NCBI GenBank assembly: GCA_015657535.1
Contig: JADHZB010001695.1
Span: 58,799-122,798, forward strand
DNA from: Nephromyces sp. MM_2019
Taxonomy: Eukaryota; Apicomplexa; Aconoidasida; Nephromycida
Direction: 5' to 3'
DNA: 64,000 nt
Shown one piece after another: positions 1 to 64,000 of this stretch. The notes beneath the pieces were generated by a model that had not been told where the DNA came from, made no database searches, and was given only the letters and a program-made list of their open reading frames with translations. Made by a program: the position numbers and the translations under genes. How positions within the stretch are numbered: position 1 is the first letter of the stretch; each line of letters begins with the position of its first letter.

Positions 1-158
1 GCCAATATCTGTTTGGTTTAACACCTAATGTATATTGATGATAGATTTAGTAACAAAGAAAAAACCTGCAAGAATTTTTACTTTTATAGCATATTATATT
101 TGATAAAAAACAAGTACTTAATAATGAAAAAAATTCTTGTTAAATTAAATAACTTTAG

Positions 159-513
159 ACTTTTTGGAGTTGTATTGTGCAATTTATTCCATCCAAGACT
201 GCAAAGAAAATATTTTTTATAAATTCAGAAAACCCAGAAGATGTTAACAAGATTTTAGACAAGGTAAATTCTAATAACATTTATCAGCTTCATATAATGG
301 TTCAAGTATTATTTTTATATCATTTCTTAGATACCTTCTAAATATATAGATAAAAGTTTTAAATTTGGAAATTGCAAACAAGAATTTGATGCTGATAAAT
401 ATTGGAAAGAGGAATACAGACAATTTGAGAGTTACATGAAATTCTTACAACAGGAATTTGTTACCAAAGCCAAAGAGAGGAGAGAATCAACTAAAATTTC
501 CGAAACAAGTTAG
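159..513 (+). CDS. 3' end of a CRAL-TRIO/SEC14-like lipid-binding protein (partial)
   Basis: Two exons are visible, 159-263 and 331-513, joined in phase 0 by a 67-base GT-AG intron and ending at TAG 511-513. The exon at 159 follows an AG acceptor with an in-frame stop just before it, so the 5' part of the gene lies in or beyond the window start. The 95 visible residues contain 'FIPSKTAKKIFFIN' followed about 14 residues later by 'IPSKYIDKSF'. This resembles the end of a CRAL-TRIO domain ('YPerl.kiyiiNaP ... lP.eyGG'), the phosphatidylinositol/lipid-transfer fold of SEC14. The C-terminal 60 residues are charged and probably helical. The family call rests on a short pattern and is tentative; the coding call is firmer because the frame is continuous across the intron. 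Confidence 0.45.
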
Positions 514-903
514 TTCAGATGGTTTTTTTTTGGAATCATACATAAAGTGTCAACAAATTCCATTTATATACATAAGGCCAAGTTTCGACTTAATAGGTCA
601 TATTGAATTTAACTATTGATTTAGCTAAAACTCGAAACTAAATGGTGTCTGTCATATCTTGAAATATATAACCACTTCATTGAATTAGACTATATTTAGT
701 TTAAAATAAGTTGATTTATTAGATTATTCCTTAGAATGTAATAAGCTAAAACCTAGCAAACACTAATTCATATTAGGCGAAAAAACTTAACATTTTCGTT
801 GAGTTACTAGGGTAGCTTGGTAGTAATGTTTCAGTTTGACTGAAAAATTTTCTTTTAAATTAGCTTTAATGTTCAGAAAATGTATTATATTAGTAATTTC
901 TAA
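514..903. other. Intergenic, AT-rich
   Basis: I see no coding signal, RNA gene or repeat in this spacer between two plus-strand genes. Confidence 0.5.
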
Positions 904-1137
904 ATGACACCCAAAACATTGTTATTTCAACATGAAAACATAGATAAAATCCAAGAAATAGAAGAACAACAAGATATAGAAGCCAACAGTGCTGACGAGG
1001 ATACAGACGTCAAAGCAGATTCAGATTGTGAAAGCACAGCTATAGAAGCTGAGGCTGAACAAAAAAGAAGAGATTTAAGAACTATGTTAGCAGAAAAGTA
1101 TCATGATTCTAAATTGTTGGTTAATACTATGCTGTAA
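904..1137 (+). CDS. Small acidic protein, unassigned (77 aa)
   Basis: A single ORF runs from ATG 904 to TAA 1135-1137. A stop (TAA) lies directly before the ATG in the same frame with no acceptor between, so if the gene is real this is its true start. The middle (about residues 19-52) is rich in Glu and Asp, and the C-terminal part has a basic-helical stretch 'EQKRRDLRTMLAEKYHDS'. There is no signal peptide or membrane segment. I do not recognise the family. Charged composition in an otherwise A/T-drifting spacer argues for a real gene, but its small size means chance cannot be excluded. Confidence 0.4.
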   Translation: MTPKTLLFQHENIDKIQEIEEQQDIEANSADEDTDVKADSDCESTAIEAEAEQKRRDLRTMLAEKYHDSKLLVNTML

Positions 1138-1720
1138 TCAACATACAGTTTAGGATATTAAATTATTTTTTAAAGTAAAATATATCAAATTCATTTTAGA
1201 ACTCATTTGAAATTATAAATCCTCATTTCAATTTTCATTCTTATTCTCGACCTGCACAATTTTATAAAAAAATACCTTAAAATAAAATTGTTGACTTTTT
1301 TCCATGTATGTTTCAATAGTCTATTATTAATGACAGTTAGATACGAATTTTATCGATAATTTCTCACTATGTTCAAAATGAAATTTATATAACAGTAAAT
1401 TGAGATAACCATTTTTCTTTTAATAAGTCATTGATTAAACAAGAACAAAGTTAATATTATAATTATAAGATCAGCAATATATCTAAATTTGATATCAAGC
1501 TACTAAGCAAATTTTTATAGATTATTATTTGAAAGTTATTAAATTTACTGAGAAAAATTTTACAATTTTTTTAGTTGTTAAATGAGTAGACATTAATAAA
1601 CATTTTTTTAAGAATAAAAAACTTAAGAGTTAAAAATACATTAAAAATAGTTTGGGAAACATTACAATTTTAAGCGAGCCTGTAATCATCAATGCTATTT
1701 CAGCAAAACTCGTTAAATAC
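1138..1720. other. Intergenic between convergent genes, AT-rich
   Basis: No gene or repeat is visible. This is the 3'-3' spacer between the small plus-strand ORF and the minus-strand DUF789 gene. Confidence 0.5.
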
Positions 1721-4700
1721 CTATATTTGAACATTTGAAAAGTGCTCAAAATCACTGTGTTCTATCTGATTTGATCTGAGCCATTGCTTTAAACTAGCTT
1801 TCTCCTTTTCATAATGTAGTCTAGTCTGATTGACATTTGTGTCTGCTTCTGAAAGTGTGTAAATATATATTTAGAATAATCACCATGGAATATTTTATTA
1901 TAGTGCAAGAGTATGTTTATAAAGGGTTTAATAAAATATAACGATACACTGTGGATATGAAATTTTGCGGTGAAAATGTGCAATAGCTTGTGTATTGATC
2001 TATATAAAAGACGTGTGATTCTTGTGTGATTATGTCTATTTGTGTTATTACCATAGGCCCATAATTCAAGATCAATTTTGTCTGGTATAACTCCGAATCT
2101 AGATAAAAAAGCGACTCCATTCTTTTCAATACATGTTGCTTTGAGCCAGTAGAAAACCAGAAATGCCGGAGATTGGCTGCCGTTAAACTCCCTATGCATG
2201 GTTTTCCAATATATGGCGATCCTGGTATTAACAAAGTTTATAGAGTTTTAAAAATTATTAGTAACGACATGTTAATAAAACTTATCAAATCTCTATTGAA
2301 AGTGCTGATTGTTATAAGATGCATATTACAAATAAGATATAATAATACGTATATTGGAATATTTCACATACCATGATCTATCAGAAAGACAATTGGTTTC
2401 TTCGGATAGCCAAAGTGGGTCACCACATTCATTGGACTTTCCCTGTGCCAACAAATCCTTAATAATTTGATCAAATGGTTTTCTCCTGTGTGGTTTATCT
2501 ATTTCAATATATTTAAAACAAGGTTTATCAGGTTCTTCACGTGAGTAAAGAACAATTGCTGATACAAAAGGGACACACACTAAGGCGCCCATTTGGCCAT
2601 CAAAATTAATGAATGGGATTTCAATACCATAGGTTGAAGATTCTTCGAAAGACTCCCACAGCTGTTTTAGTGGAAAATGCCACAAATGGGAGCGATATGA
2701 GGACGGTATAATTGTTGCTGGTGTAGTACCAATAAAGAAAGAATGGAGATTAAAGTTGGGAGGGGTTTTATTTCGATTAAAATTATTCTGGAAATTGTTA
2801 TAAACCTCAACAGAATTTATTTTCTTGGGGAATGGATGATATGACTTAGGTGAATTTATTTCCTTCATGTGGTTATGATTGATGTTATTATAGTCCGCAT
2901 TGTGTAAAATAGAACTCTTGTAGCTTTCCTTTGGTGTTAAATGTAAGCTATCGTTTGGTGGTGGGGGTGGAGGTTGATAATAAAATGCGAGTTTCGATGT
3001 GTTGCCCATCATTTCTGTGTGAGTAGGCTTAATGTAGGGTGTGGTTACTGTAGTGGTATTATAGGTGGTAGCGTTGTATGGGTTATGTGTATATACTGAG
3101 TGTAGGTAAGCTGTCGAGGTTGTATTATTAGTAGTTGAGGTAGGATATATAAATTCTGCTGTTGTTGGATGAGATATAGAGTTGATGTGCGAGGGACTAG
3201 ATGTTGCATACTGATTGACTGAGGCGTTGTGTGGTTTATTAATTGCTGAATTTGAGCTATTTATGGTTGTGTAAGGAGGAGCAGCGGGATATATGTATGC
3301 GGAGTTAGGATTGAAATGAGATTGGTAGATAGTATTATATGGAGGTTGCGAAAAGGAGTTTATATCAGGAGAAGAAATTGAGTCACTAATTGAGTTTTGA
3401 ACAGGTGTTAATTTGAAGAGAGATGTATAGTTATTTTCATTATGTTCATCTAAAGGAGCCTTGTAAGAATGTTCAGGACTCAAGGTATGTGCGGGAGATG
3501 TCAGTGTAGAAAAAGAAGTCATATCAGATGTATTTGCAAATTGGGATGGAGTGTCCGATGATGCATTTTGATTCAATTCGATCGAATTTGTGTTAATGGA
3601 TGTTAAATTTCCGTCATTTTCTTTATCTGGACTCACCTCTGTACAAGTTGAATCAATGGTAGTGTCTGGTTCATTTTTGTCAACATCTTCAACTTCCCTA
3701 TTGTGTGTTGTCATAGTGGGGATAAAACCTTTTAGAGTTTCATCTAATGGCAGCTGATTTTTTATTTTTCGATCAAAAATCACATTTCCATCCAATTTGG
3801 CAGGTGGCATAATTGTAGTTATATTTTCTTCAAGCTCTTCTTTATCAAGACTTTCCTGAATTTTTAAGTGTGTAGATTAGTATAGTGAAAGCGAATCAAC
3901 GTATGGTATATGTAATTTAAATGTGGGTAATTCATATGTTTGAGAAAGGTTATTTTGAGGTAATTGAGTAATGAGTTGAATTTGTCTGTACTTTATCAAA
4001 ATTGTACTGTGTCGCTCGGCTAAAAAACTGTAATAGAAGATTTATAGTGCAATTACCTCATTGGATATAGGCTGGTCAGGTTTATCAAGTTTTAAATTAA
4101 CCGCTGTTCTGCTCAATTTTTGTGTTATTTTATCTAGCAGTAATTTATCAAGAACCCGCGGATTAAAAGGTACAGGGGTAGTAGATGATCTTTTCTCTGT
4201 AATAATACAGGCACAAAATTATTTTAAAGATGAAAGACCATCAGAATGTTCACAAATAAACTTGTTGACATTGAATAGATCTTTAGGAGTAGTTATTATA
4301 ACTAGGTTCATTCTAAAACACGTTACAGATCTATCCAATTAGAAGCACAGTTAATTGTTAGTATAATAAAGGATTAAAATATATATAAATAATTATATAT
4401 ATATTCTTCATAATGGATATGGGATCGTTATTTTTATGCAACAGTACTTAACTACAGATAAATACATACGTAATAAGTATACATTCATCTTATAACCTGT
4501 TGTACGATTGAAACGTATTGAGCGAGTTTCATTCATTTTGCCACTAGGGGGAATTTCCTCTTCATTAAGGTTTTTAACAAGTGTTGGTTTTTCCACTTCA
4601 AAGATAGTGTTAGCTGAGTTAGAAGTGTTTTCCTTGGATTCTGTGTCACTTTCTACGTTAGGATTTTCACTGTTTTCTTTTTCAAAATGCTTCATTATGG

Positions 4701-7700
4701 GACCTGACTTTTTATTTACATCGTGTAATGTTAATAATGTGTTAGGTTTATTTATATAGGGTGTGCAAGTAGTGCTTGGATTCATCATATATTCCCCGGT
4801 ATGTGTGTAAAGTTTCAGTTGCTCAGGTGGAAGAAAAATCCAACTTGTAGATTGTAATTCGGGATTTTTTAATAGTGTATAAGGTAGAGGCTCTGGGTGG
4901 TTAAGGGGGTGGGCATAACCACCCACTGGTAGATAAGTAATATAAGGAAACTGGGGTTGTGTAAGTGGATTAGCTGAATTTTGAACTTGCTTGATATTTT
5001 TTGAGCTTAAATTATTGATTTGTTGATTATTATTAGATGTCTTATTTAAGTGCTGCATATTTTGATTTTCAGACGTGCTTAAAGAGATGAGAGGTGAGTT
5101 TGGATAGTTCAATTCATTCTTATAATTTGCAGGGTAATTTATATAGTTTGGGCTATTTATATCGTAGGGAATAGGCTGTATATGTGCTTGTGGATGTTGA
5201 TTTGTATAGTGTGAATGATGATTCATATTGTAGTTATGAGAAGAGGGTGTATATTGGTAATATGTAGATGTGTTTTGACATGTGTTAGGGTTCTGTGTGC
5301 CAGCTTGTGTAGCGTTCATGTTGGATCCATTTTTAAACATATTGTTATTTACAAAGCCATCATTATGATGCATGTAATCAATTTGAAAACCCCTAGTTTC
5401 ATTATGGCTATTTGAGTAGGGATGGTTACGATTATTTTGTTGGGCTGAGTTGGATGTGTAATTCTTGTTCAATGAATTATGGAGATGTGAGATGAACTGT
5501 TTTTGTGAATTGTTGTTACTAGCCTTCGAATAATGCTGCATTTTCTTGATTGAGGGGGATTGATTGTTTTTATTCTGGCTCCATGAATGTGGAATATTTG
5601 TATAATAACTCTCCCCCCCTGTGCTGCGACTCTTTTCATTTACATTTTGCATGTGTGGGGCCAATTGTGTGTGTTGGCTAAATGCAGAATTATTGACATG
5701 ATTTATATTTGAAGCAAATGGACCTTGAAAATATGCATTATGATCATCTTGTACAATCATATTAACTGGCAAGCATATCGGAACTAGATTGTACAGGTGT
5801 TGGCTATTCTTTGGAATTTGCTACAGGGTAAAAAATGAATTTGAATTACAAATGTTGTGATAAAAAACAGGATTAGTGTTATAATTTATTTTTATTTCAT
5901 GATTTATTATGGTAAATATGTATGATATGTAATTATTATAGGTTATGTGTGTCATTTCTAATCATTGTCAGCTCAGTATCGTCTATTGTCATATGAAATT
6001 GAAGGTTTAATTGTGTGCAGGTACCCGAATACAGTATTCTTTTCTATATAGACTATATGCTAGTTATTTACTAAGTTAGATGTAACATAGGTCTAGCATT
6101 CTAGTTTGTATAAAAAATATAAATAAGCCTATAAAAGGGTTTGAAATTCAATACACACCAAACAAGGTTGTGGTTGCTCATTTACATTGCTATGTGAAGA
6201 AAGAGCTTCTATGGGCCCAATATTATATGCTTGTAAATTGTCTACCTTGTCCAAACATTGTTCAGAACATCTTTTAAAATTTTTAGCAAGTTGTTTATCC
6301 TTTGTCTGTGAGTTACCTATTAATAGATTCACATATATTTTATTTTAAGATTTGGGATGTTCACATATATTAAGTCAGATTTTAGTGGTGGGTAATCAGT
6401 TATTTATTCAATCAAGAGGTAGTTTAATTAAAAGGTAGACGGGAGGTTCACACTGTACATATCTCCCTAGAGTGTGTGAATGTGTTTTATTGGATTTTCG
6501 AAGATAATTATTTTATATGCCAAATTGGTAATGCTCAGATAGTGTAATATGAGCATGTAAACGAGCTTAAATTGTTTATAGTGAATATAAGTAATAGTGA
6601 TTTTGTAGTTACCTTGTGGTATCGAATTGTGCATCATTGAGTACTCGATAAAATTATTGTAGTTATAATCAACTTCAGAGTTATTAGATGTATGTCGAGT
6701 TCTTGTTGTAGTGTTATTGTTAATAGGAGCATTAGGGATAAAAGCAAGCCTATAATTTGTATTTGATGGATGATGATGATTTGGTGATACTGTTTGCGTC
6801 TCTATTTCACTCAGTGAGTTCCAATTATGTTGATCCTAATTGTGAAAATAATTTTATCAAAATTCTGTCAGTAGTTGTCTTGGACAAGACAATAAGATCT
6901 ATGCATGTAAGATTCTAAATCCAGAAAATTTGCTCCCATAAGGTGAATCAAAAACATTTTATGGGAAAAAATCTCAATATATAAAATATGCTTTAGGAAT
7001 AAAAATTTGGTTACCTTGGGACGATTGTTATTTGTATTTAATCTATTTGTTTCTGATTATATAAGAAATGTAAAAGATTCTTAATAACGGTAGCAGCACG
7101 GCATTCATATAAGTGTATAGTTTATGCAGCTGCGAATACCTCAGGATATTCTAATCTCGTATTCACTCTCACACACAAACTTACTTTTAGGATCTTGGGA
7201 ATCGGGTGTGGAAATAGAAGGATTAGTCTGTTTCATAGAGCTGTTAGATGTGTAGGAGAAATATGAAGGTGTACCATTAAACTCATTAATATTTGATATA
7301 GAAGATGTTGCCGTGTGTGATGGAGTAGAGGAGTCTCTCTCTGTGGGCAGCATGCTCGAAGCAGAGTGTGAGGCATCAGAACTTGAACTTTGGCACGTAG
7401 TGGGTGGAAGTGGTGTCTCCGATTTGTTGTAGCTGTGCTGAACTGGGTGGACAGTATTGCGAAGTTGTGTGTAATTTGGTGGTGATGGAAGTCTTGGGTA
7501 AGTATTCATGGGAGACATGTGTGAAGTTGCGTGCTTGATGTGTGTTATGGAGTTCAAGTGATTCTGTAATGTATTTGATGCTTTAAATGTGTATTGTGAA
7601 GGTGGTGTTGAGTGAATTTGGGTATGAGGTGCGTGTGGGTTATCCAAGCTCTTGTGGTGTGCTTGTGTGTGATCCAAGTTCATGTGTGACAGTCTTGTGA

Positions 7701-7944
7701 AACCTGGTTTCTTGTAATGTCTATATATATGTTCCGAAATATTGTGTAAATCAGTAGTCTCTCTATATGGGCTGTCTGATCTGTATGAAGTGTAATGTGC
7801 CTGCGATTTAGTAGCAGAATGATTGTGGTGTTGATGTGATTTAAATATGTTCTTTATATTACTCTTTCTTTGAGTTTGGATAGGGTGTTTGTGGCCATTC
7901 ATGTATAAATTGTGGAAATGTGCATTGTTATATACTTCACTCAT
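1721..7944 (-). CDS. Very large disordered protein with C-terminal DUF789 domain (~1474 aa)
   Basis: Nine exons on the minus strand: 7944-7185, 7052-7015, 6835-6613, 6316-6159, 5820-4497, 4196-4057, 3855-2372, 2221-2052 and 1848-1721, with stop TAG 1723-1721. Every junction is in phase. The second exon is only 38 bases. Residues 1 to about 1249 are low-complexity (His, Asn, Ser, Thr, Tyr, Gln), with no membrane segment. Residues about 1250-1474 match DUF789 (PF05623): 'LHSFFIGTTPA', 'LKQLWESFEESSTYG', 'VPFVSAIVLYS', 'WIAIYWKTM', and the terminal 'LKQWLRSNQIEHSDFEHF', equivalent to the plant 'W.RLL..HPDF.FF' ending. The biochemical function of DUF789 is not established. The start is uncertain: the frame stays open upstream of ATG 7944 to about 8065 with sensible codons ('TPSSISPGRSLTPIF'), so a longer N-terminus or another exon is possible. 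Confidence 0.82.
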
Positions 7945-10309
7945 CACTACAAATATGGGAGTTAAAGATCTCCCAGGAGAAATAGAGGATGGGGTAATCT
8001 GCCATACCTCATATGTAATATCATTTGAGTTGTATGAATGAGATTGTATAAACAGAGATTAAATGTTCTATAGTAAGTGCATAAAATTCCAATTATAATT
8101 GAATGTGTGAATTTATGTGGCTGTATTTAGAGGTATCGAATGAATTGTATTAAGTATCAGGAATTTTATGGGTCGAATAGTGAATAGCTTTGTTTTATGT
8201 ATATGATGAGGTGTATATTAGCCTGGGGAGGGAGATGTTAGTCTTGCTCTTTATGCGTGTATATGAATTCGCATAAATCTGTCGTGTATGTTTGAAGTGG
8301 AGTGTATTTGTAAAGTGTAGTGCATGTGTAGAATGTGAAGTGTGAAAAAAAAAGTTGAGTTTGTAGAATAAGTTGAGAGGCTTAGAGTTTGGGATATGTG
8401 TATGTGAATGATTTATTTATGTGGAAATCAATAAATCTTGTCCAAATGGTTGTTTAATTAAACTGTGTTTTTATTTAAAATTGTTCGAAAAGTTGTGTTC
8501 CGGTTAGAGAACACCACTAACCGTTTGCATTAGTGTACGAGGGTGTGTATTTTGTAAAAATATTTGTTATTATGTGTGGATGTTTGTATTTAAGCTTGTA
8601 TGAATGTGAGTTATGTTAAGTATGTAAGTACATGTGTTGTATAAATTATCATATAAATGTTTGTGTTTTGTAATAATGTTATTGTTAATATATGTGTGAA
8701 CATATATTGTTAATATATGTGTGAACATATATATATATATATATATATGTGTTATATATATTACAAATATATATATGTGGGCGTGCGTGTATGTGTGTAT
8801 ATAATTAATTATTCAAATCGAGTTTATTGAAAGTAGTTTAGAAAAATAAATAACATATATGCTTAATAAGTTTAATATGACAGCAACATTAGTGTAAAAA
8901 CAAAGTAACCTCCAATTAAATTGATATTTAGCTTTAAGAATTAAAAAAAAAATTCTTCAAAGGGTAAAGAAACTTTGAATTTTATTCAAAATGGACGATT
9001 GAACAGAAATACCAAACTTGAATTTTGTAAAATTTTTTGTTCGCACTAAATACCAAGAAGTATATAAAGCATACATGTTGAATTTATATAGGTAAATATA
9101 AAATTATGATTCATTGAGTGTATAGACTTGTGTTTGGAACATAGTGTCAAATTTATATGTACTCACCAAGTTTGTGTGCATGTATGCTTATATGAGTGTG
9201 TGTATACATCTATGGGTATTTGTATCTAACTATCTTTGTGTTTCGAGTATTCAATAGATGCCGTGTATGTTTAAATGTTTGTTTTTTTAAAATAGAAATT
9301 GTGTCGTGTGTGTGTGTGTTAGTAGGTGAATAGTGTTTTATATACAGTTGCATCGTTAATTTAAAAATATATTGAATTAGCTAGGTGAAGATGATTGCAT
9401 AAAAAATAGAAATTTGAACAATTCTTTTGACATAGCTCAGTTCTATTTGAATGGAACTATTACCGGAAGTCATAAGCAATAATACAACGTAGAGCATTGA
9501 AGAAAGTATACATAAATAAGAGTGTTTAGTCTAATAAAAAGGTTTATAATCCTAAGTAAAATAAGATTATTTGTTCCCTCAAGAATCAAATAAATCATAA
9601 AGTCCTAGTAAAATTCAAGTTGCGTGCAAAATAGAGAGATAGAGAAGATATTAGTAGGTTTATAATAAGTCTACAATCTCAGTAGTTTATAGTATTAGTT
9701 TTTAAATCTCAGTATAGATGTAAAATAACAAGAAATCATTTTAATCTATAAGAGTAATCGCACCGAATTGGTTAAATAAAAACACAATTTTCATGACTTA
9801 GTATTTTTGAGTACGTGAATTCATTTCAAAGTCCTATTTATAATATACCCAAACATCCTGATCCTTAATTGTTTATGAACGGTACGATAGTGATGATAAA
9901 ATAAAAATAAATATTATTATTTGATATATATAAATATATATCAAAACAATAAGAGAATTATAAAATTGTATGTGTGTTTAGATAGATATGATAAATAACA
10001 AATTAAGCTTGTAATTAAAACAATTCTTATAAAGATTATATTTTAAGATACTGGTTTTTCCATATCATAAGAAAACTGAATTTTTAACAAAAAAGTTCAA
10101 GTGTGTACAAGTCTGGCATAAATTTTATTGCTGATTCGACAACTAAAAAGTGTGTATAAATAGGGAGTTGTTATGTATTTTGTAATTATTAGTGTTGTGC
10201 TAAATAGTAGGGACTATGCATGTCCGAGATGATTTAGATTTGTATAAGGCCTTACAAAATGACATATATTTTTAATTGTGCAGTTTTTATGTACACAAAA
10301 AGTGCACTT
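7945..10309. other. Intergenic, 2.4 kb, T/G-rich with AT microsatellite
   Basis: This spacer is rich in TGTG/TATG words on the + strand, contains the tandem repeat at 8681-8748, and shows no convincing exon. The part next to 7944 may hold the 5' end of the DUF789 gene. Confidence 0.45.
8681..8748. repeat. Tandem 25-bp repeat followed by an (AT)n run
   Basis: Two perfect adjacent 25-base copies (8681-8705 and 8706-8730, beginning ATTGTTAATA and ending GAACATAT) run straight into an alternating AT tract ending near 8748. Confidence 0.8.
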
Positions 10310-13300
10310 TCAGTTATTTTTTTCTGAGCAATAGTTGATTAATTGGTTGTCGGTATCTATGAGATTTTTAATTTCATAAAGATCAAGGCCTTCTTTGAAA
10401 TTTACAAGTGCGGGTTCATTAAGCTTTACGGAATTGAAGTAATTCTGTATTTCTGGTATCTTATCTTCAAGACGCATAGTAAAGGCACATTCAACAAGCT
10501 GGAAGTTTATGAATAAAAAGTGGTGTATTGGGTTAAAAGTGTACCATTTATACAAATGATGGTTAATGTTTGTAAATTTGCCAAAAAACAAAAATCGAAA
10601 AGAAGGTGACAGAATTTAGCTTTTAAGAGTAAAAAGTTAAGGTGTATTTTTATAGGTGATTTGGGGGCATGTGAAAAATGTCGAAAGGCGTTATGTAAAA
10701 GTATATGACTACATAGAAATGTTTATAAGTAAATCGTTGGGTAGTTAGATGTTGATTATGGCAGTATTCAGCAATCGAGTACTTAAAATAGTCGCATAAT
10801 CACTGTATCAAACAACAAGGTCTATGAACAGGGAATTAGTTTCTTCTAAATATAATACGATACTTACTATGGCATTGTTAGCAAGTCTACCTTTTGTTCG
10901 GAAATGACTAGATAAAGTTTTTGCCCAACTAATTCGAACACTATCGACTTTGTCATAAGAAAGTGATGCTAAGGAAAGTGAGAAGAAGTAATCAAAAAAT
11001 GATTGTGGTAACGTCCTGAAATCAAATGTAGTTGAGAAGTAGTTAAAAGATATTGAATTGTTTAGTTACATATAAATCGATGAGTCTATTCGAGTATTGA
11101 AATATTATAGAGGGTATATGGTCAAAATTAGTGTGTGTCTCGTCCCAATTTAGAGTGTTGCTTATGTATTCGGAAATTAAGTGGTTAGAAATATCTAAAT
11201 GAAAATTATATTTACCTTATAATTTCATCGCACATATATATAAATGATTGTCTCTCAGTGTATATTTCACTCCTGAAAAGTAATTAATGAACTCAAATAA
11301 ATAAATTCTTTTCATAGTTTTTGTAAAACAGCATTCAGTGAGTAATATACTTGTCTTTATCCATGAATAAAAATGCTTATCAACTAAAACCTATTAGAAT
11401 TACCTGAAAAAGTCATTAAGAATCATAAGGATGTAAGTTGTTTCAATACTTCGAGTTTTTGTATCGAGTGCCCTGAGCTTATTTCCATAATGTGAATAGT
11501 AACTGGTCAAATTCTTGTTATTATTTGTATCCTTTTTAGTTGTGTTCTGAAGGTTATTTTCTTTGGTTGGTGTATTTGGGGTTTTATTGCTGGAGCAAGA
11601 TCTCATATCAGGAACACTTTCAGAAGATAAGCTGTGTGGCTGTGTGCTATCATCATCAGGTGTGTTAATTAATGTTTCAACAAATTCGCTGGACTTGCTC
11701 TGATTGTCAGTCAAAGTTAGATGGTCTGTTATCGAAGGGTCCTCAATATATGTTGCAAGCTTGTTTGTGTTTAAGGGGGGTGAGGTATCTAAATTTTCAT
11801 CAGCGTCCTTAGAGCTTTGGATCTCGTTGAGGTGATTATGATTTGGATTATTGCAAGTATCTGAGGCACAGTAGTGATCAATTTCAGTTTGTTGATTAAT
11901 ATTATCGAGTGTATCACTTTTCATATAATAATTGTCATAAAATTGATCTTCATTGTTTAAATTAGATTCAATATTATCTAAGTCATTCTGAGAATTGTCA
12001 GTTGGGTTGTCTGAGTGAGTTATTTCATCGTATTGACTGATCTCAGTACTGATGGAATGTGTTTGTATAGCAGGCTCTTCCTTATGCAAATGTTGATCGT
12101 TATTATTCTCCATAGAGTTGTTAAAACCTGAAAAGTGAGCTAAGATTACTATATGACTAAAATTTAAGATTTGAATTATCTTATACTGACCATTTTCAAT
12201 TGTTGGACAAGAGGTGATTTCATATATACCATCATGGAAATTTATCTTATCAAAGTGTTCTGGTAGGCCATTCAGTTTAGAATTCGAGTAGTCTAGCGAG
12301 TTAAATATCGTTTCAGTGCTAAAGGAATCTGTGATACTCTTCTGCATAAATTCTGTATAAAAATTGAACAAAAGGAACAATTAGGTAATTGTGATAAAGA
12401 TTATTTGAAGCTTGGAAGTTTCTCAATGAATCGGAAATTTTTATTACCTTCGAGTTCAAAATGATTTGATTCAGGATTTTCTGTGGTATAGATTTCTATC
12501 ATTGAACGATTGATCTCAAAGCTTGAAAAAGTTTCATTTACATACTTTTCTCTGGATTGGTTATCCTTTCGAGAAGTGTTTTTTACATTGAAAGCATTGA
12601 GTTTATACTCATTTTTAATATTGCTCTGTTCTATTGGTGGTTTCATAGCTGAGTTGATTGTTGGGTCAGGGGTGTGGCTTTCTGTGCTATTTTCTTCATC
12701 ATGAGCAAATGAGATTAACTGGGGGCAGCAATGAGACAAAAAGCTGGGGATAGACTGTATAGCTTTACGCCTAACTTCAAAAATGGCGTCCTTACATAGG
12801 CTTAATGTAAGGGGTAGTAATAAATTGATTGAAGAGCCATAAATAGGCTGCTCCCAAAAGTTCTCAAGCTGTTCGGAGATTTCATAACGAATTCTCCAAT
12901 TGAAATCAGAATTATGTTTTATTTGACCTAGATCCTGAATTATTTCTTCAATTTTAGATGGGTGGAATACCTTAAGATAGTATTTGAGGTTGCGTAAGAT
13001 GTTTATTTTTACAGCAACTTCTTCATCAAGGAGTAGCTTCTTGAAAATGTGATAAAATTGAATTTGTGTAGTTGTGTCATTTTCATTAGCTTCATCGAAT
13101 TTAATTGAGTTGAAAGTGCTAATAACAATACGGTGAAAAGATTTTGCTAGCTCTTCTCTAATATTAGAAACTTCATAATTGTGAAGAAATAAAAGAGTAG
13201 CTTGTAGATGATGCCAAGCTTTATCCTCTAAAATCTCCCATAAAGGAGCAAGAAAACGAGCAAAAGATAAATAGAGGGAAGGCACACTATCTAGTTCATA

Positions 13301-14344
13301 TGGTTCTTCATAGTGCTCAATTTGAAAATGGTCTCGTTCTATGATTTGATTAAAATCCTCTACTTTGTAAGAAGAGTTTGGAAAATTGACTAATTTTGTT
13401 AATAGTTTTATATCAATAGCTTCTTTATTGCTTAAAGATACAAAAAATTCTCCCAGAATCTTCATGGATAAATACTGTATGCTATTAACCGAATCAGATA
13501 AAAAGTTTTTCATGATAGGGAGAAATTTTTCTCTTTCTTCTATTGGGCTAGACCTTATAAGGGCTGGTAAATGAATAACTGCCGATTTACGCACTCTAAA
13601 ATCATAATCTTCACAAAATTTTATATAGAAAGGATGTATCCTAGATACAACATTGTCGAAGCCTATAACGTTGCAGATGTTTTGTAAATTGCCGGCCACG
13701 GACATGCGGACTAATGGATCAGAGTCCTCAGCTAGACATCGGACTTGGGGGACAAAAAATGATAGACACACTTCATCCCCAACTGTCTCAGCCAAACCAT
13801 CTAAAAGGTAACTAGCAAGGCACTTTGTATTTTGAGAGTTTGGTCCATTAGCCATTTTTAGTGCTAAGGTAATTATAGGTTGATTTCCCATTTGTCTTAG
13901 GTGGGCTGATAGAAAAAACAGGGATTGACAAGCAGATTTTCGTACCATCCAATCTTGGTCATCTATCAGTTTCTCTATTATTGGTAGGAGGGAAGTGATT
14001 GATTGCTTTACACCCTCCTCGGGGTTTTGCTGAATAAGAAATCCAGCAATGCCGCCAATTTGGTTACATATTGACTTTCTAATGGGTGGAGATTTATCGT
14101 TTGCTAGGTTAGATGCAATTGGTAAAATATTTTTAACGAAAGAAGAATAACCAATTTCATAGGCGCTTTCAAGCAGTGACTTGGCTAAAACCAAACGTTG
14201 AAATTCCAACGGGCTCTTGTAAATCTTTTGGGCCTTCTTAACTGGATCCTTGATTTCATTAGAAGAAAAGAGAGAAAAAATATTAGAGTATGCAAATGCC
14301 TTCTTGGGTAAAACCTCGAGGATTTGGTCCAGGCTTGCAGACAT
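10310..14344 (-). CDS. PPP4R1: PPP4R1-like HEAT-repeat regulatory subunit of protein phosphatase 4 (~1058 aa)
   Basis: Six exons: 14344-12448, 12352-12191, 12127-11404, 11272-11216, 11015-10868 and 10498-10310, with stop at 10310-10312. All phases agree. The first ~560 residues are HEAT repeats with the PP2A-A/PPP4R1 pattern: 'DKSPPIRKSICNQI', 'DDQDWMVRKSACQSL', 'EDSDPLVRMSVAGNL' and 'EDYDFRVRKSAVIHL'. In other eukaryotes PPP4R1 is a scaffold that binds the PP4 catalytic subunit in the cytosol and nucleus. An Asn/Asp/Ser/Thr-rich linker of about 230 residues (exon 3, roughly residues 688-927) separates the HEAT domain from a conserved-looking helical C-terminus ('SEIYTERQSFIYMCDEII', 'DKVDSVRISWAKTL'). 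The 63-base intron 12190-12128 has length divisible by three and no stop, so its retention would add 21 residues. A PP2A scaffold identity is the main alternative; the length and C-terminal extension favour PPP4R1. Confidence 0.82.
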
Positions 14345-17044
14345 TGGTGTTAATAAAAGTTCTATATGAAATAAAAGAGCTTCTCTGTTAAGTAGAAGGA
14401 GGAGGTTTCGTCAATTTTTATAACCTTTCCATTCATCAATAACTAGAGATTTATTCACATAATAATTTATTGCGATTTTCACGGGGGTTGTTTGAATGGA
14501 GAGTACCAGTAGTGTTGTGGAATTGTGAGTTATAGAGATTTGTATAATCTTCCTAATTACTGTCTAAGTTGCGCTTTTGTGTAGTACATTCTTATATGGC
14601 TTAAGTGCATCTTCACCTAATCGAGAATAGTCCCAATCGCATTATTTATTGCTTAGAGGTTTGCAATAGGGTGTCTGTGTGAATTAGGATTGAATCTTAA
14701 GTCTCGAGAAACAAAAAAACATAAGAATGGAGCTTAAAAGCAACTGATTTTAATGTCAGTTTTGCTATATTTATTCTGGCTTTTCACGAGCAACCGTTAT
14801 TAACTTAGAGACAAATTACAAATACTTGAGTGCCATAGAGGCAAATTGCAAGAAAATTGGGGGTGGGATTTGAAAATTCTCAGGCTATAGGATGAGAAGT
14901 AAAAAAAAGTAGAAAGCCACTAAAAAAATTTTATTTTTAATTAAAGGTGTAAAACTTTCAATTGTTGAAGGTGTAGACGGGGTGAACTCAAATGTTGTAA
15001 ATGTAATTGTTACATTTTGGGCAAGCACAGTTTGCCTAGCCGTGAGTGATTGAAAGTGTATATAGTGGGGATAGGCGCGTAAACGAGTAGGGATTTGTTT
15101 TAAGGAAAATTTAATAATGACTGTAATGCAACTCCTTGATATGCGAAAGCACATTGATAAGAGAGTGTTCAACTATTGGTGTCAGTGATGATGGATAGTG
15201 GGTGTGAACAAGTGTCAGTAAGGGTTTGTGTGGGTCTAAATACGTATGGAAAATTGGATGACTGCGTGCAAATGTATGGTTGGGTAGCATAGAATGGGTG
15301 TTAGATAAATGTGTGTACCTAGTTGTAGGTGATATGAAAGTGTGCTTTAGCTAGGAGTTGTTTGGTGGGTGTCATTTTGGTGAAATGTGTGCAAACAACC
15401 GTGGTGTAAGCTTCCAAGTTTGGCGATTAGTCTACTAACGCTATCCAATGGCTAGTGAAGATAATTAAATACTTAATAAGACGAAGTTAATAAATAAATT
15501 GGTTTGTTTATGTGAAAAATTAATACTTGTTGAGAGCTTGTTTGAGAGTTTGTTTTTAAAGATGATTCATGTGTCCCCATTTAAGTAACAGAGGAAGGAT
15601 GATATTGCCTAAGACTTTAAGTAAATTTCTTTTTTAATCTTAGGGAATTTTAAGCAGTATTATGCTAATAATGTTTTTAATGGATTTATATTAGTACTAT
15701 TTAGGATATAATTAATTAAGCATAAAGAATTTATATAAATATACAGATTTTTACCTATTCTTAGCTCGATATATGTATCCTAGTATCCTATCCTTATTTT
15801 AGAGCTAATTCACATGCTTTGTCCTTGAGTTTTAGTATGAATTATTTTTTATAATGTGTATGAGATGCATATATGTTATGTATAATGCCCATCTGCAACA
15901 TCTACTGTTTCTTATAGACTTTTAAATAATTAATGTTTCATGTAAATTGATGTATGGTTCCAAGTTTGTAGATGAAAGTTCGTCTATCCACATAATTGGG
16001 TTTCTGTTCTTCGTAAAACGAAAGCTTTGATAATTTGACCCTGTAGGTCAAACAGATTGAAATCATATGACTAATGGGCTATAAACGTTCTATCATCTTT
16101 TTGTTTTTAAGTGCAATAGTATTAACGAAGTTTTGAGAAACGACTGTTTTTTTAACAATTTAGCTCGTCTTAAATTTTTTAATGCTTTTTACAAATTTTT
16201 ATCAAGTAACTTTTGAAAATTGTAGTTTACTTAATTTAACTTTGTTGTTGATGCAAGAATAATGACCTGTTGTGGAAGCTTAACAAATAATATAAGTTAA
16301 ATGTGTATATGCATATATATATTTATTTATATATATTTGAATATAAACAAGAGACCAAATGCACCAATGACCAGCTCTAAATTTATTATACATAGATTTA
16401 GTAATAGTAAAATTTCTCTAAACAAAGAACTATTTGCTCTAAACTATAGATAATCGAATTGAAAATTGATTTGTAAGTTGAATAACCAAGTAGACTAATA
16501 TTGAGTATAACGAGTTTCTAAAAATTGTTTTTATAAAATATCGATTTGATGGATTCTATTGAGAAAAATATTCATGAGAGTATACGTAATAATTATGTCT
16601 AAATAGTTTACTCTTTACTGAATATATCTGTTCTTGGCCATGATCATTGCTAAGGCAAAATTTTGTATCTATACTTACACACCTGAAGAAATATGCAAAC
16701 ATGCAAATTGAAATAAAGGTATGTAGGATTGTCATGTAATGTCAGTAAGCTTCAGCTTGTGAAAAAAGTCAATAAAAAAAGTGGATTATTTTAACTAATT
16801 TTACATGTCAAATTAGATGAGACGCTTCTAATAGTAAAAATGTGTGTTTATAGATGATGATCAAAGCAATACAAGTGTTCTATAAATAGAATCTGGGTAG
16901 TAGCATTAAAAATTAAAGCTTTAAAAAAAGTCTTCTAAGGAGTTTGTGCGTAATATTTACAAATTTTAAAAAATGGTTGTAATCTTTTGTGTAATTAGGC
17001 GCAAAATTATCAAAGTCAATATGCTAAATTTTTGCTTTTAACAA
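14345..17044. other. Intergenic, 2.7 kb
   Basis: AT-rich with a T/G-rich section at about 15180-15420. Minus-strand open stretches such as 14885-15172 lack recognisable motifs and are treated as chance. Confidence 0.45.
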
Positions 17045-18827
17045 CTATGAATTCTTCAAAGCTTTTGTAAGTTCTTTGATTTCAGAAATAATTTCTTCAA
17101 GATCATTTTCCACTTTATTTAGTCTGTCATTTATCAAATCGTCACTTTCTTTCATTTTCCGCTTCGTGTCATTCGCTTTAGAGCGCCTATGAATCAGATA
17201 GTTATGTAAAACATAAGATTTTTTTAGTGTGTTTTAAGGGAAGGGTAATAGATTATTCAATGTACGTAAATGTGGGAGTATTTTGTATCGATAAGATAGG
17301 AGGTTGTATGTGTAATAAAATTAGGATGTTGTTTAACCTATGTTATAGAATGTTCGTGGTATGGACAAACGTGTGCTAATTATTTTTAATATGATTAATA
17401 AACAAAGTCAGAAAAAGCAAAGTAGACAAATATTAGTATAGCCTTGTGTGAATGAATTAGTCAAAATTAATATTTCGCGTGTTATTGAATATATAAATTG
17501 AAATGTGCAATTGAAGATATCCAAATTTATAAGATATTAAGCATAGTGTTTGTCAATTTGTTGTGTTTTACTTAAGAATGTATTACTTTCCGGTATTTTA
17601 CCTAATATATATACCAATTGAAACAAGAAATAACAGTATTGACAAGACAATTATCTCGCTCAGTGTATCAGCTCCGACCTGTGAGATTGAAGAGCACAAT
17701 CAGTGCAATATTTGAAACAAAAAATATATATAATTAAATTGTAGATCAATCGATGCGTAAATGTTAATGCTTATGTACATGTAACAAAATATAGATATAA
17801 AGAAAATGAAGTAGCTAAATAAACAGTTTCCCTTTCAAAACATGTGTTTAGGTTAAGTTTGATATCAAAGCTTGATCAGCACCGACAAAATTTAATTATT
17901 GCTAGAACCAATATAATACAAAAATATCAATCAAATGCAAATTTATATGGATTATATATACATGTGATATATGTATAGAATCCATAAAAGTGCTCTTATG
18001 GGTGTTTCATAGGCCCTACCTCAAGTGCCTTATCATCACTTAATGCCTTAACATTTGGTGTAATTTTCATTTCCCCCTCTTTACGTGTTCCAGAGCTAGT
18101 GCTTGAGTCAGATTTGGGGGGGACAATCCAAAATCTACCAATATACTTTAGGTACACATATGTGGTATTTGTAGAGTGACCAAGATTGATAACATGATGA
18201 CGAAATCTAATTTTTAATATATAAAAGTTTTCAAGAACTTGATAGATGTACAATAAGCACTAATAAGTTTGGTATAGGTTTGAAATAGGATATCATTAGT
18301 GCATAAAACTTTAAGCAGATAGATGTGAATCTGGGTGGGTTAGCTCAAAAAGATGATTTAAATCTATGTGAAGGGTTTTCAGCCATATAAATTTATCTCA
18401 ATAGATGTCTCTATATGTATCGAACAATAAGTTCCCTAGATTTATAACTTAGGATAATTACCACATAAGTAGTGAAAATGTGTGAAAGCCTCAATATTTA
18501 AATTATAAGCAAGATATAAGGTATAAATTGCAAAAATAAATGAGGCGAATAAATCAGCATTTCAAGTATTTAAGTGGTTTCTTAAACACAAACAATGACA
18601 TCAATTAAAAGTAAGCCTAAAGTAAACTTAGTATTCCTTTTACCATTAAACAAATCTTATATAAAACACACAACTAACAGTTCCTAGAAATACTATAATT
18701 CTTATAGCTATACCTCCTCACCGCATACCTACCTGGGGTGTGTTGAGGCACGATCGACAACAAAATTGGAACATCGTCGACTTACAGTAGCAATGACAGT
18801 TCTTACAAGTTCGAATGCAATTTCCAT
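17045..18827 (-). CDS. OPA3: OPA3-like mitochondrial protein (~166 aa)
   Basis: Four exons: 18827-18733, 18206-18020, 17678-17602 and 17186-17045 (TAG 17047-17045), all in phase. The protein shows the OPA3 plan. It has a short N-terminal hydrophobic helix, then 'THPRFRHHVINLGH' (the family HPRFR motif, split by intron 1), then 'ALEVGADTLSEIIVLSIL', which matches the conserved 'GA..L.E.ivF.va' hydrophobic segment. It ends in a charged coiled coil of about 45 residues beginning 'RSKANDTKRKMKES'. OPA3 proteins are small mitochondrial membrane-associated proteins of about 150-180 residues; their molecular role is still debated. Introns are 526, 341 and 415 bases, long for this window. Identity is well supported by motif order and length. 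Confidence 0.85.
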
Positions 18828-20199
18828 GATTTCATTCAAATTTTATTTCTACTAAGCAGAATAAACAGTGGAGTTAAAGGGGGGTTTCCCATCTATGGTA
18901 TATCTGTATGATTATAACTGGTATGCTTGGATTTGTGTTTAGGTGTGTGTTTGTGTGTGTGGGTGGATGTGCTTGCGTGTAGGTATGATTGTGTATGCCT
19001 CTGTATATGCTTAAGTGTTAATACGCATTTACATTTGTGTCTACATATATTTGTGCTTGTGGATGCTTTTTTCGGGGTATGATTATGTGTGTGTGATGTA
19101 ATTATGTTTAAGTTCATTAAGTGTCTAACCTTACTATTTAATTGTCAAGTAAACAGAAGGTAATTCTAACAAATTAATCATTTTATTGATGAATTGAAAG
19201 AAGAAGAATTATAGCTCATTGAGGAGTATATGATTCATAAAGTATAAATCATAAAGCCTATTATGTATTTATTTATGGTGCTTAAATGTCTAAATTTGTG
19301 AGTGAGTTTCATTGGCTTGTGGGTATATGTATGAGTTGCAGTTCTTCAATATTTCCAAAATAAATATTGTTGTAGGTATACATAAGTTTTTTACCATATT
19401 TACTTTGGTAACCAAAAATTTTTTTGAATCTTGGAAGGCGGGAGGGAGAGAAATTTGAGACAGAGAATAATTGTTATTATATCTAGTTTTGCGCACATAA
19501 AAACACACATACCAACTCTGTGTAAACATTATGCTTAGCATCTTTATGTATTACTATCTATAAGCAGTTGTAGGTAATGTAGCTAATTAGCTGCGTAACA
19601 TAAATAAACCCATATAGTTGTTGAGGAGGTTAGAACGTATTCACGCTTATGTAGGCCTATGAATATGTTTAATTATACATAGACATGCTTATTTATTTTG
19701 TTCACATAAGCGTGCATCAAATTAAAATGTCTGTGTGGTATATTTGCTTTTTGATAATGTGTTAATTTGGGCATACATGAAATTTATCTGAGGTTTGTAT
19801 GCACTTTTTAGCTTATATATATGTATGACTACATATAAATTCCAACAACTTTTTACCAAAATTATTGTTAAATTAAGTTTTATCAAGTTGTTGGATACTC
19901 TTTTGAAGCATGAGTAACTGGTACTTGTATTTGTTCAGTGAATCTAGATAAATTAATTCATTAGATGCGCAATAATTTTATCAGATAATTTGTGAAAAAA
20001 ATAGAATAATTAAATTTAAGTGATGTAATTACAGTAATCATAAGTTCAAAACAAAATTCTAGCTACATATTTCCAACTTATCTTTGGCATACATAATGAA
20101 AAATTCCATAATATTCTTTAAATTTGATAATTTCAATATATATTTTCTTTTAATTCAAAATATAAGATAAGATAAATGAATTCAAATGCATGAAATGCA
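18828..20199. other. Intergenic, 1.4 kb, T/G-rich block
   Basis: Positions 18930-19110 are a degenerate TG-rich block on the + strand that gives a Thr/His-rich shadow ORF on the minus strand. I see nothing else coding. Confidence 0.5.
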
Positions 20200-23100
20200 T
20201 TAAGCCACATTTGAAAAGGCATAGTTCATTGAGCTATTATTGAAAATAGATTTGTGGTCTAGAAAAATTAAAAAAGGACCTTAAAGAAATATTTAAAAAA
20301 GAAAAATAAGAGCTCAAAATATTCCACAACCACCAGTAGTGACATACCAGTCCATAGGCCTAGTTGACCACCGATAGAAGCTAATAAAAATATGGTGCAT
20401 TAATTATCAATGTTAAAGGTATGAGCCATTTAAATATTGCAAATTTTTATGAAACTTAGCTAAATTATTAATACTATAATCAAATATAACCTTTAGAGCA
20501 ACTGATAGCTTAAAAAACGTGTATGAAAACTCAAATTTCAGGTTAAACATGATATATATTGAAATTTTGAATTGTATATGCTTCCTTCGACTTTAAGTTA
20601 TATGAAATTTTAGCAGACTATGAAAATAATCAAATTATCGAAAATTCCCGAATTTTGATGTAATTTCATATTCTTATATGACTCACATATCAAACCAGTT
20701 ATGGTTTGTTTTAAATTAACCCTTTCAATATATGGCCTTCTATAACGATCAATTGAAATTTCTATAAGGCTGTTTTGAAATGAATCGCGCTCAGAGTTAA
20801 ATGTATTAATTTCATCAATTAATGGCCTGCAGAATAAAAAACACTTTAGGGTGAGTAGGGTGAATTAGACGTATTTTTCTTTTTAAGAATAAAGCTAAAA
20901 ATGTATCAAGGGCTTTGATAAACAAACACATTGAACATATAAACAATTAGCATTACATAAATGAATTAGAGTAAGTTGATCCTTTTTGCCATATTGGGTA
21001 CTGAGAAAAGTCAATTTCGAAAATTTTTGTTTTGCAGGGTGGACCACAATCATCACCACATTTTTTAATTGCCTCAAAAATTGAGCAGCCTAGTTCCTCT
21101 GAGTAAGTAGTTTTGGTAGTTAAAGTTCAACTATATTTATTGTTTGATAGTTTAAATGCTTGTACATATTCGAGACTCTTTTTTATAATGTATGCTTTTG
21201 TGCAAAATTCCTTTTCACATCTTTATGACATTTAAACATATTATTCGTGTTTTATTGAACGTATATTTACATACCTTGAAACGCATTACACTTTGAGATG
21301 TGATATTGAAGGTTATCATGTTTATAAGGTAACTGAGATTCCAGATTAGATAAACTGTATGGATTTCGCAGGATAAATTTAATTTACAAAATTTTTTAGT
21401 AATGTATGAAAATTTTTAACTTATGATAAAATACTTCATTGGGTTTGAATAGACACAATAAGCTAATTTGTCTTGTTTATAAATTTCGAAATTTAATTTT
21501 GGTTATAAAAGAGTATTTGCAAATAATATTGAATTTCTTACTCTATCCCACAGCAGTTCTCTGCATATTGGCGTAAGTAGCAAATTGAGTAGCAATCCTG
21601 AAGGTATGTCAAATGAGTCTAAAGGCATATAAACGAACAGTGTTGAGTGTACATGAACAACCAGTAAATATTATTCATTCCTCATTAGTATGTTATATCT
21701 GCATGTGTATTCACATAGACATTTACTTTACAAGGGATATATGTGGTAGGTTCACAAATTCATAAATTTTTATTAAGTTATATCCACATGAATCAACACG
21801 AAAACACCTCCTGTGGAATGGTAATGTTGTTGTAGCATCCTCCATAGCTTTCTGTTTCATCCTCTTGATAAATCTCTCTAATCTTTATCCTACAAAGTGT
21901 ATTTCCAGTGCATATTTGATAGTCTTGGGCCCATGAAATTGAATGATCCCTAAATAAAACCAATAGGTGATAAACTCAACTTTCAAATTGATATTAGTAA
22001 ATTATCGGAATTCGATAATTCATAGTCTAATGCAAGTTATATTAGTGATTTTCCACAAATTGTGCACAATTTTATAGGTCCTTTACTTTTTCAAGCTTTT
22101 GAAAATTTGTAAAAACTTAAGAAATATACGACCTCATTGTAAGTTATGCATGAGAGTTTCTTTTCAAATTTTCTCTGATAATAAAACAAGTAAAATTACC
22201 AATCAAATATACGTATGGCTGAGCCAGCCCAATTTCTTGGATGAAGTTGAGTCACTGAGTCTCTTGATTCTAAGTTTGGGTTGTAGTAAACCTGTGAGGC
22301 TAGTTCTAACCACATTAGGGTTGGTGACACAGTTAACTTTCTACAAATATGTGAATAAGATAAGGATTTGTATTATATACATACATATATACCTTTAATA
22401 AGTTCGACCAAATAGTAAAAAGTCTATATAGTGTGTGTAAAGATTGTGTAAATTTAAACTTTGTACTAAATTATCCAGACTCCTTTATGGAATCTACTTA
22501 AATTCTAATAAAACAGTGCCTAAGAATAACAATTGTTTTATGTTTGAGCATGTTATTTAAAAAGGTGATATCTAGTCACTAAGCTCCAATACAACATATG
22601 TTTCATATATATATATAATTTACTCAAAAAAGTGACAAAAACCACTATTATTAATCTAAATTCAAACCTAACTTAACACTAGGAACATAGAAATGTATAT
22701 TAAATCCTACAGTATTTACATATCATTTCTTTTAAAGAATTCATTATTTGCGTTAAAAATCCCGCATATACCAAACTCTGGAACAACGATTTCCTTCCAA
22801 TACTCCTTGCTCCTACAGTCGACATTTCGATCCGAATTGATTAAGAAATTACAGTTCAACAAAGTTGGAAGTCTTTCTGGTTGTGCACCGGGGGTAATTC
22901 CAATTTGATTATCATTTACAAACTCGAAGCCACCATAAGCCATTATCTTAGAACACAGCATTAACAATACATATTTACTTATAGGTGTAATTGTATGGGT
23001 CTTTAATTAACACAAATTGAAAATTTTGTTGCAAAAGGCAGCAAGTACAGTCACTTCCATTCTGTTTATTCACATTAGTTTACTTCTAAAGGCTTTAATA

Positions 23101-25013
23101 GTTTTAATTAATTTGCCTAAATTCTTTGAAATACTTGCCTCATCATAGGAGATATATAATGGTAGACCATTATCATAATGCTCAATAATTTTGGTTTTTA
23201 TTGCATTTCCTTTATCTTCATTGCAAGGATGAATGTATAACCTATTATACTCAGCTGAAAAACAAAACATATAGTGCACTTTTTAAGGCTTGGTTAGACG
23301 GTGAGACTAGTCAAGCTTTAAAAAAATCATGCTAAGTAAGAGTAATGCTAAAAATTTGGCAATAAATCATGCTGGAGATTTAAAGGAACTCTTATATATC
23401 CTTAAAGTCTTACTGTTAATCGTTGCAACTGTTGTAGAAATACAGCGAAATGGTGCTAAAAGTTCGGGTGACCTGGATTCTATCTCTGCATCATACCTAT
23501 TAACATTTTGAATCGTTAGTGACTAAACAAACTGTATTAATTTTTGGTATCTTTGTGATATATTCATTGTACTAAAATAGAGTTTCTCAAATTCATACTC
23601 AAAGCGCTCAAATTAAACTCAAACCTTACACTAATTCTTCTAACCTCACTTATCTAAAATTTATATGCCATTTGAGAGCTAAGTTTAACGAGAGCTTGGT
23701 GCATTTTTTGAGTTTGCATCAATCTCCAAGCTAGTTAAGTGATCAAACTTACCATAAGGAACATCCACAGTCTAGAGGAGTTGATGGGCAAACTGTTATA
23801 GAAAAATTAAAGACTTCAATGGGTAAAAATGACTTTGTTGTCACTCTCTGAAATGTCAAATAGTCGATAATTTCAGCGTAAATTAAGTATATGAATATCC
23901 CCACTGCGATGAAAAACAACAAAAGCCAAAACAATTTCCGTTGAAAAGTGTTGTGACCATCAAAAAATCTAGTAATTCCTGTTAAAGTTTAGCATTAGCA
24001 CGCTTTTTAATTATTCATTACGGCTGCAAGCACTGAATATGATAATATTGCCTAAAAACCACGCACTACTACGTGCTGGTATTATGCTATTTAGTTTACC
24101 TAGTTAGGTTGCGTGTGTATCTATTTTAATAATTTATGTATCAAGTTTAACAACACGCATAGAATAATTCTGCTTGCTTGCTTCTAGCGCGTTAGCATAT
24201 GTATCTAGAATCGTATTGTTTACGAGTGTATATATATGTTTATTTCTGCATCACTGATAATACAAGTGCCTAGTATAATTGTGTCTCTGATTTAACAATG
24301 TGTCTATCCTTTGTAATAATGTCTATATCTATTTTAGTGTGTTTTAGCTTGCAATTGTTTTGGGGCTAGTTGAGACTATGGGTGCAGCAATAGTGGTTAC
24401 TATATATATTCATTTTTCATTACATTTTTAATGTTTGTAATCTGGGTATGACACAGTAACTAGAGCTTTACATTTGATTAAGTTGCGTAAAGTATATCGA
24501 CATGCACGCATTTTCACTTTTGAATGCAATATTTTAGAATATACTCGAACTAAATTTAAAAAAAAATCACTTCATATTCATTACATTTTATACAAATCCA
24601 CGTGAACACAGCCGGTTGGTAAAATCAAATACATCATATACATCTACACTATGTTGTGAACACAAAAAATCACGAAATGGATAGATTGGTTTTGTTCGCA
24701 CAAGCATTTAATAAGAAAATCACAATAAATAATAATATATACCAACATTGAATACACTAGCCCATATAAATATAATTTTTATTCAAATTTTACCATCTTG
24801 TTGTGATGAATAATCACCCTTGTAAAAGGAGTAAAAGAAGTTATGAACACTTTTTCCGTACGTTTCACTCAAAGGCCCACCCCAAAGCCTAAACCTTCTA
24901 ATTTTTTTTTTAGGTCTTGGCTCGTCTTTTTGATTTGATTCAGTTTGATTTTTATCTTCGTTTTCTTTACTCTTTACCTCTAAAGAGTCGTTATTTTTTC
25001 TATTTTCAGACAT
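20200..25013 (-). CDS. DEG/ENaC (ASC) family ion channel subunit (~555 aa, 14 exons)
   Basis: Exons: 25013-24794, 23978-23753, 23496-23414, 23254-23139, 23061-23014, 22946-22720, 22340-22200, 21949-21808, 21597-21542, 21290-21275, 21096-20957, 20826-20687, 20380-20348 and 20279-20200 (TAA 20202-20200). All phases agree. DEG/ENaC subunits form trimeric, usually amiloride-sensitive cation channels with two TM helices and a large Cys-rich ectodomain. Visible here are a charged cytosolic N-terminus; 'DGITRFF' (family 'HGi') before TM1 (about 89-110, 'KLFWLLLFFIAVGIFIYLIY'); the post-TM1 'FNFSITVCP' (family 'FPavTiC'); about 22 Cys; 'LLNC' and later 'PEFGICGIFN' (family 'yG.CytFN'); 'CGPPCKTKIFEIDFS' (family 'C.ppC....Y....S'); and the pre-TM2/TM2 block 'LISSIGGQLGLWTGPF'. 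Oddities: DG instead of HG, the pore tract G-P-F instead of G-x-S, a 16-base microexon, and one intron with a GC donor (23138-23062). Exons 4-5 and 10 have the weakest borders. Confidence 0.82.
23062..23138 (-). other. GC-AG intron in the DEG/ENaC-like gene
   Basis: Exon 4 ends ATGAG and the intron begins GCAAGT, the classic GC-donor consensus. Every GT donor I found in this exon is in the wrong phase (1 or 2). The GC donor restores phase 0 into the Cys-rich exon 'NGSDCTCC'. Confidence 0.55.
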
Positions 25014-25862
25014 TACTAATAAGTGTTAAATAAAGTTGCATTTATCGGAATAATTGGTTATGAGGATGTGTATGTGTGTATATGTATTAAGCCAATATTT
25101 TATATATATATTTAACATGTCTTATGTCTATGCAGTTTTTTTTGACATGAATATGCTTAGCATGTTTTCACGTCAGTCATATCTATATAAGCAAGTCTTT
25201 CTAATTATACAAGGATTATGTGATACAAAGAAAATAATTAATAAATTCAAAATAATAACTTACTATTTTATGACTCAGCTTATAAGCCAATACAAATTAT
25301 AAACTTCGGGCTAATTCATTCGGAGAAAAAGTTACCTAAAGACTCTTGAAATACTAGGTTTATTCAAAGAGTCTTTGTAACAAAAGATATATTTCTATTA
25401 TTTAAATCAGTAGGAAATTAAATAAATACATTTTAAACATATAAAAATTATATATTACATAATATAAATATTATAGATATATTCTAGCTTATTATAAAGT
25501 TTTATTTACAATATAAACATGTATGCCTAAAATACTCAATCACTTTGCTATTTGAGTACTTTTTATATATAAAGTCATTAACTCTGTTCCAGTTCTTATA
25601 ATATTTGCTAGATTTTTACAATTTCAGAAGCAATTTATTTGAAAATCACATGCTAAAAGTATCACTTCTATTAATAAAAAAAATTTATTTCTTAAGAACA
25701 ATTTAATGAGTATCTTCAAGTTAAAATATTTTGACATAAATATATCTGAGCAATATAAGTTCATTGTAGAAGTTGTTGAGCTTGTTTGTTCTGATTCTTA
25801 TATCGGATGTATGGTAGATAAGTTTATAGTTTTCTAATGCACGTATTTTGAATTGAAAGTTC
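25014..25862. other. Intergenic, 0.85 kb
   Basis: AT-rich spacer between tandem minus-strand genes. A 63-codon minus-strand stretch (25912-25721) continues past the stop of the thioredoxin-like gene in another frame and could belong to an alternative 3' exon, but I found no splice pair that joins it. Confidence 0.4.
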
Positions 25863-27330
25863 TCAATTAAGCCTATTTTCATCACAAGCTGAAAATGGTG
25901 AAAAAATCTCAAAAGAAAATGAGATTTTCGTTCTCCATCTGTGAGAAAGTGATATCCAGTGCATTATTCTTAGCCAATCCCTTAATTTTTCCCACATAAA
26001 TGGTTCACCGTGGTATCTGAGAAAATTTTATTCAAAGATTGTATGCATATACAAGTGTTTATATTTGGCTGATTTACTTTGTGAAAAGGCAGTTCTTAAA
26101 CATAAGATAGTGTTTTAAAATATATGAAGGTAGTGGGTAAGGTGTAAGGGGACTGTTAAATAATATGTAAAAATAAAGTAGGCCATACTATATAATGTGT
26201 GTTAAGTATAAAAGGTGAGCTGTAAAGTTAATGTCTAGGCTGAAAATATAAGGGCTCGTGTGCTTAAATAAAAAATTGGCTTAAGTGTCTAAGTTAACAG
26301 TTAAATGAAATATATCTATACTTACTTAACAATACGATCGATAAGATTCGTTTTTTGTTTAAATATGGATAGCTTTGACAGCCTTGAAAAATTTCGGAAT
26401 TTTCCGTAACCAACAAAGTAGAGAGTTGGATATTCACTAACTTCCAACTCATCACACAGTGCTTTGTGTTCAGCATTCAGTTTGCAATTAAATTGAGTTA
26501 TAAGTAATGAATTCGCATCCCTTGACTCGAAAAATCGTGCTAATTGGTCACACAGTGCTACCATATGTCTGAGAAGAAGAAATTTATGTTTAAAAATGGA
26601 ATTTGATTAGTTATGGTAAATATTTATATTTATTAGGAAAATTGAATCATTCGAAGTGTATTGTCAATGTTTCGGGTCACAAAATTCAATGATTAAAAAG
26701 AATTAATAGTGGTAAGTAAGATTATAAAAATAGTGTGAGCAAATACATTAGTGATAGATAAGCCCGTATGTATGTATGAGCTCGTGTATGTTTACGCTTG
26801 TAGCTTTTATGTATGTGCTTATATGCCTATCCTTATATACATGTATAATTAGGTTGTGCTTGCTTATCTATATATATATATAAATATATAGGTCCAGGTG
26901 TATTTATATGTGTGTACCTATAAAAAGAGCCAAAGGGTGAATAAAAATGAATCAGGAGGTCATTTTCCCATTTATTCAGGTGTCGTTTTAGATCTGATGC
27001 CGATAATTCAATAGTATTGATACCAGCTTTATTCGAACTTAGTTGATTAAGATCTAAAGTGTGAAATATCAGAGATGGTTAAATAAGGTTTGCATTTAAG
27101 TTATGAAAAATGTCTATATGGATTTGTGAATATGTTTAAATTTGTGTAAATTATAAGTTTGGACAGTGTATAGCGATGTTTGGTGGTTGATTTAAGCGGA
27201 TTAAAAGCTGTGGGCGAAATGTTTAATTTATTATCATGTTTTTACCTCCTACTGCTGAAACATATAAGGATTTGTTCAAAATGAGATGAATGAAAAAGTA
27301 TATCAAGATAATCTTGAATTGTAGCCACAT
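25863..27330 (-). CDS. Secreted/ER thioredoxin-fold protein lacking the CXXC site (~205 aa)
   Basis: Five exons: 27330-27246, 27053-26918, 26568-26326 and 26016-25863 (four coding blocks in the core model; the last ends at TGA 25865-25863), all in phase. Exon 1 encodes a signal peptide: 'MWLQFKIILIYFFIHLIL' then a polar stretch. Exon 2 ends with 'NDLLIHFYSPFGSF', the beta-strand that normally leads to the CxxC active site ('..v.FyapWCghC'); here the position reads SPFGSF with no cysteine. Exon 3 carries the second half of the fold: 'FNCKLNAEHKALCDELEV' and 'SEYPTLYFVGYGKF', the conserved cis-Pro strand of PDI/thioredoxin domains. The tail 'YHGEPFMWEKLRDWLR' follows. The protein is therefore PDI-like but probably redox-inactive, acting as a chaperone or binding domain (inference). 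No KDEL-type signal is visible. The 3' end is the least certain part. Confidence 0.7.
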
Positions 27331-28164
27331 TTTCAAACTTGATATTTCTATGTCCCCCGAGTTATTATTCCTATTGCTTCACACATCCAATATAGCTTAA
27401 TATTTTGAAGTAGTAAGGATCATGTATATTGATAAATAAATCATAAAAGTGAGGTATCACTATTGGCAAAATTTGAAAAAGATAAGCTAGTTATTTACTT
27501 CAAGGATTTCAATAGAGAAGAATTCCAGTGTTTTGTGGCTAATAATAAAAAAATGAGTCACATTTCAATTATTCGCAACTATATTGATGGTTATGACTTG
27601 TTAATCAAACTCCCACTTAAATCTTTATGTCAGAGTCATAAATTAAGTTAAATTTACATGAACCTTTATAATACATATTTAAGTGTGCTTTTTCAAAGTC
27701 ATTTTTGCTATTTTCAGCTTATAGTTTTTTATTTTTATTCATTTTATTTCTTTTGTATGTTTTACTAAAAATTTCTATACTTTGTACATTTGGATTTAAG
27801 ATATCAGCTTATATAAGATTCAATTAAAACAACTATTTTTTATCCAAGAGCACAAAATTTTAAATTTTAAATTGTTTCATAATTTGAATTACCCTTTGAT
27901 TTATATTCCATTGAATAAATATTTGTATGTATTGCATACACTATATAAATTTAAAAAAGTATATTATTATAAAAAATTAAAATTTGGTAGAAAGCGCGTT
28001 GTTTGATTTCTATAAAGTTTTGGAGAAAAAATATCTTTGTATTGATAAATAGTAGATCAGTAATGGCGTTTTAATTCGGAGTTTTTATATTATCCCATTT
28101 AATGAACTCTTTGAGAATTCTGTTGAAGCTAAGTTTGCTACAAAAGTCTCAGGAAAGTTGTGAA
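27331..28164. other. Intergenic between tandem minus-strand genes, 0.8 kb
   Basis: AT-rich. A plus-strand open stretch (about 27440-27651, ending 'LPLKSLCQSHKLS') has balanced composition but no ATG near its start and no convincing neighbouring exon, so it is not called as a gene. Confidence 0.35.
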
Positions 28165-29913
28165 TCATTCATTCTCTTCTATATCATTTTCTCTGTGTCT
28201 CATATCACATGTAAAAGGTATTATGACTATACCAGGCTTCCCATTAGCATTGATCCATCTTCCAAGCCTTTGCTCCTTTCCTATAGCTAAATATAAACTT
28301 CCATGGTATTTGGACCCTACTAAGGACCCATGAACTTGGATTTGAGAAACACACCCTTCAACAGAAATCCTTTGTTTTGTTAGTTCAACTAAAATAGTTG
28401 ACTTTTTCTTTGGTGATTCTTCAATTCGATGAGCCCACCAGAACTTTATATAGCCATCATAGCTACCCGATATTAAAAGATCTGAATTAGGAATGGCGGA
28501 TAATGCTGTGATCCATCCATTGTGTGCCTTAAGCTGTGTAAAGAGTGGTTTACGATTATTAAAATTCCATAGCGTTATTGTTCCTTCTTGATTACCAGTT
28601 ACAAAATACTGCTTATTTAGCATTGTACAGGTGTCAATTGGGCATAGTGGGTGCTTAAAAATAAAGTGCGTTTCTTCTCGAATCTGATATGAAGGAATTT
28701 AATTGAGAAGTGATGTGAAATTGGTTTGTGATTAATTAGAATATCGGTTCTAAAGAGTAGATGATGTATTTTCTCATTTCTTAAGAAAAGTTTTTATATA
28801 TATGGGTAACTATTTCCATTAATGGTTTACTAGATTGAAAGATTCGTAAAATCTTGATCTAAAATCAAATTTTATTGTGTTTTAATAAATTACCTTCCAT
28901 AAACGCGCGCTTCCATCTTCAGCAACCGTAAGTGGGCGATTATTGGTTGAAATGTCAACAGATAGAATGCCACCAGTGTGGCCGTAAAGCGTATTTATGT
29001 AGGAAAGAGTGCGTAGGCTCCAAAGTTTTACCGTGTTATCAAGAGAAGTTGTGATAAGTTGATCAAATTCTGAACGTGGTTCGGCAATTATACCAGTAAT
29101 GGAGCCACGATGACCTAAAAGCGAAGGTTTAAATATGAAAGTTAATAGAAGAAAGACTTTATGCTAGAAATTGAGGTGTTAACCTTTAAGTGTAGCAATG
29201 AGCCCGCTTTTAGAGCCCAAAAGTCTACAGTCCCAAACATGAATAACATTATCAGTTCCGCCAGAGCACAATAGATGTTGAAATTCCTCAATACCACAAC
29301 ATAGTGATAAGATATCTTTGGTAGGTCCATATTCAGGGTTTGTGGCCTTTTCTATGCAAACTAATTTTCGATTGGCATTTAGATCCCATCGGATTATCGA
29401 ACTATCCTTCGCTGCCGAATAGAGGATATCGGTTTGAGGCTGATTTTGGTAGTGTGGAGGAATAGCGATGGAAGTTGCTGAAGCTTTATGACCTCTTTTA
29501 AAAACATTTGGCTGAAATTCAATGCTACCTATGTTACTCAGGGTAGGGATGTTGGAATATGATTGGGGAGGATCAAGAATTGGTGTATAAAAGCTAGGAG
29601 GCAATGCCTCCGAAATATCTCCTGAGGGAGCATCTTCATCAAGCAAACCAAGGTCTTCAAGGTAATTCTTGGCTACACGAAGCCGCCTCTCTTCTGCTGG
29701 TAAATCTAAGAAATCATCATCATCTTCATTATCTTTCATTCCGTTCGAAGGCCCTTCTTTAGCCAAGAAGTCTCCACTTTTTTTATTTGTGAATACTTGA
29801 TCATCATCATCGGATGAAAGAATCTCTTCATCCCAATTTGTAGGCTTTTTAGATTTTCTTTCAGTACCTTCCCTACCTCGCTTAGGAGGTGCTAGTTTAC
29901 GTTTACTTGACAT
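28165..29913 (-). CDS. RRP9: U3 snoRNP WD40 protein RRP9 (U3-55K) (~489 aa)
   Basis: Three exons: 29913-29184, 29114-28894 and 28683-28165, in phase. The N-terminus is basic and acidic ('KRKLAPPKRGREG', then an Asp-rich run), typical of a nucleolar protein. Next comes 'EERRLRVAKNYLEDLGLL', the RRP9 signature ('qekRlRlAK.YLe.l') before the propeller. WD40 blades follow: 'AKDSSIIRWDL', 'SGGTDNVIHVWD', 'GHRGSITGI', 'TSLDNTVKLWSLRTLSYI', 'AEDGSARLW', 'TGNQEGTITLW' and 'SGSYDGYIKFWWA'. The C-terminal 'LAIGKEQRLGRW' matches the RRP9 'G.EhRLGRWw' blade. RRP9 binds U3 snoRNA within the SSU processome and is needed for 18S rRNA maturation in the nucleolus. Length and motif order fit the family well. 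Confidence 0.92.
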
Positions 29914-30850
29914 TGAGAAGATATAGTAATCAGTAATTGCTATATCGAATTTAGTTTCTGTCTTAATTTCTACTCCAGTACAGCCTAGTTAGAACTTGTA
30001 ACTAATCATTTATTAATAAGTTGACATTTAAATCCGACCTATCTAGAACATTTATGTAACTATTCATCTTGCTGGCTCTATCAAAGTGTGTTGTCTAGTT
30101 TGTGATTTGTACTGAAACTTGCTTTCCAATTTTGCTTGGTTTTGACTTCTTGCCTAAATTTAATTCAAATTTTAAAATTTTCTTAACTCTAGTGTGATTT
30201 TATAATTATGGGTCAAAGGCAAGAACAAAAGGCTTATTTTAAAATGTTTAAATTAAAGCATTTGTTTTTTTCTAAAAAATCCAAGATACTTTTTACTAAC
30301 AATAGTTTACTTTTATGCTTGTATGCATTTTAGAGTCACGCCTCATTCGTGTAGTATATTTCTAACCTTGAATTCTATTTAGTCAAGGAATATAATTGAG
30401 CTAGAATAAACTATATATAAGTTAGTTACCTATGTGTGACCTCTTAATCATTTAAATATTGAAAAAAATTATCATATTATTTTTTGAATTATTTTAGCTA
30501 TTACATCCTTTTTAAAGAATGAATGGAGAAAAATAAGTGTAAAGTATTTTAAGAAATCAGTTGCTTATAATATCCGATTCAAATAATTTTGTTACAATGC
30601 TATTATAGTAATTCAAACAAGTTCTAATCTTGTAAATTGATCAGCAAAAAATTATAAATGTCATCATATAATGAATTCATTTAATAATATTTAAGAGATA
30701 TGTGTTGTAGCCGGTTGGATTTACTTGCAGTGGTATTGGATAGCTTAAATATTTAATTAAAAACTAACCAAAGAGCCTATTAAAAAATCATTCTGATAGA
30801 ACTAGTTAAACCCATTGTTCGTAAACTAATTGAGACTCTTGTAAAGTTCC
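29914..30850. other. Intergenic, 0.94 kb
   Basis: AT-rich spacer between tandem minus-strand genes; nothing recognised. It would hold the RRP9 promoter and the 3' flank of the large helical-protein gene. Confidence 0.5.
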
Positions 30851-33800
30851 TTATTCTTCATCATTGGTGGTCTGATTTCGAAATTGCATATCACTCTCAA
30901 TAATCTTTTGCAGTGAGATCTCTAGCATTTTTATGTTTTCAAAATGTTTTTCAGATGCAAGATTTGGAGTTGTTTTGATCTTTTCATGCAATATCTTGAT
31001 ATGGTTAATGAAGGCTGATTAAGGTAGGCAAAATTGTATGTAGTAATGCTATTTTTAAAGATAGTTGCAATGACTTTACGTTCTATCAAAAATATATGAA
31101 TAAGCTACTTTAAAAGAAAAATTCAATGAGTTCTGTTCTTTATAGTTTGTAATAATTATCAAATAGTAATAAGGATCGCAACCTACAAGATATTTTAGTT
31201 ATTGTTTATGGTGAAAATTTTATTTCTTGAAATGTGTTCTAATTTTATGGTCAAAATAAAAAATGGTTAATAACTAAATGATTACAATAAACTGTCTTAA
31301 CCAGCTGAGCTATGTAGCTTGATTATTATATACTTAATTGCTAAATTGGCTTACTCAAAGTAAGTGCCGCAAGGCTAGGATAGGTGTAGTAGAGGATGGA
31401 CATGGTGGGTATAACATCTTGGACAAAGATTTGCACTGGCTCAACTGATAGATGTTTTAATAAATTGTTTTTTTGTGGTTAGTCAATTTCATTTTATCAT
31501 TTCATAATATTGTCAAATTATCAAAATATCAAAGTAATTGTGATACTATTAAAATTGTTGAAGGTTTGAAAAGATGAAAACTCTTGTTAAAATTAGATGG
31601 GTTATGACACTTATTTTTGATAAGAATCTTACATATGCAATTGAAATTTCAGGAAAAATGTCGAAATGGTTACTAAATTACCTGAAAAAGAATTTTGTAG
31701 GGCCTCCAGGAAGAAGCTATTTACAGTTTCAGCACAGTAAATTGGGTCAGAGTTGTTTGCATCACCTTGTTGGCTATGTTCGCGGAAGTCACATATGATA
31801 ACAACGAGACATTTGATATAGAAAGCACAGCGTTGAGATGGGGATATAGGTTTCAAACTTGGGTGAAGATTGTTTCTCATTATTTCAGGGATGGTGAGCC
31901 CAGTATAATAGCTATAATTATAATTTTGGGGGTCAGATGCTCAAAAAATTCTAATTTAATAATAATTTTATTTAATTATATAATACCTTTCGTCAGAAGA
32001 ATCTTTCTGTGCCCAAAGTGTCTTGATAGTTCCTGCAAGGTATTTCGTGAGCATGGGGAGTAGTGCTTCACTTTGAGAAAGGTTTAAGCAAATAGAGGAT
32101 AGACCAGGTGAGTTAAATCCGTGGTGGAATAACTCAGATAAAACGCTTGGCCTATGTGAGCTGAGTTGGTCAATAAATGCACACAATAAAGTCTCAGGGA
32201 AATTGGGGTATTTTGGATATTTTTGGAGCTCAATCAGGAGTTGTATGATTGAAATTTCCTAATAAAAAGAGGTGTATATCGAATAGGGACCATTAAGAAG
32301 CTTATGGAGAAATTTCTTAATAATAAATTTCTTAGGAAAAAGTAATTTTAAGGGAAAAATTATTAGCTTCAAGTTTTTCAAGGTTATGTATAAAATTTTA
32401 CAAAGAACAAATTATTTCAACTATATAAAAGTTGTGTTTAAATATGAAGTTACCTGTAGTGATAAGATGTGATCCCGTACAATTGAAGGTGCTTGAGTTT
32501 GATCACTCATTGGAGGACCAAGCTGTATATACATTTCAAGTTTGAATAAAAGTAGTAATAAGCTCTGTTGTAGCATCCTATATTGATTTCAAGGATAGAT
32601 ATGTGTAATGAAATTACAAAATATGAGCTGCTAAAAGTAAGAATATATCAAGTAGAGAATTGATTTCTCAAATAATATAACGTTTGTTTTGTATTATATA
32701 TTCCTTCCATAAATATAAGTAGTTAAATGGAGGATGTGATAAGTTTATATATCTTTTTTATTATATTTCTAAATAAAAGCATTATAGAATGACAAACTTA
32801 CCCAATTGAAAAAAGCCTAGATAAAATCGTCAAAGGTGTCTTCAGTAGAAGGTTGACTGGGCTAATAGAAAAATCATTGTTAGAAAATGAAATCAAAACT
32901 TAATATATATTTAAAATTTATATAAAACGTATATAATGAATTATAACAACGATAAAAGTGTATCTAGAACATAGTAAATGTAGATTCATTATTTATTGAG
33001 CATTCAATGTATAAGTAGGGCTATAAATTAAAAAATAGTATTACTTTTGTAGGAGCCCCATATATTCATCATGGAGTTCAATGTGGCCTTTTGTCTTTTT
33101 TGAGATTAGTATAAGGAGCTCAATAATACAATTGGAAGTAACTAGTGGCTCAATATAAGTATAGATGTTCCACTGCTCGATAATAGCTTTTGTATCCTCT
33201 AATAACTCGTTCTCGAATAATCTAAGACAAGTGGAATTGTGGAATGTGTGCTATAATAGAGTTCAATGTATATAAAATTTAAATTATACGATTTAATCTT
33301 GTTAGGAATATATTAAAAATGAATTATTTTATTGGAGTGACGAACAGTGGCAAACGGGAAAAGGCAAATTTGCAAATTTCTTGGACATTGGTATAATAAG
33401 AAGACAACGACGATGTTCCCATTTCCAGCATATACCTGAGTAAAGCAAAAAAATAACTATTAAAATTTAGGTTGCTTTTTTACTAGTTATATATTAATAG
33501 AAATCAATGAGATAATTAGGTTATGAAGAGCTGAACCATGCTAACTCACATATCAAGGGGGTCCATAATGGTAATTGCATCCTTGAAATGTGTAAATGGT
33601 TCATTTAATGTAGTCTTTGTTGTCAAATTGAATGATGAAAAAATGGATAATTCACTTAGGCACTTGAGTGAAATATTTATAAATTCTGGTGCAAAGTGGC
33701 TTGCTAATAAAGGACTATAATTGAGTATAAATATTCATGAGAATGAGCTTAATGGGTGTGTGATTTATATATAATCACTTTTTTGTGTGTGCAAGAGATT

Positions 33801-36800
33801 CAGTTTAATTATTGTGTTTAAGAAAATAGATATACCTGCATAATATAAATCGTGTTGCAGAAAACCATGGTAAACGATGAATAGTCCGTAGGAAGCGAAT
33901 CTCAGAAGCTTAAAAAGAAAATGGGGATAGCTTGTTCGGATGAATAGTTACTATTAATGATATTTATATATAATTATAAGCTTTGATAGTATGAGAAGAA
34001 TAGGTGATAAAAATCAAATTATAGTACATTGTTCTAGCAAGATTACCCATAAATATAGGGAGAGAATGAATTGATGCTACGATATACAAGTAAAACGCAA
34101 TGCGTAGGCTGTCTTCATTTTCAGATTTGTAATTGGCTTGTCTTGTTTTGAATAAAGGTTGCAGGGTCTCTAGTGGTGTATGGATATTAGTAGGAAGTTT
34201 GAACTTATGTTTTGTTGCCCTTTCAAAGAGATCTTTATACTCCTGTTTAAATGTTGTATAATACAAATTGACGATGTTATTTCATGTCCAATATAGTATA
34301 CACACACAAGATGATGATAAAATTATCTTAAGTATACAATATAATACATACACCCACAATAAATTGACAGAGAATTAAAGAATAGAGGTTTAGATCTTTT
34401 AACAAAGCTTAGTATACAGGGCTAAAGATTATACAATATATAAAACACAACTTAAAACATACAAAATACAACATATAATATATAATATGTTATGTAGGAG
34501 CTCCTGAAAGATGTTTATTCTTCAATTTTTTCAAGTTAGCTACTTATCATTTGAAATCTATCAAAATCTTATGGAGATTGGACACACCAATATAGAGATA
34601 AGGCCATAATCAACTGTTTGGGAAGAACTAATAATTTCACAGAAATTATGACATATAGAAATCCATTGATGAATCAAACGAAAAGCATGTGAAGGTGAGG
34701 GTGATATAGATATAGTTGTCACATCTGGATAACACTCGTCAGGCTTGGAGTTAAGGTAAAATGTTATGTACGTACACATTTCCTCGGTAATAGTCCAAAT
34801 TATGTTGTATACAATTTGCATCTGTGAGGAGCGCATGGTGTTATTCTGAACTTGAGATGTGTGTTCTGATGGCTTCTGTATATTCAAATAATTTAAAGAA
34901 TATCGGGAATTTGATTGAATATAGTGAGGTGTTTGAGTGTATATGATATGAGCATTAAAAATTTTAAAATATTAAAAATGCATACATAATTATAATAAAA
35001 TTATATGGTTTTGTATATAGAACTTAGGCTTTGTTGCTTAGAAGTAATTTGTCTCAGAGAAAGAATTGAGGTTTAGATTTGATACAAATTACAAGTCTAA
35101 AAGTTCTTATCTAAGTAGGTAAACTATGTAGACAATATTTATTAATATTTATGTAAGAATTCTAACTAAGAGGGTAGTTAAGATTGACGAAAAACTCGCT
35201 ACAAAAACATCGATTGTGAGCCAATTACAAAACAATGAATAATTTTGTAAATTAAATATCATGATATCTAGTTGTTTAGGTGTAACCTCTCCTTCGATCT
35301 GACATTAAGTAAGCATTGGATGATTGTAATTATTGTATAATAAACAGTGATTTCAAAAGAGGCTGTAATTCATGTGTAATTTAATAAATAACTATTATCA
35401 TAAGGAATTGATAAGTGAAAAGTGCTATTGTATAAAAGAGGGCTTATAGAGAAAAATATTTTTTGTGTATAATAGAATATTCACATGCAAGAGGTAAACC
35501 TAATTTGATGATATATAAATTTGAGGACCTTTATAGTTCATGGGTTTATCATTTATGCAAGTGTGTATTTATAGTAAAAAAACCTGTTTCTGGATCAGAT
35601 ACTTGGTTTCAACAATCTTTTTCAATGCATCAAGTAGCAAAGAGTTTGTTATGTAGGGTTGAGAATGTGTTAATACGCAAAAACATACAGAAATAATTTC
35701 ATTATGATGTTGTTTGGCTTTAAGTGTTTCCAACAACACATATGGGAAGCTTGCCTGAGAATTTATATAATTGAGGTAATAAATAGAAATTGTTTATTGA
35801 AAAGACCTTTTTATACATGAGGGATAAATAGATTAATGTGCCTAAACACGCATTCCCTCAATAAGATTGAAATAGGCATATTTAAAATAGTTTATTATCT
35901 AATTTTGAAAATTTATTAAAATTACTTCAAGTTCTTGTACTAGAAGTTGAGGTAGTGAATTTATTCTTAACAAGCCGAGGTATATAGAAATAGAGATGAT
36001 GATGGACTGAGAAGAAAAATATCATCGAAATTTTATTTTTGGAATAGTAAGCTTTAATAAATATTTTGGGAACTATGTATAAGAAAAAGATAACTCAATC
36101 AAGAAATTGTAATGTTTGCATTAGAAAGGAGTTTTAGGCAAATAGAAGAATGTGCTTTGTGATATTATAAGCTTAAATGGTTGTGTTATAATATGAAAAA
36201 ATTAGAATGTGATACAAAAGACTTAATTACCATTTCCATAGTGAGATTCATAGTTAATATATTGTTTTTAGCCTAAAGAAAAAATTATTATATATATTTT
36301 GAACTTTAAATCTGACATAAACACATCTGAGAAATAGGTAAATTTTTGTAAAGGAAATTCTTTAACTACTAGAAAATTAAATTCACATATAAATGTGTAC
36401 ATATATAAGTAATCTAATTTACACATACAAAAGTATGCAGGTTTATTGGGACTTTGATTTATAGAACCCTTTATATACATATTTTTACATATGTAAACTT
36501 GCACCCAAGTATAAACTATTCATTAAAGGTTTAATATCTACAAACCTCGTCATCTTTATTGTAGCTTAAAGTTGCAATAAATTTTTTCTCAAAGAATTCA
36601 AATTTCTCAGAAAGTGAGGATGGTGTATCTACAGTCCGTTTTATATTTGAAACAGACTTTCTTTTTGAGTTGATTATGTGATAGTGATAAGTTATCAAAC
36701 ATTGGATTAAGAACTCGAGCGTTTGAGCTGAAATTGTAAGGGGATAAAATCATGTAATCTTTTATAATATATCATGGAATATAGAGTGTAATATTACGTC

Positions 36801-38512
36801 TTGTAAGTATATGATCCTTAAGAGAATCCCATAATTTTTCCAAATTGATTGTGTGTATAAGACCAGCAATATCAAGTAAGTTGTAATGAGATTGTGCCTT
36901 AGTTAGGTCCAAAGTTAAGGGTAGAAGTTGATAAGCTATAAAAATAAAAGTCAAATAAATATGGCCAATAGATCGAAGAGGAGCAAAATTTTATTAACAA
37001 GTTTTGAGGTGAAATGGATCGAGATTTTTTAAAAATGTAAATGCTATGTTGATATATAAGAGATATAAAGTATATTCTAATTAAATAACCATGTGAAAGG
37101 CTTATTGTTTTTATTGAGAATAGGGTATGGAATAGTTGATGTTGCTTGGAAGGCAAAAGATAATAGATCGGAATGAGAAGGTTGAAGACGAAAGCCAAAT
37201 CCGAAGTTTTATTTGGTTTGTGATCAATTAGGACCTTACACAACTTTATGAGGGAGTTTGTCATCTGGTTTTTCAGTGGTTGGATAAGAGGATTGGGATA
37301 TATATAAGACTCCAATTTAAATAATTTAAGTATCAACTAAATTTTGGAGAATAAAAATTTTGAGTTTTAAGCAATTAGCCTTCAAACAACTTAATGAAAA
37401 GTGGTATATTCAAGAAATGTTTGTTAGTACCTAATTTTTGAAATTTTTATATCTATGATTTTCAAGTATATAAATTATGCTTACAAATACCTGATTGGCC
37501 ATATCTTGGGAGTTAAGGTTTAGGAATATGTTGACTAGGCAATCCTCATGCCTCCAAGTGTATAGTAGATCTTGTTTGAATGAGTTTGGTATAGGTGATA
37601 GTAAATGATTTTGTGAATAAAATGAAGAAGTCAGTGATAGTTCAGGTGTCAACTTTGGTTGAATGTGATGTGCATAAAACCAATCAATATATAGGCAGTA
37701 AAACAAGAAGAATAAGATTGGATCATCGCTCTGTAATGTCTGAGAATTGTTTAAAAAATAGTTCAAAGAATTCTTCAGTTCATTAATTAATTTTTGATCG
37801 CTTCTATCGGTTTCCTCTTCTATTTTTACCATTGTGTTTTGTGTGCCATTTTCTTTAACTTGGGATTGTTTGAATTCATTACTCATGAAGAATTCATGTG
37901 CCTTGGAATATAAAAATGGTAGAATTATTGGTATGAATATAGGGAACATATTCGACCATTGTAAGCTTGGAAAAGTGGTATTTTTGTTATTCCTGAAGGC
38001 AATTGCTTGTACATCCCGAATCAGGTTAAAAACTAACGGATATAGCCAATCCATCTAATAAATTATATAAATTATCAATTAGGCTAAAAAGAGAGGATTA
38101 TATAATAACCAAATCTTACATTGACCGGAGAATCAGGCATTGAATTAGCTATCCGTATATGGTTTTTACTATTCTCATTTTTCAGGATTTTATCATAGGG
38201 TGATCTATTCGCCTCTAAGTGATTGAATAATTCATCAAAATTAATTATTGATAGCAGATGGTCAACAACTATTTCTAGGGAAGGACACAAGTCTTTCAAG
38301 CAAGTGTGAACTGATTGGGGAGGTGATTGATAGGATCGTTTCCATTTGCAAAGTAGAGGTAAAATTCTTAATCTTGTTCTGGTATTGGTTTTTGAGAGAG
38401 TTAGAAAGTCCTTAAATTCTGTTAGTATGAGCAAGTCCGATAGTGTCGTCCTGGAGTAGTCAGGTTGAGGGGAAGCAGGTGGAGAGGCGCGACTCTTCAT
38501 ATTATTGGCCAT
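30851..38512 (-). CDS. Large all-helical (alpha-solenoid-like) protein, unassigned (~1241 aa, 20 exons)
   Basis: Exons: 38512-38120, 38054-37491, 37336-37090, 36935-36798, 36727-36546, 36272-36231, 36006-35926, 35754-35584, 34875-34588, 34242-34047, 33908-33836, 33714-33550, 33435-33342, 33250-33045, 32861-32802, 32577-32454, 32258-31987, 31857-31682, 31444-31355 and 31014-30851 (TAA 30853-30851). Every junction is in phase, which is strong evidence for one gene. The protein is Leu/Ile-rich amphipathic helices throughout ('LSDLLILTEFKDFLTLSK', 'LLLDALKKIVETKYLI', 'EISIIQLLIELQKYPKY'), with no signal peptide and no convincing TM run. The pattern suggests a HEAT/ARM-type solenoid, as in karyopherins, nucleoporins or transcription-complex scaffolds, but I recognise no family-defining motif and do not assign one. 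The 708-base intron 35583-34876 could hide another in-phase exon. An alternative donor would lengthen exon 2 by two codons. Confidence 0.72.
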
Positions 38513-39836
38513 TGATAGTGGAATTTAATAGAGCCCCCCAAATTTGGATTGAGAATTGCTTAGTAAAATTAAAAACAGCTTTAAAGCTGCTCGAGATAAA
38601 AACAGTAAGTTTGGCCAGATCTAAGTTGAAATGTGTTCATTATTCGATCGACTTAATTCAGAGAAATAGAATAAGATACTTCAAAAAAGCTTCCTTTTAA
38701 ATGATGTTTTAGTGGGTGTGAAATTTATTGAAGAGTCCTTCCTATTCCCTAGTTCACTATAAAATGGACGAATTAATTTAACATCATAAAAATTCTAAGC
38801 TTAGTAAAGCCAAACTCATTACAGGCTTTCCTTTTTATGGTAAATTGGGTAACTCTTTTCTGTGGTACCAATTGAGTTGATTTCAGAGTTAATTCTTGGA
38901 GCATATACTCAACTTGACTTGATAGTGGAACAAATCGAATTTATATCATAATTCCATATGAAATAGATGAATGGAATATTTCAAGCAAGGTTGTTTTTAC
39001 ATTCATAAATACAATTGTGTGTGAGCCTATGAAAATTATTCGTTTCTACTATCAATTATTGTTTTTACGTATTGATGAGATCAGAAACAGGTTTTATTGA
39101 TATATTGTAAATATTTGAAAATTTTAAAAGTAAAGTAACTTTCTTATTTAACTTAAAATACCAAAAATTGAGCTGGCTTAAAACCGAAAATTTTTTTTAA
39201 CTAATGAGATTCTACTCTGATTAGGACAAGTTTCTCTTTGAAAGGAAAAAATAACCTATATCAGTATGGTTCCGATTCTAATTATCTGTTGTTTATGCTT
39301 AACTTATATGCTGAGGTAAACTACTTTGAGATTGAAAAAGTAGGAAATTATTTCCACAATAAATGTTTCTAAACTATTGTTGAGTAGAGCAAGTTGGTGT
39401 ATTATTCAAGAGTAAAATCAATTGTTGAAAAAGGGTAAGGATGTGTTTGAGATAGAGGCCTTCATATTTTAAACAACAGGAATCTTACTACTATCAAGTG
39501 ATTAACACAATTGTGGATTGAAAAAAAGCTTTCACGTCTGAATAAGCTCAATATAAACTGAACGAAGTTTTTTCATTATAAATCTCAAAAATTTAACAAG
39601 CCTTTATGGGTAGGTAGATGATACCTTTATAATGTTTATATTACATGAAGATAATAATAGACAATCATAATTGCTTATGAAATCAGCTAAGATAATACTT
39701 TTCCACCTTTCAAGAAAATCGGGTACTAATGTTTCCAACTTTATTTGAGAAACGCTTCTTTATGGGATGCTAATGCCTACATAAAAAATTTGGAATAATT
39801 TTTCAAATCCAGTTTGCTTAACATATTTAGTTTACA
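38513..39836. other. Divergent intergenic region (putative bidirectional promoter), 1.3 kb
   Basis: This spacer separates the 5' end of the minus-strand helical-protein gene from the 5' end of the plus-strand YGGT gene. It is AT-rich without repeats. Both promoters should lie here (inference from orientation only). Confidence 0.45.
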
Positions 39837-40884
39837 ATGAAACTTCAACTACCTCCTATAAACTATTACAAGAACATTATGTACACAGTTACTGTCTTGA
39901 TGATTCTCAGCTTGGCTTTTATGAGTTATACAGTCTCCGGATATACACATTCAACCTATATACTAAATCAATATCCATTAAGCTTAAATAATCAAAACCA
40001 TTATTCGGAATCCTTGATAAAGAAGAATAATATTAAATTGAAATTTAAAAACTTACCAAGTCTACCAATAACAAAAAGCCGTGCTTTAGCGTCATCTCAA
40101 ATGTCTAAACACATTATAGCAAATAGTAACCTATTTAGAAGTTCTCCACAAATGATCGAATATATTAAAGTAAAGCTGAATTTTTTAATTAAAGATTCTA
40201 ATTTGAATTCCATCTAAAATATTACAAATTTATTCAAGTAGCACAAAATTACATCTTTTTTTACCTTTTGTTCCTGAATTCAGAAATTACATTTACCACT
40301 TAAATCATTGCTTTACATCTCTGCCGTCAACAAATATAAAAAATTTCTTGATCCTTGTCTCCAGTAAGATCGAAGTCTTTGATTATTTAGATACATCAGG
40401 TTTATGGCTTATTATTTTTACTTTCACTATTTATAACAGGGTTATTGCACAGAATAACAAGACCATTGCCTTATCGCTTTTATTCATCTTGAGGTATAAC
40501 AATTTACTTAAACCTTTTATTTTAAACTAACTTATTTCTCAATTTCACTTGTCAACTAACACTGAATCAAAAAGGTTTTACAAGACCCTTTTATACATTC
40601 GATACGTATTGGAGTGGCTACCACAAGTTAACCCATACCTTCAACCATTTAGTTCTATTTATCGTGCTACTGATGCCTACATGACTATCATCCAGGTAAA
40701 TCGACTGAACTGTTTTGAAACTCAAACATGAATATAAATTTTATTTCCAATTACACAACAGTTTCTTATCCCATCTGTTTTGGGAATTGATCTATCGGGT
40801 TTTGCTTCTTGGCTATTCCTAGAATCGACTGATTCTACCCTATCATCCTTTGCAGGGCTAACTAAAACAGCTTCAAAATCTTAA
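39837..40884 (+). CDS. YGGT (Ycf19-type) plastid membrane protein (~218 aa)
   Basis: Four exons: 39837-40169, 40284-40363, 40575-40695 and 40762-40884 (TAA 40882-40884), in phase. The C-terminal ~90 residues are the YGGT domain: 'LLYIRYVLEWLPQVNPYLQP' (family 'l..iRilLSWfP.vnp...P'), 'IYRATDAYMTIIQ', then 'FLIPSVLGIDLSGFASWLFL' (family 'iPplGgiDlSPilaflvl'). YGGT proteins sit in bacterial and plastid membranes and are linked to chloroplast nucleoid distribution or complex assembly in algae, plants and cyanobacteria. The N-terminus looks bipartite: a hydrophobic signal-peptide core at about residues 15-34 ('IMYTVTVLMILSLAFMSY'), then a Ser/Asn/Lys-rich, acid-poor region up to about residue 110 that would serve as transit peptide. 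That arrangement is typical of proteins sent to a secondary plastid such as the apicoplast. Confidence 0.82.
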
Positions 40885-41976
40885 AACATTCTAACATCTC
40901 AATACATAGCCATGTTCTCGAGATATTAACTCACAAATTTCCCCGATTGTTAAAATAAAAGATTGGATATTCTAAGAATTATTATTTGATATCCAAAAGG
41001 CTGAATAATTTATTCCTGAAATTACATGACTTGTTTAAACTATTTAAATATTTCATTAGATGCAAATAATCATAAACTTAGGATTGACTATATTTTTATT
41101 TAAGACGATATTGATAAATATTGTTTAAAGTGCTAGAACCCTCGAAAATAAAACAAGTAAAACCAAAATTTTTCTAAGCTACTTTTTGATAAGTTTTAGC
41201 TAATAGTTTTTTTATTATAAAAACGGTAACACTTGAAACGTCTATATTTCTCAGGCACTTAGAGTCCATAATAGATACACCCTAAACTCATAAATTGGCT
41301 AACAAATTTTCTTGTAGCATAACTTTACTACTTGATAGCTTGAACAAATTATACGTCAATGAAATGTTTGCAAATCAATAAGTAAAAGATCTCTAACAAA
41401 TTGCAAAAGATAATTATTTAATTACCTAACTAGATTTGAATGAAGATTAAGTAGTATTTAATGCTAACCTAATTTCTAAAAAACATATTTTCTACTCCTA
41501 TTTTGATGACAAATTAGGTGCTCAATAGTATTAAAAAAATTTATAAAACCGATTCGAACTATTTGTAGAGAATTTTGAACTATTCAAAGAACATTTTTTG
41601 TCTAAAATATATATAAATAAAATTTTTATTTGTTTTTAAATATTTTTTGTGAAATTTTCATTGATCATAAAGATATCTCAAAAGTAAGGATTGAATTTGG
41701 TTATTTAGTATTTTTAGAGATCATAAACCAATTTGGTTCTTAACGCACCCTTTTAATGAATTCTTGTAAAGCTAAACAAAAAAAAAATTCTTATAGAAAA
41801 AAATCCTATTTAGCAGGTACGTAGTTATATAAAGTCAGAGTTTTAAAATTAAAATAAAAGTCTTTAAAAAAATTCAAGTAAATTAATCACAAAAGTTGAT
41901 TGGCACTTTCACATCTCAACATCTCGTAATTAGGATTTATCTAAGTTTTTTTTGGAGCTGGAAATTTTTAAAAATA
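40885..41976. other. Intergenic between tandem plus-strand genes, 1.1 kb
   Basis: AT-rich; nothing recognised. Confidence 0.5.
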
Positions 41977-44643
41977 ATGGGACAAGCTCCAAGCTATTGC
42001 TGTGAAGGTGGACCAGATGAATATGACCTTGATGAATTATCAGAGCCCCTTATAGGTCGTAAAAAACGAGATGATTTCAGACGATATTTAAAAAAAATGT
42101 ACCCCTCACCTTCGATCGTCTACAGGATGGAAGGTGATCCTAATACAATTAAAAATATCCAAGCCAACTATCTTAACAAGTGAGATAAACTCTAATTTGT
42201 ATTAGTTTAATAATTTTTTACTTGAATTCAAAGGGTTTGAATAAATGTATTGTTATAAGTATAAATATCAACCTACATTTGATGCACTAGTGCTTTTATC
42301 TAACTGAATTTTATAATTCCATGATTAATTGTTTTGGATATATTCAAGTGCTAAAAACAATTCATTATATTCAACAATCGAGTTGAGCTTCTAGTGCCAG
42401 TCTCACATTTCCATTGATATTTCTTTGAAACATTTCAGAAACACTTCTTGCTGTAATATTAACCAACAAGCATGTCGAGTAATCATCATCTATATTTTGA
42501 GCATCATACTTTATATAACAATAATGTCCGCAATGCAATTAAGAGTATATAGAGAAATGCCTTTTGTCGTAAGTTTCAAGCAAGAATTTAAGTTAAGCTA
42601 TCTAGAAAAATAGTACTCATTTACAAGCCCGCAATAGCTTGTTAAACGTTATTGTTTCATTAAAATTTCAGCATGCTTCACTATCTGTACTAAATTTTGA
42701 TCTATCCGTGTTCGAATTTCATTGGTTTTACCCCATTGGCTCGATTGCACTATTAATCTCTGGGATTTGCGCATTAAGGTTTATAAATAAAATTAAAAGC
42801 AAAGATTTATATCTGGTATTCAATTCAAGATTAAGAATATTCAACTTAAACGAAATACTCTTCAAGCTCAAGAAATTCACATTTTTTTTATATTAACTCA
42901 GCTCTACCGTGAAGTGATTAATGACTGTAACGATGACTATCGCATGGAGGTCAAGGAGAAATTGGAGTTTCATTTCCTAAATTTTTGTAAATGTCTCAAA
43001 GCTAATTTTTCGCTGAGTGAAGACCTTTCAATATTGGAGCTCCGTAAGATCTACAGGACTCTAAATTTCTCTTATGAAGACATAGCAATTATGATTGATT
43101 ATAATCACACTAGTAAACATGGCATACATGAGGAAATAAGTCAAGAAACTCGTTTCTATAGGTAAATAGGTTAAAGAGTAAAAAAACGAAGTATAATGAA
43201 TTTATCATGATTCTAATCCAAATTTAGATTAATTAAGGCATTTCTCTTGTTCGCTTTCCCAATGATTTTATACACCATGGCTTCCATTTACATGCTTTAC
43301 CTTGTAAGTCATAGTCTTTATAAATAAAAAACCAATTGTTTAAACATCATTTTGGTTTTTGTACGTTTCTGAAAGGTCCTGGACCTAACCTATATCAAAC
43401 AACATATTATCAAATTGGATAGCTTTGATCTAATTAGGGGTGGATATTGGTTCTCACTTATATATAGCGAAGGTTAGAATCTTGTAATCAAATTTTTGGA
43501 AATCATCTTATGGTCAATGCTTTATTTATTTTCAAAGGATTTTACTATATTGGACTATATACTCTTATCAATTTGATCTTTGTAATATCCCTAACCTTTT
43601 TTTCAAAAAACAATTTAACTACAATAATCCTAAGGTATGTTTTACTAGAAAATTAAGATGAATTTGATTTGATAGTAAAACGTTTACAAAACATTTACTC
43701 CTTAGGTGTTTCTATCCAAGTGTGAAATCTGGTGCAATTAGTTTCTGTAATAAATTGGTTAGATTCGACATAAACTTGTCCAATTACTGAGTTAATATAT
43801 CCTACTTAAACAAAAGCAATTCCATCCTTACCTAATTATACCAGTCTAGACTATAATTAATATTAAGCTAGTTCATAGTTTAACTGAAATTAATTTATAT
43901 CTAGTTTACACGTGGCTGGGAAGATACTGTGATAGAGGGTGTATTGCCCTTTATATTAGATCTAAAATCAGCTAATTTAGCTGCAAATGAGCTCAATGTA
44001 CCAATGATGATGATTCAGCAGCAGCAGTCTCATGGTTTAAACTCAAATAAATCAGATGCCCAAATGAGTGATCGAGGTGGAAACATGTATAGTAACAATA
44101 GTATCCATTCATTGCCACATGAGATGCTGTTGCAAGGAGTTCCTCAAAGTTGTCCACCATACACATCTGCGGTAAAAACTTAGTTTATAAACTATCTAAG
44201 TGCACTTATTATATGTACCTAATTTCGTTTTAAATTATCTATGTAACTGAGTATTGTAACTAAATAAGCTTTATTTGTTTGAAGTAAGTTATGTAATTAA
44301 TACATCCGTTGATATATGAATAAAAAATCCCTAATGATTATTAGAATTAAAATTTTCACTCGATTTGTTTACATACTAAAAAAATTTTTCCTTATTTATA
44401 TACATAACATCAAATTTATCACAGGACAACACAAAGCGATTTAATAGAGCAAATGGTGATTTTAGCAATGAACCGTTTATGAGTTCAAATGAGACTAAAG
44501 ATATTAGTGAAATACAACTTTCACAAAATTTAAACTCATCACAATTACCAAGTAATCCAATATCGAAAGATTTAGAATATGAAATGAAAAACTCAATAAC
44601 AAATGGTCTTTATGGAAAATTAAATAGTCAAACACGATATTGA
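41977..44643 (+). CDS. Four-TM membrane protein with N-terminal acylation motif, unassigned (~514 aa)
   Basis: Ten exons: 41977-42179, 42439-42568, 42672-42815, 42902-43161, 43228-43303, 43376-43472, 43538-43634, 43706-43757, 43905-44171 and 44425-44643 (TGA 44641-44643), all in phase. The start ATG gives 'MGQAPSYCC', a plausible N-myristoylation site (Gly2, Ser6) next to a Cys pair fit for palmitoylation, so the N-terminus is probably cytosolic and membrane-tethered. Hydrophobic segments are near 81-100, 129-149, 250-271 and 306-326. A charged ~100-residue helical loop ('KEKLEFHFLNFCKCLKANFS') lies between TM2 and TM3. After TM4 comes 'FTRGWEDTVIEGVLPFILDL', then a disordered Asn/Ser/Gln-rich tail with a QQQQ run. 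I recognise no family. Small exons (52-97 bases) are well supported by phase. Confidence 0.7.
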
Positions 44644-46743
44644 GCAAATTTTTTTAGTTAAAAAATTAGAGTTTTAAATATATAAACAGTTTTATATTGC
44701 TTGAGTTTGAGGTGTGTGTGTGTGTGCTTGTACATGATACAAGAATAGCTTACAATTATTTGTATAAAAAAAAATAATAAAAATACAAAGCTAGTTGAAT
44801 CAAATATAAGTTAGGATAAAAAATATATTTTGTAAGCTGAAATCTGTTTGTATCAAATTCAAAACCTCTGGAAAATGACTCTTAAATTTTGGTTTAAGCA
44901 ATAAAAGTCTAGGAAGATAGAATTTGTGTTAATTTAAGAAAACAGTTATCAAAGTTTAGTAGTAAAAGTATATGTAATTATATTAAAAAGTGAGTAAATA
45001 GGCTGCTTACTATTGAATTGTTCTATTTTGACTTAGCAAGTGTCAGAATGTGGATTTTTGAAAAAATTTCAGGGCATATGTATTAAAATAAGTAACGGGG
45101 TGTTAGTAAATAAAATATATTGAATTCTAGCCCTAATTTGTTTAGGTATAATGGAAATGTGATGTTGCAATTATATTTTATTAGTCAGATAGACAGATTC
45201 AGATATACCCATAAAAGAATAAAAAATTATATACTTTTTTGGTGGTAGTAGACTATATTTTGTATTTTATCATATATTCTAAGGATAATTAAGTCAAAAA
45301 AAATCAGCTAGGACAAAAATTGTAGATTGTTGGATATGAAAATGTGCTTTAATTTGAAGTGGTAGCATGAAAATTGCAATTTATCCAAGATTGGAAGTAT
45401 TTTGACAACCTAATTGAAAATTAATAAATTCATTCAAATATTCGGTAAATGGTTACTTTATTAATTGTCAAAACTAAATCAGATAAATTTAAAAAATTAT
45501 GTAAAGGTAAAAAACAACATTTTTATTATAATGATTAAGGGATCTTATATAGAAATAAATAATCCATTTAGACATTATTTATTATTTAACATAGTTTCAA
45601 ATACGAATTCAACTGTATGGAGGTAATACAAAAAAGTTGATTTAATAATATAAAAGGTTATATGTCAATATTTTTTGTGAATTATCTTATTGTGTGTTGT
45701 TGATGACTGTTGTGTGTATCCTAAATATGTATACTGAGCATGTTGAATAAAATGTATTTTGAATTGAGTGTGATTGATGTTAGTAAAAAGTGGGTTTAGG
45801 TTTAAATAATGATTAAAATAAAATTTTAATTTTAACAAACATTATTGTGTTTATGCATGCAACATAGAAATGGATGTGTAAAAAGATCAATTAACTAATT
45901 TCCATAATTTAGCTAAAAACTTGTTCATGTATTCTAAAAAATATTTCAATTCAGTATTTTCCTTAGGGAAATTTTAAGGTATATATATTGTATATGTTAT
46001 AGATAAAAGTGTTATAGTATATGTAAGCCGTTCTAAAGTGATTTGAAAAAATTGTAGATCGTTGTATAAATTCTAGGTAAACTTATTTTTCGGTGTTGTT
46101 ATTTATTATCAAAGAGTGTTGATCACAGAAATCAATAATTTTCAAGTATGTAAATAATGAATAAAAGGGTTTATGAAAAATAATAAAATTTTGGTTTATA
46201 ATTATCAAGAGTTACGATAGTATGTGTGTATAAGTTAATTTTATATTCTTTTATCTGTGCTTTGTTTGTACTTGTCTAATTGTTTGTTTGTGTATTTAAT
46301 GTAGGTATAAAATTGTATTTATGTATAATATATAAATTTGTGGGTATGTATGGGAAGAAATGAAAAATGTTTAGTTTTAAAGAAATTTATTCAATAAAAA
46401 GTACTTTGAGATTTATAGAAGAATATCTAAGCTCAAAAGTACTATGCCTTAAAATGGTATTATCTATTTTTAAAATTTTTCATGTTTTAAATCATTTTCA
46501 AAATATTCTATAAAAATAATTAAGTATGTTATACCCTCGGTGTTAGTTATACCAACAGATATACACACAGACAAGTGTGTAGTGTATATGTACAAAATAT
46601 TAAAGGGGTGAGCTAGTAAAAAGTAGAGTTTATACTATCCAAGCTTTTGTGTGAATTGTATATGAATAAATCAGTGTGTATGTATTAGTATATATTTGAA
46701 ACTAAATGTTTGCAAAAAAATAATATAATATATAAGTATAAAT
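44644..46743. other. Convergent intergenic region, 2.1 kb
   Basis: 3'-3' spacer between the four-TM gene and the ALY/REF gene. It is AT-rich with scattered TGTGT words and no coding signal. Confidence 0.5.
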
Positions 46744-49700
46744 TTATTCCAAAAATACACGTATTGTATTCCCATTTAGATCACCCCCATCAAATTGGCC
46801 TAAAATCAAATTAGATATAAAATGTCTGGTTATATTAAATAAGTATATTTTAAATTAAACTGTGTAACTTACAAACTGCTTCTTGAGCTGAAGAATGGGT
46901 GGAGTATGTTACTGAAACTCGTCCGGTGTGTTCACCCTATATAAATGTGTGTAATTTTAGTCAAATAGAAACATAGCGTTTGTGAATATAAATTTTATAT
47001 AACTTACAAGGCTTGTAAGCATGATATCTGTACGTATGATATCACCTAGTAAACTAAATGCTTCTTGTATATCAATTGCGGTGAGATTGTGAGGTACCTA
47101 TATTTACACATATTTTGAATTATATATGGAAATTTTTGTTTTTTGTGTGTAATTTTGATATGAAGGTTACATTACATTTGTTACTATGACATTGTAGCCA
47201 GTTACATTCATTTTTGATGCTGGAATTGTACTTTTATCATCGTTGATGTGAGTTTGACCTAGACATAAAGGGTTGATGTGTGAAATGTTTTATGTGCATA
47301 TAATTATTAGGCACAACATAAACAGAGAAATTTGTAATTATAATTACAATTCCACATTCTCTCCATTCATCTATGTATGTAAATTTATTATTTTAGCAAA
47401 ATAAAGTGGTTATACACTTTTATGTGTTTTGTCTATGTACACAAGTAGATGTTATTTTATATTCTTAAATATATATATTGGATGAGAATTTAACCATTAT
47501 TTAACAAAGGTTTCAAATATTGAAGATGTGGTGTGTTGGGGGTGCGTGGAGGTGTCCTCCCCCTTCCTGTTTGATATACTGTAGGCATTGATTTTGTTGT
47601 TGTTTTCGGTGGTGTATAAGATGTTTTGAGGATGTGCGTAGGTTGATTCGTGTATGATGTGTTATTATCTGAAGCTGTGGTTTCTTGATAATGGTGAAAA
47701 TGTGGATTTTGATAATCTAAAGTATTGTTTGGGGATTGAGTATTGGCAGGTAATTTAGTGGTTGTAGTTGTAGTTGTAGGTGGCGTGTGTGTGTGTTTTT
47801 GTGGGTGGATTGGATACATTGACGTTGGTCTCCTAGGGAATAATCTATTATTATTGACGCTCATCCTGCTTCTATCTTCATTTTCAGCAAGGTTAGTATA
47901 CCTTGGCCGCATAGTGTGTAGATCATTTGTAGGATGTGTGTGCATTATGGGAGTAGAGGGTGGCATGTTTTTTTTCTTATATGGGTTAAGTTCTATTCGT
48001 TTTATATCATACTGTGCCTGTGAACTACCTAACACATTTGGTAGCTTTCTATCTTGAGGCTTATCATATGCTAAAATAAAATTTTTATATATTTAGGAGG
48101 TTTTATATAGATCAAAAGTTGTAATTGCATTATGTATTTATCTCTATTAAAATAATTGTGTGTCAACTTACTGTATAAATAATTGTGATGTTGGTTATAG
48201 TAATTTCCATGGTGCAAATGGGGGGTATTATGATGTGGTAAATTGTAGATTGGAGCTTGGTTATTATCGGATGATTGAGTTGGGTATGGTCTAATGGTGT
48301 GATCATTCATAAGGTGTTGATTTAGGCGATTGTGATGATATGTATGTGAGTGATTATATTGATAGTTAGATGTAGCCAATGTTGAAGGTCCATTCGGGGG
48401 AGATTGATTAGGTGTGGCTATGATACCATTAGGCTGAGGTAATTGTGCTGTGAAAAAATTATAAAAAGGTGTGTAAGTGCATCAAGATTATGGGAGGTGA
48501 GAAGAGAAAAAAATCATATGCAAGTAAATAGAGATATGGATAAGGATTAGCTAGAGTAGTTTAATTTATTGAGCATATTTATACCTTTTCGATCATTTGT
48601 TTCTGATTCTAAGTTGGTTCGATGAATAGGTGTGTGCAGGGAGGATTGTGGTGAAGTTTGACCAGTCTTTGTTGACATACTTAACTCATCCGATCGATTT
48701 GTTAAAGGGCAATGAGATGTAGCTGTGTAAATAGGTGAGAAATGGGTGTATTAGAAATTTCTCAGTAGTATGTGCTATTATATGTTGTCATATTGAGATG
48801 GCGTATATCTTATAGCAGTAATTTTTGTGGATGTTGGTGTGCGTAAAATAATAGGATTATATATACTTACAGGGAGTTGGAATCAGACCAAGGATGGGGC
48901 TCCCCTTCTGAGTATTGATTGATGGAATAGTTTGTCTCATAACTGGTTGATTGGTGGAGGGAGTAGGTCGAGGCCGCTTCACTATATACAAGTTTTTAAG
49001 TTGGGGATATGTAAAATAAGAATATTTATACACATCGATACAGTATTACATATTTGATACAGTTATATAAATTCTACACAGCTTTACACATTTTTATAGA
49101 TCTATATATATTTTACACATTTCTACACATTCAATTACATCTAAATACATTTTACACATTTTTACACAAGAGCAATAGGTGTATTTGCGAAATTTAATTA
49201 TGGTGCTGGAATAAAATATGGAACAATTTACTTGCTGTAGAAGATGGAGGCCTTAGGTTATCATGTGGGGGTAAATGTTTTGCTGGTGGAGTTAAAAGAG
49301 GTGGTGGTGGGGGTACTGAAATGGATGAAATGAAAATAAATATGTACTTTACACTTGTCATTTTAATTAATTGTAATGTGTTTTCTATTTGAATGTATAT
49401 ACATTAAAATAGAAAAGAAAAAATATAAACGACCTGTAAATTTTGCAAACATGATCACTATATCTACTGACCTGTTTTATATAAATGTTGTGAGTGTAAT
49501 CCAAGGGTTGGAAAATTGTTTGGATTCTAAAGAGTTAAAAATTGATTGAAATAAATTATAAAAATGAGTGAAACATGTTTACACATATAAAGTATATGCA
49601 AGCAAATTATACTAAGCTAAACACAAAAATATTTTCTTTTTTAAAATTACATGGATAAGGCTTGGTGATGCCTGTGGGAAGGGAAGAAGGTGAGGAGGTT

Positions 49701-49983
49701 GTTTGATGAGACCTGGCTGATCATTGAGAGTATTTACTGTATATGTAGAAAATAGATTATATATATGAAGATATGTTATTCATTTTTTAGGAAATTTTGA
49801 GGTGTACTTACAGATTCTTTTTTCTCGGTGAATAATTCCATTGTTCGATTTGTGTTTCTTTCGACCTATAAAGCCCATATCATGTTCATGTGTGCTGTTG
49901 TGTATAGCCTTATTTTCTTCTCCAATAAGCTCATCTAAGCTCATATCAAGTTTCAGAGCTGTTTCGTCACTATACTCAGCCAT
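46744..49983 (-). CDS. ALY/REF-type mRNA export adaptor with greatly enlarged linker (~596 aa, 12 exons)
   Basis: Exons: 49983-49812, 49736-49651, 49526-49472, 49315-49232, 48981-48871, 48722-48585, 48447-48172, 48070-47495, 47258-47176, 47097-47008, 46936-46873 and 46799-46744 (TAA 46746-46744), all in phase. Residues 13-20 'DMSLDELI' match the UAP56/Sub2-binding motif at the N-terminus of ALY/REF/Yra1. The last ~80 residues are an RRM: 'NVIVTNVPHNLTAIDIQEAF', 'GDIIRTDIMLTS', 'GRVSVTYSTHSSAQEAV' (RNP1 strand) and 'FDGGDLNGNTIRVFLE'. ALY/REF couples splicing and TREX to nuclear mRNA export. Between the two lies about 480 residues of disordered Pro/His/Thr/Asn-rich sequence including a Thr run, a 'GRGRTPPRTP' patch and a Pro5 run. 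Usual ALY proteins are about 220-300 residues with a central RRM. Here the RRM is terminal and no C-terminal UAP56-binding motif follows. Confidence 0.78.
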
Positions 49984-52900
49984 TTTAATTCAAATTTATA
50001 TAAATAATTGTTTGAGAAATTTAATAAAAATCGTTTCAAAATTATGATCTCTAACAATTATTCAGATTTATAAATAAGAAAACAAGAATTGATGCTATGT
50101 ATATAAACATGGATTAATTATAATTTAAATAGATTTTGTAAGTATTGATGGGAGATTGTGTGTGTGTATTTTAATGAGCGGGAAAATGTAAATTCAAATG
50201 CTTGCAAAAGACAATTATCTTTCTCTCTTTATTCTATAGAAAAAGTATATTAACGTAAGCATGTGTGTGTGGTTTTCAACAAAACGAGGATATCCACAGG
50301 TAAAATCGAATTCTTCTATAGTACCAAAATAGTATCCAAATGTGTATAGGTTTATAGAATGTGTGTTTATCAGCAAGTCTAGTTGTAGTGTGTGCTAGGA
50401 GCTGATTTCAAAGGGGGTGGGGAGTTGGCCATCGGATTAGATAGTTTTGTTATAATAAATGAGGGGTGGGTGTGGACAGAGACTATAGAATTGGTTGATA
50501 ATCTAGCAGATACATTATGTGTAAAATTAAGAAAAAGAAATGTGATAATTTAGTCATGGAAATGTGTGTGTATATGTAATTGATTACATTATCTATATAA
50601 ATAAGTAGAAATGAAAAATTGTATACGGAGTCATTCTGTATCAATTATTAATAATATATCTGTACATATATAAACTGTTTAAAATATAAAAATTCTAGTG
50701 ATATATAAATAGTATAAATTTTTAAAATATCAAAAAAGGGCTAATGTTACACATTTTATATACCCCCTCTCATACTCTTAATTGAGCCCCAAAATGTGTG
50801 TAAAGCATGTATGTAGCATGTATTTAGATCATTTAATTGAGGCTTCGAAATTATCCTCGTAAAAACTAATTTCTCAGGTATGTGTATGAACACTGATGTG
50901 CAAGAATAAGAATTACAAAATTGTATGTATTTGTTTGTAAGTAAAATTTTAGTAAAATAACCATATCTCAGCTCAGTTTTATAAAAATCCTCAGTTCATA
51001 TAAATAAATTTTTCAAACTAATTTGAAATAAAATATCCATCAGCTCAAGGTCCCTCATTTTCAGAGGTAATCTGTATAATTTGTTTAATTATATAAAATT
51101 ATGTAATTTTCGAAAATATTGTATTGAGTGCATTATTGTGTGTGTGAAAATGTTTGTGAGTTTGTACTAGTATGGGTATTATTATGTATGAGTGGGCCAT
51201 GCGACTGATCTGATATATATCTATATGTATGATTGTGCGTATATCTGACATATATATATATATATATATGGGTGTGTGATAAAGTATGGCTATCATTATG
51301 ATATCCGTGAATTACAGGGATGCGTTGCGTGCATGCGTGCTATAAATTGGATTGAGAACAAAGAATTAGTGGAAACAACTGATGTGTATATGGTATGTGT
51401 AATAATTATTATATCATAGGTTTTATTGGAGATTTTGTTAATACGAAGGAATGGGTCTTAATTACGGTGTGTGTGTTATTGTTGTTGCTATGTATGTAAA
51501 TATGTAAATCCAAGCTTGCTAGGTATGTTGTGTAATTTTGTGTCATCTAAGTGTATCTATGTGTGAGGATATACATAAATACACTTATGCTTATATCTGC
51601 AGATATGCGTATTTGTATATATATTTGATAGATACATGTTTCTAGAGTTTTCAATGAATGTGTAATATTTGTGTGAATGATATTTATTAATAAATCTCTG
51701 AGTGTTGGTGTGTGTGTTTGGTCTAGGAGTACCTATAAGCGGTGTAGAGATGGCTTTATGTAGGCTAATTATAGGGCTAAACAAATCAATGAAATCAAGG
51801 GAGCAGCTACAGTAAATTAACCAAAAGGATTTATAAAAAATAGTGTGAATGACTTTCCAAATTTTCTAAAAAATGAAGTTAAGAGTCATTAATGTGTGTA
51901 ATTGTGTGTAAAGTGTACTAAATGGTGAAATTAATGGTGTAGGACTGTTGGGAGAAAAAAATTAATTCGCCAATAGTAGAAGGTGGAATGAGAAAGGGGT
52001 GGATGCTGTGTAGTAAGTTTTGGGCAAGTAATTGTCGAAAGTGTGTGTATTAAATTTGAAGAGGTGTTAAGCTATGTTTAAATACGTGTGTGAAAGTAGG
52101 TAAAGTGTTTGTGAGTTTGTGTTTGTCGACGAGTGTGAAGTTGCGTGTGTGTATATAAGCAAGCGTGTGTTTGTGTGCGTAGTCTGTCTGTGGTGTATTT
52201 TTTTGTGCTTGTGCGTAGTGTTTGAGCTGTGGAGTGTGTATGTTGTGAATGTACAAAGTGTTTGATGTGTGCGTGTGTGTGTGTAGTGTTTGTGTGTGTA
52301 AGTCTGTTGTGTGTGTAAGTCTGTTGTGTGTGGGTAGTATTTGTGTGTGTAAGTCTTTTGTGTGTGTGTAGTATTTGTGTGTGTAAGTCTTTTGTGTGTG
52401 TGTAAGTCTTTTGTGTGTGTGTAGTATTTGTGTGTGTAAGTCTGTAGTGTTTGCTTGTGTGTGTTATAAGTTTGCTTGTGTATATTCGTGTCATAAGTGT
52501 GGTTGTGTCATGTATTTATGATTGTGCGTAAAGTGTGTGTGTGAGTGTGCGTAGTGAGTGTAAGCGTGCGTAGTATGTGTGAGCGTAGTATGTGTGAGCG
52601 TAGTGTGTGTGAGTGTGTGTGTATTCGTGTGCGTAGTTTATGTGTGTATATTTGTGCTCGTGTGCGTAGTTTGTGTATGCAATCGTGGTGTGTGTTCAAG
52701 TGTGCTGTGGAGTGGGTGGAGTGTAGATAAATAATATCTCCTGTTTTTTTGTAAGTGGGTTCAAAGCTAAAATACTTAATCATTTGACATAATACTTACA
52801 TAAGCATAGAGCAAATTACGTTCATTTAATGGGCATTTAAGCTTCGAGTGTATTTACGCATGCTTTTAGTGTAAATGTGTATTAAATTTGACATTTGATT

Positions 52901-54218
52901 CAAATTTTAAGAACAAACAAGGATTAATTTTGTTTGTTATAATATATTAGCGTTGTGGCTATCAAAAATAGTGTTTATATAAACTTGCATTCAAATTAAG
53001 TAATTGTGTGCGTTGAATATCAAATTAACCATTGTTTGGTTTGGTGACATGCTTATATGTGTAAATTTGTTTTGTACCAATCTTGTAAAAAAAGTCGAAA
53101 CAATATCATTTTTAGATATATTAATTAAAGTAATATGATAAAGTGAATTTATACATAAAAAATGATGCATTTCGATATATATTCATTTGTCAAGTCTATT
53201 TATAATTTGTTTGAATTTACTTTGTAAAGTTGTGACTTTCACCAAATTTTAGCTATATATGCTTGTGTTAAAGTAGTAAATGCACATATTGAATTTCCAG
53301 GTGTAAGTGTGGCGAATTTTCATAATTCATGTGCGTTCAATTTTTATGTATGAGAGTGTTGAATTTTAATGTGTTTTGTGTTGAATATTATTATTATGTT
53401 TTTGTTTGGATTATTTTCCTATGTTGATTTTACATCTGGTTCTTGGATTGATCTTTATATAGGTGTAACAAATTGATTAAATAATTTCGATTTATATAAC
53501 TCTTAAAATATGAATATGTTAGAATATCTGTAAAGCATTCATTTCAAAGTATAATACCCAAAAGCCTTTAAATAACTATTTTATGATATTCATTTCCAAG
53601 ATCAAATCTTAGATAATAATTTATTCAATCAAAAATGAATAATTAGAATATAATATTTCACATATATATATATATATTCTCATATGTAATAAACAATTAT
53701 ATAAAATTACACAGGTATACATACAAATTTATACATTAATATACAAATGTATTCATACATTTAAAAACAAGTACTAAAACAGAGATTAAAGGTGTTGATT
53801 TTATATTTGGCTAGATAGAGGATTAATTTGAAACAAGATCGAGAAGAGACAAATTTAAGCAATCTATAAATCATTCTTATTTCGAAATACCCACAATATA
53901 ACTTTGCCTATACCCTCTACCAATATTTATTAGTGAGCTACAACGCATGTTATAAGTCTCCTCGTATATCATACTCTAGCGTTTTAAGTTGTAATTTTCT
54001 CGAGTTCATCTTAAAAATTTCCTTAGACCATATATATCTATACCCTAATTAATACAAAGTTTTTATCATTCTTAATCATTTACTATACCGATTTGTCGAA
54101 GCCCTATATCTGTGAAATGTAACAATTGAATTAATCCTCTGTATATTATGAAATTAAGACAATAATTACTGTCTGGGTGTATCTATAATATAAGGATCGA
54201 AATTGCTTAGCAAATATA
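49984..54218. other. Divergent intergenic region, 4.2 kb, T/G-rich
   Basis: No exon is recognised between the divergent ALY/REF and 54.2-kb genes. The + strand is rich in TGTGTG words at 50140-52740, including an AT run near 51249-51270 and the tandem array at about 52260-52460. Thr/His-rich minus-strand open stretches here are repeat shadows. Confidence 0.5.
52255..52460. repeat. Degenerate T/G tandem array (TGTGTGTAAGTCTTT / TAGTATTTG units)
   Basis: Two interleaved words, TGTGTGTGTAAGTCT and GTAGTATTTG, recur about every 20-35 bases through this block. The complementary strand reads as Thr/His repeats, explaining the 138-codon minus-strand shadow frame. Confidence 0.75.
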
Positions 54219-56611
54219 ATGTTAGAGAAGTCAACTGCTACTGTGAGTCTCAAGACACCCGAAGAAAAACCCACTACAACCACCTCTCCTGTGCTTCCGG
54301 GAGAACAAGATCTTGCTAACAATAAATCTCAGGAAGGCCAACCAAGATCTCATTTGACAGCCACCGAAAAATCCAAATTTTCGGGGTTTTATCCCCTCAA
54401 TTTTTCTGTGACAAAGATGCCTCGACATCCCGACACGAAAAGTGACGAATTGGACCCTGAAGGAAAGAAATTTTGGTGGATAGTTGAAAGTGATGAGCCA
54501 ACCATCGACGTCAACGAATTCAAAACAAAGACTCGGGATTACTTGCCACTCGTTTTCAATGAAGATGTAGACTTGTCAGTCTTTGACACAAATCAAAATA
54601 TTGAAAGTCAACAAATAAAGTAAGTTTGGCAAGTTGCTTGAGACTTGGGAATATATCGGAAAATTTACATTCCAAAAGAAACAATCACCAAAGTCACAGC
54701 TTTTCCCATTAGTTAAGATTTATCGTTCTTTTCAACTCTTTAAGTTTGAGATTTCTCTCATACTAAGTAACTATTTTTAACTACTTTTTTCCTCTTAATA
54801 TGGGCGTTATTTGTGAAAGCAATGTTTTCTCATTTATAAATGCTAACCCTTAATTCTCTTAGGGATCGTTTAAAAAGAAGAAACAAAATCGTACAAACAA
54901 CCCGACAAAACATACCAAAATTAACCTTAAGACTGGATGGAGAATTAGATATCTCAAAGATATCTGAGCCCGCAGAGATCCCAGATGATATCTTCCATGA
55001 AATACCAACAGATTTTACACAAATTTATGAACCATTTAAGCTAGACGATAGAGAAAATATAGCACAGGTAAAATATACAAATGAAGATTTTCACAAATAT
55101 CTACATGCACATTTCATTTTTTCAAGAGATTAGGGACATTAGTCAATTTTTATATTTTGATTGATTTGATATAAAAATCACTTTTCATAACCCTTTGCTA
55201 CTCGTGTTTATTACTTTAGATTGAACTTAGACAATGTATAAAAATACCTATGGTTGAAAATGAAAATGAATCGTTTTTTGAAAGACTATTATGAAACATA
55301 ACTCTCATATCTATAATATTCATATTTATATTTCTAAAAATTGTCTATCGATTTAGAAAATTCATCAATCCGCAAGCTCACTATTTGAAGCGGTTTTGGG
55401 GATACAAGAGAATACACCTGAAATCCCTATGCGTGAAATACCCCCACATATTATGGATAAAGGTTTGTTTCAAATTATTATTAGTAACTGAATTTTTACA
55501 CACATAAATAATAGCTTCTACTCCTGAACCTATTCAACAAGCTTACCTGCATAAATTTGGTATGATTTAAGTCAATCAGAACTAGATCATACATTGTCTT
55601 GAATCACTGAGAGATTTAATTCATATCTTCATAACATAATTATAAATATTTATGACCACAGTGACAACTATGCGTAAACACTTAATCAACATCCTTGCTA
55701 AATCTTCTTCTGCTTTGTATCATCTAAAACCAAAAACATTCCCTGAGACAAAATCTTATCCCATCTTCTACAAGAATACACGTTCAGAAACTCAAGAAGG
55801 TAATAAGTCTATTATAATGTTAATTGATCATGACTTAGATATATTTTAAAAATGATTGTAAAGTATATTTCAAGTTATTCGGGATTTCATCATTTGTGAT
55901 ATAATCTTTGTTTTAAAGTATATTTAAAATCATTCATGAGATAAATGCTATATATGCTAAATATTATTATATTGATAATTGTTTGTTTAATAGAAATAAT
56001 TAAGTGTTTGTATCATGGTTTATGCCTCATTTAAAATTACTCGAATAAAAAGTAGAAGAAAAATTTTTTCAACAATTTTATTTCATCTTCAAAAATTCCT
56101 TCTAACCTCTTTTTGTATTTTTTTCATTTTTTTACCTAATCTCATTTTATGAATCCTCAATCTCGTAGGAAACCCAGCTGCTACAGTAGAGGCACCTAAG
56201 GCTACGAATACAAACCCTCAACCTTCTAATTCACTTGTATTTGAGTCTATGCCACTACCTATGCTTCCAATTGAAAATATCTTGCAGATCCCAACATCTT
56301 CCAAAGATAAATTCACTTTCGATAACTTCAACAAACATACTGGCCTCGATCCCAAAGATATGATCCTTAGTGATGAATTGATTGAGTTAGATGAAGGATT
56401 AACTCAACAGCAAGCCCTCCAATATATTAGGGATACACGAAAGAAACGTTTTGAAAGCCAAGAACGTATCCAGTCAGCTAAATTAGTATATCTACAGACT
56501 TTACGGAACAAGCGACAATTAACCTCGCTTGAAAGACAAGAGTGGCTTGAATTAATGAGGAAGAATTCAGAGGACACATCTAAGAATTTCCTCAAAAAAA
56601 GAAAGCCCTAA
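54219..56611 (+). CDS. Unassigned protein (~456 aa, 7 exons)
   Basis: Exons: 54219-54619, 54863-55067, 55220-55252, 55357-55462, 55515-55559, 55662-55799 and 56169-56611 (TAA), all in phase; several are very small (33 and 45 bases). There is no signal peptide or TM segment. The N-terminal ~45 residues are Thr/Pro/Gln-rich. A conserved-looking acidic part follows, with 'GKKFWWIVESDEPTIDVNEF' and 'DYLPLVFNEDVDLSVFD'. The C-terminal 80 residues form a basic helix ('ALQYIRDTRKKRFESQERIQ') ending 'KNFLKKRKP', a possible nuclear localisation signal. I do not recognise the family. A nuclear role is only an inference from charge pattern. The third exon (55220-55252) uses a weak GTTGAA donor and is the least certain. 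Confidence 0.65.
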
Positions 56612-57668
56612 ATTTTTTGTATAGAAACGTAACAAAAAATTTCCAAGGAAGACATCTTCCTATTTCAAACACATATCCAGAGTTTTCTCTATAGTTAGTC
56701 TTGAGAATAAAAACTAATTTAATATATTTACAATAATCTTCTTCTATTCAATGAGACTACTTGGGAAAAAAGTATATTTTGTCATATCAGAATACCCAGA
56801 AAATTTTAATGTAATTTTTAATTCTCTGATCAACATAATGATTTTTATATAAATTTACAAAGTAATTTCATATTGTTTTTAAATGTATTCAAATACAATT
56901 TTATAAAAAGCTCCTTATTTTCAAATGGTTAATAAATTAATTTTTGTCGAAATTTTGTTGAGTTTACTTCTAAATTTTCTTCGAGAGAGTTAAATTCCTT
57001 AAAGAAAATAAAATTGACTACGCTAAAGTTATTGAGAATGGACTATATGTTAATATCTTTTATCACAATTTCAATTAAAAATAAAAGTTTTATTAATTCC
57101 TTTAATAATTGCTTCCGAAAAATTTACACAATCCTTTAAATAAGCAATTATATCTTATAATTTAAAAAAAAAACCAATTAAGCGTATAACACAAACTCAT
57201 CAAATCAATTTATATTAAATAGAGTTTGAACCCCTTTGGTGTTGTTGAAAGAAATTTATTAAGCAAATTATTAGAAATAAATGAATTATTCCGAGTTTAA
57301 TCAAACAATTATAAGTAATAATTTATATAAAAATTAAATATTTTTAATATATATATCATATCTTTTCTAACTATTTTTAATTTTCCGTTACACACACTCT
57401 TTTCTATAAATGAAATTAAATCAAAATATAATGTATGAAGATGCAAGTTCAGAGTATTGTATACAAGGGAATTGGAAATAAAATAAATCAAAGAAAATAA
57501 ATATAAATTCAGAAACGTGGATAAAGGTTTGAAAAATAATATAAATAATCTATATTGTATTAAATTGTAGAAATCGAAAAAAAAAAATTGATTTTTGTTT
57601 AAAACTCTAAATCAATATAAATAGTTTCTGAGTTATCTGACAATTGTTTTCCTTTGTTATGTATCAAG

Positions 57669-58320
57669 GGTGTGTGTGTGTGTCATGCGTGTATTATGTT
57701 TGTAGTGTAGTTAATAAATGTGCTAATGTGTGTGTGGAATTGTTGATTTGTGTATAGAGAGATTGGCTTGTGTATGCAAATTTTTGTTAATTACTGCGTG
57801 TATTCTGAGTGCCTAAGATTTTTGTACTGATGTGTTCCAAATATGAACAAATGCGTGTATGTGTGTGTGTGGGTCAAGATGTTTATGTGTTTGCATATGC
57901 ATATGCATGTGGATACATGTGTGTGTATGTATAGATGTATGCGTGTGTGTAGATAGATGTGTGTGTGTGTTTAGATGTGTGTATGTCGTGTGCGTGCACA
58001 CATGTGTGTGTTTGTGTGTAGATGTGTGTGTGTGTGTGTATATGAATGTGTAGTGTTTGTAGATGTTTATGTAGTGTGTGAATGTTTGTATGTGTAGTGT
58101 ATGTAGTGTGTATATATGTGTGGATACCTATGTGTAATCGTATGGTTTGCTATGTCTATGTTGTGTTGTCTGTGTGATTTTGAATTTTTTTTGTGTGTTT
58201 TGTAATTATTACATGTGTGTGTGTGTGCTCTATTGTTGATGCATATGTGTGTGTGTTGTGTTATTGTATGTGTGCGCGTGTTTATGTGTGTGTGTGTATG
58301 CATATTATGTTGAGTATTGC
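57669..58320. repeat. TG-rich microsatellite block (+ strand T/G)
   Basis: Long stretches of TGTGTG with TATG and AGATG interruptions. Purine/pyrimidine alternation is nearly unbroken at 57855-58055. Confidence 0.8.
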
Positions 58321-58699
58321 TGATGTGCTTAAAACTTTTTTATTCATTTAATTTAGTGAATATTGACCTAACATTTCCTTCTTAATTTTACACACCTTTC
58401 CTTTACACACAATTTAAATAACTCACTCACTCTGTTTTTGTATACTCTCGATAGCTTTATTGATTTTATAAGCTATACATTTTTGGACACATTTTAAACT
58501 GATTATATGATTATATTTCAACCATTATTTGACTGGGCTTATTAACTCTTTCTACACACACACACCTTTTGCGGATTACATTACATTTGCCATACACACA
58601 CCTACACATCATCAAAAAAAAGGTTAAAAAATTTATATATAATTCTTATTTTCATGTGTAATATCATTACTCCATCTCTCTAAATCATACATACCTTCC

Positions 58700-59060
58700 T
58701 TGAATCAAATTTGTAGTGTGTATGTATGTATTAGTGTATGTATATGTATTGGTGTGTATGTATGTATTGGTGTATATGTATGTATTGGTGTATGTATAGG
58801 TATTGGTGTGAATGTATGTATTGGCTTGTGTGTATGTGTTGGGCTAATTCTGTGTGTATGTATTGGGTTACGTGTGTGTGTATGTATTGTGTTACGTGTT
58901 TGTGTATGTATTGTGTTACGTGTTTGTGTATGTGTTTTGTTACGTATGTGTCTATGTGTTTTGTTACGTATGTGTGTATGTGATGTATTAAGTTTACGAT
59001 GTGTATTATATGGTGTGTAATGCGTATGTGTATTGCGTGTGTGATGTGTGTATGTATTTA
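58700..59060. repeat. TG-rich tandem units (GTATGTATTGGTGT, then TTACGTGTGTGTATG)
   Basis: The first half repeats a TGTATGTATTGG-type word. The second half repeats a unit of about 30 bases containing GTTACGTGT. From about 59090 the strand bias flips to C/A-rich up to 59330. Confidence 0.75.
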
Positions 59061-59801
59061 TAAGTACACACTGAATCATTCAAACCTTGCTTTGAAACAC
59101 ATATAAACCAAACATAATGTGCAACTAATTATTTTAAACACATATACACATACCCTTGTATAATTTATGATTACACATTTAATTTAGACACCTTATTTTT
59201 ACACAACCAAATAATGTGACACACAACACACACTTTATATAGCACCACACACACACACCAAACATTATCATCCTACCCTCTCACACCTATTATGAATACA
59301 CAATCCAGTACATACAATTTCACATCACACATTATATATATTTATTTATAATTACTATGTATAATCACTGTGTGTAAATACGAATGCTGTATGTAACTAT
59401 AATTACTATGTGTAAAAATTTGTTTGTAAACAAAAAAAATAATATTGTGTACATACATATATAGTATATCTAATCAATGTGTGCAAATATAAATAGTATA
59501 TCAAATCAATGTGTACATGCATATATAGTATATCAAATCAATGTGTGCAAATATAAACAGTGTGTAAATAAGTAATGTATATATACATATATACATTCTG
59601 TGTGTACACTGTATACATAAATTATGCACATAATTGTATCCATAAATACTGTGTGTAACTAATAATCGTTTATAGATATCTTATCTATCCATACACATAC
59701 ATATAACCCCTCTACATAACAACCGCAACACATCCTACATCATATATATATATATATAAATGTGTGTGTGTGTGTGTAAAAAATATAGACAGCTAATCAG
59801 C

Positions 59802-60668
59802 ATGCAAAATGAATATATTGGACAAGTATTAACAAGTAGTATTGTAGCAGGTACACTCGTTGGATGTGTAACTACACCCTTCGATGTAGTTAAAAATTAT
59901 TGGCAGTTTAACGCCACTTTGGCAAAAAATCGAACATCCACAAACACTTTCAACATAATTACACACTTATACCAAATAAATGGTTTGAGAACCTTTTGGA
60001 CAGGTACTGTGTGCGTGTGTGTGTAGGGAGAGTATACATGTAGAGGTGTGTATGTGTGTGTATTTCTATACGCACACATTCAAACACATTCTATCACACC
60101 CACATATCAACATATCTACACACATTCAAACACACATATTCATACACATTCAAACAAATTTATCCATACACATTTTCACACACATTTTCACACACATATC
60201 CACACTCCCACAAATCAACATATCTACACTCCCACAATTTAATATATCTACACACCCATACACACAAACACACACCCACACACCTATACATACCTACACA
60301 CCCACACACCTATACACACCTACATACATACACACCTATACATACCTACACACACGCACACCTATACATACCTACACACACGCACACCTATACATACCTA
60401 CACACCCACACACCTATACATACCTACACACACGTACACCTATACATACCTACACACACGCACACCTATATATGTATACACACACACAGGTATTGGACCT
60501 GCATTGGGTGTAATTATACCTTCAAATATTATATTTTTTTCACTGTTTGAGCGAATGAGTAAAAATGATAGGCCATTTTGGGCGAGTGTGAAAGCTAGGG
60601 CTGTTGCTGTAACAATTATTTCCCCCATTGAATATCTTAGAACAAATTTACAGGCTAATATTGGTAAG

Positions 60669-60705
<37 letters not shown>

Positions 60706-62418
60706 TCACCTTATAAGGTGCTATTTCTAAATTTACACACATGCAATATATAAACACATGTGATTTGTAAAGGGGATGGTGATAGGAGGAGGAGGAGGTG
60801 TGTGTAGTCTGTATGGGAGATAGGTGGTTTAAGAATTTGTATAGGGATAGTGGTGTGTCTATGTGTATGTATATGTGTGTGTGTATGTATGTGTGTATGT
60901 GTGTGCGTGTTTAATTGTATGTGTAGGTATGTGTTTAATTGTATGTGTAGGTATGTGTTTAATTGTATGTGTAGGTATGTGTTTAATTGTATGTGTGTGT
61001 ATGTGTTTAATTGTATGTGTGTGTATGTGTTTAATTGTATGTGTAGGTATGTGTTTAATTGTATGTGTGTGTATTGTCTATGTTTAGAGATATGAATATA
61101 TAGGTTTAGAGGTATATATAATTCATTGTAGAGATATTGTGTGTAGGTATAAATTTTTTACACATCTTTATATTTATTTACACACACTTTTAATATGATT
61201 ATATATACTTATTAGGCTCTACTGATGCACGCACACTCATACATAAGGCTATGCAAGAAGAAGGCCTAATTTCATTTTGGAGAGGTGTAATTCCCTCACT
61301 AATCAGAGATGCACCTTTTTCTGCTATATATTGGGAGTTAAATGCACTCGGATTAGAGATGTTAGAAAGGTGTGTGTGTGTGTGTATATATATGTGTGTA
61401 TGTGTGTATATATATGTGTGTGTGTATATGTGTATGTGTGTATATGTATGTGTGTAAGTTTAGATATGTGTGTGTGTTTATATATATGTGTGTGTATGTG
61501 TGTGTGTATGTGTATATATGTGGGTATATATATATGTGTGTGTATGTGTATATATATGTATGTGTATATATATATGTGTGTGTATGTGTATATATATGTA
61601 TGTGTATATATATATGTGTGTGTATGTGTATATATATGTATGTGTATATATATGTATTTGTATATATATGTGTGTGTATGTGTATATATATGTATGTGTA
61701 TATATATGTATGTGTATATATATGTATGTGTATATATATGTATGTGTATATATATGTATGTGTATATATATATATGTGTATATACATGTGCACATATATA
61801 ACATTGATTTATATATAAATGCATATATATTTATTTCGATACACACACATGTGTACTTAAAGTATGGAAATTAGAGGATATGTGTGAAATTTAAGGGTTT
61901 GTGTGAACCTTCTTTTGGCTAAATATCTTACATAATTTTTCACACATCGTACCCCTCAAAAATATGTGTATATACACACACACACTTGTTTATTTTCCCC
62001 CTTTAGTTATGACCATAATTATCGTAAACGCTCAAATATGTTATCCAACTTTATCTACCCTTTTACGGTTGCTGGAATTTCGGGCGGTATAGCCAGTGTA
62101 CTTACACACCCATTTGATGTTATTAAAACAAATATGCAGGTAAATAATTAATTACACACACACACATATATATACACACATTCCTACATATACGAACGCT
62201 CATACATCTCTATACATCCCTACACACATGATTACACACACATAAAATATATACCTATTCTATATATATATATATATATATAGAAATATTTAATACATAC
62301 ATATATATAAACATATATGTATACATCCACCAATACAATTCATATGCACTTTCCCAACTATATCTACCTACAACACCTTCCGATATATATATATATATAT
62401 ACAATTCACCTAAACAAA

Positions 62419-62477
<59 letters not shown>

Positions 62478-62690
62478 GCAGCAGAATATATACACAAAGC
62501 AAGAGGATTTGTATTTGTTAAGAAAGAAGGATCTACACACATAATTAAACGAATTTTTAGAAATGAGGGTTTGGCTGGTTTCTTTGTGGGTATATTCCCA
62601 CGGACTGCAAAACTCATCCCTTCCAGTGCAATTTTATTAGGGACATATGAATTTACAAAAGCGTTCATTAATCAGCCTTCTACAAATTAA
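59802..62690 (+). CDS. SLC25A39/40 (Mtm1)-type mitochondrial carrier (~291 aa)
   Basis: Five exons: 59802-60003, 60490-60663, 61216-61369, 62007-62139 and 62478-62690 (TAA 62688-62690), all in phase. Three carrier signatures are present: '[11 protein letters not shown]', '[11 protein letters not shown]' and '[11 protein letters not shown]'. Matches specific to the SLC25A39/40/Mtm1 subfamily are '[13 protein letters not shown]', '[20 protein letters not shown]' with 'AIYW', and '[20 protein letters not shown]' with 'LGTYEF'. In animals SLC25A39/40 import glutathione into mitochondria; yeast Mtm1 is linked to Mn/Fe homeostasis. The protein would sit in the inner mitochondrial membrane with six TM helices. 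The first matrix loop contains no cysteine, whereas mammalian SLC25A39 has regulatory cysteines there. ATG 59802 is chosen because the frame upstream is only TG-repeat. All four introns are filled with TG, CA or TA repeats. Confidence 0.9.
60245..60489. repeat. 26-bp tandem CA-rich repeat inside carrier intron 1
   Basis: A unit close to CACACCTATACATACCTACA plus ACACG recurs about seven times between 60280 and 60470, directly upstream of the exon-2 acceptor at 60489. Strand bias is C/A on the coding strand. Confidence 0.85.
60667..60702. repeat. (AT)n microsatellite at the start of carrier intron 2
   Basis: A run of alternating A and T begins within ten bases of the 5' splice site at 60664. 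Confidence 0.85.
60907..61075. repeat. Seven copies of a 24-bp unit in carrier intron 2
   Basis: The unit TTTAATTGTATGTGTAGGTA plus TGTG starts at 60910 and recurs exactly every 24 bases, seven times; some copies read GTGTGTAT in place of GTAGGTAT. Because 24 is divisible by three, two plus-strand frames stay open and mimic a Cys/Val-rich protein. Confidence 0.9.
61370..61800. repeat. TATATG/TGTG compound microsatellite filling carrier intron 3
   Basis: Blocks of TGTGTGTATGTGTATATATATG alternate for over 400 bases from the very first base of the intron. All six frames stay open for long stretches, which makes several false ORFs on both strands. Confidence 0.9.
62421..62477. repeat. (TG)n run ending at the acceptor of carrier intron 4
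   Basis: An uninterrupted TG run of about 26 repeats ends TGTAG at 62477, the 3' splice site itself. There is no conventional pyrimidine tract. Confidence 0.9.
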
Positions 62691-64000
62691 ATATATATAC
62701 ACACACACACACATACACATACATAATTACACACACACACATACACCTACATAATTACACACACACACATACACATACATAAATACACACACACACATAC
62801 ACATACATAAATACACACACACACATACGCACACATATACACACACACACATACACACACATATACACACACACACATACACACACATATACACACACAC
62901 ACACCTACACATACGCACATATACACACACATATACACATACGCACATATACACACACATATACACATACGCACATATACACACACATATACACATACAC
63001 ACGTGTATACCTGTTCAAATTATACTTGTACTTGTACACATCCACACACCTATAGCTGTATTAGTTGTACACATGTTTTGTACACATTTATATACTAAAT
63101 AGCTGTGTACGTATACATGTACACATTTATACTTTTACTTGTACATTTATATTTGTACACACACATTATAGAAGCATAAAAAATAAAATTTTAGACCTAC
63201 TTTTTATATGTCCACAGACACACACACACTTATAATACTTTTCTTTATATACACACACACACATTATTAACACTGGTAGCTAGTTTTATACACACACTTG
63301 TACTGCTTTTTATTCTTACTCTTACAAACTCATAAACACTAATATATACACATTCTATTATATGAATATATACTAAATATACACACACACTTACTCTCTT
63401 ACACACATTATATAGGGAGTTATTAACATTTTAAAAACTCACATTTTAATAGAAAGTTGAGGGGTGTACATACATACATACATACACTTTTATCTTTATA
63501 TACACACTTACACACGTTCATATATTACACACACATATATATCAACACCCTAATAGAGGCATAACAATGAATACATAATCTGAAAAATATAGATATAGTC
63601 TTACACACAAACACTACACACAATGGCACACACATAATAATTTCTTGAAATTATTGTTATTCAAATTTTCCAATCTCTATACACACGTTAATCATTTACT
63701 CAATATTATTCACTACACACACCTTATTACATTACACACATCTCACTCTATCACACACATTCTTACTAAATTACACACACTTTAATAATATTAGTAACCT
63801 ACTGACTATATTACACACATTTGCACTATATATTAAACTAAACAATACACACATATATACACACACACACGTACACATTTACCCGCGTATAAACACACAA
63901 TTGGAAATAAAAATTTTAGTTTAAACAATAAATACACTCATTGATTTTGAAATACATCAAATCAACACACACACATTTATGTTTATATATATATATATAT
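62691..64000. other. Intergenic, CA-rich microsatellite sequence
   Basis: Downstream of the carrier stop, 62695-63005 is dense CA repeat with ACATACATAAATTACAC and ACGCACATATA sub-units. The remainder to 64000 is AT-rich with ACACAC words every 20-60 bases and an (AT)n run at the window end. No gene is recognised. Confidence 0.7.

Follow-up and report, generated by a model that had tools for sequence, protein, structure and literature searches.

A divergent DEG/ENaC-family channel gene in what is most likely a nephromycid apicomplexan

Gene model and neighbourhood

The window, a stretch of 64,000 nucleotides, carries on the minus strand, at 20268-25013, a channel gene of the DEG/ENaC family (ASC, PF00858), defined by a spliced model and a PF00858 match. 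Its 12 predicted coding exons join in phase, with no internal stop, into a product of 568 residues in spliced translation. Of the 11 introns, ten have GT-AG borders and one has GC-AG borders. An earlier note on this DNA had counted 14 in-phase exons and about 22 cysteines; the in-phase joining stands, but the exons number 12, phase-consistent when 22979-23061 is omitted, and the cysteines 20. We left out the candidate exon at 22979-23061 because it breaks the phase of the gene, and it would require an intron of 32 nt. Codon usage did not separate the channel exons from the introns.

Exon 1 (24794-25013, residues 1-74; spliced model) supplies the start codon and a charged, presumably cytosolic N-terminal tail, and exon 2 (23753-23978, residues 74-149; model, PF00858 and alignment) the glycine of a DG pair replacing HG, the first transmembrane segment (TM1) and the post-TM1 motif FNFSITVCP. 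The extracellular domain continues through exon 3 (23414-23496, residues 149-177), placed by phase and GT-AG borders only, exon 4 (23139-23254, residues 177-215), placed by the model and its intron borders and followed by the GC-AG intron, and exon 5 (22720-22946, residues 216-291; model and alignment), which contains NCNF...DC...GICGIFN. Exons 6 (22200-22340, residues 291-338) and 7 (21808-21949, residues 338-385), also extracellular, and exon 9 (21275-21354, residues 411-438) are taken from the spliced model. Exon 8 (21542-21618, residues 386-411) carries the thumb cysteines C-x3-C-x8-C and exon 10 (20957-21098, residues 438-485) the ELGC...C...CGPPC block, both by model and alignment. Exon 11 (20687-20826, residues 485-532) encodes the strand before TM2, as judged by the model and a PF00858 match on exons 11-12, and exon 12 (20268-20380; model, PF00858 and alignment) encodes SSIGGQLGLWTGMS, TM2 with the G-M-S filter position (543-545) and the stop. 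The borders of exons 3-10 are predicted from phase, from splice signals and from a family signal of modest strength. The spliced translation bears out the earlier reading of a two-TM DEG/ENaC (ASC) gene with its characteristic blocks in order, namely FNFSITVCP (130-138), GICGIFN (274-280), CGPPC (from C455) and SSIGGQLGLWTG (from residue 532).

Some 3 kb upstream, and likewise on the minus strand, lies the gene for RRP9 (U3-55k), recognised at 28168-29988 in three exon-bearing ORFs by Pfam and protein database matches, and used here as a taxonomic anchor. A thioredoxin-like neighbour proposed earlier could not be confirmed: at E 0.01, Pfam matched neither of two ORFs within 26325-27078.

Membership of the DEG/ENaC family

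The spliced protein matched PF00858 with 86.7 bits, against a curated cut-off of 23.6 bits, and the match runs end to end, over profile positions 9-455 of 455 (447 of 455 positions). Its E-value of 2.2e-24 excludes a chance origin. A PF00858 search of the genome that was independent of the gene model found two exons of this gene and nothing elsewhere in 48.3 Mb. The gene is found as one copy in the assembly: all 12 matches of the channel protein in the 48.3 Mb fall inside it. Most of the profile signal comes from TM1 and TM2, with separate matches in exons 1-2 (E 6.8e-8) and exons 11-12 (E 6.9e-9). Searched by itself with HMMER filters on, the extracellular domain was not matched by PF00858 at E<=10. 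With the real middle in place the protein scored 85.9 bits in a single stretch, as compared with 43.6-62.2 bits for six scrambled middles (five shuffled, one reversed). In a bias-corrected model built from three animal sequences, the extracellular domain scored below its own reverse, 1546 shuffles scored at least as high as the real domain (2000 made, 1623 reported), and so did 1488 of the 2000 made with cysteines fixed. The same model without bias correction, in which the real domain was reached by 2 of 2000 shuffles, or by 32 of 2000 when the cysteines were kept in place, weakly favours membership of the extracellular domain in the family.

Matches to solved structures at E<=1 comprised 26 distinct sequences, 23 of them named FaNaC, ASIC or ENaC; the other three are 'Broad-range thermal receptor 1', itself matched by ASIC1. 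The best were FaNaC1 (5.3e-7) and ASIC5 (3.4e-6). The subfamily models TIGR00859 (ENaC; E 1.5e-10, 40.2 bits) and TIGR00867 (degenerin; E 3.8e-7, 29.4 bits) both matched far below their cut-offs of 428 and 598.45 bits. Together with PF00858, these matches uphold the family assignment made in the earlier note.

The features of the protein agree with this assignment in most respects. Only two segments stand out as hydrophobic in the hydropathy profile, near residues 84-116 and 538-564; they give a two-TM topology with short ends that are predicted to be cytosolic, and enclose a Cys-bearing domain of roughly 420 residues. An alignment with ENaC-gamma, ENaC-beta and ASIC1 shows that the channel has the cysteines conserved in the extracellular palm and thumb: the Cys columns common to it and all three references include that of the post-TM1 motif, the C...C pair that precedes GxC, the Cys of GxC, the thumb C-x3-C-x8-C and the late C...C...C. 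Missing from the channel is one Cys, after Y and before the late thumb, that the three references have in common. In TM2 the GGQ block and the G/S-x-S selectivity filter are present, IGGQLGLWTGMS aligning to IGGQMGLFIGAS of ASIC1. The HG motif before TM1, a hallmark of the DEG/ENaC family, is altered to D73-G74, with Gly kept and His replaced by Asp. We retain the protein in the family because PF00858 still matches over this stretch; the replacement does lower our certainty about gating.

A search of a protein database that includes animals and at least one Cardiosporidium cionae protein returned no homologue at E<=10, either for the whole protein (2563 candidates) or for residues 400-568 (245 candidates). 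Distant relatives would be missed by this search, because it depends on shared 5-residue words. Among viral contigs, 133 pattern matches were obtained for the channel, of which tblastn identified none as a relative. BRTNaC1 and PDPNaC1, considered as possible protist relatives, were rejected, since the available literature text places both in myriapods.

The carrier organism and the origin of the gene

The carrier is most likely a nephromycid apicomplexan, judging from RRP9 (one conserved gene only), AP2 and uricase. The best protein match of RRP9 is from Cardiosporidium cionae (361 bits, 41% identity over 86%; next match 186 bits), the assembly contains 64 AP2 matches at E<=0.001, and uricase, reported for both Cardiosporidium and Nephromyces in the available text of PMC6320678, lies on three contigs, one of which (C1018) carries AP2 too. 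The apicomplexan affinity proposed earlier is thus sustained. Either DEG/ENaC channels arose before animals did, or this lineage acquired the gene by an old transfer; the earlier note had left room for both, and after our analysis both still stand.

Ancient vertical retention, to which we would give slightly less than an even chance, supposes that the family predates animals and persisted, with many losses, in a handful of SAR lineages, of which this is one. It agrees with the candidates described in Symbiodinium KB8, Cafeteria and Tunicaraptor (PMC10507113, available text), with the strong divergence of the channel from every matched solved animal subfamily, and with an intron-rich gene that adjoins an apicomplexan one. 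On the other hand, it demands numerous independent losses, and the protein database searches revealed no further apicomplexan member.

An old lateral transfer, in which a DEG/ENaC gene was taken from an animal host, gained local introns and then diverged, is a credible if somewhat doubtful alternative. DEG/ENaC has many members in animals but only patchy reports outside them, and transfer is one of two options named by the authors (PMC10507113, available text). Likely relatives of the carrier inhabit tunicates (PMC6320678, available text), and a 2013 survey reports, in its available text, no DEG/ENaC in pathogenic protozoa, apicomplexans included (PMC3681921). Further, the database with at least one C. 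cionae protein yielded no channel match there, which weighs little either way because the C. cionae assembly is 63.7% complete according to the available text of PMC7737231. Against transfer, the two word-based searches of the animal-containing database found no animal relative at E<=10, identity is even (22.7-24.1%) to ENaC-gamma, ENaC-beta and ASIC1, the solved-structure, TIGR00859 and TIGR00867 matches lean strongly to no one subfamily, and the gene has eleven introns and a third-position GC like that of its neighbours.

That the locus is a pseudogene, or that exons were strung together by chance about genuine TM remnants, is very improbable: the middle is unmatched alone and poor in the small animal model, but the 12 exons are free of stops and bounded by splice borders, and none of the six scrambled middles gave the continuous end-to-end PF00858 match. 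Least probable of all is a chimeric contig in which a host gene was joined to apicomplexan DNA, for although genomes of such organisms are obtained from host tissue, and the classified contigs >1 kb from C. cionae were mostly tunicate before binning (PMC7737231, available text), the third-position GC of the channel (0.309) is close to that of two neighbours (0.305 and 0.28), the RRP9 gene upstream is apicomplexan, the word-based protein searches found no close animal protein, and homeodomain and zf-C4 were unmatched in the assembly, a null that does not demonstrate absence because control genomes were equally unmatched. The earlier argument against contamination is in line with these tests, which found no signal of it and are short of decisive.

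Proposed function and comparison with known channels

On all this evidence, the locus very probably holds an intact gene of a nephromycid-type apicomplexan, seen once in the assembly, that encodes a divergent cation channel; the channel would be stimulus-gated and probably homotrimeric. By analogy with the family, function as a cation channel is highly likely and a homotrimer is likely, the latter proposed because no second subunit gene was found; a Na+-selective pore is reasonably probable, and gating by protons or a ligand, rather than constitutive or purely mechanical opening, is an evenly balanced proposition. Three copies would assemble into a pore in the plasma membrane that selects for small monovalent cations and that an extracellular cue may open (our guessed order being proton, peptide, shear), and the inward Na+ gradient of sea-squirt body fluid would then drive a depolarising, signalling Na+ influx. 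A more speculative reading, on balance unlikely, is that the ancestor shared by SAR and animals already possessed DEG/ENaC, and that the nephromycid keeps a native copy to sense host body fluid rapidly and signal by Na+. Among the matches listed in open-licence literature there was no such Na+-signalling mode in apicomplexans, nor any report of DEG/ENaC from them.

The carrier is unicellular and related to the malaria parasite, and its nearest known kin inhabit sea squirts. An intron-rich copy in native apicomplexan surroundings offers a new point for dating DEG/ENaC or for tracing transfer from host to parasite, and prompts one to ask whether apicomplexans use Na+ for sensing.

Like FaNaC1, ASIC5, ASIC1 and ENaC, the channel has two TMs, a post-TM1 [IV]-T-[IVL]-C, the thumb C-x3-C-x8-C, the GGQ block and the G-x-S filter position; its similarity to ENaC-gamma, ENaC-beta and ASIC1 is uniform, and it shows a gap opposite an additional stretch in the extracellular domain of ENaC. 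Unlike these known channels, it is found in an apicomplexan. Its RRP9 neighbour is closest to that of C. cionae, and uricase is common to Cardiosporidium, Nephromyces and the present assembly; on the other hand, no channel homologue was found in the protein database containing C. cionae sequence. The available text of PMC10507113 (2023) describes DEG/ENaC as a metazoan family, with non-animal members or candidates in Symbiodinium KB8 (an alveolate), Cafeteria (a stramenopile) and Tunicaraptor (a filasterean relative). The present channel, compared with these by description only, is likewise non-animal, and one of them is from an alveolate, but they belong to other lineages than this apicomplexan. 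Because candidates are known from Symbiodinium KB8 and a stramenopile, as that text has it, the find is a new branch of DEG/ENaC rather than the first outside animals.

Gene model, copy number and family

Exons of the channel gene were joined on the minus strand through splice signals and phase, giving 12 in-phase exons that run from an ATG at 25013 to a TAA ending at 20268 and encode 568 aa with no internal stop. The introns measure 130-815 nt, 10 of the 11 being GT-AG and one GC-AG. The in-phase multi-exon gene described in an earlier note thus stands, with 12 exons in place of 14 and 20 Cys in the spliced protein in place of about 22. Confidence is lower for exons 3-10 than for exons 2, 11 and 12. 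An initial chain of 13 exons, which included a candidate exon at 22979-23061, was rejected, being out of frame and requiring a 32-nt intron. This open stretch (minus strand), which has splice-like borders (NGSDCTCCLLQQNF...) and lies within the intron after exon 4, is possibly an alternative exon, though frame-breaking in the model used.

PF00858 aligned with residues 74-555 of the spliced protein over profile positions 9-455 of 455 (86.7 bits, E 2.2e-24), bearing out the ASC family assignment of the earlier note. Among PDB entries (E up to 1) 26 distinct sequences matched, 23 of them named FaNaC, ASIC (also amiloride-sensitive cation channel 2) or ENaC and three Broad-range thermal receptor 1, which we take to be a DEG/ENaC protein and which ASIC1 matches too. 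The best E-values were 5.3e-7 for FaNaC1, 3.4e-6 for ASIC5, 5.5e-5 for the thermal receptor, 7.4e-4 for ASIC1 and 4.4e-3 for ENaC, while the ENaC and degenerin subfamily models matched weakly, far under their cut-offs. Judged by its sequence, the channel belongs to the DEG/ENaC superfamily and to neither subfamily tested.

The assembly has 1127 contigs and 48.28 Mb, and the window covers bases 58799-122798 of its contig C877. We scanned the whole assembly with PF00858, without allowing for introns, and obtained two matches only, to profile positions 2-78 (TM1 region) and 430-455 (TM2), both inside the channel gene. Searching with the spliced protein (E up to 1) produced 12 matches, none of them outside this gene. 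One copy is seen among the best candidates scored.

The extracellular middle

The end pieces alone matched PF00858 with 32.4 bits (exons 1-2) and 35.7 bits (exons 11-12); the extracellular part by itself, run with HMMER's filters on, had none at E up to 10. With the real middle in place the score was 85.9 bits in a single end-to-end stretch, compared with 43.6-62.2 bits and no such stretch for six scrambled middles (five shuffled, one reversed). We also built a small model of the middle from three animal sequences. With bias correction on, the middle scored -5.0, below its reverse at -2.9, and was equalled or exceeded by 1546 of the 1623 shuffles reported, out of 2000 made; with Cys fixed the figure was 1488 of 1869 reported, again out of 2000 made. 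With correction off it scored 8.0 and its reverse -1.3, a score that 2 of 2000 ordinary shuffles reached, and 32 of 2000 that left the Cys in position. For pairwise global scores the z values were 1.5, 1.4 and 2.8, or 0.8, 0.6 and 1.6 if Cys stayed fixed; ASIC1 paired with ENaC-gamma had 15.9. From these shuffle, reverse and pairwise scores, the extracellular domain is very divergent and part of its signal is cysteine spacing.

Carrier organism and origin

RRP9 (U3-55k; minus strand, 28168..29988), about 3 kb upstream of the channel, has its best match in Cardiosporidium cionae (361 bits, 41% over 86%), the second-ranking match reaching 186 bits (best 120 of 190 proteins). The segment EDGxARLWKVREETHFxFKHP, which spans an RRP9 junction placed by eye before the search, occurs in the window's protein and C. 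cionae only, among the four relatives compared. Across the assembly there are 64 matches to the AP2 domain, as we would expect from the apicomplexan AP2 expansion. Uricase, reported for Nephromyces and Cardiosporidium (PMC6320678), was matched on three contigs, C548, C1090 and C1018, the last also with AP2. The C548 copy is single-frame (364-aa open frame) and the other two matches are split; these unlike structures may reflect separate origins. Most probably, then, the gene's carrier is a nephromycid, but a different one from C. cionae.

A recently acquired host gene would be expected to have close kin in a protein database that includes animals, and the channel found no match there at E up to 10. 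Its codons have 0.309 GC at the third position; two neighbours have 0.305 and 0.28. Homeodomains and nuclear-receptor zinc fingers were not found in the assembly, nor equally in control genomes, so that their absence is not thereby shown. We conclude that the channel is a real, divergent DEG/ENaC gene of an apicomplexan, apparently intact, in a place that a specialist would not expect.

No apicomplexan DEG/ENaC report was found in the literature searched. A 2013 survey gives the family as absent from all pathogenic protozoa examined (PMC3681921). A 2023 study describes members in Cafeteria and Tunicaraptor, lists in its methods candidates from one alveolate, Symbiodinium sp. KB8, and allows either loss or lateral transfer (PMC10507113). 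The silence of C. cionae says little, because its assembly is 63.7% complete (PMC7737231). The channel gene may be either old or borrowed.

Elsewhere in the window, a long single frame (12401-14407, minus strand) encodes a 668-aa HEAT-repeat protein whose best solved relatives are PP2A scaffold subunit A (2.2e-23); it is unsplit, whereas introns interrupt both the channel gene and RRP9. At 2329-3876 (minus strand) a DUF789 domain (PF05623, E 1.9e-11), known mainly from plants, follows a long N-terminal part rich in few residues. A mitochondrial carrier gene lies at 59760-62687 (plus strand), with PF00153 in both pieces tested and apparently largely CA/TA-type repeats between pieces.

Anatomy and comparison with animal channels

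Family membership and anatomy are what is observed for the channel. The protein has two hydrophobic stretches only and carries, in order, the post-TM1 FNFSITVCP (residues 130-138), GICGIFN (274-280), DCYSICYLRQYAENCC (393-408), ELGC...CGPPC (439-459) and SSIGGQLGLWTGMS (532-545). It would form a homotrimer in the plasma membrane, where an outside cue may open it to inward Na+ passage. FaNaC1 and ASIC, among the nearest solved structures, are peptide- and proton-gated by their deposited names, and so distant a relationship makes them weak guidance on gating. The HG motif, important for gating in animals, is replaced by D73-G74, the Gly codon being split by the first intron; gating may therefore differ. 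The filter position reads G-M-S, corresponding to G-A-S in ASIC1, and one Cys common to human ENaC-gamma, ENaC-beta and ASIC1 is missing. In a four-sequence alignment the channel is 23.2%, 22.7% and 24.1% identical to these three, respectively, compared with 27.8% between ENaC-gamma and ASIC1.
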